A stretch of 64,000 bases of DNA, from assembly GCF_019947135.1 (NCBI RefSeq), contig NZ_JAGSHT010000018.1, forward strand, positions 62,001 to 126,000, given 5' to 3'. Of the stretch, positions 1 to 64,000 are shown piece by piece. Origin of the DNA: Occultella gossypii. GTDB taxonomy: Bacteria; Actinomycetota; Actinomycetes; Actinomycetales; Beutenbergiaceae. Below the pieces are notes generated by a model that saw only the letters and a list, made by a program, of their open reading frames with translations, was not told the origin of the DNA and ran no database searches. The number at the start of each line of letters is the position of its first letter. Positions within the stretch are counted from its first letter, which is position 1. The position numbers and the translations under genes were made by a program.

Positions 1-360
1 GGAGGCCCAGGCGGTCGCCAGGATCGTGAGCTGATTGGCGGTGACGCCCATGTTGCCCACCTCCGCGGTGTTGCCGGCCGCGTTCACCGGCAGCTCCGGC
101 CACAGGTAGGTACGCCCGACGGCCCGGTTGAACGTGGCGAGCAGGCCGGCGACCGTCTCGTCGATCGCGGCCCGCTTGGCGGCCAGCCCGACATGGGTGG
201 CCGCCACCGCCCCGCCGGTGAGGAACTCACGCCGCCGGGCCAGCACATCCTCGTAGGGGTCGGCGGCCGAGGCAGGCAGGGCGAGGCCACCGCTGGCGAA
301 GAGCGCTGCGGCGGCCGAGGCCCCGAGCAGGAACTGACGACGAGAGGGCGTGAAAGGCAT
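1..360 (-). CDS. Polysaccharide lyase family 8-like secreted enzyme, 5' part only
   Basis: The reading frame starts at an ATG at 358-360 and stays open to the left edge, so only about 120 N-terminal residues are visible. The start has GGAGA about 7 bases upstream. Residues 1-33 form a twin-arginine-type signal peptide (SRRQFLLG, then an alanine-rich stretch ending in ASA). The mature part begins DPYEDVLARRREFLTGG and later has TYLWPELP and a GNTAEVGNMGVTANQL-type stretch. This resembles the helical N-terminus of PL8 lyases (hyaluronate, chondroitin or xanthan lyase), where an LWxDLP motif precedes the alpha/alpha toroid. The catalytic Asn/His/Tyr region lies outside the window, so the substrate cannot be assigned. 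Family assignment is by recalled pattern and is moderately sure. Confidence 0.6.
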   Translation of the reverse strand, partial: MPFTPSRRQFLLGASAAAALFASGGLALPASAADPYEDVLARRREFLTGGAVAATHVGLAAKRAAIDETVAGLLATFNRAVGRTYLWPELPVNAAGNTAEVGNMGVTANQLTILATAWAS

Positions 361-382
361 GTTCAGGTCTCCGTTGACTCGC

Positions 383-408
383 TGAAAATCGCTAACACGC
401 GTAGTCAA
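383..408 (-). promoter_or_regulatory. Candidate promoter with LacI-type half-site upstream of the PL8 gene
   Basis: On the minus strand a TTGACT (-35-like, 403-408) is followed by TGTTAGCGATTTTCA (383-397). Its left half matches the usual LacI-family half-site TGTTAGCG; the right half is degenerate. The site lies just upstream of the PL8 start. No clear -10 hexamer is visible, so this is tentative. Confidence 0.28.
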
Positions 409-462
409 GCAGGAGGCACTGCACCGGTGTCAATCCGGCGTCCCGGCGCCCGGCCGGAGAAC

Positions 463-2787
463 TCAGCCGAAGACGCGGGGCAGTGTGCCCTCGTGGGACT
501 CGCGGAGCTCGTCCAGCCCGATCTCGAAGGCACCGTCGACGACCAGGCCCGCTCCGCCGTCGAGGGTCTCGCCCAGCCGCAGCAGCGGCACGGAGTGCGA
601 GGCTGCGAGCGCCTCGAACGTGGCCACGTTCTCAGCTTCGACCGCCACGAGCGCTCGCGCGCCGGACTCCGAGAACAGTGCGGTGGCGGCATCGATGTCG
701 TCCCGGGGCATCAGCTCGGCCAGCGAGACGCGGGCGCCGACACCGTAGCGCAGCACCGCGTCCGTCAACGCCTGGGCGAGACCACCGGCGGACAGGTCGT
801 GCGCGGCCGCGGCCAGGGACTGCCGGGCGACGTCGATGAGCACCTGCGCGAGGGCACGCTCGGCGTCCAGGTCCACCACCGGCGGGTGGCCGCCGAGGTG
901 GTCGTGCACGACTCCGGCCCAGACCGACCCGGAGAGCTCGGTGCGCGTGGCGCCGAGCAGGTAGACGTGCTGGCCGGGCTTGGACCAGCCGGACGGCGTG
1001 ACCCGGGCGACGTCCTCGAGCACGCCGAGCACGCCGACGACCGGGGTCGGGTTGATGGAGGCGTCGATGTGGCCCTTGCCGACGTCGCCCGCGAGGGTGG
1101 AGTTGTACAGGGACACGTTCCCGCCGGTGACCGGCACCCCGAGCTCCACGCAGGCGTCGGCCAGGCCGGTGATGGCCTCCACCAGCTGCCACATCGCGTC
1201 CGGGTCCTCGGGTGAGCCGAAGTTCAGGCAGTCGGTGACCGCGAGCGGAGTGGCGCCCACGGTGGCGACGTTCCGGTACGCCTCGGCCAGGGCCTGTTGG
1301 GCGCCCGTGTACGGGTCGAGCTTGGTGAAGCGCCCGTTCGCGTCCGTGCTCAGGGCGACGCCGAGCCCGCTCGCCTCGTCGACCCGGATCACGCCGGCGT
1401 CGTCGGGTTGGGCCAGCGCGGTGTTGCCCTGGACGTAGCGGTCGTACTGGTCGGTGACCCACGCCTTGGAGGCGAGGTTCGGGGAGGCGATCAGGGCGAG
1501 CACCTGGGCGCGCAGCTCCTCGGGCGTCTTGGGCCGCGGCAGTTTCGCGGCGTCGTCGGCGTTGAGCGCGTCCTGCCAGGCCGGTCGGGCGTAGGGGCGG
1601 TCGTAGACGGGGCCGTCGTGGGCGACGGTGCGCGGGTCGACGTCCACGATCCGGTGCCCGTTGTGGTCGATCGTGAGCCGTCCGGTGCCGGTGACCTCAC
1701 CGATGACCGAGGTCTCCACGTCCCACTTCGCGGTGATCGCGAGGAACTCATCGAGCTTGTCCGGGGCCACCACGGCCATCATGCGTTCCTGGGACTCGCT
1801 CATCAGGATCTCGCCCGCCGTCAGCGTGGGGTCGCGCAGCAGCACGCTCTCGAGTTCCACATGCATGCCACCGTCCCCGTTGGAGGCGAGCTCGGAGGTG
1901 GCACAGGAGATCCCGGCGGCGCCGAGGTCCTGGATGCCCTCGACCACGCGCGCGGCGTAGAGCTCGAGGCAGCACTCGATGAGGACCTTCTCCATGAACG
2001 GGTCCCCCACCTGCACGCTCGGGCGCTTCGAGGGCTTGTCCGCGTCGAAGGTCTCCGAAGCGAGGATCGACGCCCCGCCGATGCCGTCGCCGCCGGTGCG
2101 GGCGCCGAACAGGACCACCTTGTTGCCGACACCCTCGGCGTTCGCGAGGTGGATGTCCTCGTGCCGCAGCACACCGAGGCACAGGGCGTTGACGAGCGGG
2201 TTGCGCTGGTAGGAGGCGTCGAACTCAACCTCGCCGCCGATGTTCGGCAGACCGAGGCTGTTGCCGTACCCGCCGACGCCGGAGACCACACCGTGCACCA
2301 CGCGCTGGGTGTCCGGATGGTCGATCGCGCCGAACCTGAGCTGGTCCATCACCGCGACCGGCCGGGCGCCCATCGAGATGATGTCCCGGACGATCCCGCC
2401 GACGCCGGTGGCCGCGCCCTGGTAGGGCTCCACGTAGCTGGGGTGGTTGTGCGACTCGACCTTGAACGTGACGGCCCAGCCGTCGCCGATGTCCACCACA
2501 CCGGCGTTCTGGCCGATGCCCACGAGCAGGTGCTTGCGCATCTCCTCGGTGGTCTTGTCCCCGAACTGGGATAGGTGACGCTTGGAGGACTTGTAGGAGC
2601 AGTGCTCGGACCACATGACCGAGTACATCGCCAGCTCGGCGGCCGTGGGACGCCGGCCGAGGATGTCGCGGATCCGCGCGTACTCGTCGTCCTTCAGGCC
2701 GAGTGCGGCGTAGGGAAGTTCGACGTCGGGGGTGGCGGCGGCGTTCTCGACGGTGTCGGTGCTGCCGGCGGCGGGCGCGTTGGTCAC
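463..2787 (-). CDS. purL: Phosphoribosylformylglycinamidine synthase subunit PurL
   Basis: PurL (774 aa, small bacterial type) catalyses the ATP-dependent conversion of FGAR to FGAM in purine synthesis, using ammonia delivered by PurQ with PurS as the linking subunit. Family hallmarks are visible: a [12 protein letters not shown] stretch near residue 58, VESHNHPS with GAATGVGGI that follows, and two ATP-binding repeats (GDGIGGASI and the C-terminal [15 protein letters not shown]). The start is GTG at 2785-2787 with AAGGA seven bases upstream. The partners purQ and purS lie about 57 kb away on the same strand, as is common in actinobacteria. The HAD phosphatase gene is 39 bases upstream on the same strand and may be co-transcribed. 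Confidence 0.97.
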
Positions 2788-2826
2788 GATGGTCCTTAGG
2801 AAGGCGCAGAGGGATCTGGGGCAAAT

Positions 2827-3648
2827 CTACCCGGGCAGGAGCGTGTCAAGACGGTCGAGCACATAGGTCGGACGCTCCGCGGGCGACAGCGCCGCCGCCT
2901 CGGCCGCCGTGGAGTCTCCGGTGAGCACCAACGCCGAGGCCATTCCGCCGTCGACCGCCATCTTGATGTCCGTGGCGAGCCGGTCGCCGACCATCAGCGC
3001 CCGCTCCGGACGAACGTCCAGACCGGCCAGCGCAACCTCGACCATGGCCGGGTCGGGCTTGCCGAAGTGACGCTCGCAGGTCACTCCCGTGGTCGCCTCG
3101 ATCGCGGCGACGATGCCGGCAGCGTCCGGCTCGCCCCGTCCGCCGGGGAACGGGCAGTACCGGTCCGGGTTCGTCGCCATCAGCCGGGCCCGCTTGTGGA
3201 ACCAGATCGCGTCGAAGGCGATCTGCAACTTGGCGTAGTCGAACGTGCGGTCATAGCTGGCCAACACGATGTCGATCTCGGCCGGGTCCTCCGAGGTCGT
3301 GATGCCGGCGGCGTGCAGCGCGTCGACGACCGGTCGCTCGGCGATCGGGAAGACGACGGCGTCCGGTGCGTTCGCGCGTAGCCACCGGGTCGTCGTGACG
3401 ACCGTGTTCGCTATCTCCTCGACCGGAGTCGGCAGGCCGAGGCGCTCGAGCTTCTCCGCGTAGGAGGTCGGGTCCTTCGTCGGGTTGTTGGACAGGAACC
3501 GCACGGGCAGGCCACGCTCGCGCAGGCCCTCCACGAGTTCCCTCGCGCCGGGCAGGAGCTCATCGCCGAGGTAGATGGTGCCGTCCATGTCGAAGACGTA
3601 CGCGTCGTAGTGCTCGATCGGGCGGTCGTTGCGGTCGGCCTGCGGCAC
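2827..3648 (-). CDS. HAD superfamily IIA phosphatase (NagD-like)
   Basis: This 273-aa cytosolic phosphatase belongs to HAD class IIA, the NagD/4-nitrophenylphosphatase group, which removes phosphate from small metabolites. Motif I is DMDGTIYLGD (nucleophile and acid/base Asp at residues 20 and 22). Motif II is within RFLSNNPTKD. The C-terminal motif is GKPDP...VGDRLATDI, with the metal-binding Asp. The start is GTG at 3646-3648 with AGGAG well placed upstream. It precedes purL by 39 bases on the same strand. The true substrate cannot be read from sequence. Confidence 0.9.
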   Translation of the reverse strand: MPQADRNDRPIEHYDAYVFDMDGTIYLGDELLPGARELVEGLRERGLPVRFLSNNPTKDPTSYAEKLERLGLPTPVEEIANTVVTTTRWLRANAPDAVVFPIAERPVVDALHAAGITTSEDPAEIDIVLASYDRTFDYAKLQIAFDAIWFHKRARLMATNPDRYCPFPGGRGEPDAAGIVAAIEATTGVTCERHFGKPDPAMVEVALAGLDVRPERALMVGDRLATDIKMAVDGGMASALVLTGDSTAAEAAALSPAERPTYVLDRLDTLLPG

Positions 3649-3876
3649 GTGCGCTCCTGAGTGGCATCGGGTTGGTGGCGGGAACCATCATGCCCGCGTC
3701 GGCGTGCACCTCAGAACCTGGGTCGTCCCGACGATCGCCGTCGGGGCGCTGCGGCGTGCGCTCGGGGTCGGGGAACCGACCGCCGGAGCGGTCCATGATC
3801 GCATCGAGGACGTGTCCCCTCACAGCCGCGAGCGCTGTCCCCGTGGTGCTGACCGGTCACGATGTCCGGCGGCGGC

Positions 3877-4101
3877 TCAGGCCCGGGCATCCTCGTCGGC
3901 GGAGTCCTGCCCATCGGCATCCGCGTCTTCGGAGGCAGCCAGACTCTCGGCGCCTTCTGATTCCTCGGCGCCCTCAGCCTCGTCGTCCTCTGCGTCGCCG
4001 TCAGCGGCGTCAACGTCCTCGCCGGACGGTGCGGACTCCTCGTCCGGCTGGGGCTCGGGAGTGGCGTCCACCTCGACGCCCTCGCGTACATGACGTCCCA
4101 T
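3877..4101 (-). CDS. Small highly acidic low-complexity protein
   Basis: This is a 74-aa reading frame. After a short basic start (MGRHVREGVEV) it is almost entirely Asp, Glu, Ala and Ser and ends ADEDARA. I chose the ATG at 4099-4101 because GGAGGG lies about ten bases upstream; an ATG 21 bases further up would put the ribosome site inside the gene. No domain, Cys or membrane segment is visible, and the protein is probably disordered. It is transcribed divergently from the universal stress protein gene. The 228 bases between its stop and the HAD gene hold no gene I can support. The function is unknown. Confidence 0.5.
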   Translation of the reverse strand: MGRHVREGVEVDATPEPQPDEESAPSGEDVDAADGDAEDDEAEGAEESEGAESLAASEDADADGQDSADEDARA

Positions 4102-4123
4102 CGTGACCACTTCCCTCCACATT

Positions 4124-4142
4124 CCGGTCCACGTCGGACCGG
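4124..4142. repeat. Inverted repeat in divergent intergenic region
   Basis: A perfect 7-bp inverted repeat, CCGGTCC-acgtc-GGACCGG, lies between the divergent acidic-protein gene and the universal stress protein gene. It is placed as an operator would be, but I recognise no regulator consensus. Confidence 0.35.
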
Positions 4143-4263
4143 TGGGAAACCATCATCCGCTGCGACGGGGTTTCCGCAACCAGACGGCTGTGACGGACCC
4201 CACAGCCGCTCGGCGGACCAGGCCCCGCGCGCGTAGAGTTGGCGCCCGGCGGGAGGTACACAG

Positions 4264-4794
4264 ATGAGCGCGTCACGACCGTGGCCGGGACCGGCTCCCG
4301 AGGCCCCGTTGGTACTGGGCGTCGAGCCGGACCAGGACCGTCACCTCGTGGTGCGCGCCGCGCGTGTCGCCGCCCGGATGGGCACCGGCGTCGTGTGCAC
4401 CTGGGTGGACACCACCCACGTGCCGGTCGCGGAGAGTGTCGCCGGCATCGACGGAACGGTCCCGACCGCCCCACTGGATCCCGACAGCGTCGACGACGAC
4501 GCCGGCGCCGAGGAGCCCGCCGCGATCCTGGTGGCCCGCCTCGCGGAGGTCCTCGACCCGCTGCACGTACCGTGGTGTTTCGCCTACCGGGTCGGCGAGG
4601 CCACTCGGGGCCTGACGGCGGAGGCGAAGGAACGAGATGCCGCGATGATCGTGGTCGGCGCCCGCCGGCCGGGGTTCGGCGGCTGGATGAACGAGATGAT
4701 CGGCGGCTCCGTGGCGGGCCGTCTCGCGCATACCCAGGCGGTGCCGGTACTGGTGCTCCCGACGAAGCACGAGGGCGAGCTGATGGCCCGTTGA
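4264..4794 (+). CDS. Universal stress protein (UspA family)
   Basis: This 176-aa single-domain Usp protein begins with the beta-strand APLVLGVEPDQD. It ends with the nucleotide-binding signature G-2x-G-9x-G-S, seen as VVGARRPGFGGWMNEMIGGSVAGRL, followed by VPVLVLP. That suggests an ATP-binding Usp protein acting in the cytosol during stress or dormancy. GGGAGG precedes the ATG at a good distance. Its stop codon overlaps the proposed TTG start of the first crcB gene (TTGA), so the two are probably translated from one message. Confidence 0.9.
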   Translation: MSASRPWPGPAPEAPLVLGVEPDQDRHLVVRAARVAARMGTGVVCTWVDTTHVPVAESVAGIDGTVPTAPLDPDSVDDDAGAEEPAAILVARLAEVLDPLHVPWCFAYRVGEATRGLTAEAKERDAAMIVVGARRPGFGGWMNEMIGGSVAGRLAHTQAVPVLVLPTKHEGELMAR

Positions 4795-5228
4795 GCCGGC
4801 CGTTGCACGCCGACCCGCACTTCCTCGCTGTGGTGGCCCTGGGCGGCGCCGTCGGCACCCTTGCCCGCTACGGCCTGACCCACCTCATCCCCCGCGACGG
4901 CGGCCTGCCGGTCGCGACCGCCGTCGAGAATCTCGTCGGCGCGTTCGCGCTCGGCCTGCTGCTGGAGGCGCTGGTGCGCCGCGGTGCCGAGAACCGCACC
5001 CGTCGGCTGGTGCGCCTCGGGCTCGGCACCGGGGTGCTCGGGGGCTTCACCACGTTCTCCAGCCTCGCCCTGGAGGTCCAGCAGCTGCTCGCCGACGGCC
5101 AGGTCGCGCTCGGCCTCGCCTACGGGGTCGGCAGCGTGGTCCTCGGGTTCGCGACCTGCCTGCTCGGGGTGGCTCTGGCCGGTGCGCTGCATCGGCGCCG
5201 GACACCCGGCTCCGGGGCGGCTACATGA
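4791..5228 (+). CDS. crcB: CrcB/Fluc fluoride channel, first copy
   Basis: Fluc proteins export fluoride passively as dual-topology dimers. This copy is about 145 aa with four hydrophobic segments. Signatures are ALGGAVGTLARY near the start, VENLVGAFALG in helix 2 (the usual Asn-containing stretch) and GVLGGFTTFSS in helix 3, where the TTFS turn holds the central sodium and fluoride-path residues. No ATG fits. The TTG at 4791 overlaps the preceding stop, and a TTG at 4803 is the alternative. Its stop overlaps the second crcB start as ATGA. Confidence 0.9.
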   Translation: MSRPLHADPHFLAVVALGGAVGTLARYGLTHLIPRDGGLPVATAVENLVGAFALGLLLEALVRRGAENRTRRLVRLGLGTGVLGGFTTFSSLALEVQQLLADGQVALGLAYGVGSVVLGFATCLLGVALAGALHRRRTPGSGAAT

Positions 5229-5611
5229 GCCCGGTCCTGCTGGCCGTCCTAGTCGGTGTGCTCGGCGGTATCGGAGCGGCCACCCGGTTCGCAGTGGACG
5301 GGATGATCCGCGGCCGGTGGTCGCGACTGCTGCCGGTCGCCACGATCACCATCAACGTGACCGGCTCGGCGCTGATCGGGGTGCTCGCCGGTGCGCTGGC
5401 CACGGGCGCGATCTCCGCCGACGTGTACGCGATCGCGGCCACCGGCTTCTGCGGTGGCTACACGACCTTCTCGACGGCGATGGTGGAGTCGGTCCGCCTG
5501 GTCGCCTCCGGCGACCTGCGCCGCGGCGTGGTGAACGCGTTCGGGACGCTCGCGGTCACCGTGATCGCGGCGACGCTCGGCCTCGTATTGGGGTTGCAGT
5601 TCGGGTCATGA
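5225..5611 (+). CDS. crcB: CrcB/Fluc fluoride channel, second copy
   Basis: This is a 128-aa four-helix Fluc homologue, directly fused in expression to the first copy by an ATGA overlap. It has GVLGGIGAATRF, TITINVTGSALIG (the conserved Asn in helix 2) and GFCGGYTTFST in helix 3. Adjacent paired crcB genes are known in Gram-positive bacteria, where the two subunits can form a heterodimer instead of a dual-topology homodimer. That pairing is inferred here from gene order. I saw no crcB (fluoride) riboswitch upstream; the pair follows the Usp gene. Confidence 0.92.
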   Translation: MSPVLLAVLVGVLGGIGAATRFAVDGMIRGRWSRLLPVATITINVTGSALIGVLAGALATGAISADVYAIAATGFCGGYTTFSTAMVESVRLVASGDLRRGVVNAFGTLAVTVIAATLGLVLGLQFGS

Positions 5612-5618
5612 TGGGGAG

Positions 5619-6086
5619 ATGAACTCTCCCGAGGAATCAACGGCAGATCATGATCGCGCAGAACAGAGCGGGCACGCCCCGCACCGCCGAGAGCCCCGCC
5701 CGCCGCATGGCGACCCGCGGCTGCCGATCGAGGCGGCTCGCGACGCGCTCACCGTCAAGCGGGTGTTCGGAGACGCCTACGTGGCCGACGGCGTCACGGT
5801 GATCCCGGTCGCCAAGGTCTACGGCGGCTCCGGGATGGGCTACGGGGACGGCACCGGCCAGGGTCCTGCCGGCGAGGGCGCTCCGCATGCCGAGGGATCC
5901 GGAGGGGGCGGCGGCTTCGGCGTGATCGCCCGCCCGGCCGGTGCCTATGTGATCCGCGACAGCAAGGTGTCCTGGCAGCCCGCGGTCGACGTGAACCGGG
6001 CCATCCTCGGTGGGCAGATCCTCGGCGGCATCGTCGCGGTCTCGGTCGCCTGTGTGCTGCGGGCGCGCCTGCGCCGCCGCCGGTAG
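5619..6086 (+). CDS. GerW/YtfJ-family protein
   Basis: This 155-aa protein has a disordered charged N-terminus (about residues 1-40). A GerW/YtfJ-type domain follows (VFGDAYVADGVTVIPVAKVYGGSGMGYGDG), then a glycine-rich loop and a strand pair ending in ARPAGAYVIRDSKVSWQPAVD. One C-terminal hydrophobic helix (about 130-148) is capped by RARLRRRR, so it is a likely membrane-tethered cytosolic protein. In Bacillus YtfJ/GerW is a spore germination protein. Actinobacterial homologues occur in non-sporulating genomes and have no firm role. The GGGGAG ribosome site abuts the ATG, which is unusually tight. Confidence 0.8.
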   Translation: MNSPEESTADHDRAEQSGHAPHRREPRPPHGDPRLPIEAARDALTVKRVFGDAYVADGVTVIPVAKVYGGSGMGYGDGTGQGPAGEGAPHAEGSGGGGGFGVIARPAGAYVIRDSKVSWQPAVDVNRAILGGQILGGIVAVSVACVLRARLRRRR

Positions 6087-6094
6087 CGCCGCGC

Positions 6095-6652
6095 ATGGCT
6101 ACCTTCTACGACACAATCGAGCCTCAACTCCTCCGGTTCATCGAGCGCCAGCAGATGTTCTTCGTCGGCACGGCGGCTGCAGACGGACGGGTGAACGTCT
6201 CCCCCAAGGGCCTTGACACCTTCCGGGTCCTCGGGCCGAACCGGGTCGCCTGGCTGAATGGCACCGGGTCCGGGAACGAGACGGCCGCACATACCGCGAT
6301 CGACCCTCGCATCACAGTCATGTTCTGCGCGTTCGAGGGCAAGCCGTGGATCCTGCGGCTCTACGGGCGCGCGCGAATGGTGCAACCGGGCGATCCGGAC
6401 TGGGAGGAGCTCACCGGCCTGTTTCCGCCGTTGCTCGGCGCCCGGCAGGTGTACGACATCGAGGTGGATGAGTGCCAGACCTCCTGCGGCTTCGGTGTGC
6501 CCCTGTACGAGCACGTCGGCCAGCGGGACCTGATGCACTCGTGGGCGGACCGGCGCGGCCCGGACGGCCTGGCGCGCTACCAGCGGGAGAAGAACGCCCG
6601 CTCGATCGACGGCTTCGACGCGCACCTGCCCGAGTCCCTGCTGGAGGCGTGA
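6095..6652 (+). CDS. Pyridoxamine 5'-phosphate oxidase-like flavoprotein
   Basis: This is a 185-aa split-barrel protein. The N-terminal part FFVGTAAADGRVNVSPKGLDTFRVL is typical of PNPOx-like FMN- or F420-binding proteins. It continues with VAWLNGTGSGNETAAHT, RITVMFCAFEGKPWILRLYGRARMV and a C-terminal region (CQTSCGFGVPLYE) seen in a subgroup of actinobacterial and plant relatives. The substrate is not predictable; it is unlikely to be PdxH itself. It starts 8 bases after the GerW-like gene and converges on the sugar kinase gene. Confidence 0.85.
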   Translation: MATFYDTIEPQLLRFIERQQMFFVGTAAADGRVNVSPKGLDTFRVLGPNRVAWLNGTGSGNETAAHTAIDPRITVMFCAFEGKPWILRLYGRARMVQPGDPDWEELTGLFPPLLGARQVYDIEVDECQTSCGFGVPLYEHVGQRDLMHSWADRRGPDGLARYQREKNARSIDGFDAHLPESLLEA

Positions 6653-6683
6653 GAACAACCCACACCCGCCCGTCGGGTCCGCG

Positions 6684-8171
6684 TCAGCGTACGAGTGCCG
6701 CGTAGACCTCCTGGTACCGCCGGGCGCGGTCGTCGTAGTAGCCGCGCCGGGCCGGCACCGGCGCGAACGTGGCGCCGACGTCCGGCTCGGCACGGGGCAC
6801 GTCCGGTGCGAGGGACTCCAGCGCGATCAGGGCGGTCCCGCGCAGGGTGGTGCGCTTGTTCGTGACGTGCCGGACGTCCGCGTCGAGCGCGTCCGCGACC
6901 ACCTGGAGCCACGGCGTCAGGTCCGCGGCCACCCGGCCGGCGGCACGGATCTCGCGGGCGTGGCCCCCTGCCGCGCCGGCGAGTTCGTCGGCGACCCGGG
7001 CGTAGCTCAGCGCGACGCCTTCCATCGCGCCGCGGTAGATCAGGTCGGCGGTGGCCGCGGCGCCGACGTCCGTGATGGTCGCCCGGGCCTGCGCGGCCCA
7101 GCCGGTGCTGCGTTCCCCGCTGAGGTACGGGAGCACCGTCGGCGTGGCCGGGTCGGGATCGGCGGTGAGGGTGGCCCGGAGGTCCTCGGGCGCGCGCAGC
7201 GTGGCGTCGAGCCAGGTCACCACGCGGCCCACGTCGTTGAGCGCGCCGCCGAGCAGACTGCGGCGGGCATCGACCCGGTAGCACCACAGCCCGCTGGAGA
7301 TCGTCTCGGGGATCTGGTGCAGGAGCACCCGCATCGCTCCGCTGGTGGCGGCGGCGAGCGCGACGGTTCCCTCCGCCGTCGCCCCCACCCCGACGTTGGA
7401 GGCGAACCCGTCCGCGATCACCGGGTACCAGGCCGCACCGGCGAGCGCCGGCCAACGCTGCGCGACCCGGGCGGGCACCTCACGGACCGGGTCGTCCGGG
7501 TCGTGGATCGGCGAGAGCTGACCGACGTCGATGCCCGAGATCGCCACCAGCTGCTCGTCCCAGGCGCCGGTGCGCCGGTCGAGCAGACCGGTCCAGGCGG
7601 CCGCGGCGGTGCCGATCACCGCGGTGCCGATGATCCGCAGGTGGATGTACTCGCCGAGGGACATCCAGCGGTCGACGGCGTTGAACCTCGCCGGGTCGGT
7701 GGCGGCCAGCCAGCGCAGCCGGGCCGGAAGGTAGCTGCTGTGGATCCGGGTGCCTGTGCGTTGCAGGACGTCCTGCTCGTCGAGTTCGGTGCGCAGGGTG
7801 CGCACCTGCTCGGTGCAGCGGGAGTCGGCGTAGGTGTAGCAGGGCGTGACGGCGCGGCCACCGGCGTCGACGCCGACGAGCGAGGCGGAGAACGTGTCGA
7901 TCGCGACGCCGCCGATCCGCCCCTTCAGGTCCGGCGTCGCGAGCAGGTCGAGGATCTGCTCGATCTCACCGACGACGGCGTCCGCATCGATCTCGCTGGT
8001 GCCATCGCCTGCCGTGGTGAACGCGTGCGGGATCTTCGCCTTCGGTCCCTCGAGCGGACGGGCGGCGGCGTCATAGAGCCCACCGCGGGAAGCCGTGGAT
8101 CCGACGTCGAGTCCGAGGACGAGCGGGTCGATCGCTTCCGATGGGCTGATCTTGTGCTGGGTCGACGCCAT
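6684..8171 (-). CDS. FGGY-family carbohydrate kinase
   Basis: This 495-aa protein has the two-domain FGGY/ASKHA fold. The N-terminal phosphate motif is LGLDVGSTASRGGLYD (about residues 18-33). The FGGY-like stretch VIADGFASNVGVGATAEGTVALAAATSGAMRV lies at its centre, and the C-terminal adenosine motif IRAAGRVAADLTPWLQVVADALD follows. Gluconate, xylulose, rhamnulose or glycerol could be the substrate; gluconokinase-like is my best guess. The ATG has AAGGAGAG upstream. It is the last gene of a minus-strand run (aminotransferase, APH-like kinase, esterase, this kinase), 34 bases after the esterase stop. Confidence 0.85.
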   Translation of the reverse strand: MASTQHKISPSEAIDPLVLGLDVGSTASRGGLYDAAARPLEGPKAKIPHAFTTAGDGTSEIDADAVVGEIEQILDLLATPDLKGRIGGVAIDTFSASLVGVDAGGRAVTPCYTYADSRCTEQVRTLRTELDEQDVLQRTGTRIHSSYLPARLRWLAATDPARFNAVDRWMSLGEYIHLRIIGTAVIGTAAAAWTGLLDRRTGAWDEQLVAISGIDVGQLSPIHDPDDPVREVPARVAQRWPALAGAAWYPVIADGFASNVGVGATAEGTVALAAATSGAMRVLLHQIPETISSGLWCYRVDARRSLLGGALNDVGRVVTWLDATLRAPEDLRATLTADPDPATPTVLPYLSGERSTGWAAQARATITDVGAAATADLIYRGAMEGVALSYARVADELAGAAGGHAREIRAAGRVAADLTPWLQVVADALDADVRHVTNKRTTLRGTALIALESLAPDVPRAEPDVGATFAPVPARRGYYDDRARRYQEVYAALVR

Positions 8172-8205
8172 CGTCCGCTCTCCTTGCCGTCCGGAGGTGC
8201 CGACG

Positions 8206-9219
8206 CTAGCGCACGCCGACGGGCAGGGGCAGCCGCGACAGCATCGGTGCGATCCGGTCCGCCATCAGGCGGTAGCCCTCGCCGTCGGGGTGAAGGTCGT
8301 CCGGGAGCAGGTGGACGTCCTCGGTGCCGATCACCGTCGGACCCTCGAACAGGTGCAGGTTCGCGTCCTCGCCCTGCAGTTCGGTGACGGCGGCGCGCAC
8401 CGCCGAGCGGACCGCCTCCAGAGTCAGGCCGGCGGTGTTCGGGGTCTCCTCGCGGGGCGGGCTGACGATGGGGGTGAGGACGGCGATCGCGGCGTCGGGG
8501 TGGGCCTCGCGGACCCGCTCGACGAATTCCGAGACCTGGGGCGCGAGGGAGCGTTCGTTGAAGCTGCCGTTGCCCTGGATGTTGATGCCCAGGCACAACG
8601 AGATGACATCGGCCGGCACGGCGGCGATCGTGCGGGCCGCGATCGGGTCGAGGTGGCACTGGCCCGAGAAGCCCAGGCAGGTCAGGTCCCAGCCGAGGCG
8701 GCGCGCCACCAGCGCGGGCCAGGTCTCGCTCGGCCCGTACGCGGCCTGCGCCTGCGTGATCGAGCTGCCGTAGGTGGTCCAGCGCAGTGCCGGCGCCGGG
8801 GCCTCGACCAGGCCGGCGTCGGAGAGGACGAGGTCCCCCACCTGGATGATGCCGCCCTGCGGTAGCCACACCTCGACGTCGTGGGTCCCCTCGGGCAGCG
8901 GCACCTGCACCTCGTGGGCGCCCGGTTCGACCGGCAGTCGGGCCACCCGCTCGCCGTCGACGAGCACGTCGACGGGGAGCGCAGGCTCGTCGGCGCGGAT
9001 CCGGAGCCCGACGGCGCTGGCATCGGTGCGCAGTTCGGCCCGCACCCCGGCGGCCATCAGGGCCGTGTTGATCAGACCGGGGGCATGCGCCCGGGCCGCC
9101 CGGCCAGGCAGCAGCCGCCACGGCTGCCAGAGACCGTCGGCGGTAGCCACCCAATCGACGGCTCCCCGCCAGATCGGGCTCTCGGTGGACGGGGTCAAAC
9201 TGACATCCTCAGCAGTCAC
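8206..9219 (-). CDS. SGNH/GDSL-type esterase with N-terminal beta domain
   Basis: This is about 337 aa. Residues up to about 150 form a beta-rich, carbohydrate-esterase-like N-terminal domain. A GDSL-like hydrolase follows: WTTYGSSITQA is block I (nucleophile Ser), LGFSGQCHLDP block II, LCLGINIQGN block III (Asn of the oxyanion hole) and DDLHPDGEGY block V with the Asp/His pair. There is no signal peptide, so the enzyme is probably cytosolic and deacylates a small sugar or glycoside. I chose GTG at 9217-9219. A TTG at 9241-9243 overlapping the upstream stop is a real alternative. It sits between the APH-like kinase and the sugar kinase. Confidence 0.82.
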   Translation of the reverse strand: MTAEDVSLTPSTESPIWRGAVDWVATADGLWQPWRLLPGRAARAHAPGLINTALMAAGVRAELRTDASAVGLRIRADEPALPVDVLVDGERVARLPVEPGAHEVQVPLPEGTHDVEVWLPQGGIIQVGDLVLSDAGLVEAPAPALRWTTYGSSITQAQAAYGPSETWPALVARRLGWDLTCLGFSGQCHLDPIAARTIAAVPADVISLCLGINIQGNGSFNERSLAPQVSEFVERVREAHPDAAIAVLTPIVSPPREETPNTAGLTLEAVRSAVRAAVTELQGEDANLHLFEGPTVIGTEDVHLLPDDLHPDGEGYRLMADRIAPMLSRLPLPVGVR

Positions 9220-9239
9220 GGCGCAGAGCCTAGTCCCAT

Positions 9240-10100
9240 TCAATCCCGTGGCCGCGCGCCGCCCGGATCGTGACTCGTGCCGTCGGCCAGGCGGCGGGCG
9301 AAGTTGCCGAGGGCGAAGTCCCGCAGCTCGGCGTCCCCGGCCAGCTCCGCCGCGGCCGCGACCTGGAGGGACAGCGTGGCGCGGTGGTGCATGGCCCGGT
9401 CCAGCACCTCGGGCTCAACGATCTCGGCGACCTGCGCGGCGCCGAACTGTCCGATCAGGGGGGCCAGGTCGATCGCCGCGTCCGCCCAGGCCGCGTGGTC
9501 GAAGTCGATCATCCCGGTGACCCGACCATTGGACCAGAGCAGGTTGTGCATGCCGAAGTCGCCGTGCACGAACACCGGCGGCACGCCGGCCTCGACGGCG
9601 ATGACCCGTTCGGTGAGCGCGACCGCCTCGGCCGCGACCGCCGTCGGGAGCCGTGGCGCGAGGAACTCGGCCACCACCCGCGGCCACCGCGGACCACCGC
9701 ACCAGGCCCGTGCGCCCGGGAGTCCGGCGTCGCCCGGGACGACGCGGCGCAACCCGTCGAGCAGCGCCACGAGCGGTTCGCGAACCTCGGGCCAGAGCGC
9801 CTCGGAGGAGGTCCCCGGGACGAACGTGGTCAGGATCCCGGCCGCGCCGTCCAGGCGCACGATCTCGCCGAGCGGGCACGGGGTGGTCACCGGTAGGCCG
9901 AGGTCGGCGACCACCTGCAGTGTGCGCACCTCGCGTTCGGTGCGTTCGATCGCGTCGGCGCCGAACGCCACCCGGGCGACCACGGTCTGCTCGAGGACGG
10001 CGATCCGGTGGAACGCGCCGTGTGCGAGACGGGCCCGGGACCAGTCGTGCCCTGGCCAGGCGCGGGCCGCCCAGTCGCGGACGTCCGGCGGCGCGGCCAC
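9240..10100 (-). CDS. Aminoglycoside phosphotransferase (APH)-family kinase
   Basis: This 286-aa small-molecule kinase of the APH/choline kinase fold has the Brenner motif VFVHGDFGMHNLLW (catalytic Asp, metal-binding Asn) and the metal motif MIDFDHAAW. The N-lobe carries VARVAFGADAIERTEREV. Such proteins phosphorylate antibiotics, amino-sugars, homoserine or other hydroxyl compounds; nothing here shows resistance. The start is GTG, only 4 bases after the aminotransferase stop, suggesting coupling. A role in a shared small-molecule pathway with the neighbouring aminotransferase, esterase and sugar kinase is an inference. Confidence 0.85.
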   Translation of the reverse strand: MAAPPDVRDWAARAWPGHDWSRARLAHGAFHRIAVLEQTVVARVAFGADAIERTEREVRTLQVVADLGLPVTTPCPLGEIVRLDGAAGILTTFVPGTSSEALWPEVREPLVALLDGLRRVVPGDAGLPGARAWCGGPRWPRVVAEFLAPRLPTAVAAEAVALTERVIAVEAGVPPVFVHGDFGMHNLLWSNGRVTGMIDFDHAAWADAAIDLAPLIGQFGAAQVAEIVEPEVLDRAMHHRATLSLQVAAAAELAGDAELRDFALGNFARRLADGTSHDPGGARPRD

Positions 10101-10104
10101 GGGC

Positions 10105-11298
10105 TCAACCCTCCTGGAACGCCGCGATGCGCCGCACCGCCTCGGCGACGGCGTCCGGTCCGGCCGCGAAGGACAGGCGCACGTACTCGTGACCGTGGAT
10201 CGGGTCGAAGTCGCTGCCCGGCACCGCGGCCACCCCGGCCTCTTCCAGCAGGGCGCGGCACCACGCGGTCGAATCGGCGTGGTTGCCGAGCCTGCTCCCG
10301 AGGCCGGCGTAGAGGTAGAACGCGCCGTCGGCAGGGGCGATCGGCCCCCAGCCCAGCCGTGGGACCTCGCCGAGCAGCACCTCGCGGGTGCGGGCGAAGG
10401 ACGCGACCCGATCGTCCGCCTCCGCGTAGGAACGGTCGGTGAACGCCCCGACGGCGGCCCGCTGGGCGGGCGTGGGTGGGCACAGCGCGACGTTCCCGGC
10501 CAGGGCGTCGACGGCGGTGCGTAGGTCCTCGGGCACGAGGGCCCAGCCGAGCCGCCAGCCGGTCATGCCCCAGTACTTGGAGAACGAGGAGATGACGATG
10601 CCCGACCGATCGAGCTCCCAGGCGCTGACGCCGTGGGCGTCGGGGTGGGCCGGATCGGCGGGGTAGGTGATGCCGTGGTAGATCTCGTCGCTGATCAGGC
10701 GGACGTCGTTGGCCCGGCACCATTGCGTCAATGCCGTGAGCTCCGTCCGGCTGACCATGGTGCCGGTCGGGTTCGCCGGCGAGGCGAGGATCAGGCCGTC
10801 GAGGCGCCCGTGCGTGCGTGCGGCTTCCTCGAGCAGTTCGGGCGTGGGCTGGAAGCGCTGCTCGGGACCGCACTCGATCTGGACCACCTCGCAGCCGAGG
10901 GCGGACAGGATGTTGCGGTAGGCGGGGTAGCCGGGGCTGGCCAGGGCGACCCGGTCGCCGGGGTCGAACGCGGCCAGGAACGCGAGCACGAACGCCCCCG
11001 AGGAGCCGGTGGTGATCGCGACGTCGTCGCCGGTGACGTCGAGGTCGTACCAGCGCCGGTAGTGCCCGGCGACGGCGTCCCGCAGCTCGCGGAGGCCGAG
11101 CGCGCTGGTGTAGCCGAGGTCGGAGCCGTTGCTGAACGCCGCCACGGCGCGGGCGTTCACGTCGGCGGGCGCGCCCCCGCTCGGTTCCCCCGCGCACAGC
11201 GAGATGACGTCGCGGCCGGTGGCACGCAACTGGGCGACCCGGTCCAGGATGCTCATCACCTCGAAGGGTGGGACCGCGGCGCGCTTCGAGACCTTCAT
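10105..11298 (-). CDS. Class I/II PLP-dependent aminotransferase
   Basis: This 397-aa fold-type I aminotransferase is of the aspartate aminotransferase family. It shows VISLCAGEPSGGAP near the N-terminus, LASPANPTGTM, LISDEIYHGITY (Asp that contacts the PLP ring nitrogen), the PLP-lysine stretch SSFSKYWGMTGWRLGW, and YVRLSFA with the substrate-carboxylate Arg. The frame is open for another 72 codons upstream, but the ATG at 11296-11298 has a near-perfect GGAGGTGATC ribosome site. It leads the minus-strand run into the APH-like kinase, esterase and sugar kinase. Substrate amino acid is unknown. Confidence 0.92.
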   Translation of the reverse strand: MKVSKRAAVPPFEVMSILDRVAQLRATGRDVISLCAGEPSGGAPADVNARAVAAFSNGSDLGYTSALGLRELRDAVAGHYRRWYDLDVTGDDVAITTGSSGAFVLAFLAAFDPGDRVALASPGYPAYRNILSALGCEVVQIECGPEQRFQPTPELLEEAARTHGRLDGLILASPANPTGTMVSRTELTALTQWCRANDVRLISDEIYHGITYPADPAHPDAHGVSAWELDRSGIVISSFSKYWGMTGWRLGWALVPEDLRTAVDALAGNVALCPPTPAQRAAVGAFTDRSYAEADDRVASFARTREVLLGEVPRLGWGPIAPADGAFYLYAGLGSRLGNHADSTAWCRALLEEAGVAAVPGSDFDPIHGHEYVRLSFAAGPDAVAEAVRRIAAFQEG

Positions 11299-11381
11299 CG
11301 GATCACCTCCGCGGCCACGATCCCACACCGGCGCACACCCGGAGCGCCCGGTCCCAACGCCCGGCACCGGCGCGAGCGCGC

Positions 11382-12350
11382 TCAGGCGGCGTCGAGGCGA
11401 GCCCGGAGCTCGGTCGGGATCTCCACCGTCAGCGCTCCGAGTGCCTCCTGGAGCTGCGCCAGGCTGCTCGCGCCGAACACCGGAAGCTGCGGCACGTCGC
11501 CGCCGAGCAGCCACGCCAGGACCACCTGGTTCCGGGTCGCTCCGAGCTCCTCGGCCACCTGGTCCAGGACCGCCAGACGCGACGGCGTCGCCGCGTGGTC
11601 GAGTTCCGGGCGAAGCGGCTTCGCGGGGTTCGCGTAGACACCCTGGGACTGCGGTGCGTACGCCACGATCGTCACATCCCGATGGGCAGCGACGTAGTCG
11701 AGCAGCTCGCCGTTCACGAAGTTGCTGGCGCGCGAACCGGGACGCGGCTGGAGGTACGTGCTCTCCTGCTGGATGACACCGAACGCGGGGACGCCGGTGC
11801 GCTGGGCTTCGGCGCGCGCCTGCGCGAACCGCCAGGTCGTCGTGTTGCTCATCCCGCCGACGCCGATGGTCCCCGCCTTCGCGAGCTCGCCGAACGTGCC
11901 GGCGATCTCCTCGATCGCAAGCTCACGGTCGTCGACGTGCGCGTAGTAGACATCGAGCCGCTCCACGCCGAGCGTCCGCAGGCTCTGCTCGGCCTCGCGC
12001 CGCACGAGCGACGCCTCGAGCCCTTGGTAGTTCGTCGGCGGCGTTACCGAGAGCGGCAGCGCCGGGTCCTTCTTCGCGGCGCCCACCTTCGTGGCGATCG
12101 TCATCTCGTCGCGCACACCACGGGCGGCGAGCCAGCGACCGAGGACCTCCTCGCTGTCGCGTCCGTGCCCGTCGAGCCACGCGTTGTAGTTGTTGGCGGT
12201 GTCCAGGAAGCGACCGCCGGCCTCGTAGTAGGCGTCCAGGATCGCGAACGACGTGTCCGGGTCCGTCCGCGTACCCATGAACATCGTGCCGAGGCACAGG
12301 GCGCTGACGGACAGGTTGGTGTCGCCGCTGGTGAGGGTGAACTCGTGCAT
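11382..12350 (-). CDS. Aldo/keto reductase
   Basis: This 322-aa NADPH-dependent TIM-barrel oxidoreductase has LCLGTMFMGTRTD, then FLDTANNYNAWLDG (catalytic Asp and Tyr), TIATKVG (catalytic Lys), YYAHVDD (His position) and a C-terminal GASSLAQLQEAL nucleotide-binding stretch. The ATG at 12348-12350 has AGAGGA upstream. It is transcribed divergently from a MocR/PdxR-type regulator across about 68 bases. This arrangement suggests control by that regulator and possibly a pyridoxal-related or amine-related substrate, which is an inference. Confidence 0.9.
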   Translation of the reverse strand: MHEFTLTSGDTNLSVSALCLGTMFMGTRTDPDTSFAILDAYYEAGGRFLDTANNYNAWLDGHGRDSEEVLGRWLAARGVRDEMTIATKVGAAKKDPALPLSVTPPTNYQGLEASLVRREAEQSLRTLGVERLDVYYAHVDDRELAIEEIAGTFGELAKAGTIGVGGMSNTTTWRFAQARAEAQRTGVPAFGVIQQESTYLQPRPGSRASNFVNGELLDYVAAHRDVTIVAYAPQSQGVYANPAKPLRPELDHAATPSRLAVLDQVAEELGATRNQVVLAWLLGGDVPQLPVFGASSLAQLQEALGALTVEIPTELRARLDAA

Positions 12351-12418
12351 GGGGATGTCCTCTCGTTTCGGAGTCTCCACGCTACGGCCGGGACGGCCCG
12401 GTGATACGGTCCGAATCG

Positions 12419-13852
12419 ATGGGTGAAATCCAGACCGATCTGGCGTGGGAGACGCTTCTCGACCTCGAGCGCGAGAGCGGTCCCCTGCATGTGCGCCTGA
12501 CGACGGCGATCCGCACCGTGGTCACGTCCGGCGTCATCCCCGACGGCGCCGCCCTGCCGCCGAGTCGTGCGCTCGCGCGTGACCTCGGCTGCTCCCGCTG
12601 GGCCGTCACGGAGGCGTACGCGCAACTCGCGATGGAGGGGTACCTCACGTCACGATCCGGTTCCGTGACGCGCGTTCGTTCCGGCGTCGCCGCCGCGGCC
12701 CCGGCTGGCACGAGGAGCCACGTCCACGACGGCGCCGCTCGCCTCCCGTACGACCTCGCCCCGGGAGTGGCGGACGTTCGCGCCTTTCCTCGCAGCCGCT
12801 GGGTCGAAGCGACGCGGCGGATGCTCGCCGAGTTGCCCGCGACCGACCTCGCCAGCGCGATCCCGGGCGGGCACCCGCGCGCTCGCCACGTGCTCGCGGC
12901 CTACCTGCGCCGCTCCCGCACGGTCGACACCACCGCGGCCACGCTGGTCGTCACCACGGGCGCGGGCAGCGCCATGGAATGGCTCGCGCCGCGCCTCGCT
13001 GCGGCCGGACACCGGCGGATCGCCATCGAGGAGCCGAGTTGGCCCGTGCTGCCGGATCTCGCCCGGCGAGCGGGTCTGGCCACGGTGCCGATAGCCGTCG
13101 ACTCGGACGGGCTTGCGGTCGACCGCCTCCAGCAGCTCCACGACGTGCGCGCCGTCCTGCTCACCCCCGCCCATCAGTTCCCGACCGGCGTCGCCATGTC
13201 GCCGTCCAGACGTGCGGAGGTGACGGCATGGGCCCGCGAGCGCAACGGCATCGTCGTGGAGGACGACTACGACGCCGAGTTCCGCTACGACCGCAAGCCC
13301 TCCGCAGCGCTCCAGGCGCTCGACCCGGCTCACGTCGTGCTCCTCGGGTCGCTGTCGAAGTCGCTGTCGTCGGCCGTCGGGCTGGGGTGGCTGGTGGGCC
13401 CGCCGGCCCTGGTCGATGACGTCACCGCCCCTGGCGGCGCGCCGCTCACGCCGGGGGTGCTCACTCAACTCACCGTCGCCGAGATGATCGAACGGGGCTG
13501 GTACGAACGTCACCTCCGGGCCGTCCGCACGGGGCTGCGGCGTCGGCGAGACGCCTTCGTCGACGCACTCGCGCGCCACCTTCCGGGCTGCTCCGTGACC
13601 GGGCTCGCCGCGGGCATGCACCTCGTGCTCGAGCTGCCGCCCGGGGTCGTGGCGGACGACGTCGTCACTCGCGCCGGTGCCCGCGGCGTCGCCGTCGTCT
13701 CGCTCGGCCGGTATCAGCGGGTTCCCGCGGCGCCCGACGACCACGGCGAACCCCCGCCCCAGGCGCTCGTGCTGGGTTACGGCAACCTCGCCGACGCGCG
13801 GGTGGACGACGCTGTCGGGCGCCTCGCCGCGGTGATCGCGCGGCGGGAGTGA
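12419..13852 (+). CDS. MocR/PdxR-family regulator (GntR HTH plus aminotransferase domain)
   Basis: This is about 477 aa. The N-terminal GntR winged helix (about residues 20-90) includes LPPSRALARDLGCSRWAVTEAY and QLAMEGYL. It joins a fold-type I aminotransferase-like domain with GAGSAMEWLAPRL, VEDDYDAEFRYDRKP and the PLP-lysine stretch GSLSKSLSSAVGLGW. Such proteins sense PLP or amino-acid derivatives and control vitamin B6, GABA or taurine genes. The start is the ATG at 12419, with GTG at 12401 an in-frame alternative. The divergent aldo/keto reductase is the likely target. Confidence 0.9.
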   Translation: MGEIQTDLAWETLLDLERESGPLHVRLTTAIRTVVTSGVIPDGAALPPSRALARDLGCSRWAVTEAYAQLAMEGYLTSRSGSVTRVRSGVAAAAPAGTRSHVHDGAARLPYDLAPGVADVRAFPRSRWVEATRRMLAELPATDLASAIPGGHPRARHVLAAYLRRSRTVDTTAATLVVTTGAGSAMEWLAPRLAAAGHRRIAIEEPSWPVLPDLARRAGLATVPIAVDSDGLAVDRLQQLHDVRAVLLTPAHQFPTGVAMSPSRRAEVTAWARERNGIVVEDDYDAEFRYDRKPSAALQALDPAHVVLLGSLSKSLSSAVGLGWLVGPPALVDDVTAPGGAPLTPGVLTQLTVAEMIERGWYERHLRAVRTGLRRRRDAFVDALARHLPGCSVTGLAAGMHLVLELPPGVVADDVVTRAGARGVAVVSLGRYQRVPAAPDDHGEPPPQALVLGYGNLADARVDDAVGRLAAVIARRE

Positions 13853-13888
13853 CACCCGCCGCGGGCCGGGTCGACCGCGTTCACCGCC

Positions 13889-14935
13889 TCAGAACAGCGC
13901 CAGCTGCTCCTGCCCACCGCCGGGCTCAAGCGTCGGGACCGAGGCGGCACCGCCGTCGGGCATGGTCCCGCGCAGCGGGAATTGGCGGTTCTCCCGGGAG
14001 ACGAACCCGTGCCGCCGCCGGGTGGCGCGAAGCCGCCCGGTGAGCCACTCGCGGTACTCGACGGAGACGTACGACCCGCCGTCGTACAGGGTGCGGTACC
14101 GGGGCACGAGCTCGGGGTGGTCGCGGCCGAGCCAGGCTAGGAACCACTCACGGGCACCGGGGCGCAGGTGCAGGGCACCGGCCGTGATCCAGGTGGCGCC
14201 GGCCTCGGCGACGGCGCCGAACAGCGCGTCCAGGTGGGCATCGGAGTCGGTCAGCCAGGGCAGGATCGGCATCGCCATCACGGTGCAGTCGAGCCCGGCA
14301 CCCGTGATGGCGCGGACCAGATCGAGACGGGCCTTCGGGGTCGGGGTGCCGGGCTCGACGCGCTGCTGCAGGTCGGGGTCGACGAACGCCAGGGAGACCC
14401 CGAGGCCGACCTCGACCCGCTCGGCGGCGGCGACCAGCAGCGGCAGGTCGCGCTTGAGCAGCGGGCCCTTGGTCAGGACGGAGAACGGGGTGCCGGAACC
14501 GGCGAGCGCCTCGATCACGCCGGGCATCAGCCGGTAGCGACCCTCCGCGCGCATGTATGGGTCCGAGTTGGTGCCCAACGCCACGTGCTCACGCTTCCAG
14601 GAGGGCCGGGCCAGTTCCTTGCGGAGCACCTCGACGAGGTTCGTCTTGACGATGATCTGGGTGTCGAAGTCGTTGCCGGAGTCCAGGTCGAGGTACTCGT
14701 GGGTCTTGCGGGCGAAACAGTAGGTGCACCGGTGCAGGCAACCTCGGGTTGGGTTGATCGTCCACCCGAACGGCATCTCGGAGTTGCCCGGCACCTTGTT
14801 CAGGGCGCTGCGGCAGAGCACCTCGTGGAAGGTGACCCCGGCGAACTCGGGCGTGCAGACGCTGCGCACCAGGCCCTTGAGCGGCAGCAGCGCCGTGTCA
14901 TCGGTGGTCGTGAGTTCCCGCGCTTCCCATCGCAT
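13889..14935 (-). CDS. Rv2578c-family radical SAM protein, SOS-controlled candidate
   Basis: This is 348 aa. The radical SAM cluster motif is CLHRCTYC (Cys66, Cys70, Cys73, a CX3CX2C spacing). The family is related to spore photoproduct lyase (COG1533) and includes mycobacterial Rv2578c; no activity is firmly assigned. The C-terminus is EQLALF, which fits the bacterial sliding-clamp binding consensus QL(S/D)LF with Ala at the variable position. A LexA-type palindrome lies 9-24 bases upstream of the ATG and overlaps a TATGTT -10 hexamer. The message would then be almost leaderless, in keeping with a GGGGAG that abuts the start codon. Clamp tethering plus LexA control suggests a DNA-repair role, which is an inference. 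Confidence 0.88.
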   Translation of the reverse strand: MRWEARELTTTDDTALLPLKGLVRSVCTPEFAGVTFHEVLCRSALNKVPGNSEMPFGWTINPTRGCLHRCTYCFARKTHEYLDLDSGNDFDTQIIVKTNLVEVLRKELARPSWKREHVALGTNSDPYMRAEGRYRLMPGVIEALAGSGTPFSVLTKGPLLKRDLPLLVAAAERVEVGLGVSLAFVDPDLQQRVEPGTPTPKARLDLVRAITGAGLDCTVMAMPILPWLTDSDAHLDALFGAVAEAGATWITAGALHLRPGAREWFLAWLGRDHPELVPRYRTLYDGGSYVSVEYREWLTGRLRATRRRHGFVSRENRQFPLRGTMPDGGAASVPTLEPGGGQEQLALF

Positions 14936-14943
14936 CTCCCCAT

Positions 14944-14959
14944 TCGAACATACATTCGA
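14944..14959 (-). promoter_or_regulatory. LexA (SOS) box
   Basis: The sequence TCGAACATACATTCGA matches the mycobacterial/actinobacterial LexA consensus TCGAAC-N4-GTTCGA at 11 of 12 fixed positions. On the minus strand it overlaps TATGTT, a plausible -10 hexamer ending 11 bases before the start codon. LexA binding there would block the radical SAM gene. It lies in the 54-base gap downstream of the alpha/beta hydrolase gene. Confidence 0.75.
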
Positions 14960-14989
14960 ACGCTGGTCGACGGCATGACACGCGGGCCG

Positions 14990-15856
14990 TCACGGTTGCG
15001 CGGTCAGGACGATCTCGTGGAGGATCTCGCGGACCTGCTCCGGTTGCTCGACCCACGGCAGATGACCGGCGTCGGAGACGATGCGCTTTCGCGGCCGGTG
15101 GGCGTAGCCGGCCAGCGCCACGACGTTCTCGGCGGGCCGCGGGTCCGCCGTGCCGTGGACGAACGCGATCGCGCAGCGGGCCGCGGCAGCCCAAGCGATT
15201 TGGTCCGCGTCGCCGAAAGCCATCAGGCTCCGGTTCGCGGCGTGGTTGATCTGATGCGGCGCCTCGGCCATCCCCCGCGCCAGGTCGTAGCCGGCGACCG
15301 GGTCGGCGTAGTCGCTGGCCCACTGGATCCGGCGCCACTCGGTCTCCTCGGCGCGGGTGCGCTCGCGTCCGTCGAGGGCGGCGAACCGCTCGGCCCAGGG
15401 CGCCCGGCGACGCGCCGCCTCGGCCCGCGACGCCGTCCGCCAGTCACCGATGCCGGTGCCGTCGAGGTAGCCCAGGCCCGCCACCCGGTCCGGGTGCGTG
15501 CCGGCGTACGCGAGCGCGAGCGTCGCGCCGAACGAGTGCCCCAAGACCACCACCCGCTCATGCCCGAACGCGATCCGCAACTCCTCGAGGTCGGCGACGA
15601 ACCGCTCCATCGTCAGTTCCTCCGACGCCGAGGAGCGACCGCAGCCGCGCTGGTCGTAACGGTGCACCGTGCTCAGGTCGGCGAGCAGTGCGCCCAGCGG
15701 TTCGAGGTAGTCCCACAGCCCGGGGCCGCCGTGCACGAGGATCACGGCGGGGCGGTTGGCGTCCAACTCGGGACCTGGCACGGTCCACGTGGCCAGTTGC
15801 GCGCCGTCGGTCAGTTCCACGAACTCCACGACGCGCAGGCTACCCGCCGAGCTCAC
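14990..15856 (-). CDS. Alpha/beta hydrolase (proline iminopeptidase-like)
   Basis: This is about 288 aa from the GTG at 15854-15856. It shows the oxyanion motif VILVHGGPGLWDYL, VHRYDQRGCGRSS (proline iminopeptidase/epoxide hydrolase style), the nucleophile elbow LGHSFGATLAL with catalytic Ser, the acid in FVHGTADPRP, and the final His in SDAGHLPWVEQP. The HGGPG and DQRGCGRS motifs favour the peptidase S33 group, but an esterase is possible. The open frame extends 22 codons upstream, and a GTG at 15829 is another candidate start. The radical SAM gene downstream has its own promoter. Confidence 0.85.
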   Translation of the reverse strand: MSSAGSLRVVEFVELTDGAQLATWTVPGPELDANRPAVILVHGGPGLWDYLEPLGALLADLSTVHRYDQRGCGRSSASEELTMERFVADLEELRIAFGHERVVVLGHSFGATLALAYAGTHPDRVAGLGYLDGTGIGDWRTASRAEAARRRAPWAERFAALDGRERTRAEETEWRRIQWASDYADPVAGYDLARGMAEAPHQINHAANRSLMAFGDADQIAWAAAARCAIAFVHGTADPRPAENVVALAGYAHRPRKRIVSDAGHLPWVEQPEQVREILHEIVLTAQP

Positions 15857-16038
15857 GCCGGGCGGTACTCCTCGTCGGCGGCGTGCTCGAGCCACACTGT
15901 GGTCTGCGCGGACCCGCAGCATCTGGCCGGTCCGGTGCGGTGCGGTTCGGGTCGATGGGACGGCGGAAGGCCCCTAGCCTCGTGCATGGTCGGGCGATGG
16001 GCCCGGAACCGACACCCGCGACTCATAGGGGAACCCCG

Positions 16039-17367
16039 ATGGACAGCTTCGACGACCCGATCCTGACCGGCCTGAGCGCGTATCTCGGCGCCGACGCCGC
16101 CGAAGCGCTGCTGGACCGGATCAACAACTTCTCGAACCAGCCCAATGCCATCAAGGGCATGGCCAAGTCCGCCGGCGACCCGCCCGCCGAGCGGGCGGCG
16201 CTGGCGCTGGTGGAGGACGCCGGGCTCGCCGTGGCCCTGGGCCTGGCCCCGTCCCCCGACGTTGAGATCAGGTACCTGACGTCCCAGCCCCAGGAGTTCT
16301 GGGGGTTGTTGACGCTCGCCGCCCGCGTCGACGTCGGCGTCGTGGACCGCGTGGCCGGCCTTCTCGACGACGATGCGAACGTCGCGAGGAAACTTGCCAC
16401 AATCCGTCGCGCCGCGGCCAAGCATGCGGCCGACCTCGCGAAGCCGTCCGCTCCTGCGGCGCCCGGCCCCGACCTCCCGCAGAAGGTCTCTGAGGTCAAG
16501 CGGTGGCTGGCCGCACACCCGGACGTCGACCCCACCGACCTCGCCCTGCATCCGGACCAGAAGGCGGCGGGCCGTAACGCCGCGATCCGTGCCCTTGGCA
16601 CGATCGCCACCCCGCAGGCGCTGACCGTGCTCGGGCAGTACGCGCAGGAGAGTTATCCCGACGCCGTGCTCGGCGAGCTGCACAAGGCGTGGGGCAACTT
16701 CGACCGCCGCGAGTTCGCGGCCACCATGTTCCGCCAGTCGCCGTACACGCTCGACCTCGGCGTGGCCCCCTCGATCGAGGGCATCGGCGCCGTACCCGAC
16801 CTGACCAGCCTGGACGTGGTCCTCACCGACGGCGCCGACCTGTCTCCGTTGGCCGAGTGCACCGCCCTGCGCACGCTCCGGGTGGGCGCCGAGGGAGCGC
16901 CCGGCCTGCTCGGGGTCGAACCGATCCTCGGCCTGCCCGAGCTGACCGAACTGCATCTGACCCGGATCACCCGCAACGCGGACCTGACCCCCCTCGTCGG
17001 TCTGGCCGTGCGGCGGATGCGACTCGACCTGGACGGCGCCGATGGCTCGTTCCTGTTACGGATGCCAGGCCTGGAGCGCCTGCGCTTGTCCGGCGGCTCC
17101 ACCGCGGAGGACCCGACCACCATCACGGACGTCGAGGCACGTCCGGCGCACCCGGACCTGGCCGGCGTCGTCCTCGCACTGGTCCGCAAGGGCGTCCGGG
17201 TAGCGGTCTACCGGCATCAGCGCTCCTGGGTCACCGGGCTCATCGATGCGGCCGAGGCCGACCCGGACATCTTCACGGTCGAGCTGAGCGGCACGATCGC
17301 CCTCACCAACGACGAGTCGGAACTGGAGCGCATTCGCAAGCGTCTCTTCGCGAACCTGCTGCCCTGA
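16039..17367 (+). CDS. Leucine-rich-repeat-like protein of unknown function
   Basis: This is 442 aa with no signal peptide. Residues 1-140 are mainly helical. Residues 155-240 include a helical HEAT-like stretch (AAIRALGTIATPQALTVLGQYA). Residues 250-360 look like irregular leucine-rich repeats: DLSPLAECTALRTLRV, LPELTELHLTRI, DLTPLVGLAVRRMRLDL, MPGLERLRLSGG. A final alpha/beta part follows. Similar LRR tails occur in actinobacterial NACHT/STAND proteins, but no NTPase domain is present here. A TAGCCT -10-like hexamer lies at 15975-15980. The next gene, an aldo/keto reductase, starts 30 bases later. I cannot assign a function. Confidence 0.75.
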   Translation: MDSFDDPILTGLSAYLGADAAEALLDRINNFSNQPNAIKGMAKSAGDPPAERAALALVEDAGLAVALGLAPSPDVEIRYLTSQPQEFWGLLTLAARVDVGVVDRVAGLLDDDANVARKLATIRRAAAKHAADLAKPSAPAAPGPDLPQKVSEVKRWLAAHPDVDPTDLALHPDQKAAGRNAAIRALGTIATPQALTVLGQYAQESYPDAVLGELHKAWGNFDRREFAATMFRQSPYTLDLGVAPSIEGIGAVPDLTSLDVVLTDGADLSPLAECTALRTLRVGAEGAPGLLGVEPILGLPELTELHLTRITRNADLTPLVGLAVRRMRLDLDGADGSFLLRMPGLERLRLSGGSTAEDPTTITDVEARPAHPDLAGVVLALVRKGVRVAVYRHQRSWVTGLIDAAEADPDIFTVELSGTIALTNDESELERIRKRLFANLLP

Positions 17368-18384
<1,017 letters not shown>

Positions 18385-18398
18385 CGGGCGGCACAGGA

Positions 18399-18430
18399 CC
18401 GCCGGGCGCGACCTCCACCGCGCCCGGCGG
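18399..18430. terminator. Bidirectional hairpin terminator
   Basis: A perfect 12-bp stem (18399-18410 with 18419-18430) with an 8-base loop lies between the convergent aldo/keto reductase and LLM flavoprotein genes. There is no U-tract on either side, as is usual in this GC range. Confidence 0.75.
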
Positions 18431-18436
18431 TGACGT

Positions 18437-19465
18437 TCAGCGCCAGCCCAGCCCGGGTGCGACGTGCGTGAGCACCGACTCCAGGACGTGCGCGTTGTAG
18501 TCGACGCCGAGCTGGTTCGGGACCGTCAGCAGCACCGTGTCGGCCGCTGCGATCGCCTCGTCACCCCGGAGCTGCCCGACGAGCGCCTCGGGTTCGTCGG
18601 CGTACGAGCGGCCGAACACGGCCCGGGTGCCGTCGATCTGGCTGAACTGATCGGCCCGGTCGCCACTGCCGAGGAAGTAGCTGCGGTCACGGTCGTCAAC
18701 GATCGGGAAGATCGACCGCGACACCGACACACGCGGTTCGAAGCCGTGGTCGTGCTCGGCCCACTCCGCGCGGTAGGCATCGATCTGTTTGCGCTGCTGC
18801 ACGTGGAAGGGCTCGCCCGACTCGTCGAACTTGAGCGTCGACGACATCAGGTTCATGCCCTGCTGTGCGGTCCAGCGTGCCGTCGCATCCGAACCCGCAC
18901 CCCACCAGATGCGCCGCCGCAGGCCCTCGGAGTACGGCTCGATCCGGAGCAGACCGGGCGGGTTCGGGAACATCGGCCGCGGGTTCGGCTCGGCGAACTG
19001 CTCGCCGGCGAGCACCGTCAGCGCCAGCTCGGTGTGCCGGCGCGCCATGTCGGCGTCCGTCTCACCCTCGTCGGGCGCGAAGCCGAAGTGGCGCCATCCG
19101 TCGACGACCTGCTCCGGTGAACCCCTGGAGATCCCGAGCTGGAGCCGGCCGCCGGCGATGAGATCCGCGGCACCGGCGTCCTCGGCGAAGGTCAGCGGGT
19201 TCACGTAGCGCATGTCGATCACGCCGGTGCCGATCTCGATCCGGCTCGTCCTGGCTCCGGCCGCCGCCAGAAGCGGGAACGGCGAGCCGAGCTGCCGAGC
19301 GAAGTGGTGCACGCGGAAGTAGGCGCCGTCCGCGCCGAGCTCCTCCGCGGCAACCGTGAGGTCGATGCTCTGCAGCAGCGCGTCAGCGGCGGTCCGGACG
19401 GCCGAGGTGGGATGCGGGGTCCAATGCCCGAAGGACAGGAAGCCGACATTCTTGCGGGAGCTCAT
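18437..19465 (-). CDS. LLM-class flavin-dependent oxidoreductase
   Basis: This is a 342-aa bacterial luciferase-like TIM-barrel protein that would use FMN or F420. It begins VGFLSFGHWTPHP. It has AEELGADGAYFRVHHFARQLGSPFPLLAAAGARTSRIEIGTGV, the standard LLM opening, and later LQLGISRGSP (flavin phosphate region). Reactions in this family range from monooxygenation to F420-dependent reduction, so the substrate is open. It is separated by 44 bases from the siderophore-interacting protein gene upstream in position but downstream in transcription. Confidence 0.9.
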   Translation of the reverse strand: MSSRKNVGFLSFGHWTPHPTSAVRTAADALLQSIDLTVAAEELGADGAYFRVHHFARQLGSPFPLLAAAGARTSRIEIGTGVIDMRYVNPLTFAEDAGAADLIAGGRLQLGISRGSPEQVVDGWRHFGFAPDEGETDADMARRHTELALTVLAGEQFAEPNPRPMFPNPPGLLRIEPYSEGLRRRIWWGAGSDATARWTAQQGMNLMSSTLKFDESGEPFHVQQRKQIDAYRAEWAEHDHGFEPRVSVSRSIFPIVDDRDRSYFLGSGDRADQFSQIDGTRAVFGRSYADEPEALVGQLRGDEAIAAADTVLLTVPNQLGVDYNAHVLESVLTHVAPGLGWR

Positions 19466-19509
19466 CGCCAGTCAACCTCGCACCGATCGGCGGTATTCCT
19501 CGCCTCCGC

Positions 19510-20367
19510 TCAGGCGTGCGCCGCCTCCTCGGCGTCCACGGCCGCCTTCCATTCGCGCTTGGCAGCCCGCCACCCCTCGTCGTCCAGGCCTCGGCGCCAG
19601 TATCCCGAGATGGACAGGCCCTCGGCCGGCAGGCGCCGCTCGAAGCGGAGGTGCGAGCGAATCTCGCGGACCACGTCCGCGTCCCCGTGCACGAAGGCCT
19701 GCACCCGGCCCGGCAGGAACTCCAGCTCCCGCACGGCCTCCACCAGTTCCACCCCCGGTGGGCGCGGCGAGGTCTCCCGGTGGATCCACCGCACCTGCGC
19801 CTGAGCGGCCGTCAGCAGGGGCTGCTCCTCGGCCGGGTCGGAGACTTCGATGAACGCGCGCACCGGGACGTCGGTCGGCATCGCCTCCAGGGCGGCCGCG
19901 ATCGCGGGCAGCGCGCTCTCGTCGCCCATCAACAGGTGCCAGTCCGCCGTGGGATCCGGCGCGTACCCGCCGCCGGGACCTCGGAACTGCACCTGGTCCC
20001 CCGGCTCGACCAGGACCGACCACGGCCCGGCGATCCCCTCGTCGCCGTGGACCACGAAGTCCAGGGTCATCCGGCCGGTCTGGGCGTCCCACGCGCGGAT
20101 CGTATAGGTGCGCAGTACCGGCCACTGCTCGGCGGGAAGGGTCCCCTTGAGCTCGTCCAGGTCGAACGGCTCGCTCACCCCGGAGCCCGGCCGCGGCAGC
20201 ACCAGTTTCACGTATGCGTCGGTCAACCCACTGAACTCGATCGGCAGCGGCTGCCCCCCGAGGCCGGACAGCACCACCCGCCGCATGTGTGGGGTGACGT
20301 TCTCGGCGGAGACCACCTCGGCCCGGATCGCGGACGCTCCGCGGCGGCTCGGCTCAGGCTGGGACAT
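19510..20367 (-). CDS. Siderophore-interacting FAD-binding protein
   Basis: This is a 285-aa ferric-siderophore reductase of the SIP family. The FAD domain has YVKLVLP, the FAD-binding LRTYTIRAW (RxYT) and DFVVHGDEGIAGPWS. A SIP C-terminal domain follows with GDESALPAIAAALE, VHGDADVVREIR and SGYWRRGLDDEGWRAAKREW. These cytosolic proteins release iron from imported ferric siderophores by NAD(P)H reduction. The longer open frame upstream is antisense to the MBL gene; the ATG at 20365-20367 has GGAG seven bases away. An IdeR/DtxR box lies just upstream, so it is probably iron-repressed. Confidence 0.95.
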   Translation of the reverse strand: MSQPEPSRRGASAIRAEVVSAENVTPHMRRVVLSGLGGQPLPIEFSGLTDAYVKLVLPRPGSGVSEPFDLDELKGTLPAEQWPVLRTYTIRAWDAQTGRMTLDFVVHGDEGIAGPWSVLVEPGDQVQFRGPGGGYAPDPTADWHLLMGDESALPAIAAALEAMPTDVPVRAFIEVSDPAEEQPLLTAAQAQVRWIHRETSPRPPGVELVEAVRELEFLPGRVQAFVHGDADVVREIRSHLRFERRLPAEGLSISGYWRRGLDDEGWRAAKREWKAAVDAEEAAHA

Positions 20368-20383
20368 GACCAACTCCTTGACT

Positions 20384-20402
20384 TTGACTAAGGCCACCCT
20401 AA
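20384..20402 (-). promoter_or_regulatory. IdeR/DtxR iron box
   Basis: Plus-strand TTGACTAAGGCCACCCTAA reads TTAGGGTGGCCTTAGTCAA on the minus strand. This agrees with the DtxR/IdeR consensus TTAGGTTAGCCTAACCTAA at 13 of 19 positions, including both outer TTA/TAA-type ends and the central GCCT. It begins 17 bases upstream of the siderophore-interacting protein start and covers a TAGGGT -10-like hexamer. Confidence 0.7.
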
Positions 20403-20448
20403 CCCGGTCTTGGAGGGCGGGTGGTGGCGCCTGCGTCACACTGATCCG

Positions 20449-21267
20449 ATGGAGCATGCCGCCGACCCGCTGGAACCGGTCGCGGGCATCATCGTGCTCA
20501 CCTCCCGCACCATGCACACGACCACCACGGTGCTGCACGACGGGCACGACGCCGTCCTCGTCGACCCGGCCTGGCACGCCGACGAACTCGACGCGATCGC
20601 CGACCTCCTCGCCGCGCGATCGCTGCGCGTGGTCCTCGGCTGGTCCACCCATGCCCACCACGACCACCTGCTCTGGCACGAGCGTTTCGGAACCGGTCCG
20701 CGACTTGCCACGACCGCGGCGGCGAGTTCCGCCGTCGGGCATATCGACGAGGTACGCGCCGCACTGACGGCGGACCTGCGGCCGCTCGCGGGCCAGGTCA
20801 CGGCGTTCGACGGCGGGGCGTTGCCCTGGGCAGGAGGCGTCGCCGCGGTCGTCGTGCACGATGCGCACGCGCCGGGGCACGGGGCGCTCTGGGTGCCCGG
20901 GGTGGACGTCCTGATCGCCGGGGACATGCTCTCCGACCTCGAGATCCCCCTGGCCGGCGAGACTGGGCTCGAGGCGTACGCACGCGGGCTGGACCGGCTC
21001 GCGCCGTACGTCGAGAAGGCGGCGGTGCTCATCCCGGGGCACGGGCATCCGGCCCTGGCCGGTACCGCCGACTCCCCCACGGCCCGGCTGCGCGCGGACC
21101 GCGCCTACCTGGACGAGCTGGCCGGGCCGGCCGAGGACGGTGGCGACGACGACCCGCGCCTGGCCGCCGGTCCCCCCTGGCTGCGCGAGGAGCACGAGGC
21201 CAACCGACGAGCCACCCGGGCGTCACGAGCGGACGTGGGTGGCGCCGGGCCACCGACCACGTCGTGA
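20449..21267 (+). CDS. MBL-fold metallohydrolase
   Basis: This 272-aa metallo-beta-lactamase-fold protein has the zinc motif WSTHAHHDHLLWH (HxHxDH), the third His in VHDAHAPGHGALWV, the bridging Asp in VLIAGDMLSDLE and the final His in IPGHGHPALAG. The organisation is hydroxyacylglutathione hydrolase/glyoxalase II-like. The ATG at 20449 lacks an evident ribosome site; a TTG at 20410 is in frame. It is divergent from the iron-regulated SIP gene. A strong terminator overlaps its stop codon. Confidence 0.88.
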   Translation: MEHAADPLEPVAGIIVLTSRTMHTTTTVLHDGHDAVLVDPAWHADELDAIADLLAARSLRVVLGWSTHAHHDHLLWHERFGTGPRLATTAAASSAVGHIDEVRAALTADLRPLAGQVTAFDGGALPWAGGVAAVVVHDAHAPGHGALWVPGVDVLIAGDMLSDLEIPLAGETGLEAYARGLDRLAPYVEKAAVLIPGHGHPALAGTADSPTARLRADRAYLDELAGPAEDGGDDDPRLAAGPPWLREEHEANRRATRASRADVGGAGPPTTS

Positions 21268-21310
21268 AGCCCTCGAGTCAATCAGATCAAACTGACTGAC
21301 TCGAGGGCTT
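21267..21310. terminator. Bidirectional hairpin terminator
   Basis: A perfect 14-bp stem (21267-21280 with 21297-21310, AAGCCCTCGAGTCA arm) has a 16-base AT-rich loop. It ends in TT on the plus strand and in the equivalent T's on the minus strand. It separates the convergent MBL and acyl-CoA dehydrogenase genes. Confidence 0.85.
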
Positions 21311-21384
21311 GGCGACTGGGTCGGCGCGCGGGGGCGGAGCGTTTGCTGCCCGGGCGTCGCCGGACCGCGCGATCGGGACCCCGG

Positions 21385-23472
21385 TCAGGCGTTGACCTTG
21401 GTCTTGCGCTCCGCCTTCTCCTTGGCTCGGAGCGCCTTCTCCGTGACGGGCTCGTTGCCGCTCGCCCGCTGCTCACGCTTGTACTCGCGTGCCTCGGCCT
21501 GGCGCTCGGCCTCGACGCCCGTCCCGATGGTGGCGCCGATGTGCTTGTCGGTGTAGCCGAACGCCTCCACCAGGTCGCCGGCGTGCACCCGCAGACGGGG
21601 TAGCAGGCGGTTGATGTAGGAGGTCACGGTCGCGGCCCGCTGGGTGGAGATCCGGCCGTGGATCAGGTACCAGGAGAGGTTCTTCTCGATGGTCACCAGC
21701 CCGAACAGGTCCCGCAGCCAGGTCAGCACCTGGCGGGTGTCCGGGTCCTCGATCCGGGCGAGCGCCTCGGTGAACGCCTCCCACTGCAGCAGCTCGCCGT
21801 GGGCGCGGGCCGCCTCGATGAGCTCGTGCTGGTTGTCGTTGAACAGTTCGGCGCCGACCTCGGGCGAGGCACCCTTGGCAGCCCGGAGCGAGGTCGCGAT
21901 GCCCTCGATCATGGTCTCGACGCGGTCCTCGAGGAGCTCGCGCTGGGCCTCGGGATCGCGGAGCTCACCCGCCGAACGGGCCTTGGAGCCCCAGTCCTGG
22001 ATGGACTGCGCGGCGCGGCGCAACGGGGTGCGGTGCAGGGTCATGTCCACCGCCCGGTCGGCCACGTATCGCACCGCTCCCGCGACATCCATCTTCGCCA
22101 TGGACCGGCCGTAGTCGGTGAGCAGGCGCTTGCCGACGAGCTGCAGCAGCACCGTGTTGTCGCCCTCGAACGTGGTGTACACGTCCATGTCCTGGTGCAG
22201 GCCGACCAGCTTGTTCTCGGCCATGTACCCGGCGCCACCGGAGGCCTCGCGAGCGGTCTGGATGGTCTCCATCGCGAGCCAGGTGCTCAGCGGCTTCGAC
22301 GCGGCGGCGAGGGTCTCGAGGTCCTGTCGGTCGGAGTCGGTGTCGAACTCCCCGGAGAACACCTCGTGGAAGCGTTGCAGCAGCTGGTTGTGGGTGAACT
22401 GGGCCGCGTAGGTGCGGGCCAGCAGCGGCAGCAGCCGGCGCTGGTGCTGCTGGTAGTCCATGATCACGGTCTCGACCGTGTCATCGGCGCCGGTGAACTG
22501 GCGGCGCTCGTTGCCGTACCGGATCGCCGTGGCCAGTGCCATCTTGGACACCGCCACGGAGGACCCGCCGAGCGAGACCCGGCCCTGGACGAGCGTGCCG
22601 AGCATAGTGAAGAACCGGCGTCCGGGGCTGTCGATCGGCGAGGAGTACTCGCCCTCGGGCGTGACGTCCCCGTACCTGTTCATCAGGTTGGTCCGCGGGA
22701 TCCGCACGTTCTCGAACGCGAGCCGGCCGTTGTCGACGCCGTTCAGGCCACCCTTGAGGCCGTCGTCCTCGCCCTGCACGCCGGGCAGGAAGTCCCCGGT
22801 GGTGCCATCCTCATTCGTGGCCCGGATCGGGGTGTAGAAGGCGTGCACGCCGTGGTTCACGCCGCCGGTGATCAGCTGCGCGAACACCACCGCGGCGGTG
22901 CCGTGCTCGCCGGCGTTGCCGATGTAGTCCTTCCACGCCCCGCGGAACGGGGTGTTGATGACGAACTCCTCGGTCTGCGGGTCGTACGTCGCGGTCGTCG
23001 CGAGCTCGGCGACGTCGGAGCCGTGGCCGATCTCGGTCATCGCGAAGCAGCCGGGCACGGTCAGGTCCATGGCGCCGGGCAGGAACGTGTCGTGGTGGTG
23101 GTCGGTGCCCAGGTGCAGGATCGCCGCCGCGAACAGGCCCCACTGGACGCCGCCCTTGATCTGCAGGGACGGGTCCCCGACCACGAGCTCCTCGAAGCCG
23201 GCGATGTTGCCGCCCGGGTCGTCCGAGCCGCCCAGTCGCGCCGGGAACGCCCGCTGCACCAGTCCGTGCTCCACCAGGAGCTTGGCCTGCTCGAGGACCC
23301 GTGCGCGGTGCTCACGGTAGGGCTGACCCTCGATCTTGCGGAACCGCTCGTCCAGCATCCACTCGCGCATCTCGCGGCGGATATGGGCCCAGCGGCCGTC
23401 CACCAGATCGGCGACGACCGCGGTGTCGAACTGCAGACGCGCGGGGGTGGTGGGCTTGGCGGTGCTGCTCAT
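21385..23472 (-). CDS. Acyl-CoA dehydrogenase/oxidase family protein (long form)
   Basis: This 695-aa flavoprotein is larger than ordinary acyl-CoA dehydrogenases (about 380 aa) and organised like acyl-CoA oxidases. It has a helical N-domain, a beta-domain with CFAMTEIGHGSDVAELATTATYD (flavin-contacting motif), RVSLGGSSVAVSKMAL, and ASGGAGYMAENKLVGLHQDMDVYTTFEGDNTVLLQLVGKRLL, where the EGDN region carries the catalytic Glu area. A lysine-rich tail ends the protein. It would do the first dehydrogenation step of beta-oxidation. Its start overlaps the TetR stop by ATGA, so the regulator and enzyme form one operon, divergent from thiolase-FabG4-HtdX. Confidence 0.92.
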   Translation of the reverse strand: MSSTAKPTTPARLQFDTAVVADLVDGRWAHIRREMREWMLDERFRKIEGQPYREHRARVLEQAKLLVEHGLVQRAFPARLGGSDDPGGNIAGFEELVVGDPSLQIKGGVQWGLFAAAILHLGTDHHHDTFLPGAMDLTVPGCFAMTEIGHGSDVAELATTATYDPQTEEFVINTPFRGAWKDYIGNAGEHGTAAVVFAQLITGGVNHGVHAFYTPIRATNEDGTTGDFLPGVQGEDDGLKGGLNGVDNGRLAFENVRIPRTNLMNRYGDVTPEGEYSSPIDSPGRRFFTMLGTLVQGRVSLGGSSVAVSKMALATAIRYGNERRQFTGADDTVETVIMDYQQHQRRLLPLLARTYAAQFTHNQLLQRFHEVFSGEFDTDSDRQDLETLAAASKPLSTWLAMETIQTAREASGGAGYMAENKLVGLHQDMDVYTTFEGDNTVLLQLVGKRLLTDYGRSMAKMDVAGAVRYVADRAVDMTLHRTPLRRAAQSIQDWGSKARSAGELRDPEAQRELLEDRVETMIEGIATSLRAAKGASPEVGAELFNDNQHELIEAARAHGELLQWEAFTEALARIEDPDTRQVLTWLRDLFGLVTIEKNLSWYLIHGRISTQRAATVTSYINRLLPRLRVHAGDLVEAFGYTDKHIGATIGTGVEAERQAEAREYKREQRASGNEPVTEKALRAKEKAERKTKVNA

Positions 23473-24170
23473 GCTTCCTCCGTTGGAACTGTCGAGATCC
23501 GGGTGATGCCGGGCAGCGGGGCGCTCGCCCCGGCCCAGAGCCAGTTGCTGATGAGGACCACGAGGCGGTCCGGGTCCAAGCGGTCCGCGGGGTCCAGAGC
23601 GAGCCAGGACTCGGCCGACCCCCGTACGAACCCGACCACGCCGGCCGCCCAGGCGTCGGCCAGGCGCGGGTCGGACGTGGATCCGGTCAGCACCTCTCGC
23701 AGGGGCGCCGCGACGTAGTCGGTGAGGGTGGTCAGGAAGTCGGAGACGTCCGCGTCCGGGCCGGGGGCACCGTCACCTGACCGGGTCACGAACCGGTAGA
23801 CGTTCGTCGACTGCGCCAGGGTGCCGACGTAGATCCCGACCATCGCGCGGAGCCGGTCCTGTGGGCTGCCGGCGCCGTGCGCGGCCTCCTCGAACGCACC
23901 GGACATCTCCGCCAGGACCATGGCCCCGACGGCGGACCGGAGGCCGGCCTTGTCCGTGAAATAGCGGTAGACGATCGACTTCGAGGTGCCCATCTGGGCG
24001 GCCATCTCATCCATCGACAGCTCGGCGCCGCCGTGGTGCACGGCCCGGCGCGCGGCGTGGCACAACTCGGCCCGGCGCTCGGCACGGTGGGTGTCCCATC
24101 GGCGCGAGCGGCCGTCCGCATCGGAGCCCTGCGGCTCCGCCGGTGTGGTGATGACTGTTGCCCTACTCAC
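23469..24170 (-). CDS. TetR-family regulator of the fatty-acid cluster
   Basis: This is 233 aa. The N-terminal HTH (residues about 35-80) contains ELSMDEMAAQMGTSKSIVYRYFTDKAGLRSAV, the canonical TetR helix-turn-helix. The C-terminal ligand domain has a long LTTLTDYVAAPLREVL stretch. The start is GTG at 24168-24170. Inverted TACT/AGTA repeats lie immediately upstream, so it probably represses itself and the divergent thiolase operon. An acyl-CoA ligand is the obvious guess, by analogy with other fatty-acid TetR regulators. Confidence 0.93.
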   Translation of the reverse strand: MSRATVITTPAEPQGSDADGRSRRWDTHRAERRAELCHAARRAVHHGGAELSMDEMAAQMGTSKSIVYRYFTDKAGLRSAVGAMVLAEMSGAFEEAAHGAGSPQDRLRAMVGIYVGTLAQSTNVYRFVTRSGDGAPGPDADVSDFLTTLTDYVAAPLREVLTGSTSDPRLADAWAAGVVGFVRGSAESWLALDPADRLDPDRLVVLISNWLWAGASAPLPGITRISTVPTEEA

Positions 24171-24171
24171 G

Positions 24172-24201
24172 TACTGACAGTATCAGGTACTGTTGGTAGT
24201 A
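24172..24201. promoter_or_regulatory. Candidate TetR operator
   Basis: The region contains TACTgacAGTA (24172-24182), CAGTAtcaggTACTG (24178-24192) and TACT-N6-AGTA (24188-24201). These are overlapping inverted repeats of one TACTG element, directly before the TetR GTG start and facing the thiolase operon. Confidence 0.6.
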
Positions 24202-24332
24202 GGCACGTGTCGATGCGGGAACCGCACCTGACACGCCGGGCTCCGGATGCGCTCCGGCGCCTGATCAGGCCACGATCAGAGCACGACCACGACCATCAGT
24301 TCCGAGTCGCAACGATCAGAACGAGGAGTTCC

Positions 24333-25649
24333 ATGCCCAGCAATTCCAGCCCCCGCCGCGCCGCGGTGATCGGGTCCAACCGCATCCCCTTCGGGAAGGC
24401 CGGTGGCGCGTACGCCAATGCCACCAACCTGGACATGCTCGGCGCCGCCCTCTCCGGACTGGTGGCCCGGTTCCAGCTGCAGGGCGAGCGGCTGGGGGAC
24501 GTGGCCGGCGGCGCGGTGCTCAAGCACTCCCGCGACTTCAACATGACCCGCGAGGCCGTCCTGGGGTCGGCACTGTCCCCGCAGACCCCGGCGTTCGACG
24601 TCCAGCGCGCCTGCGGCACGAGCCTCGAGACCGTGACCGCGATCGCGAACAAGATCGCCCTCGGCCAGATCGACTCCGGGATCGCCGCCGGTGTGGACTC
24701 CACCTCGGACGCTCCGATCGTGGTCAGCGACCGGCTCCGCCGCACCCTCATCAAGCTCTCCCGCGCCAAGACCCTCCCGGACCGACTGAAGCTGGTCGCG
24801 AGCATCCGGCCCGGAGACCTGGCTCCCGTGGCCCCGGACGTCGCCGAGCCCCGCACCGGGCTGTCGATGGGTGAGCACCAGGCGCTCACCACGCTGAAGT
24901 GGAAGATCACCCGCGAGGCCCAGGACGAGATCGCTCTGGCGTCCCACAAGAACCTTGCGCAGGCCTACGAGGACGGTCTCTTCGACGACCTGATCACGCC
25001 CTACCGCGGCCTCGTCCGGGACGAGTCGCTGCGCTCGGACACCTCCGCGGAGAAGCTCGCGAAGCTCAAGCCCGTGTTCGGCAAGGGCCTCGGTGAGGGC
25101 GTCGCCACGATGACGGCGGGCAACTCCACGCCGCTGTCCGACGGCGCCGCGACCGTTCTGCTCGGCACGGACGAGTGGGCCGCCGAGCGCGGGCTGCCGG
25201 TGCTCGCGCACGTGGTCGACGCCGAGGCCGCCGCGGTCGACTTCGTCCGCGGCGAGGAGGGCCTGCTGATGGGCGGCGCCTACGCCGTGCCGCGGCTGCT
25301 GCACCGCAACAAGCTGGTTCTCGCCGACTTCGACTTCATCGAGATCCACGAGGCGTTCGCCTCCACCGTGCTCACCACCACGGCCGCGTGGGCGGACGAG
25401 AAGTTCATGGTCTCCAAGGTCGGCCTCCCCCCGCTCGGCAGGCTCAACCCGGCCGTGCTCAACGTGGCCGGTTCCTCGCTGGCCGCCGGGCACCCGTTCG
25501 GCGCCACCGGTGCCCGGATCGTCGGCACCCTGGCCACCCTGCTGTCACGGGCGAAGCAGTCCCGGCCGGACGGCGGACCGGTGCGCGGACTCATCTCCGT
25601 CTGTGCCGCCGGTGGCCAGGCCGTTGCGATGATCCTGGAAGCAGCATGA
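24333..25649 (+). CDS. Acetyl-CoA C-acyltransferase (FadA2-like thiolase)
   Basis: This is a 438-aa degradative thiolase. The nucleophilic Cys is in FDVQRACGTSLETVT. The His-containing loop is IEIHEAFASTVLTTTAAW, and the C-terminal elements are NVAGSSLAAGHPFGATGARI and ISVCAAGGQAVAMIL with the second catalytic Cys. AGGAG lies close to the ATG. It performs the thiolytic cleavage step of beta-oxidation or the reverse condensation. Gene order (thiolase, FabG4, HtdX-like, with a divergent acyl-CoA dehydrogenase) is like Mycobacterium tuberculosis fadA2/fabG4/htdX/fadE5. Confidence 0.95.
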   Translation: MPSNSSPRRAAVIGSNRIPFGKAGGAYANATNLDMLGAALSGLVARFQLQGERLGDVAGGAVLKHSRDFNMTREAVLGSALSPQTPAFDVQRACGTSLETVTAIANKIALGQIDSGIAAGVDSTSDAPIVVSDRLRRTLIKLSRAKTLPDRLKLVASIRPGDLAPVAPDVAEPRTGLSMGEHQALTTLKWKITREAQDEIALASHKNLAQAYEDGLFDDLITPYRGLVRDESLRSDTSAEKLAKLKPVFGKGLGEGVATMTAGNSTPLSDGAATVLLGTDEWAAERGLPVLAHVVDAEAAAVDFVRGEEGLLMGGAYAVPRLLHRNKLVLADFDFIEIHEAFASTVLTTTAAWADEKFMVSKVGLPPLGRLNPAVLNVAGSSLAAGHPFGATGARIVGTLATLLSRAKQSRPDGGPVRGLISVCAAGGQAVAMILEAA

Positions 25650-26995
25650 GCGACGCCTACCTCGAGCTCGTGAACTCGGGCGTCACGAAGACGCTCGCGA
25701 AGAAGCTCGGACTGCCGCGCCCGGCACACCTGCGGCGCACCGACCCGGCCGCCGTCGACACCCCGCTCATCCCGGGCCGGGCGCTGGTCATCGGCGAGGG
25801 CCCGGACACGGACGCGATCGCCCGTACGCTGCTCGGCTGGGACCTGGACGTGCACCGCAACGTCCCGGACTCCCCGGTCGGCGCCGTCGTCGTGGTCCTG
25901 ACCGACCTGACCCGCCCCGAGCAGGCCTCTCAGCGGGTCCTCGCGCTCGGGTCGGTGCTGCGCTCGCTCGCCCCCGGGGGCCGTGTGGTCACCGTCTCCC
26001 GGGCGGCCGGCCCGGACGACGAGCCGGCCGTCGCGGCAGTGCGCACCGGGGTGGACGGTCTGCTCCGCTCGATCGCGAAGGAACTGCGCGCCGGTGCGAC
26101 CGGCAACGGCATCGTGCTGGGCGATCAGATCAGTCCCGACGCGCCGTCCGCCGTCGGGGCCCTGCGGTTCCTGTTGTCCGCCCGCTCGGCGTTCGTGGAC
26201 GGCCAGTTCGTCCACGTGAACACCGCCGACGGCGTCGCACCGGCGGACTGGACGCGTCCGCTCCAGGGGCGGGTCGCCGTCGTGACGGGAGCCGCGCGCG
26301 GCATCGGCGCGGAGATCGCGCGAGTACTGCACCGGGACGGCGCGCAGGTACTCGGCGTCGACGTGCCGGCGGCCGGGGAGTCGCTGGCCACGGTGATGAA
26401 CCAGGTCGGCGGCATCGCGCTGCAGCTCGACATCACCTCGGGCGACGCCGCCGCGCGCATCATCGAGCGGGCCAGGTCCCGGTACGGCAGGATCGACATC
26501 GTGGTGCACAACGCCGGGATCACGCGGGACAAGCTCCTCGCGAACATGAAGCCGGACCACTGGGACTCGGTCATCGCCGTGAACGTCGAGGCGCAGCTGC
26601 GCATGAACGAGGCGTTCCTGGCCGCCGACGGACTGAGCCCGGACGGGCTGCGGCTCGTCTCGCTCGCGTCCACGTCGGGGATCGCCGGCAACCGCGGTCA
26701 GACGAACTATGGGTTCTCCAAGGCCGCCGTGATCGGGATGACCCGCGCCTTGGCGCCACGTCTCGCCGACGGCGCGGGCACCGCGAACGCCGTCGCGCCG
26801 GGCTTCATCGAGACCGAGATGACGGCGCGGATCCCCGCGCTCACCCGCCAGGTCGCCCGCCGGCTGAACTCGCTGCAGCAGGGCGGGCAACCAGTGGACG
26901 TCGCCGAGACGATCGCGTTCCTGGCGTCGCCGCAGGCCGGTGGCATCAACGGCGAGGTACTGCGGGTGTGCGGGCAGAACCTGGTGGGCCAGTGA
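25646..26995 (+). CDS. fabG4: High-molecular-weight 3-oxoacyl reductase, FabG4-like
   Basis: This is 449 aa. An N-terminal flavodoxin-like, catalytically inert Rossmann domain (about 1-205) is fused to an active SDR domain with VAVVTGAARGIGAEIARVL, the NNAG-like VVHNAGITRD, catalytic Ser in SLASTSGIAG, YGFSK (Tyr and Lys) and PGFIETEMT. This two-domain layout is that of mycobacterial FabG4, which reduces 3-oxoacyl-CoA with NADH. Its ATG overlaps the thiolase stop (ATGA), and its stop overlaps the next gene's GTG. Confidence 0.93.
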   Translation: MSDAYLELVNSGVTKTLAKKLGLPRPAHLRRTDPAAVDTPLIPGRALVIGEGPDTDAIARTLLGWDLDVHRNVPDSPVGAVVVVLTDLTRPEQASQRVLALGSVLRSLAPGGRVVTVSRAAGPDDEPAVAAVRTGVDGLLRSIAKELRAGATGNGIVLGDQISPDAPSAVGALRFLLSARSAFVDGQFVHVNTADGVAPADWTRPLQGRVAVVTGAARGIGAEIARVLHRDGAQVLGVDVPAAGESLATVMNQVGGIALQLDITSGDAAARIIERARSRYGRIDIVVHNAGITRDKLLANMKPDHWDSVIAVNVEAQLRMNEAFLAADGLSPDGLRLVSLASTSGIAGNRGQTNYGFSKAAVIGMTRALAPRLADGAGTANAVAPGFIETEMTARIPALTRQVARRLNSLQQGGQPVDVAETIAFLASPQAGGINGEVLRVCGQNLVGQ

Positions 26996-27912
26996 GCGCC
27001 CGCCGCGAGCAGATCCTGCCCGAGGTTCCCTCGCTCACCTCGCTGTACGGGCAGGCGGTGGCCAGGTCCGCCCGCCTGATGGTGCGCCGGCCCGGCCCGA
27101 TCGTGGCCCGACTGCCCGAGATCGCCTACCGGGTCGACGACGTTCGGGTCGACCAGTCCCAGCTGGCCGCCTACCAGCACCTGCTCGGTGAAGCCGGCAC
27201 GGACACCCTGCCCGCCGGCTACGTGCACGTGCTCGGGTTCCCGGTCGCCATGGCCGTGATGGCCCGGGAGGACTTCCCGCTGCCGCTGATGGGCATGGTG
27301 CACGTGGCCAACCACGTCGAGCAGCGTCATCCGGTCCACGCCCAGGACGTCCTGACGGTCCGGGCGTGGGCCCAGAACCTGCGCGCGCACCGCTCGGGGA
27401 CGCAGGTGGACCTGGTCACCGAGGTCGGCCAGGCCGACGGCCTGGACGTGCTCTGGCGCGGGGTGTCCACCTACCTGGCCAAGGGCAAGCCGCTCAAGGG
27501 GCTCGCGCTCGTCGAGGCGGCCGACGGGTCACGGCCCGCGGGCGGGCGGGATCCCGAGGCGCCGTTGCCTGCCGTGACGGCGAACTGGAAGCTCGGCGCG
27601 TCCACCGGGCGCCGCTACGCGGACGTGTCCGGAGACAGGAACCCGATCCACCTCACCAGCCTCAGTGCGAAGCTGTTCGGTTTCTCCAAGGCCATCGCGC
27701 ACGGGATGTACACGGCATCACGCGCACTGGCAGCCGTCGGCCCCGCCCGCGGGGACACCTTCGCGTGGGACGTGGAGTTCGCCAAGCCTGTCCTCCTCCC
27801 GGGTCAGGTGGCCCTGAACCTGACCCCGACCGAGGGCGGCACCGACTACCTCGGTTGGGACCCGCGCAGCGGCAAGGTGCATTTCTCCGGGTCGGTGCGG
27901 CCGCTGCCCTGA
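26992..27912 (+). CDS. MaoC-like (R)-hydratase, HtdX-like
   Basis: This is about 306 aa from the GTG that overlaps the fabG4 stop (GTGA). A double hot-dog protein, its C-terminal half carries the hydratase-2 motif YADVSGDRNPIHLTSLSAKLFGFSKAIAHGM with catalytic Asp and His. The N-terminal half (YGQAVARSARLM through MGMVHVANHVEQRH) is a second hot-dog. It would hydrate trans-2-enoyl thioesters to (R)-3-hydroxyacyl forms for FabG4. HtdX (Rv0241c) has the same size and neighbours in mycobacteria. Confidence 0.92.
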   Translation: MSARREQILPEVPSLTSLYGQAVARSARLMVRRPGPIVARLPEIAYRVDDVRVDQSQLAAYQHLLGEAGTDTLPAGYVHVLGFPVAMAVMAREDFPLPLMGMVHVANHVEQRHPVHAQDVLTVRAWAQNLRAHRSGTQVDLVTEVGQADGLDVLWRGVSTYLAKGKPLKGLALVEAADGSRPAGGRDPEAPLPAVTANWKLGASTGRRYADVSGDRNPIHLTSLSAKLFGFSKAIAHGMYTASRALAAVGPARGDTFAWDVEFAKPVLLPGQVALNLTPTEGGTDYLGWDPRSGKVHFSGSVRPLP

Positions 27913-27960
27913 CCCCGCATCCACGCCCGGACGGACGCGCCCTCCCAGCGATCCGAGAGA

Positions 27961-28029
27961 TCGGACCTTGGGATGGTGAACACGTTCCTGCCGCTGATCC
28001 TGCCGAAGTTCCTCGCCACCGATGCGTTG
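27961..28029 (+). pseudogene. Relic of a MalG-type carbohydrate ABC transporter permease
   Basis: In one frame the DNA reads SDLGMVNTFLPLILPKFLA followed by TDA, then becomes unrelated sequence. This matches the conserved loop of MalG/UgpE-type sugar permeases (typically LGLVNTYLPLILPKFFGTDAF), about 23 residues. No permease sequence is found on either side: upstream is the dehydratase gene, downstream a terminator. It looks like the remnant of a deleted sugar transporter gene. The neighbouring sugar-isomerase-like gene would fit a former sugar operon. Confidence 0.55.
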
Positions 28030-28047
28030 GCAGATTGCGGAAGCCGA

Positions 28048-28092
28048 AGGCCGCACCTGCTCGCTGCAACTCAGCGGCGACAGGTGCGGCCT
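28048..28092. terminator. Large hairpin terminator
   Basis: A perfect 12-bp outer stem (28048-28059, AGGCCGCACCTG, with 28081-28092) encloses a second stem CGCTG-caact-CAGCG. It lies between the convergent HtdX-like gene and the sugar isomerase gene. Confidence 0.75.
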
Positions 28093-28117
28093 CGACGGTC
28101 TGCTGGGCGCAGCGGGC

Positions 28118-28891
28118 TCAGGCCGCCGCGTCGAGCGCGCGCAGATGGGCGAGGGAGTCCCGGAGCTCCGGCTCGAGGTCGGTGAAGTGGCACTCCACGC
28201 TCACCGGCCCCGCGTAACCACCCTCACGGAGCGCCGCCAGGAACTCAGGCAACGGCCAGTTCCCCTGCCCGGGCGGGATGCGGCCCGAGTCGGCGATGTG
28301 GGCGTGCCCGATCCGTGCGCCCTGGTCCCGCACGACGTCGAGACTCTCCCCGGCGGTCATGACGTGGAACAGGTCCGCCACCACCTGGACGCCCGTGATG
28401 CCGAACTCGTCCAGGAACGCCACGGCCTCGGCGATCGAGTTGATCATGTTGGTCTCGCCGGTGTGCAGGGGCTCGAGCAGCACCCGCAGGTCGTGCCGGG
28501 CGGCCACGTCCCGCGCCCGGGTTAGCACCCGCGCGAGCAGCGCACGACCCTGCGCCTCGTCCACGCCGTCGGGCAGCGTCCGGGCCCGACCGCTGCCGAA
28601 CACGATCTTGGCACCGGGCTGGGCCGCCGAGCCAACGATCGCCATCGCCGACTCCAGATATGCGTCGATGCGCTCGGTCGGGAAACTCGGATCCGCCAAC
28701 TGCAGTTCTCCGGGAAACAGGATCGCGAACGACGGGCTCGGAGCCCCGTCGTAGTGCGGGGAGCGCATCCACCCCCCGTCCTGGCTCGGGACCACGAGAT
28801 TGCCCACGATCGTCGGCTCCACGTAGTCCACGCCGGCCGACCAGGCGGCACCGACGCCGTCGGTCCCCACGATCACTCCGAAATCGGTCAC
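28118..28891 (-). CDS. Sugar phosphate isomerase/epimerase-like TIM barrel protein
   Basis: This 257-aa AP-endonuclease-2-fold protein has the metal/catalytic positions seen in xylose-isomerase-like epimerases: LLEPLHTGETNM (Glu), VVADLFHVMTAGE (Asp, His), GHAHIADSGRIPPGQGN (His) and SVECHFTD (Glu). This favours a ketose epimerase or hydroxypyruvate-isomerase-like activity in carbohydrate catabolism. The GTG at 28889-28891 has GAGGAG six bases upstream; the longer upstream frame is not supported. It is divergent from the HEAT-repeat gene. Confidence 0.85.
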   Translation of the reverse strand: MTDFGVIVGTDGVGAAWSAGVDYVEPTIVGNLVVPSQDGGWMRSPHYDGAPSPSFAILFPGELQLADPSFPTERIDAYLESAMAIVGSAAQPGAKIVFGSGRARTLPDGVDEAQGRALLARVLTRARDVAARHDLRVLLEPLHTGETNMINSIAEAVAFLDEFGITGVQVVADLFHVMTAGESLDVVRDQGARIGHAHIADSGRIPPGQGNWPLPEFLAALREGGYAGPVSVECHFTDLEPELRDSLAHLRALDAAA

Positions 28892-28998
28892 TGCATGCTC
28901 CTCAGGATTCCCATGTCCCGATCCTTGCCGATCCGGCGGGTGGGCGCGGCACCGACGCGCGGGCTTGCCCGGGATGCGAGCCATGTCAGGCTGGATGG

Positions 28999-29604
28999 AT
29001 GAGTCAGGCGAGCGACGACGGCCCCGACGACCCGAGCGCCCATCCCAGTGTCTGGGTTGCCCAGGCCGAGCGTGAGTTCGGCACTTCCGAGGTGCTCGAC
29101 TGGTGCACCGACCTGCTCGCCGGCGCCGACCCGTTGACCAGCCGCCATTCGCTCGCGTGGATCGGCGGCCGGCCCGGGTCCGCACTGCCGGGCGACCTCA
29201 CCGGTGCCCGCGGCGCGATGTTCGAGCACTGGTCGCGCGTGTGGGCGGCCCGGGCGATGCAGTACTGCTGGGCGGAGGGCACACCGGCTGCCGACGGCGC
29301 CGCCGCGGCTCTGGTGGGCGCCCTCACCGATCCCGCGTGGCGGGTCCGGGAGATGGCCGCGAAGGTAGTCGGGCTGCGTGAGGTCGGCGCCGGCGCGGAC
29401 CGACTCGCCGCTCTCCTGGACGACGGCGTCCCCCGGGTCCGCGCGGCCGCCGCCACTTCTCTGGGGGCCGTGGGCGAGCACGAGCACATGGGCCGGCTTG
29501 CCGATGTGACACGTTCCGACCCGGACCGCGCGGTACGCGCAGCGTCCGTTCGAGCACGGTCCGCGATCGCGGACCGGGTGGACCTTCCGTCGGACGAGTA
29601 CTGA
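28999..29604 (+). CDS. HEAT-repeat protein
   Basis: This is 201 aa, soluble, all-helical. Residues about 100-195 form three HEAT/PBS-lyase-like repeats: AAALVGALTDPAWRVREMAAKVVGL, ADRLAALLDDGVPRVRAAAATSLGAVG, and DVTRSDPDRAVRAASVRARSAIA. The N-terminal 95 residues contain EREFGTSEVLDWCTDLLAG and WARAMQYCW-like helices. Such proteins are protein-interaction scaffolds; the partner is unknown. An in-frame ATG four bases upstream is out of register, and ATG at 28999 gives the full frame. It converges with the LacI gene with a 23-base gap. Confidence 0.75.
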   Translation: MSQASDDGPDDPSAHPSVWVAQAEREFGTSEVLDWCTDLLAGADPLTSRHSLAWIGGRPGSALPGDLTGARGAMFEHWSRVWAARAMQYCWAEGTPAADGAAAALVGALTDPAWRVREMAAKVVGLREVGAGADRLAALLDDGVPRVRAAAATSLGAVGEHEHMGRLADVTRSDPDRAVRAASVRARSAIADRVDLPSDEY

Positions 29605-29627
29605 CACCTCCAGCGCGCGCTGCCGCC

Positions 29628-30626
29628 TCAGGGGTGCGGCGGCGGTCCGGTGGTGCCGCGCAGGGCTATCCGGGTGAGCGTGCTCGCAGGAGGCTTCGGT
29701 TCGGCCTCGCCACGGATCGCGGCGATCAGCCGCCGCATGGCATGACGCCCCGCGCTCTCCCGATCGACGACCACGGTGGATAGCGGCGGTGTCGCGTAGC
29801 GCATCAGCAGCATGTCGTCCCAGCCCGTCACGCTGAGCCTGCCCGGCACATCCCAGCCACGTTGCGCGGCCGCGGACAGCACGCCGGCCGCGATGCGATC
29901 GCTCGCGGCCACGACGGCGGTGACCGGCGAGTCGACGGCAAGGGTCGCGATCGCCGCGATCCCCGTCTCGGGGTGCCAGTCGCCATCGGGCTCGCCGTGC
30001 GAGGTCAACCCCAGCTCGTCGATCGCGGTCAGGTATCCCCGCAACCGCAGCTGGGCGGAGTTCCAGTCCAGCGGCCCGGCGGCGTGCAGGAAGTGACGGT
30101 GACCCAGATCGGCCAGAGCGTGCACGAGCGACGCCATCGTGTCGACGTCACCGGCGACAGCCTCGACCGCACGCATCCGCTGGTCGTACTCGCCGGTGTC
30201 GATCACGGCACCGCTGCGGTTGGTCGAGGCGATGATCGGCGCCACCGAGAGCACCCCCTCGACCTGGCCGCTGTCCAGCAGGTCGCGTGCTCGTGCGCTC
30301 AGCGCCGCGGAACTCTCGTCGACGCCGATGATGATCTCGACGCGGAAGCCGCTGGCGCGGGCCTCCTCGACGGCGGCTGCGACGGTCCGCTCCGGCCCCG
30401 TCATCGTGGGTAGCACGATCGCCACCACGCCGGAGCGTCTGGTGCGCATGGAGCGGGCAGTGAGATTCGGCCGGTACCCGAGCTCCGCGACCGCGCCCTC
30501 GACGACCTTGCGGGTCTGCGGGCGAAGAGTGGGGTCGTCGCGCAGGAAGCGCGACACCGTCTGGTGGGACACGCCGGCGAGTTTGGCGACCTCTCGGATC
30601 GTCGGGCGTCGTCGCGATTGGCTCAT
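29628..30626 (-). CDS. LacI-family repressor of the glycan locus
   Basis: This is 332 aa. The N-terminal HTH reads TIREVAKLAGVSHQTVSRFLRDDPTLRPQTRKVV with hinge LGYRPNLTARSMRTRRSG. A periplasmic-binding-protein-like ligand domain follows, including TAVVAASDRIAAGVLSAA and VTGWDDMLL. The ATG at 30624-30626 has no ribosome site, but TACAGT ends six bases before it, implying a leaderless message. It is divergent from the ABC transporter operon, with two identical palindromes between them, one of which overlaps its own promoter (autoregulation likely). Confidence 0.95.
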   Translation of the reverse strand: MSQSRRRPTIREVAKLAGVSHQTVSRFLRDDPTLRPQTRKVVEGAVAELGYRPNLTARSMRTRRSGVVAIVLPTMTGPERTVAAAVEEARASGFRVEIIIGVDESSAALSARARDLLDSGQVEGVLSVAPIIASTNRSGAVIDTGEYDQRMRAVEAVAGDVDTMASLVHALADLGHRHFLHAAGPLDWNSAQLRLRGYLTAIDELGLTSHGEPDGDWHPETGIAAIATLAVDSPVTAVVAASDRIAAGVLSAAAQRGWDVPGRLSVTGWDDMLLMRYATPPLSTVVVDRESAGRHAMRRLIAAIRGEAEPKPPASTLTRIALRGTTGPPPHP

Positions 30627-30632
30627 GCGGCC

Positions 30633-30685
30633 ACTGTAGTTGACGCAGAGTGATCGATCACTTAAAGTCCGAGTGATCGATCACT
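30633..30685. promoter_or_regulatory. Divergent promoters with two identical LacI operators
   Basis: AGTGATCGATCACT occurs twice, at 30649-30662 and 30672-30685, identical over GAGTGATCGATCACTTA and spaced 23 bases centre to centre. For the plus-strand operon TTGACG (30640-30645), a 17-base spacer and TAAAGT (30663-30668) form a good promoter. Operator 1 fills the spacer and operator 2 covers the predicted start point. The minus-strand lacI -10 (TACAGT, 30633-30638) flanks operator 1. Confidence 0.88.
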
Positions 30686-30707
30686 TAGGCCCGAAGGAGC
30701 GCCAGAG

Positions 30708-30761
30708 TTGGCATATTCACCACGCTCACGCACCCGCGCCACACAGCGGCGCGTCTCATGA
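30708..30761 (+). CDS. Possible 17-residue leader peptide before the permease gene
   Basis: A TTG at 30708 has AAGGAG eight bases upstream and opens a 17-codon frame (LAYSPRSRTRATQRRVS). Its TGA overlaps the permease ATG as ATGA. The permease start itself has no ribosome site, so the short frame could deliver ribosomes by coupling. Alternatively the permease start is misplaced. Conservation in related genomes would be needed to tell; this is an inference from layout. Confidence 0.4.
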   Translation: MAYSPRSRTRATQRRVS

Positions 30762-31753
30762 CGGCGACGCGCGAGACGCGCACGTCGGCCCCTGCACCCA
30801 TCCCGGAACCAGGCGGAAGCAGCAAGCCCGAGCGTCGCGAGAGCCAGGGCTTCTGGGCGCGACTGCGCCGCGACCATCCGGTGCTGCTCCTGGCCCTGCC
30901 GGGCATCGCCGTGGTGATCGTGTTCCAGTACGTGGCGCTGGGCGGCAATGTCATCGCGTTCCAGGACTACCAGCCCTACCTCGGCATCGGTCGGAGCCTG
31001 TGGGTCGGGTTCGAGAACTTCGCGATCCTGTTCTCCGGCGATCCGGAGTTCCTGCGCGCCCTGAGCAACACGCTCTACATCACGCTGCTGCAGACGATCT
31101 TCGTGTTCCCGGCCCCGATCATCCTGGCGCTGCTGCTCAACAGCCTGGTCTCCAACAAGGTCAAGCAGGCCGTGCAGTCCGTGCTCTACCTCCCGCACTT
31201 CCTGTCCTGGGTCATCGTCGTGGCCGTGTTCCAGCAGATGCTCGGCGGCGCAGGGATGATCAACAACTTCCTGCGCAGCCACGGCTGGGACACGGTCGAC
31301 ATCATCGGCAACCCGGACGCCTTCTACGCGCTCATCACCTCACAGGTGATCTGGAAGGACACCGGTTGGGCCACGATCCTGTTCCTCGCGGTCCTCTCGC
31401 AGATCGACCGGTCGCTGTACGAGGCGTCGGCGATGGACGGCGCCACCAGGTGGCGCCAGATCTGGCACGTCACGTTGCCCGGGATGAAGCCGATCATCGT
31501 GCTGCTGCTGATCCTCAAGCTCGGCGACTCGCTGTCGGTCGGCTTCGAGCAACTGCTCCTGCAGCAACAGGCTGTCGGCAGAGACGTCTCGGAAGTCCTC
31601 GACACCTACGTCTACAACAACGGTGTGATCGGCGGCGCCTGGGGTGTCTCCGCCGCCGTCGGGCTCGTCAAAGGGCTGGTCGGTCTCGTGCTGGTCCTGG
31701 TGGCCAACAAGATCGCCCACGTCCTCGGCGAGGAAGGGGTGTATCGCGCATGA
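30758..31753 (+). CDS. LplB-type carbohydrate ABC transporter permease
   Basis: This is a 331-aa inner-membrane permease with about six membrane helices, starting near residue 45 (VLLLALPGIAVVIVFQYVAL). The EAA loop that contacts the ATPase is seen as YEASAMDGATRWRQIWHVTLPGMKP. The FQDYQPYLGI and KQAVQSVLYLPHFLSWVI stretches are typical of the LplB/YtcP family of oligosaccharide importers that pair with LplC- and LplA-like partners. First main gene of the LacI-controlled operon. No ATPase gene is nearby, as usual for systems sharing an MsmX-type ATPase. Confidence 0.93.
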   Translation: MTATRETRTSAPAPIPEPGGSSKPERRESQGFWARLRRDHPVLLLALPGIAVVIVFQYVALGGNVIAFQDYQPYLGIGRSLWVGFENFAILFSGDPEFLRALSNTLYITLLQTIFVFPAPIILALLLNSLVSNKVKQAVQSVLYLPHFLSWVIVVAVFQQMLGGAGMINNFLRSHGWDTVDIIGNPDAFYALITSQVIWKDTGWATILFLAVLSQIDRSLYEASAMDGATRWRQIWHVTLPGMKPIIVLLLILKLGDSLSVGFEQLLLQQQAVGRDVSEVLDTYVYNNGVIGGAWGVSAAVGLVKGLVGLVLVLVANKIAHVLGEEGVYRA

Positions 31754-32676
31754 GCACCACCGTGGCACCGCGCCGGCGCAAGGCCGGCACCGGAACCCTG
31801 ATCGACGGCGTCCCGCGCCCCGGCCGCGTCGAGAACGTCGTCAAGACGATCGTGCTGACGATCGCCTGCGCTCTGGTGATCCTGCCGTTCGTCGGCATCA
31901 TCTCGACGAGCCTCGCGCCGGCCGAACAGGTCAACACGGCCGGTGGCTTCGTGCTCCTTCCCGAAGGCATCGACCTCACCGCGTACGCCTCGATCCTGAC
32001 CGGGGGCGTCGTCACCCGGGCCCTGCTCATCAGCGCCGGCGTCACCGCCGTCGGCACCGTGCTGAGCCTGACCCTGACGGCGATGCTCGGCTGGGCGCTG
32101 TCACGCCGTCAGACGATCGGCAACCGGCAGCTGCTGCTGCTCGTCCTGGTCAGCCTGCTCTTCAACCCGGGCATCATCCCCAGCTACCTGGTCGTGCAGC
32201 AGCTCGGCATGCTCGACACGCTCTGGGCCATCATCGTTCCGACGTCCGTGTCGGCCTTCAACGTGATCGTGGTGCGCGCCTTCTTCGTGGGGCTACCCCA
32301 GGAGGTCATGGACAGCGCGCGCATCGACGGCGCGGGTGAATGGAAGCTGTTCTGGTACATGGGGCTGCCGCTGGCACGCCCGGTGCTCGCCGTCGTCGGA
32401 CTGTTCTACGGGGTCGGCTACTGGAATGCGTTCTTCAACGCGATGCTCTACCTCAGCGACTCCGCGCTGTGGCCGCTACAACTGGTGCTCCGCACCTACG
32501 TGGTCGACGGCACCCAACTCGGAGCCCAGGACCTCGGCGCCGAGATGTCGCTGCCACCGCAGACGACGATCCAGATGGCGATCCTCGTCATCTCGATCAT
32601 CCCCATCCTCATCGTCTACCCCTTCCTGCAACGGCACTTCGCCAAGGGCATGCTCACCGGCGCCGTCAAGGGCTGA
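31750..32676 (+). CDS. LplC/CarB-type carbohydrate ABC transporter permease
   Basis: This 308-aa permease starts within the stop of the previous gene (ATGA). It has about six membrane helices; the EAA loop is DSARIDGAGEWKLFWYMGLPLARPVLAVV. LLFNPGIIPSYLVVQQLGMLDTLWAIIVP and the C-terminal VYPFLQRHFAKGMLTGAVKG are hallmark sequences of this family. It forms a heterodimer with the LplB-like permease to import an oligosaccharide. Confidence 0.95.
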   Translation: MSTTVAPRRRKAGTGTLIDGVPRPGRVENVVKTIVLTIACALVILPFVGIISTSLAPAEQVNTAGGFVLLPEGIDLTAYASILTGGVVTRALLISAGVTAVGTVLSLTLTAMLGWALSRRQTIGNRQLLLLVLVSLLFNPGIIPSYLVVQQLGMLDTLWAIIVPTSVSAFNVIVVRAFFVGLPQEVMDSARIDGAGEWKLFWYMGLPLARPVLAVVGLFYGVGYWNAFFNAMLYLSDSALWPLQLVLRTYVVDGTQLGAQDLGAEMSLPPQTTIQMAILVISIIPILIVYPFLQRHFAKGMLTGAVKG

Positions 32677-32739
32677 GCCGGCCCACCGCCGCACCCGTCC
32701 GCACCGCTGCGGACGTGACCACGACAAAGGAGTAACCAC

Positions 32740-34359
32740 ATGTCAGAGATCCGGATCGCACGGCGGCAGCTGCTGCAGAGCACGCTCGCCCTAGGTGGCC
32801 TCGCCGCGCTCGGTGGCCTCGCCGCGGGCTGCAGCAACGAGGGCCGCGGTGACGCCGGCTCGCAGGCCGAGAACAGCGCGGTCGCGCTGCCCACCTATAT
32901 CCCCTATGCCGGGTTCACCGCAGATCTGCCGGGTGAGAACGGGGTCAGCGACACCATGTTGACCTACCCGGCCGACCCACAGCCGCTCACCGACGGCCCT
33001 CCCGGTGACGGGCAGGACGTCTCCGCGTTCGCGCTCACCAACAACCCGGTGCCGCCCGCCATGGACCAGAACGCCTTCTGGCAGGAGCTGAACGAGCGGC
33101 TCGGGTTCACGCTCTCGGTCTCCCTGGTCCCCAGTGGCGACTACACCGACCGGTTCCAGACCACGGTCGCCGGCGACCGACTCCCTGATCTGTTCACGTT
33201 CTGGCCGAAGGGCATCCCCGGTCTGCCGTCGCTCCTGCGGGAACGCGCCGCGGACCTCACAGACCTGCTCAGCGGAGACGCGATCGAGAAGTACCCGTTC
33301 CTCGCCAGCATCCCCACCGAGAGCTGGAAGTCGAGTGTCTACGGCGGGCGCATCTACGGCATCCCGATCGCACGTGGCGCGCAGAGCAGCGTGGTGCTCT
33401 ACGGGCGGTACGACCTGCTCGAGGAGCAGGGCATCGACCCGGCCGCCCAGTCCTGGGACGACCTGTACAGCATGTTCGCCGAACTGAGCTCCACGAACAC
33501 GTGGGCACTCGCGAACGTCCCGCTGCAGATCATCCGGCAGTCCTTCGGCGTGCCCAACGGGTGGTCGGTGGACGGCGACACCTGGGTCAGCGCGTACGAG
33601 GACGAGCGGCAGCTCGACGTCCTCGAGGCGGGTCGCAAGCTCGTCGCCGACTCTCTGGTGCACCCGGACACGACGTCCGCGGACAACCAGCAGCGGCAGG
33701 CCTGGACGATCGCGGGCACCACCCGGTTCGTCGAGGACACCTTCAGCGCGTGGCCGGCGTTCGCGAACCTGTCCGGCGACCAGGACGTGGATCTCAACGT
33801 CATCCTGCCGCCGCTGGCCGAGGGCGGTGGCATGGCCCCGATCTGGCGGGCCGCTCCGACGCACAACCTCACCGGGATCAGCCTGAAGTCGGCGGACCGC
33901 GCCGAGGCGCTGCTGGATGTGCTCAACTACCTCGCGGCTCCGTTCGGCAGCTCTGAGCACTTGTTCAAGAACTACGGTCTGGAGGGTGTGCACCACACTC
34001 TCGTCGACGGCGACCCGGTGCTCAACGACAAGGGTAAGAGCGAGACCCAGCTCGCCCTGAGGTACCTCGCCGAAGGGCCGTGGGTGACCTACATGCCTGG
34101 GCGGCCCGACATCGCGCAGTCGCTCTACGACGTGCAGACCGAGGCAGTCCCGACGGCGATCGCCAACCCCTCGTCCACTCTGTTCAGTGAGACCGAGTCA
34201 CGCAAGGGCCCACAGATCGGCAGTGCGCTCTCCGACCTTGAGGTCGACATCCTGCAGGGTCGCAAACCCGTCTCGGCATGGACCGACGCCGTGGCGACCT
34301 GGAAACAGGACGGCGGCGACGCCATGCGGGACGAGTTCGCCGCGGCCGCCGAAGGCTGA
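32740..34359 (+). CDS. LplA-type extracellular oligosaccharide-binding lipoprotein
   Basis: This is 539 aa. An RRQLLQ twin-arginine-like start and the lipobox LAAGC (Cys about residue 31) mark a lipid-anchored binding protein. The large body is that of the LplA/family 1 solute-binding proteins: GVSDTMLTYPADPQP early, DRLPDLFTFWPKG, GIPIARGAQSSVVLYGRYDLLEEQGIDPA, AFANLSGDQDVD and a C-terminal VSAWTDAVATWKQDGGDAMRDEF. It delivers glycan fragments to the two preceding permeases. GGAG lies nine bases before the ATG. Confidence 0.93.
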   Translation: MSEIRIARRQLLQSTLALGGLAALGGLAAGCSNEGRGDAGSQAENSAVALPTYIPYAGFTADLPGENGVSDTMLTYPADPQPLTDGPPGDGQDVSAFALTNNPVPPAMDQNAFWQELNERLGFTLSVSLVPSGDYTDRFQTTVAGDRLPDLFTFWPKGIPGLPSLLRERAADLTDLLSGDAIEKYPFLASIPTESWKSSVYGGRIYGIPIARGAQSSVVLYGRYDLLEEQGIDPAAQSWDDLYSMFAELSSTNTWALANVPLQIIRQSFGVPNGWSVDGDTWVSAYEDERQLDVLEAGRKLVADSLVHPDTTSADNQQRQAWTIAGTTRFVEDTFSAWPAFANLSGDQDVDLNVILPPLAEGGGMAPIWRAAPTHNLTGISLKSADRAEALLDVLNYLAAPFGSSEHLFKNYGLEGVHHTLVDGDPVLNDKGKSETQLALRYLAEGPWVTYMPGRPDIAQSLYDVQTEAVPTAIANPSSTLFSETESRKGPQIGSALSDLEVDILQGRKPVSAWTDAVATWKQDGGDAMRDEFAAAAEG

Positions 34360-34467
34360 CCGCCGTAGCCGGCCGACGCGGACCCGTCCGGGCCGTGCCG
34401 GCCGGTGCGCGGTCGGGACCCGTCGAACCAGGCGCTCAGAGCCGGTCCAGGAGACTCGAGGAGGACG

Positions 34468-35175
34468 ATGACGCAGCCCCAGCTGCTGATGACCTTTGAC
34501 GACTGCACGGTCGATCACTGGTTCGCTCACCGCGGCGTATTCGACGACGCCTCGGCGCGGGTCACGTTCTTCGTCTCCCACGTCGACCGGCTCACCGATG
34601 ACGAGACCGACAAGTTGCAGGCACTTCAGCGCGATGGTCACACGATCGCTAGTCACGGCCTGCGCCATCTGGATGGCCCGCACTACGTCGCTCAGCATGG
34701 TCTCGCGGCCTATCTCGAGCATGAGATCGAACCGTCGACCGCCGCGCTCGCGGAGCGCGGGCTGGGCCATCGCGATTTCGCCTACCCATACGGCCGGCAC
34801 GACCGGGCGACCGACGATGCCCTGACGGCACGGTTCTCCTGGGTGCGGACGACGTCAGTCAGGCACCTCGACGGACGCGCCACCCAGGTGCTCGTCGACC
34901 TCGACGGCCGGACGCGGGTCCTGCCCTCCCGCGGCATCGACGTGGGACGGCGCGGTGTCGCAAACCTCGACGACCGGGCCACGCTGCTCGCCGTCCTTGA
35001 CGAGTCGGCACGCACCGGAGCGGGCGTGTGCCTGTACGCGCACGACATCGCCGACTCTCATCAGGGACTGGCCGAGGGTCGAAACTTCATCACGCCCGAT
35101 CGGTTGCGCGAGGTGCTGACCGCGGCGCAGGAACGGGGGCTTGCGGCCGAGGGGTTTGAGGGGTTGCCCGACTGA
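34468..35175 (+). CDS. Polysaccharide deacetylase (NodB homology)
   Basis: This is a 235-aa carbohydrate esterase family 4-like protein without a signal peptide. The metal Asp is in LLMTFDDCTVDHWFAHRGVFDD, and the metal His pair in HTIASHGLRHLDGP. FAYPYGRHDRATDDAL is the arginine-containing motif 3, and VCLYAHDIADSH provides the final His. The C-terminal part is typical of proteins acting on acetylated oligosaccharides. The ATG at 34468 has GAGGAGG upstream. Being cytosolic, it would act on imported acetylated fragments. Confidence 0.85.
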   Translation: MTQPQLLMTFDDCTVDHWFAHRGVFDDASARVTFFVSHVDRLTDDETDKLQALQRDGHTIASHGLRHLDGPHYVAQHGLAAYLEHEIEPSTAALAERGLGHRDFAYPYGRHDRATDDALTARFSWVRTTSVRHLDGRATQVLVDLDGRTRVLPSRGIDVGRRGVANLDDRATLLAVLDESARTGAGVCLYAHDIADSHQGLAEGRNFITPDRLREVLTAAQERGLAAEGFEGLPD

Positions 35176-35243
35176 CACCTGGCAGAAGGACCGGAGCGGC
35201 GCTCCGCTGGACCGATTGACACGAACACCGACAGAAGGAATGC

Positions 35244-37157
35244 ATGCTTCACGATGAGCGGGCGGCAGCCCCAGCGATGGCAGCGAGCGTCGTCCCGGAC
35301 TGGGAGCAGGTACGCAGCCGCGTCGTCGAGCCCGGTTGGGCCGCAGACGTCCTCGAGGCGGTGCGCGAGGACTTCGAGTACTGGCAGCCGCACCTGCGGC
35401 TGCCGGGACCGGACCAGGTCAGTGCGTGGACGCACCACTACTTCTGCGACGACGACGGTGAGCCGCTCCGCTTCGACCCCGCCGGCCCGGACGAGCACGT
35501 GTGCCCCGTATGTGGGCGGGCCTATCGCGGGGAACCCTGGGACGGCGCGTGGCGAACCCGGATGCACAACATGGCCGCGGCCCAGTCGCAACGGGCGGCG
35601 CTGCTCGCGCGGCTGGATCACGACGAAGGTCGTCGACGCATCGCCGCCGACGCCCTCGCCGAGATCGTGGACCGCTACGCGAGCGACTACAACTCCTACG
35701 CGCTGCACGGCGTCAACGTCGGGCAAGGGCGAGTGCTGCCTCAGAACCTGGACGAGGCGGTGTGGACGATCGGGCTGTTGCGCTCGGTCCGGTGGGCGGG
35801 GCCGCTGCTCGCAGAATCGACACGGGCGGCGGCCCGGCGGCTTGCCGGTGAGGTCGCTGCCGTGCTGACACCCCAGCTCGGGATGATCCACAACATCCAC
35901 TGCTGGCTCGTCGCGGCGCTGGCCGAGTGTGCGGTCGCCATCGGCGACGAGGAGTTGCTCAGCACCGTGACCGAGGGACCCTTCGGCGCCCGGAGCCAGA
36001 TCCTCGAAGGCATCCACCCGGAGGGCCTGTGGTTCGAGGTGAACCCGCACTACCACTTCTACGCGGTCAACGCTCTGCTGTCCTTCGTGGAGGTCGCCGG
36101 GCCGGGCGCGCTCGCGGACGAGCACGCCGAGCGGCTCCTTCGCGCCGTGCAAGCGCCGGCGAGACTGGCCTACTCCGACGGGCGTGTGCCTGCCTACGGC
36201 GATGGCTGGCCGGACAGCTTCCTCGGCGACTTCGCCCAGACCGCCGAGGTCGCTTCCATGCTGCTGCCGGGAGCGAGTGCGCACCTCGCGTCGTCGTACC
36301 TGGGCGATGCGCCGGCGGCCGTCGAACTGTGGTTCGGAGCCGGTCGCGTGTCCGGCCCGGCGCCCGAGCGCGCCGGCCGTTACAGCGTCGGGGCGCTCGT
36401 CTTCGGCGCGGACTCGTTGCCTGGCACCGACGACGGCGTGACGCCGGCCTCGTTCGTCTGGCGTGGGCCGGGCATCGGGGTGCTGGGGAGTCCGCTGGCT
36501 CGGCTGGCGATGCGGTTCGGTCCGGATGCGGGCTGGCACGACCACCATGACAAGCTGGCGGTGGACGTGGAGTGTGGCCGGTGGCGCAGCCTGGACCTCG
36601 GAACCAGTGGGTACGGAGCGGACATCACGGTGTGGATGCGCTCGCAGGCTGCACATAACCTGCTCATCGTCGGCGACCGGCCGCAGCCCCGACACGACGG
36701 GCTGCTCGTCCATGCCGACGACCGGTCGCTGGTTGCGCAGTCCAGCTGGAACGGCGCCGAGGTCCGCCGCAGCCTGCACCTGACAGCGTCGGGCTGGACC
36801 GACGAGATGCAGGTCGCGGGCATCCCGGGAACGGCGCTGGAGTGGCTGTTCCACGGCGACGGCACGATCGTCGCTCCGGCCGGCCCGGCGATCGACCTCC
36901 CAGCCGACGACCTCGGGCACGGCTGGCTCACGGACGTCCGGTCGTTGACGGTGTCGGATGGCATCGTGACCGTGACGTGGGACCACCCAGATGCACCGAC
37001 CCTGCAGATCGCGCTGCCGCCGGGATGGACGGCACTGCGTGCCAGCGCGCCCGCCAACCCGACGGGGCTACCGCTCGGGGTCATCGCCGTACGGGGCGTC
37101 ACGGAGGGCACGACGACCTTGCGCGCGGCCTTCACGCGGGAAGTGCCGCACGCATGA
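35244..37157 (+). CDS. Heparinase II/III-family polysaccharide lyase
   Basis: This is 637 aa, with no signal peptide. The opening has the CPVCGRAYRGEPWDGAWRTRMHNMAA stretch seen in heparinase-like oligo-uronide lyases, then an alpha/alpha toroid with YNSYALHGVNVGQGRV, HNIHCWLVAALAECAV and GLWFEVNPHYHFYAVNAL (Tyr/His catalytic candidates). The C-terminal beta-domain has GWHDHHDKLAVDVECG and MRSQAAHNLLIVGDRPQPRHDG. It would cleave uronic-acid linkages by beta-elimination. It has the right size for this family and probably works on imported oligosaccharides. Confidence 0.85.
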   Translation: MLHDERAAAPAMAASVVPDWEQVRSRVVEPGWAADVLEAVREDFEYWQPHLRLPGPDQVSAWTHHYFCDDDGEPLRFDPAGPDEHVCPVCGRAYRGEPWDGAWRTRMHNMAAAQSQRAALLARLDHDEGRRRIAADALAEIVDRYASDYNSYALHGVNVGQGRVLPQNLDEAVWTIGLLRSVRWAGPLLAESTRAAARRLAGEVAAVLTPQLGMIHNIHCWLVAALAECAVAIGDEELLSTVTEGPFGARSQILEGIHPEGLWFEVNPHYHFYAVNALLSFVEVAGPGALADEHAERLLRAVQAPARLAYSDGRVPAYGDGWPDSFLGDFAQTAEVASMLLPGASAHLASSYLGDAPAAVELWFGAGRVSGPAPERAGRYSVGALVFGADSLPGTDDGVTPASFVWRGPGIGVLGSPLARLAMRFGPDAGWHDHHDKLAVDVECGRWRSLDLGTSGYGADITVWMRSQAAHNLLIVGDRPQPRHDGLLVHADDRSLVAQSSWNGAEVRRSLHLTASGWTDEMQVAGIPGTALEWLFHGDGTIVAPAGPAIDLPADDLGHGWLTDVRSLTVSDGIVTVTWDHPDAPTLQIALPPGWTALRASAPANPTGLPLGVIAVRGVTEGTTTLRAAFTREVPHA

Positions 37158-38626
37158 GCAGCCCGGCGGGCGAGAGCGGACTCGCGGCTGCCTCGATGGC
37201 GGTCCTGGACCAGTGGTGGGATCCCGGCATCGACCTGCTCGTCGATCCGGCCTGGTCGCCGACCGAGCGGCGGGCTCGGGTGCGCGAGACCTGCTGGTAC
37301 GCGCTCGGGCTGCTCGCTCGTGGCGGTTCCGAGGACACCGTGCGTGCTGTGCGCGCGATCGATGCCGTGCTGGACCACCAGCTGGATCAACCGGGAACGC
37401 CCTGGCACGGCACCTGGTTGCGGTGGCCCGACGAGCCGACGCCCGTCGAAGGTGCGCGAGCGTTCCGCGACTACGACCCGAACTGGCGGGAGTTCATCGG
37501 CTGCACCCTCGTGCAACTCCTCGTCGAGAGAGAGCACCATCTCCCTGCCGAGCTCGTCGCGAGGATGGAGCACGCGCTCGATCTGGCCGTGGCGGGCACG
37601 CTCGCGCGCGGCGTGGACCCGCGCTACTCGAACATCGCGCTCATGGCCGGATTCCTGATGCACGCCGTCGGACGCCGCCGGCGGGATCGCGAGTGCGACG
37701 CGCATGGCCTCGAGCTGATGGGGCAGGTGCTCGAGGCGTTCCAGGCTCGCGGTGCGTTCGAGGAGTACAACTCGCCGACCTACTACGGCATCGATCTCTA
37801 CGCGCTTGCCCTCTGGCGCCGCTACGGGGGCGACACGAGCACGGTTCAGCGAGCAGGCGCCGTCGAGCTCGCGCTCTGGCGCGACGTCGCCGACCACTAC
37901 CACGCAGGACTGCGCAACCTGGCCGGGCCGTACGACCGTTCCTACGGGATGGACCTGGACGCCTACGCCAGTGGGACCGGGTTGTGGCTGTGGCAGGCAC
38001 TGGGCCGTGGCGACGCGCCGTTCCCGGACATCAGTGGCCCGTTCGAGCACTTCTGGGATCTCGCGCTCGCTCCTTCGGTGGCCGTGCTCGGTGTCCCCGA
38101 CCTGCCGTCGCAGGTGCGCGCGGCGCTGCGGTCCTTCCCCGGTCCACGCACTCTCGTGCAGCCGATCGACGGACGTCGCGTCGCGTCGACCGTGCTCGAC
38201 GTCAACGTGATGGTCGGCGCCGAGCATCTCGGCGGCGACCGAGGGGGCCTCGGCGACCAGTTCCATCCGTTGACGGCACACTGGCGCCTCGGCACCGGCG
38301 TGGGCTGGCTCCGGCTGGTCAGCGAGCTCACGATCGACGTCGCCGCGTCATCTGCCGGGCGCGACACCGCCGAGGTCCGGCTGCGGTGGCCGGCTGGTGG
38401 CTCCTTCGCGTTCCAGGTCCGAGTGGACGGGCTCGACGGCGGATCGGTGACGGCGCAGCGGTGGTGGCTGCCCGGGCTGGCGGTCGCCGTCACCGGCACC
38501 GCCGCGCTGGAGCGCGTCGAGTCCGCCCCGGACGGAACGTGGTGGCTGCACTATCGGACGCCGTCGGATGCCGACGGCGGAGCCGGCCTGATGCTGCAAT
38601 GGTCCCGCCAGGGCGAGGCCCGTTGA
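37154..38626 (+). CDS. Alpha/alpha-toroid-like protein, candidate glycan lyase
   Basis: This 490-aa protein starts inside the lyase stop (ATGA). I do not recognise a named family with certainty. It is helical and Trp-rich up to about residue 320, with RDYDPNWREFIGCTLVQLLVE, RYSNIALMAGFLMHAVGRR, EEYNSPTYYGIDLYALALWRRYGG and YDRSYGMDLDAYASGTGLWLW. A beta-rich C-terminus follows (TAHWRLGTGVGWLRLVSELTI). This is the alpha/alpha-barrel plus beta-sheet layout of many polysaccharide lyases and unsaturated uronyl hydrolases. Conserved Asn, Tyr, His and Asp in these motifs are plausible active-site residues. No signal peptide. Confidence 0.7.
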   Translation: MSSPAGESGLAAASMAVLDQWWDPGIDLLVDPAWSPTERRARVRETCWYALGLLARGGSEDTVRAVRAIDAVLDHQLDQPGTPWHGTWLRWPDEPTPVEGARAFRDYDPNWREFIGCTLVQLLVEREHHLPAELVARMEHALDLAVAGTLARGVDPRYSNIALMAGFLMHAVGRRRRDRECDAHGLELMGQVLEAFQARGAFEEYNSPTYYGIDLYALALWRRYGGDTSTVQRAGAVELALWRDVADHYHAGLRNLAGPYDRSYGMDLDAYASGTGLWLWQALGRGDAPFPDISGPFEHFWDLALAPSVAVLGVPDLPSQVRAALRSFPGPRTLVQPIDGRRVASTVLDVNVMVGAEHLGGDRGGLGDQFHPLTAHWRLGTGVGWLRLVSELTIDVAASSAGRDTAEVRLRWPAGGSFAFQVRVDGLDGGSVTAQRWWLPGLAVAVTGTAALERVESAPDGTWWLHYRTPSDADGGAGLMLQWSRQGEAR

Positions 38627-38656
38627 ACCGTCTGCGCGCACCGAACTCTCGAGCCC

Positions 38657-38675
38657 CTGGGCTCGCGAAGCCCAG
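38657..38675 (+). other. Intra-operon hairpin before the rhamnosidase gene
   Basis: A perfect 7-bp stem, CTGGGCT-cgcga-AGCCCAG, lies between the stop of the preceding gene and the rhamnosidase start, where a ribosome site would be expected. It may be a weak terminator, a processing site or a translation-modulating structure. Confidence 0.4.
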
Positions 38676-38678
38676 CCC

Positions 38679-41270
38679 GTGCCCGGCATGAGCGCCGACT
38701 CCCCGGACCGGCCGTCCGGACTGATGGTCGATCTGCAGTCGGAGCCGGTCGGCGTGGACGTCGCCGACGCCCGGTTCTCCTGGCTTGTCCCGGCGCTCGG
38801 CGACGGCATGCAGGTCCGGTACCGGATCCAGGTGGCCGCATCGCCCTCCTCATTCGGGACACCGTTCTGGGACAGCGGGCCGGTCACGTCGGCGTCCTCG
38901 ACCGCCGTGCCGTACACGGGCCCGCGGCTGTCCGCATCGACGCCGTACTGGTGGCGCGTGCGTGCGGACACGTCGGTGGCCGGAGACTGGGCGACGCCGT
39001 CACGGTTGATCACGGCTGCCGACTCGTGGGGCGGCGCCGCGATCTGGGGGCCCGCCGTTGTCGAGGACTCGGGCGTCGAGAACTCATGGGTGCTCCTGCG
39101 GTACGAGTTCGACCTCCCGGATTCGCCCGCGTTGGTGGCATTCGTCGAGGCTGCGGGGCGTTCGCCCGAGGGCGGGCAGACGTCGCAGACCGGGCCGCGG
39201 GGCGGACGGCAGTACGTCTACAAGTTGTGGGCCAACGGTCGCGTGGCCGGGCGGGGCAGCGTACGTGCCTCAGACACCCGCGCTCGATATCACACCCACG
39301 ATCTCTCAGGAGCGCTTCGGCCGGGCCGGAACGCACTTGCCGCGTTGTGCTGGGCCGAGCACGGTCGGCAGTTCATCGCACGCCTTGTCGTCGTGCTCGC
39401 CGACGGCCATCGCGTCGAGATACCGACCTCCACCCGGTGGAAGGCCGCGAGCGGGGCGCGGCTACTACCGGGGACGGCCGATATCGGCGGCGGGTGGTAC
39501 CGAGCCCCCCGCGAGGACTGGGACCTGCGACACGAGCCCGTGGGCTGGACCGAGCCCGGATTCGACGACCGCGACTGGGCGCCGGCGCTCGCGTGCGAGG
39601 CTCCGCCCGATCCTGCCCCGGCGACCGTCAGCATCGAGCAGAGCCTCGGCGAGGTCGCCGAGGCGGCTCGGCAGACCGACGGCCGTTGGTTCATCGACCT
39701 GGGGCGGGAGATCGTCGGAGGCATCCGTCTCGACGTCGACGGCACCTCGGGTGCACGCGTGCACGTTCGCGTCGGAGAGGAGCTGGAGCATGGGCGCGTG
39801 CGGTTCCGAATGCGCACTCACAACGTCTACGAGGACATCTGGACCCTGCGCGACGGACCTCAGTCCGTGGAGCACTGGGGGTACCGGGCGTTCCGCTACA
39901 TCGAGCTCGAGGCGGACCCGGCGCTCGACCTGACGCACGCGGTCCGGCCCCTCGTGCTCCGCTCGCCCTACGTGGGCGGTGCTGCGTTCACCTCCTCCGA
40001 TCCGGACCTGGACCGGGTGTGGGAACTGTGTCGGTACACGATCGAGGCGACCTCGCTCGACCTGTACGTCGACACCCCGGCCCGCGAGCGCGGCGCGTAC
40101 GAGGGGGATGCGTACGTGAACCAACTCTCCCAGTACGCGGTCGAGCGTAGTTATGCGCTGGCACGCTACTCCGGCGAGTACCTCACCCGGAGGCCCACGT
40201 GGCCGTCCGAGTACCACCTGATGCCGGTCCTGATGGCGTGGGAGGACTACCTCGCCACCGGTGACGATCGGCAGTTTCGGACCGACTTCGAGCACTGGGA
40301 AGGTCTCAACTACGACCGCTTCCTCGGTGAGCACGGTCTCCTGCGGAAGGACCCGGGTCCTGCTGCCGGCGGTTGGGACGCCGATCTGGTCGACTGGCCG
40401 GCCACATACCGGGACGGGTACGAGTTCACAGAGGTGAACACGGTCCTCAACGCCTTCCAGGCAGCCGCCTATGCGGCCCTCGCCCGTATCGCCGAGGTCG
40501 TCGACCGCCCGCGGGACGCCGCCCACTACCGTGACCTGGCCGACCGGATGCGCGCCGCCCTCAACTCCCTCCTGCTCGACGCGTCCGCCTACCGCGACGG
40601 GCTGGGGTCGACCCATCACGCCCAGCACGCCACCGCGTTCCCGGTCGCTCTCGGCCTCGCTCCCGCCGACCGGCTCACGGGGCTCGGTGACTGGCTTCGG
40701 CACGGCGGCATCCGGATGAGCGTCTACGGCTCCCAGTTCCTTCTGGAGGCACTGTGCAAAGCGGGCCGGAGCGACCACGCGCTCGCGCTCATGTCCGCGG
40801 CCGGGCCGAACAGCTGGCTGCATCTGATCGACGGCCTCGGGGCCACGATCGTTCCCGAGGCTTGGGATCCGTCCTTGAAGCCCAACATGACGTACTCCCA
40901 CGCCTGGGGGTCGGCTCCGGTGAACGTGGTGGCTCGATGGATACTCGGGGTGCGTTCGGAGTCGCCCGGGGCGGCGCGAGTCGTCATCGAACCGCGTCCC
41001 GGTCCCCTCAGCCGGATGTCCGGGACTGTCCCAACCATCAGAGGCGCGGTCACCGTCGACTACGACCGGACCCGTGGCACCCTGCACGTCGCGACGCCGC
41101 CGAACACCACCGGCCACCTCATCGTCCACCGGGCCGAACTCGGCCTCGCCGAGCCCGTCACCGTCGAGGCTCCGGCGGGTTCCGCCGTCGCCCGGACACC
41201 CGAACGGATCGAGATCACGGACGCTCCCGTGGGCGATGTGAACATCCGTTGGGGCGACAGGGACGCATGA
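38679..41270 (+). CDS. Alpha-L-rhamnosidase, GH78
   Basis: This is 863 aa. The N-terminal beta domain (residues 5-110, LQSEPVGVDVADARFSW and TPYWWRVRADT) is the fibronectin-like GH78 domain. A carbohydrate-binding beta domain, the (alpha/alpha)6 catalytic domain and a C-terminal beta domain follow. The catalytic stretch is VDTPARERGAYEGDAYVNQLS, the usual DxPxRER...GD motif with the general-acid Glu, and the second Glu is in ATIVPEAWDPSLKPNMTYSHAWGS. It removes terminal alpha-L-rhamnose from oligosaccharides. No signal peptide is present. Start is GTG 38679 or ATG 38688; a hairpin takes the place of a clear ribosome site. Confidence 0.93.
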   Translation: MPGMSADSPDRPSGLMVDLQSEPVGVDVADARFSWLVPALGDGMQVRYRIQVAASPSSFGTPFWDSGPVTSASSTAVPYTGPRLSASTPYWWRVRADTSVAGDWATPSRLITAADSWGGAAIWGPAVVEDSGVENSWVLLRYEFDLPDSPALVAFVEAAGRSPEGGQTSQTGPRGGRQYVYKLWANGRVAGRGSVRASDTRARYHTHDLSGALRPGRNALAALCWAEHGRQFIARLVVVLADGHRVEIPTSTRWKAASGARLLPGTADIGGGWYRAPREDWDLRHEPVGWTEPGFDDRDWAPALACEAPPDPAPATVSIEQSLGEVAEAARQTDGRWFIDLGREIVGGIRLDVDGTSGARVHVRVGEELEHGRVRFRMRTHNVYEDIWTLRDGPQSVEHWGYRAFRYIELEADPALDLTHAVRPLVLRSPYVGGAAFTSSDPDLDRVWELCRYTIEATSLDLYVDTPARERGAYEGDAYVNQLSQYAVERSYALARYSGEYLTRRPTWPSEYHLMPVLMAWEDYLATGDDRQFRTDFEHWEGLNYDRFLGEHGLLRKDPGPAAGGWDADLVDWPATYRDGYEFTEVNTVLNAFQAAAYAALARIAEVVDRPRDAAHYRDLADRMRAALNSLLLDASAYRDGLGSTHHAQHATAFPVALGLAPADRLTGLGDWLRHGGIRMSVYGSQFLLEALCKAGRSDHALALMSAAGPNSWLHLIDGLGATIVPEAWDPSLKPNMTYSHAWGSAPVNVVARWILGVRSESPGAARVVIEPRPGPLSRMSGTVPTIRGAVTVDYDRTRGTLHVATPPNTTGHLIVHRAELGLAEPVTVEAPAGSAVARTPERIEITDAPVGDVNIRWGDRDA

Positions 41271-41323
41271 CCGGCATCGGTGCTCGGGCGGGCTGGCACG
41301 CTCGGCATGCCAAGCGCACGCCG

Positions 41324-42256
41324 TCACACTCTGGTCGCCGCCTGCTGCACGACGCCGGTCTCTGTGTCCTCCGCAGGCGCGGCCACGGCGCCGCGGCCCG
41401 AACGGCCCGCCAGCGCTCGGCCCAGCATGCCGTGCTTCGGTGCGAGCACCCAGATGAGCAGGAAGAGCAGGGTCGCCGTGAGCACGATCGTGCCGCCAGT
41501 GGGCAGGTCGAGCGACCAGGAGAGGTAGACGCCGACGAGCGCGGCCAACGCCCCGATGACCGGCGCGAGCACCATCATCAGGCCGAGGCGATCGGTCAGC
41601 AGCCGGGCCGTGGCAGCGGGTGTGATGAGCAGCGCGAGCACGAGGATGTTCCCGATGGTCTGCACGGAGATGACGACGGCGATCGTCACCATCACATACA
41701 GCGTCAGGTCGATAGCGAACACGGGTAGACCGGCCGACCTGGCCATCTCGCGGTCAAGGCTGGCAGCCACGATCTCCTTGTGGATCCCGAGTGCGACCAG
41801 GAGCAGGATCGCTCCGGCGCCCGCAACGGTGTAGACGTCCTCGTCCGGGATCCCGGTGATGGACCCGAACAGGAAGCTCTGCAGCGACCCGGCGTAGCCC
41901 GGCGCCCGGGAGATTATCACGATCCCCAGGGCGAACGCAGCCGCGAAGAAGATCCCGATGACACTGTCCTCCTTGAGGCGACGGTTCTGGGAGAAGACAG
42001 CCACCAGCACCGCGGTCAGCACACCCGCCACCAGCCCGCCGAGCACCAATGATCCCTGGAGCACGAACGCGACGGCCAGGCCGGGGAAGACCGCGTGCGC
42101 AACCGCATCACCGATGAATGCCATCCCACGCAGGACCACATAGCAGCCGATGACCCCGCAGACGACCGAGGACATGACGGCGATCAACAGTGCCTTGGGC
42201 AGGAACGTCAGGAGCGGATTGGACAGATCGGCGACGAACTCTCCGATGGACAACAT
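41324..42256 (-). CDS. Anchored-repeat-type zinc ABC transporter permease
   Basis: This is 310 aa with eight or nine membrane helices, the ABC-3 (ZnuB/TroC) permease fold: LIAVMSSVVCGVIGCYVVLRGMAFIGDAVAHAVFPGLA, QTIGNILVLALLITPAATARLL and a C-terminal hydrophobic region. The long soluble tail (KHGMLGRALAGRSGRGA) is not usual in ZnuB. The ATG at 42254-42256 overlaps the ATPase stop (TGATG). It is the last gene of the Zur-controlled five-gene operon and would form the membrane channel for zinc. Confidence 0.93.
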   Translation of the reverse strand: MLSIGEFVADLSNPLLTFLPKALLIAVMSSVVCGVIGCYVVLRGMAFIGDAVAHAVFPGLAVAFVLQGSLVLGGLVAGVLTAVLVAVFSQNRRLKEDSVIGIFFAAAFALGIVIISRAPGYAGSLQSFLFGSITGIPDEDVYTVAGAGAILLLVALGIHKEIVAASLDREMARSAGLPVFAIDLTLYVMVTIAVVISVQTIGNILVLALLITPAATARLLTDRLGLMMVLAPVIGALAALVGVYLSWSLDLPTGGTIVLTATLLFLLIWVLAPKHGMLGRALAGRSGRGAVAAPAEDTETGVVQQAATRV

Positions 42257-43026
42257 CAGGATGCCCCCAGGTGGGTCAGCAGAGGTGAACCCTCGCGGAA
42301 GCCGAAGGTGCGGATCCACACCTGCGGATCGGTCAGCTCCTCCGGTGGGCCGTCTGCGATGACGGTCCGGTTGATCAGGCACAGCCGCGAGCACGTGTGC
42401 ATCGCGCCGGTCAGGTCGTGGGTGGTCATCAGCAGAGCCTGGCCCTCGGACCGAAGCTCGAGGAACAGGTCCATGAGGAGTTCCTGCGTCGGAATGTCCA
42501 GGCCGGTGAAGGGCTCGTCAAGCAGCAGCAGCTTCGGGCGAAGGGCCAGTGCCCTGGCCACGAGCACCCGCTGACGCTGCCCACCGGAGAGCTCGCCGAC
42601 CGGGCGGTGACGCAGGTCCGTCATCCGCACCTTCTCGAGCGCTTCGCGCACGGCCCGATAGTCATCGACGCCGGCTCGGCGCAGCCAGCCGATCGTGCCG
42701 ACGCGACCGGTCAGCACCACACCCTCGACGCTGATCGGGAAGTCCCAGGAGAACTCGTGGCGCTGCGGCACATAGCCGACCTGGGTCCGTGCGCGGCGGG
42801 AGATCTCTCCGTCGATGCGAACAGTTCCGCTCCGCGTGCCCACGAGGGCCAGCACGGAGCGCAGCAATGTGGTCTTGCCGGCCCCGTTCGGGCCGACCAG
42901 CCCGACGAGCTCGCCGACGTCCACGTCGAGGTCCACGTCGTGCAGGACCGGACGGCCACCGAGATCCACCGCCAAGCCGCGCACCTGCAATGCGGGCACG
43001 GCGTGGCGCTCGGGCCCGGTGCTCAC
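42256..43026 (-). CDS. Anchored-repeat-type zinc ABC transporter ATP-binding protein
   Basis: This 256-aa ABC ATPase has Walker A GPNGAGKT (residues 45-52), Q-loop VGYVPQRHEFSWDFPISV, signature LSGGQ (146-150), Walker B LLLLDE (166-171) and H-loop MTTHDL. The PQRHEFSWDFPISVEGVVLTGR stretch is typical of manganese/zinc importers of the TroB/ZnuC type. Its start overlaps the 325-aa surface protein gene by four bases, and its stop overlaps the permease start. Confidence 0.94.
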   Translation of the reverse strand: MSTGPERHAVPALQVRGLAVDLGGRPVLHDVDLDVDVGELVGLVGPNGAGKTTLLRSVLALVGTRSGTVRIDGEISRRARTQVGYVPQRHEFSWDFPISVEGVVLTGRVGTIGWLRRAGVDDYRAVREALEKVRMTDLRHRPVGELSGGQRQRVLVARALALRPKLLLLDEPFTGLDIPTQELLMDLFLELRSEGQALLMTTHDLTGAMHTCSRLCLINRTVIADGPPEELTDPQVWIRTFGFREGSPLLTHLGAS

Positions 43027-44000
43027 TCCGACTCCGACTCGGCCAGGCGCCGCGCTCGCCGCGACCGCAAGGCCCCGGCGATGACCAAGGCGGCCACGAC
43101 GAGCAGCGCCCCGGCCCCGGCGATCACGGCGATCGGAGGCCCGCTCCCGCCGTCGTCAGTGTCTGCCTCGGTAGTCCCCGCGGAGGTTGGGTCCGGGGCG
43201 TCCGGGTCCGTGGTGGCCGTGCTCGAGGTGCTATCCGCGTCAGCTGCTCCGTCCCACTGCGCTCCGAAGACGGCTTCGGGCTCGGTGTCTGTGCCGACCG
43301 CGAATCGGAGCAGGCTGCGGTCGCTGACGGACGTGCCGTCAGCCAGTTCGGCAAGCACCTCGACATCCATGAGGTAGGCGCCGGGCTCGGTGAACACCCA
43401 GTTGCCGTGCACATGCGTATTGGCGTCCGCCCAGATGTCCTGGGGCTCCGGGTCGTCGGACGTCCACAGCAACTGAGCGGGGTCGAAGTTCCCGTTCTGC
43501 ATGAACAGGGTGAACTGACCCGGGCCCTGCACACCATGGAACCGCAGGGTCATCCCACCGGAGAGTCGCGAGACGACCTCGGGGTCCTGGCTGTTCCAGC
43601 CGACCCACACGACCTCGGTCAGCTGGGTCTGCGGAACGACGTACACATCGGACTCCGGCTCGGCGTCGATGAATTCGAACTGCTCATCCGCCGGTGCCGG
43701 CAGGATCGCGTCGTCGAGCAGATGGAAGACCACGTCCTGCGGGTCTCGCCACACGGGGGGTGCCTGGGAGTCGTCGCGGATCTGTATCCGCCAGGTACCG
43801 TCCGGCAGCCGTGGCCCGATGTCGAAGTGGCCGGCCTCGACCGCCACCTGTCCCTGCTCGAGTGCCTCATCGGAATCGACTGTCTGGTCCAGGTCGTCGC
43901 TGGTGTCGGCGGCGGCGGCGGTCATGGTGGTGGCAACGATCAGTGCCACGGCGGTCGCGGCAAGGGCAAGCCGCCGGCGGCGGTCATTCGGGGGGCGCAC
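43023..44000 (-). CDS. Membrane-anchored surface protein with choice-of-anchor M-type domain
   Basis: This is 325 aa. Signal peptide 1-31, one actinobacterial surface-anchored domain (about 48-236, TIGR03769-like) and an acidic Ser/Thr/Asp-rich spacer (240-287). A C-terminal membrane helix (288-311) is followed by RSRRARR. The domain has HFDIGP, PPVWRDPQDVVFHL, WVGWNSQDPEVV, and ends with NTHVHGNWVFTEPGAY, a His-x-His motif suited to metal binding. There is no sortase motif, so it should stay in the membrane beside the transporter. It lies between the binding protein and ATPase genes in the same operon, which suggests a zinc-handing role (inference). Confidence 0.88.
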   Translation of the reverse strand: MRPPNDRRRRLALAATAVALIVATTMTAAAADTSDDLDQTVDSDEALEQGQVAVEAGHFDIGPRLPDGTWRIQIRDDSQAPPVWRDPQDVVFHLLDDAILPAPADEQFEFIDAEPESDVYVVPQTQLTEVVWVGWNSQDPEVVSRLSGGMTLRFHGVQGPGQFTLFMQNGNFDPAQLLWTSDDPEPQDIWADANTHVHGNWVFTEPGAYLMDVEVLAELADGTSVSDRSLLRFAVGTDTEPEAVFGAQWDGAADADSTSSTATTDPDAPDPTSAGTTEADTDDGGSGPPIAVIAGAGALLVVAALVIAGALRSRRARRLAESESE

Positions 44001-44008
44001 GGAACTCC

Positions 44009-45601
44009 TCAGGTCAGACAGTCATGGAGAGAGTCCGCGTTGAAGCGCATCATCTCGAGGTAGGTGGTCACATCGGCGTCGAAGGCGTCCCCGTAGATCC
44101 GGCAGACCTCGATGTCTAGTTCTCGGGCGACCTCCTGCAGCGTGCTCGAGCGGGAGATGAGGTTCGGTTCGAGGAACACCGCCGGCACCCGGAGGTTGCG
44201 AATGGTCTCGACGAGTCGTCTGCGTTCGGCGATGCTCGGCTCGGTTGCTGGGTTGGGGGTGACGAATCCGGCGATGTCGAGGCCGTAGGCGGCACCCAGG
44301 TAGCCGAACGCGTCGTGAGTGGTGACCAGATGTCGCTGCGAGACCGGGATCGACCCGATCGTCGCTCTGACGTAGTCGTCGAGTGCCTCGAGTTCCAGCA
44401 GGTAGGCAGCCGTGTTCGCGCGATACTCGGCGGCACCCGCCGGATCCACCTCGATGACCGTGTCCCGGATGATCTCCACATACGCCTGCGCGTTCCGCAC
44501 GTTCTGCCACAGGTGCGGATCGATCTCCCCGTGCACGTGCGCGCCAAGGACGGCCTGCGGCAGTTGGTAGACCTCGTCACCGGCGCGTCCCAGGAACCGG
44601 AACTGCGGGTCCCCGGGGATCTCATGCAGCGCCCGCGTGGGCACCGAGACCACGACGTCCTGCGCCGGGTAGACCTCCTGGGTCTGCTCTCCTCCGCCGT
44701 GTGGATCCACATACAGGTAGAGGTCGCCGCCGGGCGCATCCATGTCGACCGTGACGTCGGCATGCCCGGAGTCGAGCACGGTCGCGTGCTCCATCCCAGG
44801 TACCGAATGGGGGTCGACCCCGACGGCGAACGTCACCGTCGTCGGGGCGCCGAGTTCGACTCGTTCGTGCTCGGTCAGATCCAGGTGCGCGGCGAAGGTG
44901 ACCTCGTAGATCCCAACCCGGGTGAACGCCCAGCTCATGTGGGTGTGGGCGTCCGGTGGTAGCACGGTCGTATCGCCGCCATCGAAGCCATCGGTGGAGT
45001 TCACCGAGAAGGCCGGGTTCCCGAACGTCTCGGTCAAGTAGGCGAACATGTCACCGGGCCCGCTCACGTCCGTGGCGGACAACGCAACCGAGGAGGTGCG
45101 GTCTGCTCCGTACTGCGCGCCGGTGCCACGCACCCGCATGCCGAGCCAGACGGTGTCGAGCGAGATGTTCTCGACCAGCGGGATGATCTCGGCGGCGTAC
45201 CTGACGCCGGCCTCGGCGAGCGGCACATTCGGGACGCCGTCGGCGAGGTTGGCGTCCAGGGTCCGGATGATGGAGTGCGCCTCCAGCAGCACGTAGTTGG
45301 AGAACGCCGCGTCCGCGTAGGCCACGGCCCGCACATCCCGCAACGATGGCTCATAGGAGTGCGGGTCCCCACCCTCCGGGACCAACGAGTGCACATCCAT
45401 CCGATCCCCCACCACGTTACGAGCGAGGTCGGCGATGATGCCGGTTGTCGTGACGATCGAGGGACGATCGGGGTCCGTTCCACTGTCCCGGACTCCGGCA
45501 CAGCCGGCAACCAGCAGCGTCAGTGCAGCGACCACGGCCGGCACTCCCGCCGTCCGGCGGGGCCTGTGGGGCCCCGCCGCGCGAGGCTCAGCGTCCGACA
45601 T
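44009..45601 (-). CDS. Zinc-binding lipoprotein with inserted surface domain (anchored-repeat ABC transporter)
   Basis: This is 530 aa. The lipobox LVAGC puts the lipidated Cys at residue 34. A ZnuA/TroA-like binding protein (N-lobe 47-130, C-lobe about 345-530) is interrupted by a TIGR03769-like surface domain at about 135-340. Candidate zinc ligands are His81 (DPHSYEP), the H-x-H before GEIDPHLW near residues 355-363, His429 (TTHDAFGY) and an acidic residue near 505 (YGDAFDAD). The insert carries DAHTHMSWAFTRVGIYEV, the same H-x-H motif as in the other two surface proteins. It feeds zinc to the permease. Start overlaps the end of the 1255-aa gene by 14 bases. Confidence 0.93.
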   Translation of the reverse strand: MSDAEPRAAGPHRPRRTAGVPAVVAALTLLVAGCAGVRDSGTDPDRPSIVTTTGIIADLARNVVGDRMDVHSLVPEGGDPHSYEPSLRDVRAVAYADAAFSNYVLLEAHSIIRTLDANLADGVPNVPLAEAGVRYAAEIIPLVENISLDTVWLGMRVRGTGAQYGADRTSSVALSATDVSGPGDMFAYLTETFGNPAFSVNSTDGFDGGDTTVLPPDAHTHMSWAFTRVGIYEVTFAAHLDLTEHERVELGAPTTVTFAVGVDPHSVPGMEHATVLDSGHADVTVDMDAPGGDLYLYVDPHGGGEQTQEVYPAQDVVVSVPTRALHEIPGDPQFRFLGRAGDEVYQLPQAVLGAHVHGEIDPHLWQNVRNAQAYVEIIRDTVIEVDPAGAAEYRANTAAYLLELEALDDYVRATIGSIPVSQRHLVTTHDAFGYLGAAYGLDIAGFVTPNPATEPSIAERRRLVETIRNLRVPAVFLEPNLISRSSTLQEVARELDIEVCRIYGDAFDADVTTYLEMMRFNADSLHDCLT

Positions 45602-48600
45602 CGAACCTACGCCGTGAAGCCCTCACGGCGAAGACCCCCATCAGCACGACGAGCGCACTGGCCAGCGCCAGCAGGCCCAGCTCGGTGTCCGCACCCGTGG
45701 CTGCCAGGGTGCACGGCTGTCCACTCGCCGTGACCCCGGTGCCCGCGGCCGTCGGGGCAGATGCGCTCTGCGCGCCGGCCGAGGACGCCGCAGTACTGGT
45801 CGCAGCCGCCGCCGGGTCGCTCTGACCCACGAAGAACTGCAGGGTCGAGGTGACACTCTCGCCGTCGGCGCTCATGGTGAACGTCACCGCATAGACGCCT
45901 GGCTCGGTGAAGACCCAGTTGCCGTGCTGGTGGGTGTTGCCGGGGATCGTGTAACTCGTCGGCCCACCGACGGTGTCCACAACTCGCTGGCCGACCAGTT
46001 GACCGAAGTTCCCGTTGAGGAAGATGGCCAGCTCACCGGGGCCCTCGACGCCGACGAGCGTCATCTGCACGCCGCTCGCACCGGGTCCGTTCACGACGGT
46101 CTCGTGCTGAGTGTTCCAGCCCAGCCACGGCACGCCCGGCTCTTGGATCTGCTGGATCATGTAGACGTCCTCGCCGGCCGGAGCGATGAACGACAGGTCG
46201 TCCGGGATCTCCGCGGCCGAGCGCAACGCCGCCTCGCCGAGGTTGAAGACGACGGTGGCAGGGTCACGCCACACCGGTGGCGCGGTGCGGTCATCCTTCA
46301 CGAGAAGCGTGAACTGTCCGTCCTCGACGACCGGGCCGAAGTCGAAGTGTCCCTCGGAGCCGACCGCCACCTCACCGCTCGTGGCTGGAGTCGCGGCAGC
46401 GGCTCCGGGCGACGATGCCGCCGGGCCGGGCACCGGACGACACACCGGCGGGGTACCACCCGGGCTCGTCCCACCAGATCGCGGAGGGGTCGCGCTCGGG
46501 GGCGTCGTCTGGTTCGGACCCGGCGTGGGGGTCGGCGTCGGGTCAGCCGGCTCCGTGACCACCACGTCGGCCCAACCGACCAGCGCGCTGTTGCGGTCGA
46601 CCACGGCAATCTTGTGGCTGCCCGGTTCCGTATCACGCGGGATACTCGCCTGGAACGACCCCGTCTGGCTGGTCAGGTTCCAGCCGCTGCTGACGGTCGA
46701 GTTCAGCAGCGTGGGCTCGGAGAAGGCGAACGCAGCCGCGTAGTCACCGGCGACAGCCTCGCCGGCATCGACGGTGACCTGTTCGCCGGCAACAACCTCG
46801 GTGGGGCTGACGCTGACGTCACCGCGGCTAGCGTCGGTCAGGTCCCCTTCATCGGGGGCCGAGGGGGCGAACAGCGGGACCTCGGGGACATCGGTCCGGC
46901 AGTCGAGGTCATCGGGGGCAGGCTCGAAATCACCCACCGAGAACAGGTAGTCGCCGATGTTCGTCTCCGCGCGGGCGCCGGTCTCGGAGTTGATGGCAGT
47001 GGCCTGGACCCGGAGGTGGTACGCGCCGGGATCCGTGAACGCCCAGTTGGCGTGGACATGCGCAAGATACTCCTGATGGATGGTGCCCGGCAGCGTGTAG
47101 CCGCCATCGACCAACAGCGAGTCGAGCTCGCCGAAGGATCCGGTGCTCCACAGATACACCTCGCCGGGTCCGTCGACCTCGAGGATGCTGATATCGACCT
47201 GATCGAAGCCACTGCCGGCCAGACCTTGGCTGTCCCAGCCCGGCCAGAGCAGGTTCTGGTCCTGGTTCAGGGGCAGGTAGTACGCCGGCAGCCCGCGCAG
47301 CGCCTGCGGGATCGACGCCGCGTCGGGGAAGGACTGCAGCGCGGCGTCCCTCACGACGAGGTTCACCTCGTCCGGGGCATGCTGGACGCGCGAACCGGTG
47401 ACGTCCTCCTTGAGGGTCAGCACCGGGGCGCCACCGTCGAGCGTGACGTTGAAGGCGTCGACGTGGCCATGAGCGATGTCGAGAGCCCAGCAGACCCCTG
47501 GCGCCTCGGATCGGAGTACGACCGCGACGGGCCCGGACGTCGCGATGTCCTGGCCATCCAGCACCAGGACGGCCCGGATCTGCTGACCATCGACCTCGGC
47601 GGTGCCGGAGTACTCGTTCGTCGTCTGGCCGGCCACCGTGGCCCAGTCCGCACCATCAGGTGAGGTCTCCCACCGGTAGGAAACACCCGCGACCTCGACG
47701 TCGGGCACCGCGGTGAGCTCCACCGCATCGCCTTCGGCGTACTCGTCGGCGAGCCCGTCGATCCGGACCGCACTGGGCACCGGAGGTCCGGGATCGGCGA
47801 CGTTCACGGTGACCGCCTCGGACGTCACCTCGTTGTCATCGCCCAGTAGAAGAGCGGCCCGGATCTGCTGACCATCGACCTCGGCGGTGCCGGAGTACTC
47901 GTTCGTCGTCTGGCCGGCCACCGTGGCCCAGTCCGCACCATCAGGTGAGGTCTCCCACCGGTAGGAAACACCCGCGACCTCGACGTCGGGCACCGCGGTG
48001 AGCTCCACCGCATCGCCTTCGGCGTACTCGTCGGCGAGCCCGTCGATCCGGACCGCACTGGGCACCGGAGGTCCGGGATCGGCGACGTTCACGGTGACCG
48101 CCTCGGACGTCAGGACGTCCGCACCGTCGACGATGATGGTCGCACGCAGCCTCTGTCCGTCGGTGTCAGCGGTCCCGGAGTAGACCGAGCCGACGGTGCC
48201 CTCGACGTCCTGCCAGGCGAATCCGTCATCCGAGGTCTCCCACCGGTAGGTGGCGCCCTCGATCAGCACGTCGGGTTTCGCCTCCAGGCTCACCGTCGCC
48301 CCCGGCTCGTACGACGCCTCCAGGCCGTCGATGGTCAGGGTGGTCGGCAGTTGCGGGGCGGCGTTCACCTCGAGGGTGACCGGGTCGGACGTCACCGTGA
48401 CTTCACCGAGGCTGACCCGGGCACGCAACTGCTGCCCGTCGGCGTCGGCTACGCCCGAGTAGGTGCTGGTGGCCTGCCCCGCGACCGGCACCCAGACCCC
48501 GGTGACGTCCAGCGTCTCCCAGCCGTAGACCGCCCCCTCCGCCTCGACGTCCGGGGTCGCCAGCAGTTCGACGGACGCGCCCTGCTCATAGGGGTTCGTC

Positions 48601-49355
48601 AAGCCGGACACGCTCAGCGATGCCGGGACCGGCGCCGGCTCCGGCACGTCACCCACGATCCAGTGATAGTCCGCGGTGTTCGTCGGGACGCGCTCACCGG
48701 TGGTGGAGTTGATCGCGAAGGCCTGAACCGTGAAGTGGTACTCGCCGGCTTGGGTGAAGGCCCAGTTCGCGTGCACATGAGCCAGGTAGGACTGGTGGAT
48801 CGTATTGGGCAGCACGAAGCCGCCATCGGTCAGCAGTGACGTCAGTCCGCCGAAGGCGCCCGAGGACCAGAGGAACACCTCTCCGGGACCATCCACCGAC
48901 TGAACCTCGATATCGACCTGGTCATAGCCCGTACCGGCCAGGCTCTGGCTGTCCCAGCCTGGCCAAACCAGGTCGTGGTTCTGCGACAACGGTAGGTAGT
49001 AGGCCTCAACTCCGCGCACGCCCTCCGGCAGATTGGCGACATCGGGCAGCGCCGTCAACGCCGCCTCCTTGACCACCAACGTCACGTCCTCGGGCGGATG
49101 GGCTACGTGTGAGCCGGTGACGTCCTCCTTCAGGTTCAGGATCGGCGCACCGGACTCATCGAGCGCCACGTTGAAGGTGTCGATGTGCCCGTGGTCGAGG
49201 ACGAGTGCCCGTTCGGCCGCCACGGTCGGCGCCATCGGGATGACCAGGGTGCCGACGAGCGCCACAAGCGCCGTGACGACGGCGAACACCGTGGCCGAGT
49301 ACGGGCGTGGGCCCGTATTCGAACGCGAACCGACACGCGGAATTACGGGAGGCAT
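45588..49355 (-). CDS. Large sortase-anchored surface protein with three metal-binding-type domains
   Basis: This is 1255 aa. Signal peptide 1-47; surface domain 1 at 50-236 (HVHANWAF at 193-200); four Ig-like repeats of about 95 aa at 243-614. Surface domain 2 is at 622-808 (HVHANWAF near 766-773), then an Ig-like domain 845-936 and a Pro/Thr/Gly linker 937-995. Surface domain 3 is at 1000-1177 (THQHGNWVF). The tail is LAATG (1217-1221), a hydrophobic helix and RASRRR, a class E-type LAxTG sortase signal. Ig repeats 3 and 4 are nearly identical. First gene of the zinc operon. TATAGT/TTGCGA promoter with a Zur box between. Likely captures zinc in the wall (inference). Confidence 0.92.
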   Translation of the reverse strand: MPPVIPRVGSRSNTGPRPYSATVFAVVTALVALVGTLVIPMAPTVAAERALVLDHGHIDTFNVALDESGAPILNLKEDVTGSHVAHPPEDVTLVVKEAALTALPDVANLPEGVRGVEAYYLPLSQNHDLVWPGWDSQSLAGTGYDQVDIEVQSVDGPGEVFLWSSGAFGGLTSLLTDGGFVLPNTIHQSYLAHVHANWAFTQAGEYHFTVQAFAINSTTGERVPTNTADYHWIVGDVPEPAPVPASLSVSGLTNPYEQGASVELLATPDVEAEGAVYGWETLDVTGVWVPVAGQATSTYSGVADADGQQLRARVSLGEVTVTSDPVTLEVNAAPQLPTTLTIDGLEASYEPGATVSLEAKPDVLIEGATYRWETSDDGFAWQDVEGTVGSVYSGTADTDGQRLRATIIVDGADVLTSEAVTVNVADPGPPVPSAVRIDGLADEYAEGDAVELTAVPDVEVAGVSYRWETSPDGADWATVAGQTTNEYSGTAEVDGQQIRAALLLGDDNEVTSEAVTVNVADPGPPVPSAVRIDGLADEYAEGDAVELTAVPDVEVAGVSYRWETSPDGADWATVAGQTTNEYSGTAEVDGQQIRAVLVLDGQDIATSGPVAVVLRSEAPGVCWALDIAHGHVDAFNVTLDGGAPVLTLKEDVTGSRVQHAPDEVNLVVRDAALQSFPDAASIPQALRGLPAYYLPLNQDQNLLWPGWDSQGLAGSGFDQVDISILEVDGPGEVYLWSTGSFGELDSLLVDGGYTLPGTIHQEYLAHVHANWAFTDPGAYHLRVQATAINSETGARAETNIGDYLFSVGDFEPAPDDLDCRTDVPEVPLFAPSAPDEGDLTDASRGDVSVSPTEVVAGEQVTVDAGEAVAGDYAAAFAFSEPTLLNSTVSSGWNLTSQTGSFQASIPRDTEPGSHKIAVVDRNSALVGWADVVVTEPADPTPTPTPGPNQTTPPSATPPRSGGTSPGGTPPVCRPVPGPAASSPGAAAATPATSGEVAVGSEGHFDFGPVVEDGQFTLLVKDDRTAPPVWRDPATVVFNLGEAALRSAAEIPDDLSFIAPAGEDVYMIQQIQEPGVPWLGWNTQHETVVNGPGASGVQMTLVGVEGPGELAIFLNGNFGQLVGQRVVDTVGGPTSYTIPGNTHQHGNWVFTEPGVYAVTFTMSADGESVTSTLQFFVGQSDPAAAATSTAASSAGAQSASAPTAAGTGVTASGQPCTLAATGADTELGLLALASALVVLMGVFAVRASRRRFDVGR
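47570..48112. repeat. Perfect 258-bp direct repeat (285-bp period) inside the surface protein gene
   Basis: Positions 47570-47827 and 47855-48112 are identical by eye over 258 bases, separated by 27 bases that differ. The period of 285 bases equals 95 codons, so the frame is kept and one Ig-like repeat is duplicated. Lack of silent differences indicates a recent duplication or gene conversion. Confidence 0.92.
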
Positions 49356-49438
49356 GGGCGAACACCTGGGTCTCGATCTGGGCGCTGGGAGCGCCGGGGA
49401 GGTGACGCCCGAACGGCGGGCATCGGCGACGATTCCGC

Positions 49439-49466
49439 ACTATACTGTAATGAGAGTCGTTCGCAA
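49439..49466 (-). promoter_or_regulatory. Zur-controlled promoter of the zinc operon
   Basis: On the minus strand TTGCGA (49461-49466), a 16-base spacer and TATAGT (49439-49444) form a promoter for the 1255-aa surface protein gene. The spacer holds a Zur-type site, plus-strand TAATGAGAGTCGTTCGC (49448-49464), related to the TAATGAgAATCATTaTCA-type consensus and to the other two sites here. Confidence 0.75.
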
Positions 49467-49526
49467 CAATCGCAGGCAAGCTTGCTCGAACAAGGTTGGT
49501 ACCGACTTCCCCGCGAGGCCGTACCT

Positions 49527-49547
49527 GCGAGTCGTTCTCATTATGAT
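49527..49547 (+). promoter_or_regulatory. Zur-type box over the GNAT gene promoter
   Basis: GCGAGTCGTTCTCATTA (49527-49543) is the mirror image of the box at 49448. Both share an AATGAGA half and a CG-rich outer end. It overlaps TATGAT (49542-49547), a perfect-looking -10 ending six bases before the GNAT ATG. The message would therefore be leaderless and blocked by Zur. Confidence 0.7.
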
Positions 49548-49553
49548 GAAAGG

Positions 49554-50573
49554 ATGCGCTGCACCCCACTGACGCCCGCCCACCTTGACGCCGTCGTCGA
49601 CCTCGCGGTCGCGGCACTGCGAGACCGGACTCGCCTGGCCGGGCCCGGGTCCACGCCACCCTCCGATCCGGCGCACATCGCACGCACCTCCCTCGAGCCG
49701 TATCTTGACGGCGACGACCGGTTCGCCCACGTCGCCCTCGACGACGACGGGCAGGTCCAAGCACTGCTCGCAGGCATCGTGACCCGGCTCGGCCCTCAGG
49801 ACGCGGAGTACACCTACCTGGCGCCGCGGCACGCACTCGCCCCACTCTCGGCGTGGTGCGCACGCGACCCACGCTCCGCCGTCGATGCCCTGCCGGTCCT
49901 GCTCGATGCCGCCCGGGCGAGCCTCGACGCCGCCTCGATCCCACGCCTGAACGTGCAGGTGCTCGACGGCGACTGGTGGTCCGTGGGCCTGTGGCGCTCG
50001 CTCGACCTGCGTCCCGACACCTCCTTCGCGCTGCGCCCTCTGGCCGCTCCGATGCACGCGCCGGTCACGGCACCCAGGGTGCGGGCTGCGCTGCCGTCCG
50101 ACCTCGACGCAGTGGTGCGACTGTGCCTGGACGAGTACTCCTACCACGCCCGTCACACCGGGTCGGGCCTGGCTGCCGACCAGGACGCCGGCACCGCGGC
50201 GCGGATCGCCTCGGCCTGGTTCGACCACGGCACCGGAGAGGATCGCGAGCGCGCGTTCGTCGCCGTCGACGGCGATGACCGCCCGGTCGGCGTCACCACG
50301 GCGCACGTGCTCACGGCACCCGGCGGATCGTCCTCCGCCGCCCTGCTCCCGTCCCGCTACGCCTACATCGGGCTCACCTCGGTGGCCGCATCCGCACGCG
50401 GGACCGGCGCCGGCACGGCGCTCACGGCGCACGCCCTCGGGTGGGCGCGCAGCCTGCCGGACCCGCCGGACGCCGTCGGGCTCCACTACGTGGCGGACAA
50501 CGTGCTGGCGGCACCGTTCTGGCAGCGCCGGGGTTTCGCCCCTGCGCTCACGCTGCTGACCGACGCCGCTTAG
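49554..50573 (+). CDS. GNAT-family acetyltransferase in the Zur regulon
   Basis: This is 339 aa, with two GNAT-like halves. The C-terminal half has the acetyl-CoA motif VAASARGTGAGTALTAHALGW and the closing LHYVADNVLAAPFWQRRGF. The N-terminal half (MRCTPLTPAHLDAVVDLAVAAL through NVQVLDGDWWSVGLWRSLDLRPD) is a degenerate GNAT. A Zur box and leaderless promoter immediately precede the ATG, so it is probably induced by zinc starvation. Its acceptor is unknown. Its stop codon overlaps the stop of the convergent CobW-like gene (TTAG). Confidence 0.88.
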   Translation: MRCTPLTPAHLDAVVDLAVAALRDRTRLAGPGSTPPSDPAHIARTSLEPYLDGDDRFAHVALDDDGQVQALLAGIVTRLGPQDAEYTYLAPRHALAPLSAWCARDPRSAVDALPVLLDAARASLDAASIPRLNVQVLDGDWWSVGLWRSLDLRPDTSFALRPLAAPMHAPVTAPRVRAALPSDLDAVVRLCLDEYSYHARHTGSGLAADQDAGTAARIASAWFDHGTGEDRERAFVAVDGDDRPVGVTTAHVLTAPGGSSSAALLPSRYAYIGLTSVAASARGTGAGTALTAHALGWARSLPDPPDAVGLHYVADNVLAAPFWQRRGFAPALTLLTDAA

Positions 50574-51713
50574 GCGGCGCCCGGGGAGCGGGCACCGAGG
50601 AAGGGCTCCAGCGGGTCCGCCCGGGCCAGCCACCGCGGCCCCCTCGGCGACCTCCTCAGGCGTGAGCAGGCCGTCGCGGAAGGCGCGCTCGACCTCATCG
50701 GCACCGGGGCCGGTGCCGACCACGACGAGCCGGGTCTCCGGCGCGGCGTCGCCCCAGCCGTCGGCCAGCCCCACCGTGACCTGCCGGCCCGCCCCGAGCA
50801 TCGCGCACAGCGAGTCCGGGCGGTTCGGCACCCAGAACCGACCCCGGACCGCGTGAGGTCCGTCCGCGATCACCTCCGCGCAACTCAACAGCCGCTCCGG
50901 ATGGAGCGGCAGGTCGGAGCGGAGGTCGAGCACCCAGATGTCACGCAGATTCTCGCCGGGACTCGCGGCCGGACCGGCCTCGAACGCGCCAGGGTGTGCA
51001 CGCCGCTCGGCGATGCCCTCGCGGTGCCGGAAGGCCAGCGCCGACTCGACCCAAGACCCGTGCACGCCGTCCCAGCGCCGCCCATCGGCGGCCCGGACGG
51101 CGTCCACGAGGGCTCGGGCACGCTCGGTGGCGGCAGCCTCACCAGCTTCACCGTCGGCGACGATGACGACGTCGGCGACGGGCACCTGCCCGAGCAGGGC
51201 CTCACCCACGGTGCGCTCGTCGCCCTCGACGAGGGCGATCCGCCGTTCGGACAGGTCATCCTCCCCGAGCAGGTCGGCCACGATCCGGTCGGCCGAGACG
51301 ATCGAGACCGTCGCCCCCAGGCGGAAGCGATGCAGCTCACCGCCCGGGGCCAGCTGCGCCGTCAGGCCCTGGCTCGCCGGGAGGATCTCGGCGGCCGGCG
51401 GCAGGAGCAGCAGGACCCCGGCCCACCGACCGGACTCCCCGAGTGCGGCGATGGTCGGGACGGCGTCCTCGCGGACCGCGCAGGAGGGGCAGACGTGTTC
51501 GAGATCGACGAGTTCGTCCGCCAGGACCCCACCCGCGTGCAGCACGCGGCGGCGCAACCGCGTCCCGTGCCGGCCGCCGACGATGTCGTGTGCGACCGCG
51601 ACCACGTCGGGCCGATCCATCAACGCTCCGATCAGTGCCACCTCGCGATCCACCGGGTCGATGCTGGAGATCAGGACGATGGGGATGAGCGGCTCGGCCA
51701 TGGATGAGTCCAT
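50570..51713 (-). pseudogene. CobW/COG0523-family protein without P-loop (Mrf/Rv0106-like), frameshifted near its 3' end
   Basis: The start at 51711-51713 reads MDSSMAEPLIPIVLISS. Family features are present: EHVCPSCAVREDAVPTIAAL (CxxC where true CobW GTPases have CxCC), VADVVIVADGEAGEAA and WVLDLRSDLPLHPERLL plus RGRFWVPNRPDSLC. There is no GxxGxGK(S/T) Walker A motif, as in mycobacterial Rv0106/Mrf, the zinc-starvation factor that recruits the hibernation protein. After TPEEVAEG the frame runs on into antisense. Removing one base from a run of five C at 50639-50643 gives the family ending PRWLARADPLEPFLGARSPGAA and a stop at 50570 (380 aa). True mutation or sequencing error. A Zur box lies upstream; start looks leaderless. 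Confidence 0.85.
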
Positions 51714-51719
51714 CTAGGG

Positions 51720-51748
51720 TAGACGATAATGATTCTCAGTCGTAGTAT
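51720..51748 (+). promoter_or_regulatory. Zur box between the CobW-like gene and the ribosomal protein operon
   Basis: GATAATGATTCTCA (51725-51738) is a strong match to the Zur core. It lies between TAGACG (51720-51725, -35-like) and TAGTAT (51743-51748, -10) of the rpmB operon, whose ATG at 51756 begins at the predicted start point. On the minus strand it also sits on a TATCGT hexamer serving the CobW-like gene. Zur could shut both directions when zinc is plentiful. Confidence 0.85.
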
Positions 51749-51755
51749 GCGTCTC

Positions 51756-51992
51756 ATGTCTGCACAATGCCAACTCACCGGTGCCGCACCCGGCTTCGGC
51801 CATTCGATCTCCCACTCGCACCGACGCACGAAGCGCCGCTTCGATCCGAACATCCAGACCAAGACCTACTTCGTTCCCTCGCTGCGGCGGCGGGTCAGCC
51901 TCCGGCTCAGCGCGCGCGGCATCAAGACGATCGATCGCATCGGCATCGAAGCCGCCGTGACGCGCATCCGGGCGCGCGGGGTGCGGATCTGA
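51756..51992 (+). CDS. rpmB: 50S ribosomal protein L28, zinc-independent paralogue
   Basis: This is 78 aa: [34 protein letters not shown] and the C-terminal [18 protein letters not shown] are typical of bL28. Only one Cys is present, so the zinc-ribbon type of L28 (two CxxC) is excluded. This is the C-minus paralogue that replaces zinc-bound L28 under zinc starvation. The upstream Zur box and leaderless promoter fit. The stop overlaps the rpmG start (TGATG). Confidence 0.95.
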
Positions 51993-52159
51993 TGGCCAAG
52001 CGCACCGACGTCCGCCCCAAGGTGGTGCTGCGCTCCACGGCCGGCACCGGCTACTCCTACATCACCGAGAAGAACCGCCGGAACAGCCCCGACCGACTCG
52101 TCCTGATGAAGTACGACCCAGTGGTGCGCCGCAAGGTCGAGCTCCGGGAGTCCCGCTGA
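51992..52159 (+). CDS. rpmG: 50S ribosomal protein L33, zinc-independent paralogue
   Basis: This is 55 aa, [40 protein letters not shown], ending [11 protein letters not shown]. No cysteine is present, whereas zinc-type bL33 carries two CxxC pairs. It overlaps rpmB and rpsN by single-base TGATG junctions, so the operon is tightly coupled. Confidence 0.96.
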
Positions 52160-52464
52160 TGGCCAAGACATCGAAGATCGCCCGCAACGACCAGCGCCGC
52201 GAGACGGTCGCCCGGTACGCCGCGATCCGTACCGAGCTCAAGCACGCCTCGGTCGATCCCCATCGCCCGGCCGTGGAACGGGAGGCCGCGATGCGGGCCC
52301 TGCAGCGTCTGCCCCGCGACGCCAGCCCCACCCGGGTGCGCAACCGCGACGTGACCGATGGTCGGCCCCGAGGCCACCTGCGCAAGTTCGGCCTCTCCCG
52401 GGTGCGACTGCGCGAGCTCGCCCTTCGTGGCGAACTCCCCGGCATCACCAAGTCGAGTTGGTAA
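52159..52464 (+). CDS. rpsN: 30S ribosomal protein S14, zinc-independent paralogue
   Basis: This is 101 aa, the long S14 form without the zinc-binding CxxC pairs: [72 protein letters not shown]. It assembles into the 30S head in place of the short zinc-containing S14 (type Z). Third gene of the Zur-controlled operon. Confidence 0.96.
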
Positions 52465-52474
52465 GGAGAAGACG

Positions 52475-52597
52475 ATGAAGGTACGTGCGTCACTGAGGTC
52501 CCTGAAGAACAAGGAGGGGTCGATCGTGGTCCGGCGTCGCGGTCGGACCTATGTGATCAACAAGCGCAACCCGCGCTGGAAGGGTCGCCAGGGCTGA
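52475..52597 (+). CDS. rpmJ: 50S ribosomal protein L36, zinc-independent paralogue
   Basis: This is 40 aa, [40 protein letters not shown]-type sequence with no cysteine; zinc-type L36 has three Cys and one His. TAAGGAG lies ten bases after the rpsN stop and ahead of the ATG. It closes the alternative ribosomal protein operon. Neither L31 nor S18 paralogues, often found in such operons, are present in this window. Confidence 0.95.
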
Positions 52598-52660
52598 GGT
52601 CATGCACATGCCGACCGAGGCCGACCGATCGACGCGACGTGACAACATCCGCGGCTACGC

Positions 52661-53467
52661 ATGAACCCGTTCGATGCCGCCGGCGCCGACTTCCTCCGGC
52701 TCGCGCCGCTGCTGTGGGACCCTACGTCGGCGGCTCTGGTCGAGGTGGCCGCACCGGAGCCGGGCGACCGGGTCCTGGACGCCTGCTGCGGTGTCGGGTC
52801 CTCAGCCCTCCCGGCCGCGGTCGCGATCGGCCCGGACGGTCGCCTCGACGCCGTCGACACGTCCGTGGCCCTCGTCGACATCCTGCGCCACCGGCCGGAG
52901 CGGCCGCCGTGGTTGCATCCCCATCTGCACGACGTCACGACCTGGCGGCGCCCTTCGGGTGGGTACGACGTGGTCCAGTGCGCGTTGGGGATCTTCTTCT
53001 TCCCCGTGATGGCCGACGGCGTCGCGCACCTCATCTCGTTGGCCCGCCCTGGGGGGCGGGTCGTGCTGTCGGTCTGGCGACGGGGCTCCCTGGTCGAGGT
53101 CGGCGAGGCCCTACTGACGGCGTACCGGCGCACCACCGGGACCGATGTCGATCGGCCGCACTCCCCGATCGCGGCGATCGACGAGGTGGACGCGCTGCGC
53201 GCGTGGTCGGTCGACCGCGGGCTGTCCGACGTCATCGTCACCGAGCACTCGCTGCACCTCGATGTGGACGCGGAGCAGGCGTGGCTGATCGTCGTGGGTA
53301 GCGGCTGGCGGGGCCTGGTCGAGTCGCTCCCTGCCGCGGGACGGCAACGGTTGCGAGCGGCCTTCGCCGACGAGCTCGGGCGCCGCGGCGTCCAGACGGT
53401 CCAGGCGAGCACGATGGTCGTGAGTGGCACGGTCCCACCGAGGCGGGCCGGACCGTCCCTCGGATAG
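52661..53467 (+). CDS. Class I SAM-dependent methyltransferase
   Basis: This is 268 aa, UbiE/COQ5-like. Motif I is VLDACCGVGSSALPAAVAIG, the acidic post-I loop is LDAVDTSVALVDI, motif II is YDVVQCALGIFFFP, and motif III is PGGRVVLSVWRRG. The C-terminal half ends in an additional helical cap. The acceptor is unknown. It follows rpmJ by 63 bases in the same direction, without a visible Zur box of its own, so it could be read through from the ribosomal protein operon. Confidence 0.88.
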   Translation: MNPFDAAGADFLRLAPLLWDPTSAALVEVAAPEPGDRVLDACCGVGSSALPAAVAIGPDGRLDAVDTSVALVDILRHRPERPPWLHPHLHDVTTWRRPSGGYDVVQCALGIFFFPVMADGVAHLISLARPGGRVVLSVWRRGSLVEVGEALLTAYRRTTGTDVDRPHSPIAAIDEVDALRAWSVDRGLSDVIVTEHSLHLDVDAEQAWLIVVGSGWRGLVESLPAAGRQRLRAAFADELGRRGVQTVQASTMVVSGTVPPRRAGPSLG

Positions 53468-53484
53468 CGACCGCACTCGACGTT

Positions 53485-53499
53485 TTGCCGGTCCGGCAA
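53485..53499. repeat. 15-bp palindrome between the two methyltransferase genes
   Basis: TTGCCGG-t-CCGGCAA is a perfect palindrome with a one-base centre, too tight a loop for a normal terminator and better suited to an operator. Confidence 0.4.
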
Positions 53500-53557
53500 C
53501 GGGAGTTGTCGAAACACCCACGGGACCTCAGGCTTGGCGTTGACGAGAGGAGCCCGG

Positions 53558-54250
53558 GTGGACCAGGCGATGTGGGACGAGATCTACGCCGAGCGGAACT
53601 GGAGCGGTGCGGTCAACGGCGCCCTGGCGGTCGAGGCCGCCGGCCTCGAACCGGGACGGGCGCTGGATGTGGGCTCCGGCGAGGGCGGGGATGCGCTCTG
53701 GCTCGCGGCCCGCGGATGGCGCGTGACGGCGACGGACATCTCCCCGGTCGCACTCGAGCGCGCGGCCGCGTCCGTGACCGCGGAGCACGGGGATCGGATC
53801 GAGTGGGTCCACGTCGACCTGACCGCCGAAGCTCCCGAGCCGGGCGGGTACGACCTGGTCTCCCTGATGTACTTCCCGCTGCTGCGCAGCCAGGGCCCGA
53901 CGGCGATGCGCGCCCTGACCGATGCCGTTGCCCCGGGTGGGTTGTTCCTCATGGTCGGGCACGACCTGGGCGCACCTGCGGACCAGCCGGCCGCAGGGCC
54001 CGGCCATGGTCACGGCCACAACCACGACCACGACGCGCCCGCCGGTGCCGATCCGGACGGCGGCAGCCCGTCACGGCAATGGCGAGGGCCGGATCCCAGT
54101 GAGTTCCTGCGCCCGGAGGAGTTCGCCGCGACGCTGGGCGAGGGCTGGCAGGTCGAGACGCTGGAGACCCGTCCGCGGGTGGTCCCGACGAGCGGGGCGG
54201 GCGTCGGCCATGTGGACGACGTGGTGCTGCGCGCGCGCCGGACCGCCTGA
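53558..54250 (+). CDS. SAM-dependent methyltransferase with histidine-rich loop
   Basis: This is 230 aa from GTG 53558, with AGAGGAG upstream. Motif I is ALDVGSGEGGDALWLAARG, then VTATDISPVALERA and YDLVSLMYFPLL, PGGLFLMVGHD. Between motif III and the C-terminal region is HGHGHNHDHD (His150, 152, 154, 156, 158), a likely metal-binding loop. The overall fold resembles tellurite-resistance/thiopurine-type methyltransferases. Close linkage to the zinc regulon makes a metal link worth testing, but no Zur box is seen. Confidence 0.87.
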   Translation: MDQAMWDEIYAERNWSGAVNGALAVEAAGLEPGRALDVGSGEGGDALWLAARGWRVTATDISPVALERAAASVTAEHGDRIEWVHVDLTAEAPEPGGYDLVSLMYFPLLRSQGPTAMRALTDAVAPGGLFLMVGHDLGAPADQPAAGPGHGHGHNHDHDAPAGADPDGGSPSRQWRGPDPSEFLRPEEFAATLGEGWQVETLETRPRVVPTSGAGVGHVDDVVLRARRTA

Positions 54251-54275
54251 CTCATCCGAAGGTCCGCGCCGGACG

Positions 54276-55553
54276 TCACGCCTGCGGGCGCCGTTCCTCA
54301 CCCGGATCGTCATCGCGACCGGCACCTGACTCCTCGGGGCCGTCCGCGACGGACCCGCCGGTCGTGCTCACGGTGACCTCGGTCTCGGCCGGTTCCAGCC
54401 CCGATTCGCCGTCGACCTCGTCCGGGCCGACCGCCTCGGGCTGCGGATCGGCGTCGGCCGCGGCGTCCCGGAACCGGGCGAGCTGTTTTCGCGCCTCGGA
54501 GTCGGTGACCAGGTAGGCGCTGATCCACCGGGACGCGGGGTGGGCATCCACGAGGACCGCCTTGGCGAAGAGGGTCAGTGGGACCGCGAGGATGGCGCCG
54601 AGCGGGCCCACCACCAGGGTCCAGAACGTCAGGCTGAGGAAGCTGACCACCGGACTCAGGCCGACCGCGTCGCCGGTGACCTTCGGCTGGATGATCGTCT
54701 GCACGGTGAAGTTGAGCACCGAGTAGACGACGATCACCCAGATCATCTGGCTCACCCCGCCGTCGACCAGGGCGATCAGCGCCGGTGGGATCAGGCCGAG
54801 GACGAACCCCACGTTCGGGATGTAGTTGGTCACGAAGGCGAGCACGCCCCACACCAGGACCATCGGCACCCCGATGATCGACAGTGCGATCACGTCCAGA
54901 ACGGCCACGATGAGGCCGAACACGGTCGCGACGATCCAGTACTTGCGAACGCCGGTGACGAAGTCGGTCAGGGCGGCGGTGAGGTTGGGACGTTGGGAGA
55001 CCGACAGCTCGAACCTGCGCCCGACGTTGGTCGAGTCGATGGCCAGGAAGAACATGACGACCAGCAGCAGAGCCGCCTGGCCGCCTGCGGATGACATTCC
55101 CTCCAGCACGGTGCCGAGCAGCCCGACGATCCGGTTCAGGTCGAAGTCGCCGAGCACCCCTTCGAGCGTCCGCTCGTCGACCCCGAACTGGCTCAGCCAC
55201 TCGATCAGGTCCGCGTAGATCGCTTGGAACCGATACGAGTAGGCCGGCAGTTCGGCGACGAGGCGGGCGATCGACAGGGCCAGCATGATCACCAGCGCGA
55301 CGAGGATCACGTACAGGAACAGCAACACCAGGATCGCTGCGACCATCGGGTGGACCCGGTGCCTGGTCAGCCACATCTGCAGGGGCCGGGCGGACACGAT
55401 GAGCGTGAGCGCGAAGAACGTGGGCGCGATGATGCTGGACGCGAAGTGCAGGCCGACCGCGGCAATCGTGAGCCCCCCGAGCACGAGGGCCGTGGTCTGC
55501 AGAGAGGGCCGCGAGTTGACCTCGAGGACGCCCGTTCCTGACTGGGTGGACAT
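54276..55553 (-). CDS. AI-2E family transporter
   Basis: This 425-aa membrane protein (PF01594 group) has eight or so helices: TALVLGGLTIAAVGLHFASSIIAPTFFALTLIV, MVAAILVLLFLYVILVALVIML, then the conserved central ALIALVDGGVSQMIWVIVVYSVLNFTVQTIIQPKVTGDAVGLSPVVSFLSLTFWTLVVGPLGAILAVPLTLFAKAVLVD. The acidic C-terminal tail (about 350-425) is probably disordered. Members export AI-2 or exchange sodium and protons; function here is not shown. Divergent genes are absent; it converges on the methyltransferase gene with a 25-base gap. Confidence 0.93.
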   Translation of the reverse strand: MSTQSGTGVLEVNSRPSLQTTALVLGGLTIAAVGLHFASSIIAPTFFALTLIVSARPLQMWLTRHRVHPMVAAILVLLFLYVILVALVIMLALSIARLVAELPAYSYRFQAIYADLIEWLSQFGVDERTLEGVLGDFDLNRIVGLLGTVLEGMSSAGGQAALLLVVMFFLAIDSTNVGRRFELSVSQRPNLTAALTDFVTGVRKYWIVATVFGLIVAVLDVIALSIIGVPMVLVWGVLAFVTNYIPNVGFVLGLIPPALIALVDGGVSQMIWVIVVYSVLNFTVQTIIQPKVTGDAVGLSPVVSFLSLTFWTLVVGPLGAILAVPLTLFAKAVLVDAHPASRWISAYLVTDSEARKQLARFRDAAADADPQPEAVGPDEVDGESGLEPAETEVTVSTTGGSVADGPEESGAGRDDDPGEERRPQA

Positions 55554-55650
55554 GCTGCTCCTGTGCTGTGACCCGCTGACGATGACGCGGCGAGGGCTGC
55601 CCCGCGCGGCAAGTCTTCCACGCCGGGACTCTGCTTTCGTGAAGCGCCGC

Positions 55651-55678
55651 CCGGCGGCCGCCAGGCAACTGCCGCCGG
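55651..55678 (-). terminator. Hairpin terminator after the GDT1-family gene
   Basis: A perfect 8-bp stem CCGGCGGC / GCCGCCGG (55651-55658 with 55671-55678) with a 12-base loop begins directly after the GDT1-family stop codon. Confidence 0.65.
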
Positions 55679-56467
55679 TCAGCGACCTGTGACCAGCGTG
55701 TCCTCGGTGGCCTCGGCGTCGACGGCCGGTTCGATCGCGGCGGATGGGTCGACGGCGGCAGGCTCGGCACCCGGGCCGACGTCTTCGGCCGCACCCTCGC
55801 CCGCGCCGGCGACGTACGGCCGGTTGCGCTGGGCGATCCAGACCGCGGCGGCACCGAGGACCACCAGCACGGCGCCTACCGGGCCGGCCGGGGTGCCGGG
55901 CACGATCGCGTCGAGGAGCAGCCAGCCACCGAACGCGAAGAACAGCACGGCAGCGCCGAGCTGGATGACGTGCTCCGGCAGGTGCTTGCCGAGAACGGCG
56001 CCCACGACGATGGCCAGTGCGTCAGCGGCGACCATGCCGAGGGTGGAGCCGATCCAGACCCCGGCCCAGTCGTGGTCGGTGGCGAGCGCGACGGTGGCGA
56101 GCATCGTCTTGTCGCCGAGTTCGGCGAGGAAGAACGCGGAGGCGACGGCGATGAAGGCCGACTTCTTCACGCGGGCGGCCTTGGCCCCCTCGTCGTCGCT
56201 GAGGCTGTCACCGCGCAACGTCCAGAACCCGAAGAAGATGAACGCCAGTCCACCGATGACGGCGATCAGGCCGGTCGGGATGGCGTTCGCGAGGAGGTGG
56301 CCGAGGCCGACGGAGGCGACGTGCACCAGGGCCGTTGCGGCCGTGATCCCGCCGAGGACCACCCACCAGCGGTAGCGCAGCGCGAACGTCATGGCCATCA
56401 ACTGCGACTTGTCCCCCAGTTCGGCGACGAAGATCACGGCGAAACTCAGCACGAGCGCAGACAGCAC
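55679..56467 (-). CDS. TMEM165/GDT1-family cation exchanger
   Basis: This is 262 aa with six membrane helices and the duplicated UPF0016 motif E-x-G-D-K-(S/T): FVAELGDKSQLMAMTFALRYRW in helix 1 and FFLAELGDKTMLATVALATDH in helix 4. The family exports manganese or exchanges Ca2+/Mn2+ for protons. An acidic C-terminal extension (about 215-262) is disordered. The start is GTG at 56465-56467 with GAGGGG eight bases upstream. A 163-base AT-richer, structured leader precedes it. Confidence 0.93.
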   Translation of the reverse strand: MLSALVLSFAVIFVAELGDKSQLMAMTFALRYRWWVVLGGITAATALVHVASVGLGHLLANAIPTGLIAVIGGLAFIFFGFWTLRGDSLSDDEGAKAARVKKSAFIAVASAFFLAELGDKTMLATVALATDHDWAGVWIGSTLGMVAADALAIVVGAVLGKHLPEHVIQLGAAVLFFAFGGWLLLDAIVPGTPAGPVGAVLVVLGAAAVWIAQRNRPYVAGAGEGAAEDVGPGAEPAAVDPSAAIEPAVDAEATEDTLVTGR

Positions 56468-56630
56468 GAAGTAAACCCCTCATCGATCGCGGGGAATGCC
56501 CCGCGCTCAATGACATTACGCGCGCGTTCGACGCGGAATCAAATCCCGCGAAGTATTCGCATAACCGAATTCTCGAATGGTGAGAATGTTCGCCTCTGCG
56601 AAAAATGATGAATTCGGTTCCCCGAACTAT
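56468..56630 (-). ncRNA. Structured AT-rich leader of the GDT1-family gene, candidate regulatory RNA
   Basis: This 163-base gap is much poorer in G+C (near 50%) than its surroundings. It has several inverted repeats on the minus strand: TTCGG-ggaa-CCGAA followed by a T-run (likely rnhA terminator), ATTCTC-N7-GAGAAT (56569-56587), GCGG..ATTTGAT..CCGC, and CGCGGGG-catt-CCCCGCG (56488-56505) just before the ribosome site. GDT1 homologues are often under a manganese riboswitch, but I do not see its conserved GGGGAGUAGC element, so the class is undetermined. Confidence 0.4.
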
Positions 56631-57092
56631 TCACCCGGCCGCGGCACGCACCGCGTCCACCCCGCGGTTGGCGAGTTGGTCGGCACGCTCATTGCCCGGA
56701 TCGCCCGAGTGGCCCTTGACCCAGACCCAATGCACCGTGTGCCGGGCCACCTGCTCGTCGAGGGACTTCCACAGTTCCACGTTCTTGACGGGCTTCTTGT
56801 CCGCGGTGCGCCAGCCATTACGTTTCCAGCCGGCCAGCCAGGTCTTCATCCCGTTCATCACGTAGGAGGAGTCCACGTGCACAGTCACCTCGCACGGTTG
56901 GTTCAGCGCACGCAGGCCCTCGATGACGGCGGTGAGTTCCATCTTGTTGTTCGTGGTCAGTTCCTCGCCACCGAACAATTCGCGCTCGTGTTCACCGAAG
57001 CGCATCCAGGCGCCCCACCCGCCAACTCCCGGGTTGCCCTTGCAGGCACCGTCGGTCCACATCGACACCGCAGGGAGTTCGGGTTCAGCCAT
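56631..57092 (-). CDS. rnhA: Ribonuclease HI
   Basis: This is 153 aa. The four catalytic acids are visible: Asp in [15 protein letters not shown], Glu in [12 protein letters not shown], Asp in [12 protein letters not shown] and Asp in [11 protein letters not shown], with His124-type loop WVKGHSGDP. It degrades the RNA of RNA-DNA hybrids. I chose ATG 57090-57092 with AGGG upstream; GTG 57099-57101 adds three residues. It lies upstream of the GDT1 leader on the same strand. Confidence 0.96.
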
Positions 57093-57203
57093 GACTGGCA
57101 CCCTAGATCGTCGGAGCGGGTCGAGTCATACCGGCGGCCGCCAGCACTGGTGCCCGGCCCGGCCGGGCGTCTACGTTGGGCATCATCGAGACAGGATGTG
57201 GCC

Positions 57204-57848
57204 ATGGGCACGAACGACATCGATCCGGACACCGGCACCGCGCCGCGATTCGTCTCGCGCGGCTTCACGGGACGGGCCCGCCGGCCACGTTCGGCCCGCC
57301 TCCCGCCGGGACAGTACGACGTAGGCAGCGGGTTCCCGGTGCTCTCCGCCGGCCCCACACCCAATACCCACCTGTCCCGCTGGGACTTCACCGTCCAGGG
57401 CCAGGTGGATCGGGTGCGGCACTACTCCTGGGCGGACTTCAGAGCGCTGCCACGCGAACCGGTCGAGGTCGACATCCACTGCGTCACGAGCTGGTCCAAG
57501 TTCGACACCCGGTGGGAGGGCGTCTCCGTGGATACCTTGCTCGGGGACGTCGAGTCCGGGGCCGAGTACGCGCTCGCATTCAGCGACGGCGGTTACACCA
57601 CCAATCTGCCGTTGGCCGATATCACCGGCGGCCGCGCCTGGGTCGTGGACACCTACGACGGCGCGCCGCTGCGACCCGAGCACGGCGGCCCGGCCAGGCT
57701 GCTGGTGCCGCACCTGTACTTCTGGAAGTCCGCCAAATGGGTGCGCGGACTTGTCCTGGGCGAGGTCGAGGAGCTCGGCTTCTGGGAGAGGTTCGGCTAC
57801 CACCGATACGGAGACCCATGGCGCCAGCAGCGCTACGCCGGCGACTGA
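57204..57848 (+). CDS. Sulfite oxidase-like molybdopterin oxidoreductase
   Basis: This 214-aa protein has the sulfite-oxidase molybdopterin fold (YedY-like): VEVDIHCVTSWSKFDTRWEGVSVDTLL contains the molybdenum-ligating Cys, then FSDGGYTTNLPL, and LLVPHLYFWKSAKWVRGLVL. No signal peptide or heme domain is present. AGGA lies upstream of the ATG. Its 3' end overlaps the next gene, an FAD/NAD(P) reductase, by 31 bases, so the two probably form one electron-transfer unit. Confidence 0.92.
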   Translation: MGTNDIDPDTGTAPRFVSRGFTGRARRPRSARLPPGQYDVGSGFPVLSAGPTPNTHLSRWDFTVQGQVDRVRHYSWADFRALPREPVEVDIHCVTSWSKFDTRWEGVSVDTLLGDVESGAEYALAFSDGGYTTNLPLADITGGRAWVVDTYDGAPLRPEHGGPARLLVPHLYFWKSAKWVRGLVLGEVEELGFWERFGYHRYGDPWRQQRYAGD

Positions 57849-58558
57849 ACTGGCAGTTGGCCGAGGTGCTGAGTGTCACCACCGAGACGCCGACGGCGAG
57901 GCGGCTCCGCCTCGCCGTGCACGACTGGGCGGGGCACGCCGCCGGACAACACGTGGACGTGCGGCTGACCGCGCCGGACGGTTACACGGCACAGCGAAGC
58001 TACTCGATCGCGTCGCCGCCGCAGGCGCCGCACCTGGACCTGGTCGTCGAGCGACTCGAGAACGGTGAGGTGTCGGAGTACCTGACCGAGGAGTTGCGCA
58101 GCGGTGACCTACTCGAGCTGCGCGGGCCGATCGGTGGCTACTTCGTGTGGCCGGCGACGGCGGCCGGCCCGGTCCAGCTCATCGCTGGTGGCTCCGGCGT
58201 GGTTCCGTTCCTGTCGATGCTCGGCCACCATCGCGCCACCCGCAGCGAGATCCAGGTGCGGCTGCTGTACTCGGCAAGGACCGAGGCGGACCTGATCGGT
58301 ACCGGTGAGCTCGCCGGCCCCGGAATCTCGACGACGCTGACCCTGACCCGCGCCGTACCGCCCGGTTGGGAGGGCCTGCGCCGCCGAGTGGACGTGACGA
58401 TGCTCGCCGAGCACACACTCGCACCGGAACGCTCGCCGCTGGTGTTCGTGTGCGGGCCGACGGCCTTCGTCGAGACCGTGGCAGCCGGAATGCTCAGCCT
58501 CGGTCACGACCAGTCTCGGATCAAGACCGAACGCTTCGGAGCCACGGGAGGACCCTGA
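57818..58558 (+). CDS. FAD-binding oxidoreductase (ferredoxin reductase-like) partner
   Basis: This is 246 aa from ATG 57818, with GGAG just upstream, inside the end of the previous gene. It has the FNR fold: RSYSIASPP (RxYS FAD motif), GPIGGYFVW, LIAGGSGVVPFLSML (NAD(P) pyrophosphate), LLYSARTEAD, and VFVCGPTAFVE (C-terminal nicotinamide motif). There is no 2Fe-2S domain. It would pass electrons between NAD(P)H and the molybdopterin enzyme encoded in front of it. Stop overlaps the next ATG. Confidence 0.92.
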   Translation: MAPAALRRRLNWQLAEVLSVTTETPTARRLRLAVHDWAGHAAGQHVDVRLTAPDGYTAQRSYSIASPPQAPHLDLVVERLENGEVSEYLTEELRSGDLLELRGPIGGYFVWPATAAGPVQLIAGGSGVVPFLSMLGHHRATRSEIQVRLLYSARTEADLIGTGELAGPGISTTLTLTRAVPPGWEGLRRRVDVTMLAEHTLAPERSPLVFVCGPTAFVETVAAGMLSLGHDQSRIKTERFGATGGP

Positions 58559-58839
58559 TGAGCACGCCACCGAACCCGCCGGACAGACGGCTGGACATCA
58601 ATGCGGCCGCCGGACCGCTGGCCGAGCTGTTCGCCGTGGACCTCACGCTGGCCACGGTCCAGTGCGACGGCTGCTCGAACACCACGGACCTGGCCCGGTA
58701 CGACGTGTATGCCGATGGTCCCGGCCTGGTGATCCGCTGCCAGGGCTGCGACCACGTCGTGTTGCGCTACTCCACCGCCGGGGGCCGGTTGCGCCTGGAC
58801 ATGACCGGCACGCGCCTGCTCGTCATCCCGGGCGGGTGA
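58558..58839 (+). CDS. DUF6510-type small zinc-ribbon protein
   Basis: This is 93 aa, with GGGAGG before the ATG, which overlaps the preceding stop (TGATG). It has a CxxC pair in VQCDGCSN and another in IRCQGCDHVVLR, so a zinc ribbon is likely. Residues before that are LDINAAAGPLAELFAVDLT. In many actinobacteria this small protein follows the same molybdopterin and FAD genes, so it is probably a fixed part of that module. Its last 17 bases overlap the convergent GNAT gene. Confidence 0.82.
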   Translation: MSTPPNPPDRRLDINAAAGPLAELFAVDLTLATVQCDGCSNTTDLARYDVYADGPGLVIRCQGCDHVVLRYSTAGGRLRLDMTGTRLLVIPGG

Positions 58840-59377
58840 CCTGGCTTCGCTCCAGGGCGGCCGGGTGCGTGCTCAGGCTCTTGACCATGGCCCGATCGGT
58901 CTCGGTCGCCACCTGATCGGCCCCTACGGCGTCCGTCCAGGTGTAGGTCACGGTGGATCGCAGGCCGGTGTCGGTGTAGCCGAGCCGCTCGTACAGCGCC
59001 TGCGCCCGTGCGTTGTCGAGCCCGACGCCGAGGCACACCCGCGGATGCCCACGGCCGGCGATCCGGCACTCCGCCTCGGCGATCAGCGCGGTGCCGACGC
59101 CCCGGGACCTGGCCCGCTCGGCCACGTGCACCGTGGCGATCTCCGGGATCGGGCCGAGCTGGTCGGCGACGTCACCGTCGTGGTAGCCGTCCCAGTGGAT
59201 GACGGCGGTGCCCACCGGGTCGCCGTTCGCGACCTTGGCCACGAGATAGTCGATGAGTCCGGCCGCGGCCCGCGCGTGCTGCGTCTCGTGGGCGCGCCCC
59301 GCAGGCAGGGCGGCCTCCAGGTCGGCAACATCCTCGGCCCGGCAGTCGCCGACCGTCACGTCGGGGATGGGCTGCAC
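58823..59377 (-). CDS. GNAT-family N-acetyltransferase
   Basis: This is 184 aa from GTG 59375-59377; the longer frame is antisense to purQ. It has IPEIATVHVAERARSRGVGTALIAEAE (acetyl-CoA motif RxxGxG) and CLGVGLDNARAQALYERLGYTDTG, the standard GNAT ending. It starts 14 bases after purQ, so co-transcription is likely though no ribosome site is clear. The acceptor is unknown. Confidence 0.85.
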   Translation of the reverse strand: MQPIPDVTVGDCRAEDVADLEAALPAGRAHETQHARAAAGLIDYLVAKVANGDPVGTAVIHWDGYHDGDVADQLGPIPEIATVHVAERARSRGVGTALIAEAECRIAGRGHPRVCLGVGLDNARAQALYERLGYTDTGLRSTVTYTWTDAVGADQVATETDRAMVKSLSTHPAALERSQVTRPG

Positions 59378-59391
59378 GGCGAGTGCGGAGG

Positions 59392-60075
59392 TCAGGTGCT
59401 GGCGAGCAGCGAGGAGAGCGCGGAGGTGAAGAACCGCAGACCGTCCGTGCCGGCGCCCTCGGGGCCGAACCCGGCCTCGACCGCGTGCTCGGGGTGCGGC
59501 ATCAGGCCCACCACGTTGCCGCGGGCGTTCGTGATGCCGGCGATGTCCCGGCGGGAGCCGTTCGGGTTGCCGACGTAGCGGAACACGACGCGCGCCTCGC
59601 CCTCGAGCTCGTCGAGCGTGGCCTCGTCGGCGATGAACTGTCCGTCCTGGTTCTTCAGCGGGACCACGATCTCCTCGCCGGCCGCGTACTCGTTCGACCA
59701 GGCGGTGGTGTTGTTCTCCACCCGCAGTGTCTGGTCCTTGCACACGAAGGCGAGGCGTTCGTTCTTGATCATGGCGCCGGCGAGCAGGTGCGTCTCGCAC
59801 AGGATCTGGAAGCCGTTGCAGATCCCGAGGACCGGCAGAGAGCCGTTCGCGGCGGCCACCACGGCGCCCATGATCGGGGCGAACCGGGAGATCGCCCCAG
59901 CGCGCAGGTAGTCACCGTAGGAGAAGCCGCCGGGCAGGATCACCGCGTCCACCTCGGCGAGGGAGTCGTCCGCATGCCACAGCCGCACGGGCTCCGCGCC
60001 GACGAGGCGCACCGCGCGGGCGGCGTCCCGGTCGTCGAGGCTGCCGGGGAACGTGATCACACCGATGCGGGCCAT
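59392..60075 (-). CDS. purQ: FGAM synthase glutaminase subunit PurQ
   Basis: This 227-aa class I glutamine amidotransferase has [14 protein letters not shown], the nucleophile elbow [13 protein letters not shown] (catalytic Cys) and the C-terminal [12 protein letters not shown] with His and Glu. It releases ammonia from glutamine for PurL. Its ATG overlaps the purS stop. Confidence 0.97.
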
Positions 60076-60329
60076 CAGTCCTCCTTGGCGACATGCACCG
60101 AGACGACGTCCTCGATGACCGGGTTGGAAAGCACCTCTTCGGCGGCCTTGCGGGCCGCGGCGAGGACCTCCTCGGTCGCCTCCCCGTCCACCTCGAGCTC
60201 GAACCGCTTGCCCTGACGCACCGACGCGAAGCCGGTGAACCCGAGCCTCGGCAACGCACCCGCGACCGCCTTGCCCTGGGGGTCCAGGATCTCCGGCTTC
60301 GGCATGATCTCCACGACGACACGTGCCAT
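60075..60329 (-). CDS. purS: FGAM synthase subunit PurS
   Basis: This 84-aa PurS subunit begins [22 protein letters not shown], with the family core [25 protein letters not shown] and [19 protein letters not shown]. It bridges PurL and PurQ. A TAGGAT -10-like hexamer at 60375-60380 on the minus strand suggests its own promoter after the TOPRIM gene. Confidence 0.96.
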
Positions 60330-60406
60330 CTGAGCGGGACTCCCTGGTTCTACGAAAGGTGACGGGACGCCCCGATCCTACCGGCCGCCGTCGCCGGTCC
60401 GGCGAG

Positions 60407-60425
60407 GTGCCCGCAGAGCGGGCAC
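60407..60425 (-). terminator. Hairpin terminator after the TOPRIM gene
   Basis: GTGCCCGC-aga-GCGGGCAC, a perfect 8-bp stem with a 3-base loop, lies six bases after the TOPRIM stop codon. No U-tract. Confidence 0.6.
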
Positions 60426-60430
60426 GCGGC

Positions 60431-60982
60431 TCAGACAGCGCCGAGCACCCCGTCGAGCGGCGCGGGCACCCGGCCCAGGTCGAGCGCGTCGATGAGCGCC
60501 GGCGCGTAAGCGATCTTGCGGCCGCCGCGGGTGCCCAGGAACCGGCGGAGCTGGGCGTCCAGGGGCCGGTCCCGCTGGGCCGGCTGCTGCTGCATCGTCC
60601 GGAACGAGCCGAGCTCGCCGCGCTCGTCGATGACGGCCTCGACGGCGTCGGTGCCGAGCGCGCGGATCAGTTCGTCCTCGAGGTCGGCCACGCAGACGAA
60701 GAACCCGCACTGCTCCATCTGCGCTCGGGTCAGGTCCGCGCCGAGTCCGGCGGCGGCCAACCCGCGCCGGTAGTAGCCCACCTCCGCCGCGTCGCACAGG
60801 CCGGCGAGGTCGAGCCCGAGACCGCGCGGGCCGAGTCGCTCGAGATAGCGGCGGATGTTCGTGGCGCCACCCATCGCAACGACGGTGACGCCCTCGGCGG
60901 TCAGGTCCCGGCCGCGGCGGGCTGCGAGGCGTTCGAGCGCGGCACTGTCGCTGCGCCCCTCGACCAGCACGGCTGCCCGCAT
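60431..60982 (-). CDS. TOPRIM-domain protein (OLD-like nuclease/ligase core)
   Basis: This is 183 aa, essentially a lone TOPRIM domain: [20 protein letters not shown] with the catalytic Glu, then [16 protein letters not shown], and [17 protein letters not shown] with the DxD-type metal site. Family members include the TOPRIM parts of OLD-family nucleases and primases. Lone versions lack the ATPase partner and have no known job. It lies 8 bases after purC and before purS, an unusual place. Confidence 0.82.
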
Positions 60983-60990
60983 GGTTCGGG

Positions 60991-61890
60991 TCAGGCGCCG
61001 AACGTCAGGCCGGTGATCCGCTCGTAGGCCTCGACGTACCGGTCCCGGGTGCGGGCCACCACATCCGTGGGAAGCGGCGGTGGGGGCGTGTCCGAGTGCC
61101 GGTCCCACCCGGACTCCGGCGACGTCAACCAGTCCCGGACGAACTGCTTGTCGAAACTGGGCTGGGCGTGGCCGGGCTGCCACTGGTCGGCGGGCCAGTA
61201 CCGGGACGAGTCCGGGGTGAGCACCTCGTCACCGAGGATCAGCTCGCCGCTATGCGGATCCGTGCCGAACTCGAGCTTGGTGTCCGCCAGGATCACACCG
61301 CGATCGGCCGCGATCTCCTCGGCGCGCGCGTAGACGGCGAGGGTGACGTCCCGCAGCCGGGTGGCGACGTCCTGACCGACCTGGGCGGCGACCACCTCGA
61401 ACGAGACGTTCTCGTCGTGCTCGCCGACGGCCGCCTTGGTGGCCGGTGTGAAGATCGGTTCGGGCAGCCGCGAACCGTCCACGAGGCCCTCCGGCAGCGG
61501 CACGCCGCACACCTCACGGGTGGCCTCGTACTCCACTAGTCCGGAACCGGTGAGGTAGCCGCGGGCCACGCACTCCACCGGGTACATCTGGAGCCGGCGG
61601 CAGATCATCGCCCGGCCGGCGACCTGCTCGGGCACCTCGAGCGAGACCACGTGGTTGGCCACGAGCGGGCTCAGCTGGTCGAACCACCACAGGCTGAGCG
61701 CGGTGAGCACGGCGCCCTTGTCCGGGATCGTCGTGGGCAGGACGTGGTCGTAGGCGCTGATCCGGTCGCTGGCCACCACCAGGACGACGTCGGTAGCGCC
61801 GTCGTCCGGCACGTACAGGTCGCGGACCTTGCCCGAGTAGGTGTGCCGCCAGCCGGGCAGCGCGGGTGGGGTGGTCGCGGTGTCGGTCAC
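60991..61890 (-). CDS. purC: SAICAR synthetase
   Basis: This is 299 aa. Phosphoribosylaminoimidazole-succinocarboxamide synthase has the SGKVRDLYV motif near residue 20, [14 protein letters not shown], the substrate-binding [35 protein letters not shown] and [12 protein letters not shown]. It joins aspartate to CAIR with ATP. The start is GTG 61888-61890. The order purC, TOPRIM, purS, purQ, GNAT on one strand suggests shared expression. Confidence 0.97.
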
Positions 61891-61938
61891 GGGGACCAGT
61901 CTGGCACCATCACCGCGGCCACCGGCGCCGCGGCCCGC

Positions 61939-64000
61939 TCACGGCTCGGTCACCTCGAGGAACCCGTGCGCGCCACGTTCGGCATCGCTCATCACGTGGT
62001 TGACGACCGGGTAGCGGCCGGCCTCGGGCATCACGAGCTCCACGAACCCGCCCTGCGCGGCGCCGAGCGCGAGGGTCTGCGCGCCACCCCCGGTGGCCTC
62101 GTCCGGGGTGAGCAGGTAGGCGCCCTCGGCGAACACCGTGTCGAACTGGCCACCGACCACGTGGAACGAGGTGCCCCGGTTCGGCCCCGCCGCGAGGACC
62201 CAGATCCGCACCCGCTCCCCCACGACGGTCTCGAGCGGCGCGTGGTCGTAGGCGTTCGCGTACCCGTTGAAGACCACCAGGTCCGCCTCCCCCGCCGCGA
62301 GCTTCGCCGTGTCGACCTCGCCGCCCTGTTCACCGAGGTAGTACTCGGACTGGATCAGCACGTGTTCGCGGTCGACCGGCGCCAGGTCCGGCGGGTCGAT
62401 GATCACGGCCCCGAACATGCCGTTCGCGATGTGGGCGCTCATCGGCATCGTGGCGCAGTGGTACATCCAGATCCCGGACCGGGTGGCCGCGAACGTGTAG
62501 GTGAGCGACTCCCCGGGCGCGATCGTGCGCATCGGCTCGTCCGGCGCCAGCGCCCCGGCGTGGAAGTCGATGGAATGCCCGATGGTGCCGTCGTTGACCA
62601 GCGTGATCACGAATGTGTCCCCGATCCGGCCGTGCAGCGTGGGGCCGGGCGCCGTCCCGTTGAACGTCCACAGCGTCTGGGTGACGCCGGGCGCGACCTC
62701 CGCCTCGGCCTCCCCGACCGTGAACGTGTACTCGTGCGTGGTGCCCGGTGGTATCGGGGGGACGACGGCGTCCGGCGCCTCCCAGCCCGGCGCGGGGGTC
62801 GCGCTCGGGTCCAGGTCGGCGGCCGCACCGGCGCCGGTGGTGCCGGTCATGTCGTGGCCGCCGTGCCCCGCCGCGCCGTCGGCGTCGGTGTCGCCCGTCG
62901 CGGCACCCGCGTCCGTGGCGCCGCCGGTCACCTGGATGGCGAGCACCATGCCCATCTGCCGGTGCCCGATCACCGAGCACCAGGCGTCGAGGGACCGGCC
63001 CACCACGCCGACGTCGATCGTGGCCGACTCTCCGGGGGCCAGCCGCCCCGAACTCATGCCGTTGTCGAGCACCAGGTCGTGCACCTGGGTCTCGTCGGTG
63101 TTCTGCACCTCGAGCACGAGCTGGTTCCCGGCCGGTACCTCGATCACGTCCGGCGTGAACCGCATGTCCGCGGCCTCGACCAGCACGGTGGTGGTCTGCC
63201 CTGTGCCGCCCGCCCCGGCATCCGCTCCCGCGCCCGCCCCGACGGCCGACGGGTCCGCGGCGACCGCCCCGGCGACCGCGAGCGCCACAACCGCCAGACC
63301 GGCCACGGCCTGGCTCCGATACCGGTGCGGCACCGGCGTGACCGGACCGGTCGCGGGCGGGGTCCGTCCAGCCGAGCGCGCCCGGCGGTTCGTCACCACG
63401 GCGGCCACGAGCAGCGGCAGGAAGGACCCGAGCCCGATCAGCACCGCGAACGAGGCCGCGACAAGTACCAGCGAGGGGACCGGTGCCACGCCGAGCACCA
63501 GTCCCGCGTTGGCGACGGCCACCCGCCACCCGGCGCCGCGCTCGATCGCGGTCATGGTCGCGCGCATGACCGCCGGGCCACCGCCGAGCACCACCGGCAC
63601 CAGGTACGTCATCGCGCCGATGAGCACCTGTGCGGCGAACCCGGCTGCGAACGGGACCGTCACCGCGCCGACGGCGTCGGCCAGTTCGGCCCAGCCCGGG
63701 GTCCGCGCCACGATGACGACCAACTGGACGAGGCCGACCACCAGCCAGCACATCCCCGCCAACACGGACATGGTGGGCATCGCCGTCGGCGCCTTCGTGC
63801 GCGCCACCCGGACCATCGGCGCCCCGATCCAGGCGATCCCGACGAGGTAGCCGACCAACCCGGTCACGACCGCCACCCTGGACCCGGCCGCGGCCCCGAC
63901 CCCGATCACCACGACCGAGCCCGCCAGGATCCACAACGCGCGCCGTGAGGCGACCTCGCCGTCGGGGTCGATCCGGGTGCGCAGCATCGTCGGCCAGAGC
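61939..64000 (-). CDS. Membrane-fused copper nitrite reductase (NirK-like), 5' end cut
   Basis: The frame runs off the right edge; an ATG at 63987 is probably internal, because upstream codons read LWPTMLR, as in longer homologues. The visible 687 residues have seven or so membrane helices, then a single cupredoxin domain (about 270-345, LDAWCSVIGHRQMGM with Cys, His, Met). A two-domain copper nitrite reductase follows: HSIDFHAG, MYHCATMPMSAHIANGM (His-Cys, His, Met of type 1 copper) and TSFHVVGGQFD (type 2 His). It would reduce nitrite to nitric oxide outside the membrane. The GHGGHDM linker is His-rich. Confidence 0.88.
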   Translation of the reverse strand, partial: LWPTMLRTRIDPDGEVASRRALWILAGSVVVIGVGAAAGSRVAVVTGLVGYLVGIAWIGAPMVRVARTKAPTAMPTMSVLAGMCWLVVGLVQLVVIVARTPGWAELADAVGAVTVPFAAGFAAQVLIGAMTYLVPVVLGGGPAVMRATMTAIERGAGWRVAVANAGLVLGVAPVPSLVLVAASFAVLIGLGSFLPLLVAAVVTNRRARSAGRTPPATGPVTPVPHRYRSQAVAGLAVVALAVAGAVAADPSAVGAGAGADAGAGGTGQTTTVLVEAADMRFTPDVIEVPAGNQLVLEVQNTDETQVHDLVLDNGMSSGRLAPGESATIDVGVVGRSLDAWCSVIGHRQMGMVLAIQVTGGATDAGAATGDTDADGAAGHGGHDMTGTTGAGAAADLDPSATPAPGWEAPDAVVPPIPPGTTHEYTFTVGEAEAEVAPGVTQTLWTFNGTAPGPTLHGRIGDTFVITLVNDGTIGHSIDFHAGALAPDEPMRTIAPGESLTYTFAATRSGIWMYHCATMPMSAHIANGMFGAVIIDPPDLAPVDREHVLIQSEYYLGEQGGEVDTAKLAAGEADLVVFNGYANAYDHAPLETVVGERVRIWVLAAGPNRGTSFHVVGGQFDTVFAEGAYLLTPDEATGGGAQTLALGAAQGGFVELVMPEAGRYPVVNHVMSDAERGAHGFLEVTEP

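Follow-up and report, generated by a model that had tools for sequence, protein, structure and literature searches.

A LexA box and a beta-clamp-type tail on an Rv2578c-family radical SAM protein of Occultella gossypii suggest an SOS-induced, clamp-tethered repair enzyme

In this study, we found that a radical SAM gene of Occultella gossypii combines two signals that are conserved across its family: a LexA box over the inferred -10 element of its promoter, and a C-terminal peptide of the type that binds the bacterial beta clamp, DnaN. The gene lies in a 64,000-nucleotide stretch of contig NZ_JAGSHT010000018.1 (positions 62,001 to 126,000, forward strand), which we call the window and whose coordinates are used throughout. 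We believe that the product is, with fair probability, an SOS-induced, clamp-tethered radical SAM enzyme for the repair of a DNA lesion in situ. One part of this proposal, docking of the protein on the clamp via its tail, seems very probable from its sequence. The family, the box, the promoter layout, the tail, their conservation and the predicted fold can be read from the sequence. The features are:

13889..14935, minus strand: Rv2578c-family radical SAM gene, 348 amino acids, ATG start (open reading frame and profile match)
14717..14740, minus strand: [4Fe-4S] radical SAM site CX3CX2C, CLHRCTYC, residues 66-73 (three cysteines invariant in 60 of 60 aligned rows)
14944..14959, unstranded: LexA (SOS) box, reading TCGAATGTATGTTCGA on the strand of the gene, with 11 of 12 fixed bases matched, at -24 to -9 relative to the ATG (pattern match and conservation)
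14942..14947, minus strand: inferred -10 element TCGAAT, sharing bases with the downstream half of the LexA box (alignment of 141 promoters)
14965..14970, minus strand: inferred -35 element TCGACC, for which the family consensus is TTGAC; the spacer is 17 nt (alignment of 141 promoters)
13892..13906, minus strand: peptide of the beta-clamp-binding type, QLALF, the last five residues (kept in kind in 179 of 218 sequences)
13892..14002, minus strand: flexible C-terminal linker and tail, about residues 312-348 (pLDDT and identity profile)

The protein matched the Rv2578c family model NF038135 with 509.4 bits against a curated cut-off of 430, its residues 1-311 aligning to positions 1-316 of the 317 in the model, and it also matched Radical_SAM (PF04055) above the cut-off. 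It is thus a member of the Rv2578c family with a CX3CX2C site identical in form; membership of this kind is already known and is not new. The family model stops before the tail, and a tail and LexA box of like kind were present in most of the members that we examined. The O. aeris and O. glacieicola proteins are 95% and 89% identical to that of the window. The radical SAM site and the last residues EQLALF, both picked out in the initial annotation, were borne out: the site reads CLHRCTYC at 14717-14740, and the translation of 13889-14935 ends in ...GGGQEQLALF. In 37 of the 218 distinct sequences (e.g. L055, L132 and L206), the match is broken near residue 73 in an intein-like manner, and in the three junctions that were read the insert lies directly before the third cysteine (C73) of the CX3CX2C site. 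A model for an intein-containing subfamily, NF038136, already exists.

The window protein had a match in 134 of 296 sampled genomes of its class and, remote matches included, in 170 of 396 genomes of a phylum draw. A search of 59 relatives gave 27 matches, and a scan of named genomes gave 72 loci. We read 227 loci, 225 of them with a complete C-terminus; two open-ended loci (L068 and L128) and seven duplicates were dropped before counting. Among the resulting 218 distinct sequences are that of the window gene itself and some that are paralogues within one genome.

Beta-clamp peptides follow a consensus of the Q-x-x-L-F/L type. We scored a tail as clamp-type if Q-x-x-[LIM] followed by F, L, I, M, V, W, Y, G, P or D occurred within nine residues of the end. 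This rule was satisfied by 179 of the 218 sequences, and Q stood exactly five residues from the end in 159 and L at position -2 in 186. Thirty sequences end in LF without the Q (with up to two residues after LF), two have QLSLL further inside and seven have no motif. Several sequences carry one to seven residues after the motif. When a hydrophobic last residue was required, 166 of 218 had the motif in the last 10 residues. Shuffling of the last 45 residues of each protein gave an expectation of 1.2 sequences with Q-x-x-[LIM]-hydrophobic in the last 10 residues, against 164 observed among 216 (two of the 218 were omitted, as their match to the window protein stopped early). The named-genome scan used six peptides, one of which (EPGGGQEQ) reaches into the tail, so we checked for ascertainment; without the loci of that scan, 126 clamp-type and 23 LF-ending tails remained among 152 sequences. 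In two Actinomadura proteins (L109 and L114), QLSLL is followed by 31 and 33 more residues of odd composition, perhaps because the stop codon was lost recently or a frameshift arose in sequencing.

The form of the peptide follows the lineage. QLALF is the form of Occultella and some Georgenia; the named Mycobacterium loci have QPTLF, and genome group f11 has QPTLF or QATLF; QDALF is found in the intein-bearing f27 genomes and DEQLALPGFGG in f25; and Streptomyces and Streptosporangiaceae have QLTLL or QLSLL. Lineage-specific forms, together with the 179 clamp-type and 30 LF-ending sequences, indicate a motif kept by descent. A divergent second clade in the f24 genomes (L226, L232-L234 and L236-L241; 41-48% identity to the window protein) has tails of RQLALV, RQLTLV, AQLALV, RQLSLI or RQLSLL and a box of at least 10/12 in 8 of 10 loci; in some genomes this copy co-occurs with a closer one.

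The peptide sits at the end of a segment predicted to be flexible. In the window protein, AlphaFold2 pLDDT is below 50 at residues 322-343 and 345-348, so that QLALF ends a segment of pLDDT <50, as a clamp client peptide would. Among 1444 pairs of alignment rows whose cores are 40-65% alike, identity averages 57% for the core, 17% for the linker and 35% for the last five residues. Taken over all pairs, the penultimate position has 70% identity and positions -20 to -6 have 10-18%. The arm, including the tail, measures 20-68 residues in 60 aligned sequences. As judged from sequence and structural model, tail and linker are built like a tethering peptide carried by a flexible arm.

The second signal is the LexA box. 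The palindrome that had been noticed upstream of the gene was confirmed: TCGAACATACATTCGA at 14944-14959 has 11 of the 12 fixed bases of the actinobacterial LexA box. Taken alone, such a box is not rare in the 5.84-Mb genome, where there are 705 matches per strand at two or fewer mismatches versus 138 for a reversed-letter control; among the matches listed, two sites have no mismatch and several dozen have one. The box is significant because it is conserved across the family genes. Between -100 and 0, a box of at least 9/12 is found in 198 of 211 genes (the window's own included), of at least 10/12 in 176 and of at least 11/12 in 123, and it is missing at the 9/12 level from 13 of the 211. Controls for this search (-100 to 0, 211 genes) gave far lower counts: the reversed pattern gave 5, 1 and 0 at the three thresholds; letter shuffles (five per gene, 1055 in all) gave 33 at ≥9/12 and 2 at ≥10/12; and intragenic stretches gave 18 at ≥9/12 and 0 at ≥11/12. 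With a wider search (-200 to +45), 209 of 213 genes have a box of at least 9/12, and it lies at -23 to -25 in 141. At the sequence level, the gene thus has the conserved promoter box of a LexA regulon member. Conservation of tail and box in orthologues had been put forward as a check, with loss of both from most orthologues as the refuting outcome. The opposite was observed: the two occur together in 201 of 213 sequences with a readable start (box at least 9/12 at -200 to +45; clamp-type or LF-ending tail). A chance origin of tail and box was ruled out by the shuffles, the reversed-pattern control and the counts over relatives. Among 30 loci from other parts of the phylum (L269 and L272-L300), 25 have the tail by rule; of the remaining five, L281 is cut by a contig end and four have an internal or variant motif by eye. 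A box of at least 10/12 was present in 29 of these 30 loci, where up to 250 bases and more were searched.

In the same genome, recA and dnaE2 each have an 11/12 box upstream, and the best box near lexA is 10/12. One match to LexA and one to DnaN were found in this genome, and the latter protein matches DnaN chains of known structure (best E 5.5e-109). Elsewhere, a perfect 12/12 box precedes a SAV_6107-like HEPN gene (L001 and L316; contig C8, about 17390), and the open reading frame that follows this gene is dinB-like by eye.

The claim that the box overlaps the -10 region holds as a conserved layout, but not as a call by consensus. In 141 box-aligned promoters, TTGAC starts eleven bases before the box and is followed, after a 17-nt spacer, by TCGAAT as the -10 element; the last T of TCGAAT, two bases past the box, is kept in 99% of them. 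The window promoter reads TCGACC-N17-TCGAAT. A generic sigma-70 consensus scan, which demands an A at position 2 that TCGAAT lacks, called no promoter at this site, and we assign the promoter from family comparison, not from consensus. With the box at -24, the ATG starts seven bases after the last T of TCGAAT. This would place the transcription start at or next to the ATG, and therefore a leaderless message is the simplest reading; the transcript is probably leaderless. In seven Streptomyces-type upstream regions, the box lies further up and runs into a -10-like TCTATT; beyond it comes a short leader containing GAGGAGG or AGGAGG, which resembles a Shine-Dalgarno sequence.

Tail and SOS-type control are also found in a sister family. 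The window protein scored 189.8 bits with the PA0069 model (NF033668), below its cut-off of 360, and is not a member. The two families have in common the core and a C-terminal QxxLF/L tail, and most of the PA0069 genes examined carry an SOS-type box of the host lineage; PA0069 proteins differ from the window family in a shorter linker and other LexA boxes. All four proteins tested (L246, L248, L251 and L301) scored above the curated PA0069 cut-off. In these four, the alignment runs to, or within two positions of, the last position of NF033668; therefore this model covers the tail. The PA0069 tails in plasmid records are DQLTMF, DQLTLF, DQLRLF, DQLPLF, DQLSLF and VQLSLL, together with AQLRLL, GQYSLF, PQGELF and EQLRLF. 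Within 420 bases upstream of the matched core, exact GTTC-N7-GTTC occurs in 8 of 10 alphaproteobacterial genes (background in the same loci, either orientation: 1 in 33,756 bases) and exact CTGT-N8-ACAG in the single gammaproteobacterial gene; we take these to be the LexA boxes of the respective classes. The two alphaproteobacteria that lack the exact box are Pseudorhodobacter, with one mismatch, and Methylobacterium bullatum. In Gemmatirosa, the tail is AQLSLGI and no box could be named.

Six PA0069-type actinobacterial genes (L301-L306) keep the tail (DQPTLFD, QPTLFD, QPSLLD and similar) and lack the actinobacterial LexA box (best 8/12); tail and box can therefore separate. Among distant relatives, there is no tail in Priestia, Paenibacillus, Nostoc, Haloarcula, L307, L308 or L310-L312. 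L308 and L311 have a C-terminal HHH_8 domain in its place (last 70 residues, E about 1e-9), and this helix-hairpin-helix may be an alternative route to DNA. The tails EQLSFF of Acetoanaerobium and QQSLFD of Roseburia suggest that the tail extends to Clostridia. On a FastTree tree of 117 proteins, in which the root and long branches are unsure and Roseburia (L321) and the cut locus L281 are omitted, the tail changes six times by the strict rule and three times if the four internal or variant motifs and the near-match EQLSFF are counted.

The kinship to spore photoproduct lyase (SPL) that had been proposed is upheld by both sequence profile and fold: in the predicted structure, the nearest fold is that of this lesion-reversing lyase. 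Compared with the SplB structures 4fhc, 4fhf and 4k9r, the clamp tail and SOS control are features of the window family; SplB is controlled by sporulation, and the Bacillus SPL that we compared has no clamp tail. SPL depends on a cysteine as hydrogen donor, and C140 mutants are named in the titles of SPL PDB entries. In MAFFT and HMMER alignments, the region aligned to this cysteine reads GTNSD in the window protein; the MAFFT column is uncertain by one or two positions, and the window protein has no cysteine at 121-127. Cysteine occurs in all 60 aligned rows solely at positions 66, 70 and 73; the next most conserved is position 217 (40 of 60). The SPL equivalog model TIGR04070 was not matched at E up to 0.01. 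By these sequence measures, the window protein is not a spore photoproduct lyase. The initial annotation read it as a lesion-reversal enzyme of the SOS response. The conserved tail and box favour this reading; lesion reversal itself is something we infer, because the hydrogen-donor cysteine is missing, and for the same reason SPL chemistry is not simply transferable. Searches of a viral structure library gave 21 matches at E ≤0.001, most of the named ones being general radical SAM proteins; the best, A0A7S5RCB4, is an unnamed protein (E 5e-12, 15% identity). Ten matches were found in phage records, all below 60% identity.

Early lists of LexA-regulated mycobacterial genes reportedly may include Rv2578c. 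That radical SAM genes of this type can be under SOS control is already published and not new. In Streptomyces venezuelae, the radical SAM gene vnz_31145 is listed as a LexA ChIP target with 20-fold induction by mitomycin C (PMC9380542, Table 1); the box published for it did not turn up in the upstream regions of the family loci compared here. Accounts of splB (COG1533) describe SOS regulation in several phyla (PMC8565304; PMC3765255), and an M. tuberculosis gene called 'DNA repair photolyase' is given as RecA-dependent under mitomycin C (PMC8151990). A Streptomyces Rv2578c-family gene is described as the attachment site of the Samy prophage (PMC12924846), which probably means that this prophage integrates into a damage-response gene. 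In the open PubMed Central papers searched, we found no report of a radical SAM or SPL-like protein with a clamp-binding tail, and no known substrate of the widespread Rv2578c and PA0069 families. As far as those papers go, the tether and its breadth are new here.

The gene is apparently solitary as far as its flanks were read, and the gene past its 3' end is convergent. Clustering of uncurated flanking open reading frames at 72 loci (about 2.5 kb per side) gave a largest conserved neighbour group of 10 loci and no operon partner that hints at a lesion. These data bear on the best of the alternatives, that the protein is a client of the clamp but no lesion reverser: it may modify DNA bases or process a DNA end or adduct in the course of mutagenesis or of signalling damage, much as an accessory factor of the ImuB/DnaE2 mutasome would. 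The mutasome docks on the clamp in like manner, as the QLPLWG motif of mycobacterial ImuB is described as needed for foci and function (PMC10421592); the ImuB-like protein of the window genome has QDGLWG by eye. ImuB thus resembles the window protein in belonging to a damage-inducible system and in its Q-x-x-L-aromatic motif (PMC10421592), but it is an inactive Y-family polymerase hub with an internal motif and no radical SAM domain. Without the catalytic cysteine of SPL, the chemistry of the window protein may differ. Additionally, SplB-like genes of other bacteria are reported to sit with ImuB-C, and DUF4130 is reported beside genes for SplB-like proteins and uracil-DNA glycosylase (PMC3765255). 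However, the nearest fold is a lesion-reversing lyase, and no widely conserved neighbour ties the gene to the mutasome at the 72 loci. We consider this alternative rather unlikely.

It is also improbable that the tail acts in degradation or as some other terminal signal, for instance as a C-degron restricting the protein to the period of damage. Short lifetimes are common among SOS proteins, and such a signal would fit a hydrophobic tail on a disordered linker, with the Q placed precisely at -5 in 159 of 218 sequences. Yet the preference lies at Q -5 and L -2 (186 of 218) and not at the last residue only, several sequences extend past the motif, and the form matches the tested clamp motif of mycobacterial ImuB (PMC10421592). 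That the protein is a true SPL in vegetative life, repairing 5-thyminyl-5,6-dihydrothymine, is the least probable reading and a very doubtful one, given the unmatched TIGR04070, the donor cysteine without a counterpart (GTNSD; invariant cysteines only at 66, 70 and 73) and the tailless Bacillus SPL.

Returning to a clamp-tethered repair enzyme, we propose a model in which DnaN binding, DNA as the substrate, the lesion and the order of events are what we infer. LexA would bind the box over the -10 element of the probably leaderless promoter and keep the gene off; upon damage, RecA-driven cleavage of LexA would free it. The product would be an SPL-like barrel with a SAM-binding [4Fe-4S] cluster, followed by a disordered arm whose terminal Q-x-x-L-F/L peptide binds the hydrophobic groove of DnaN. 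The enzyme would thereby be brought to clamps at stalled forks or gaps. There it may make a 5'-deoxyadenosyl radical and reverse a base lesion (a crosslink or dimer, perhaps), alongside the ImuB/DnaE2 bypass system, which is itself clamp-bound. Against the DnaN step, short C-terminal motifs can serve other partners.

A comparison can be made with archaea, where SplB-like genes adjoin nreB and are tied to PCNA via the Nre neighbour; in the account of PMC4929162, the clamp motif is placed in NreA (less clearly in NreB), not in the SplB-like enzyme. The PCNA motif of NreA is described as required for mitomycin resistance, and crosslink repair has been speculated for the SplB-like/Nre association (PMC4929162).

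The broader hypothesis, which we regard as an evenly balanced possibility, is that the Rv2578c/PA0069 superfamily is an unrecognised class of SOS-controlled, clamp-tethered radical SAM DNA repair enzymes. Its range would be Actinomycetota and Proteobacteria, probably with some Clostridia. Its lesion, perhaps a crosslink or a bulky pyrimidine adduct other than the spore photoproduct, would be reversed at the clamp by a chemistry without the SPL cysteine, in competition or in sequence with translesion polymerases, and some distant relatives would reach DNA by a helix-hairpin-helix domain, not a tail.

In sum, a clamp peptide and SOS control occur together in two families and with three kinds of LexA box, one of them in a single gene. 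Such a joint signal points to the place and time of action: on DNA, at the clamp, after damage. It also turns the vague label 'SplB-like' into one from which direct tests of function are possible. If our proposal is true, a repair enzyme that works by radical chemistry would join the known clients of the clamp, and these bacterial proteins would be linked to the archaeal SplB-like/Nre/PCNA association, for which crosslink repair has been proposed (PMC4929162).
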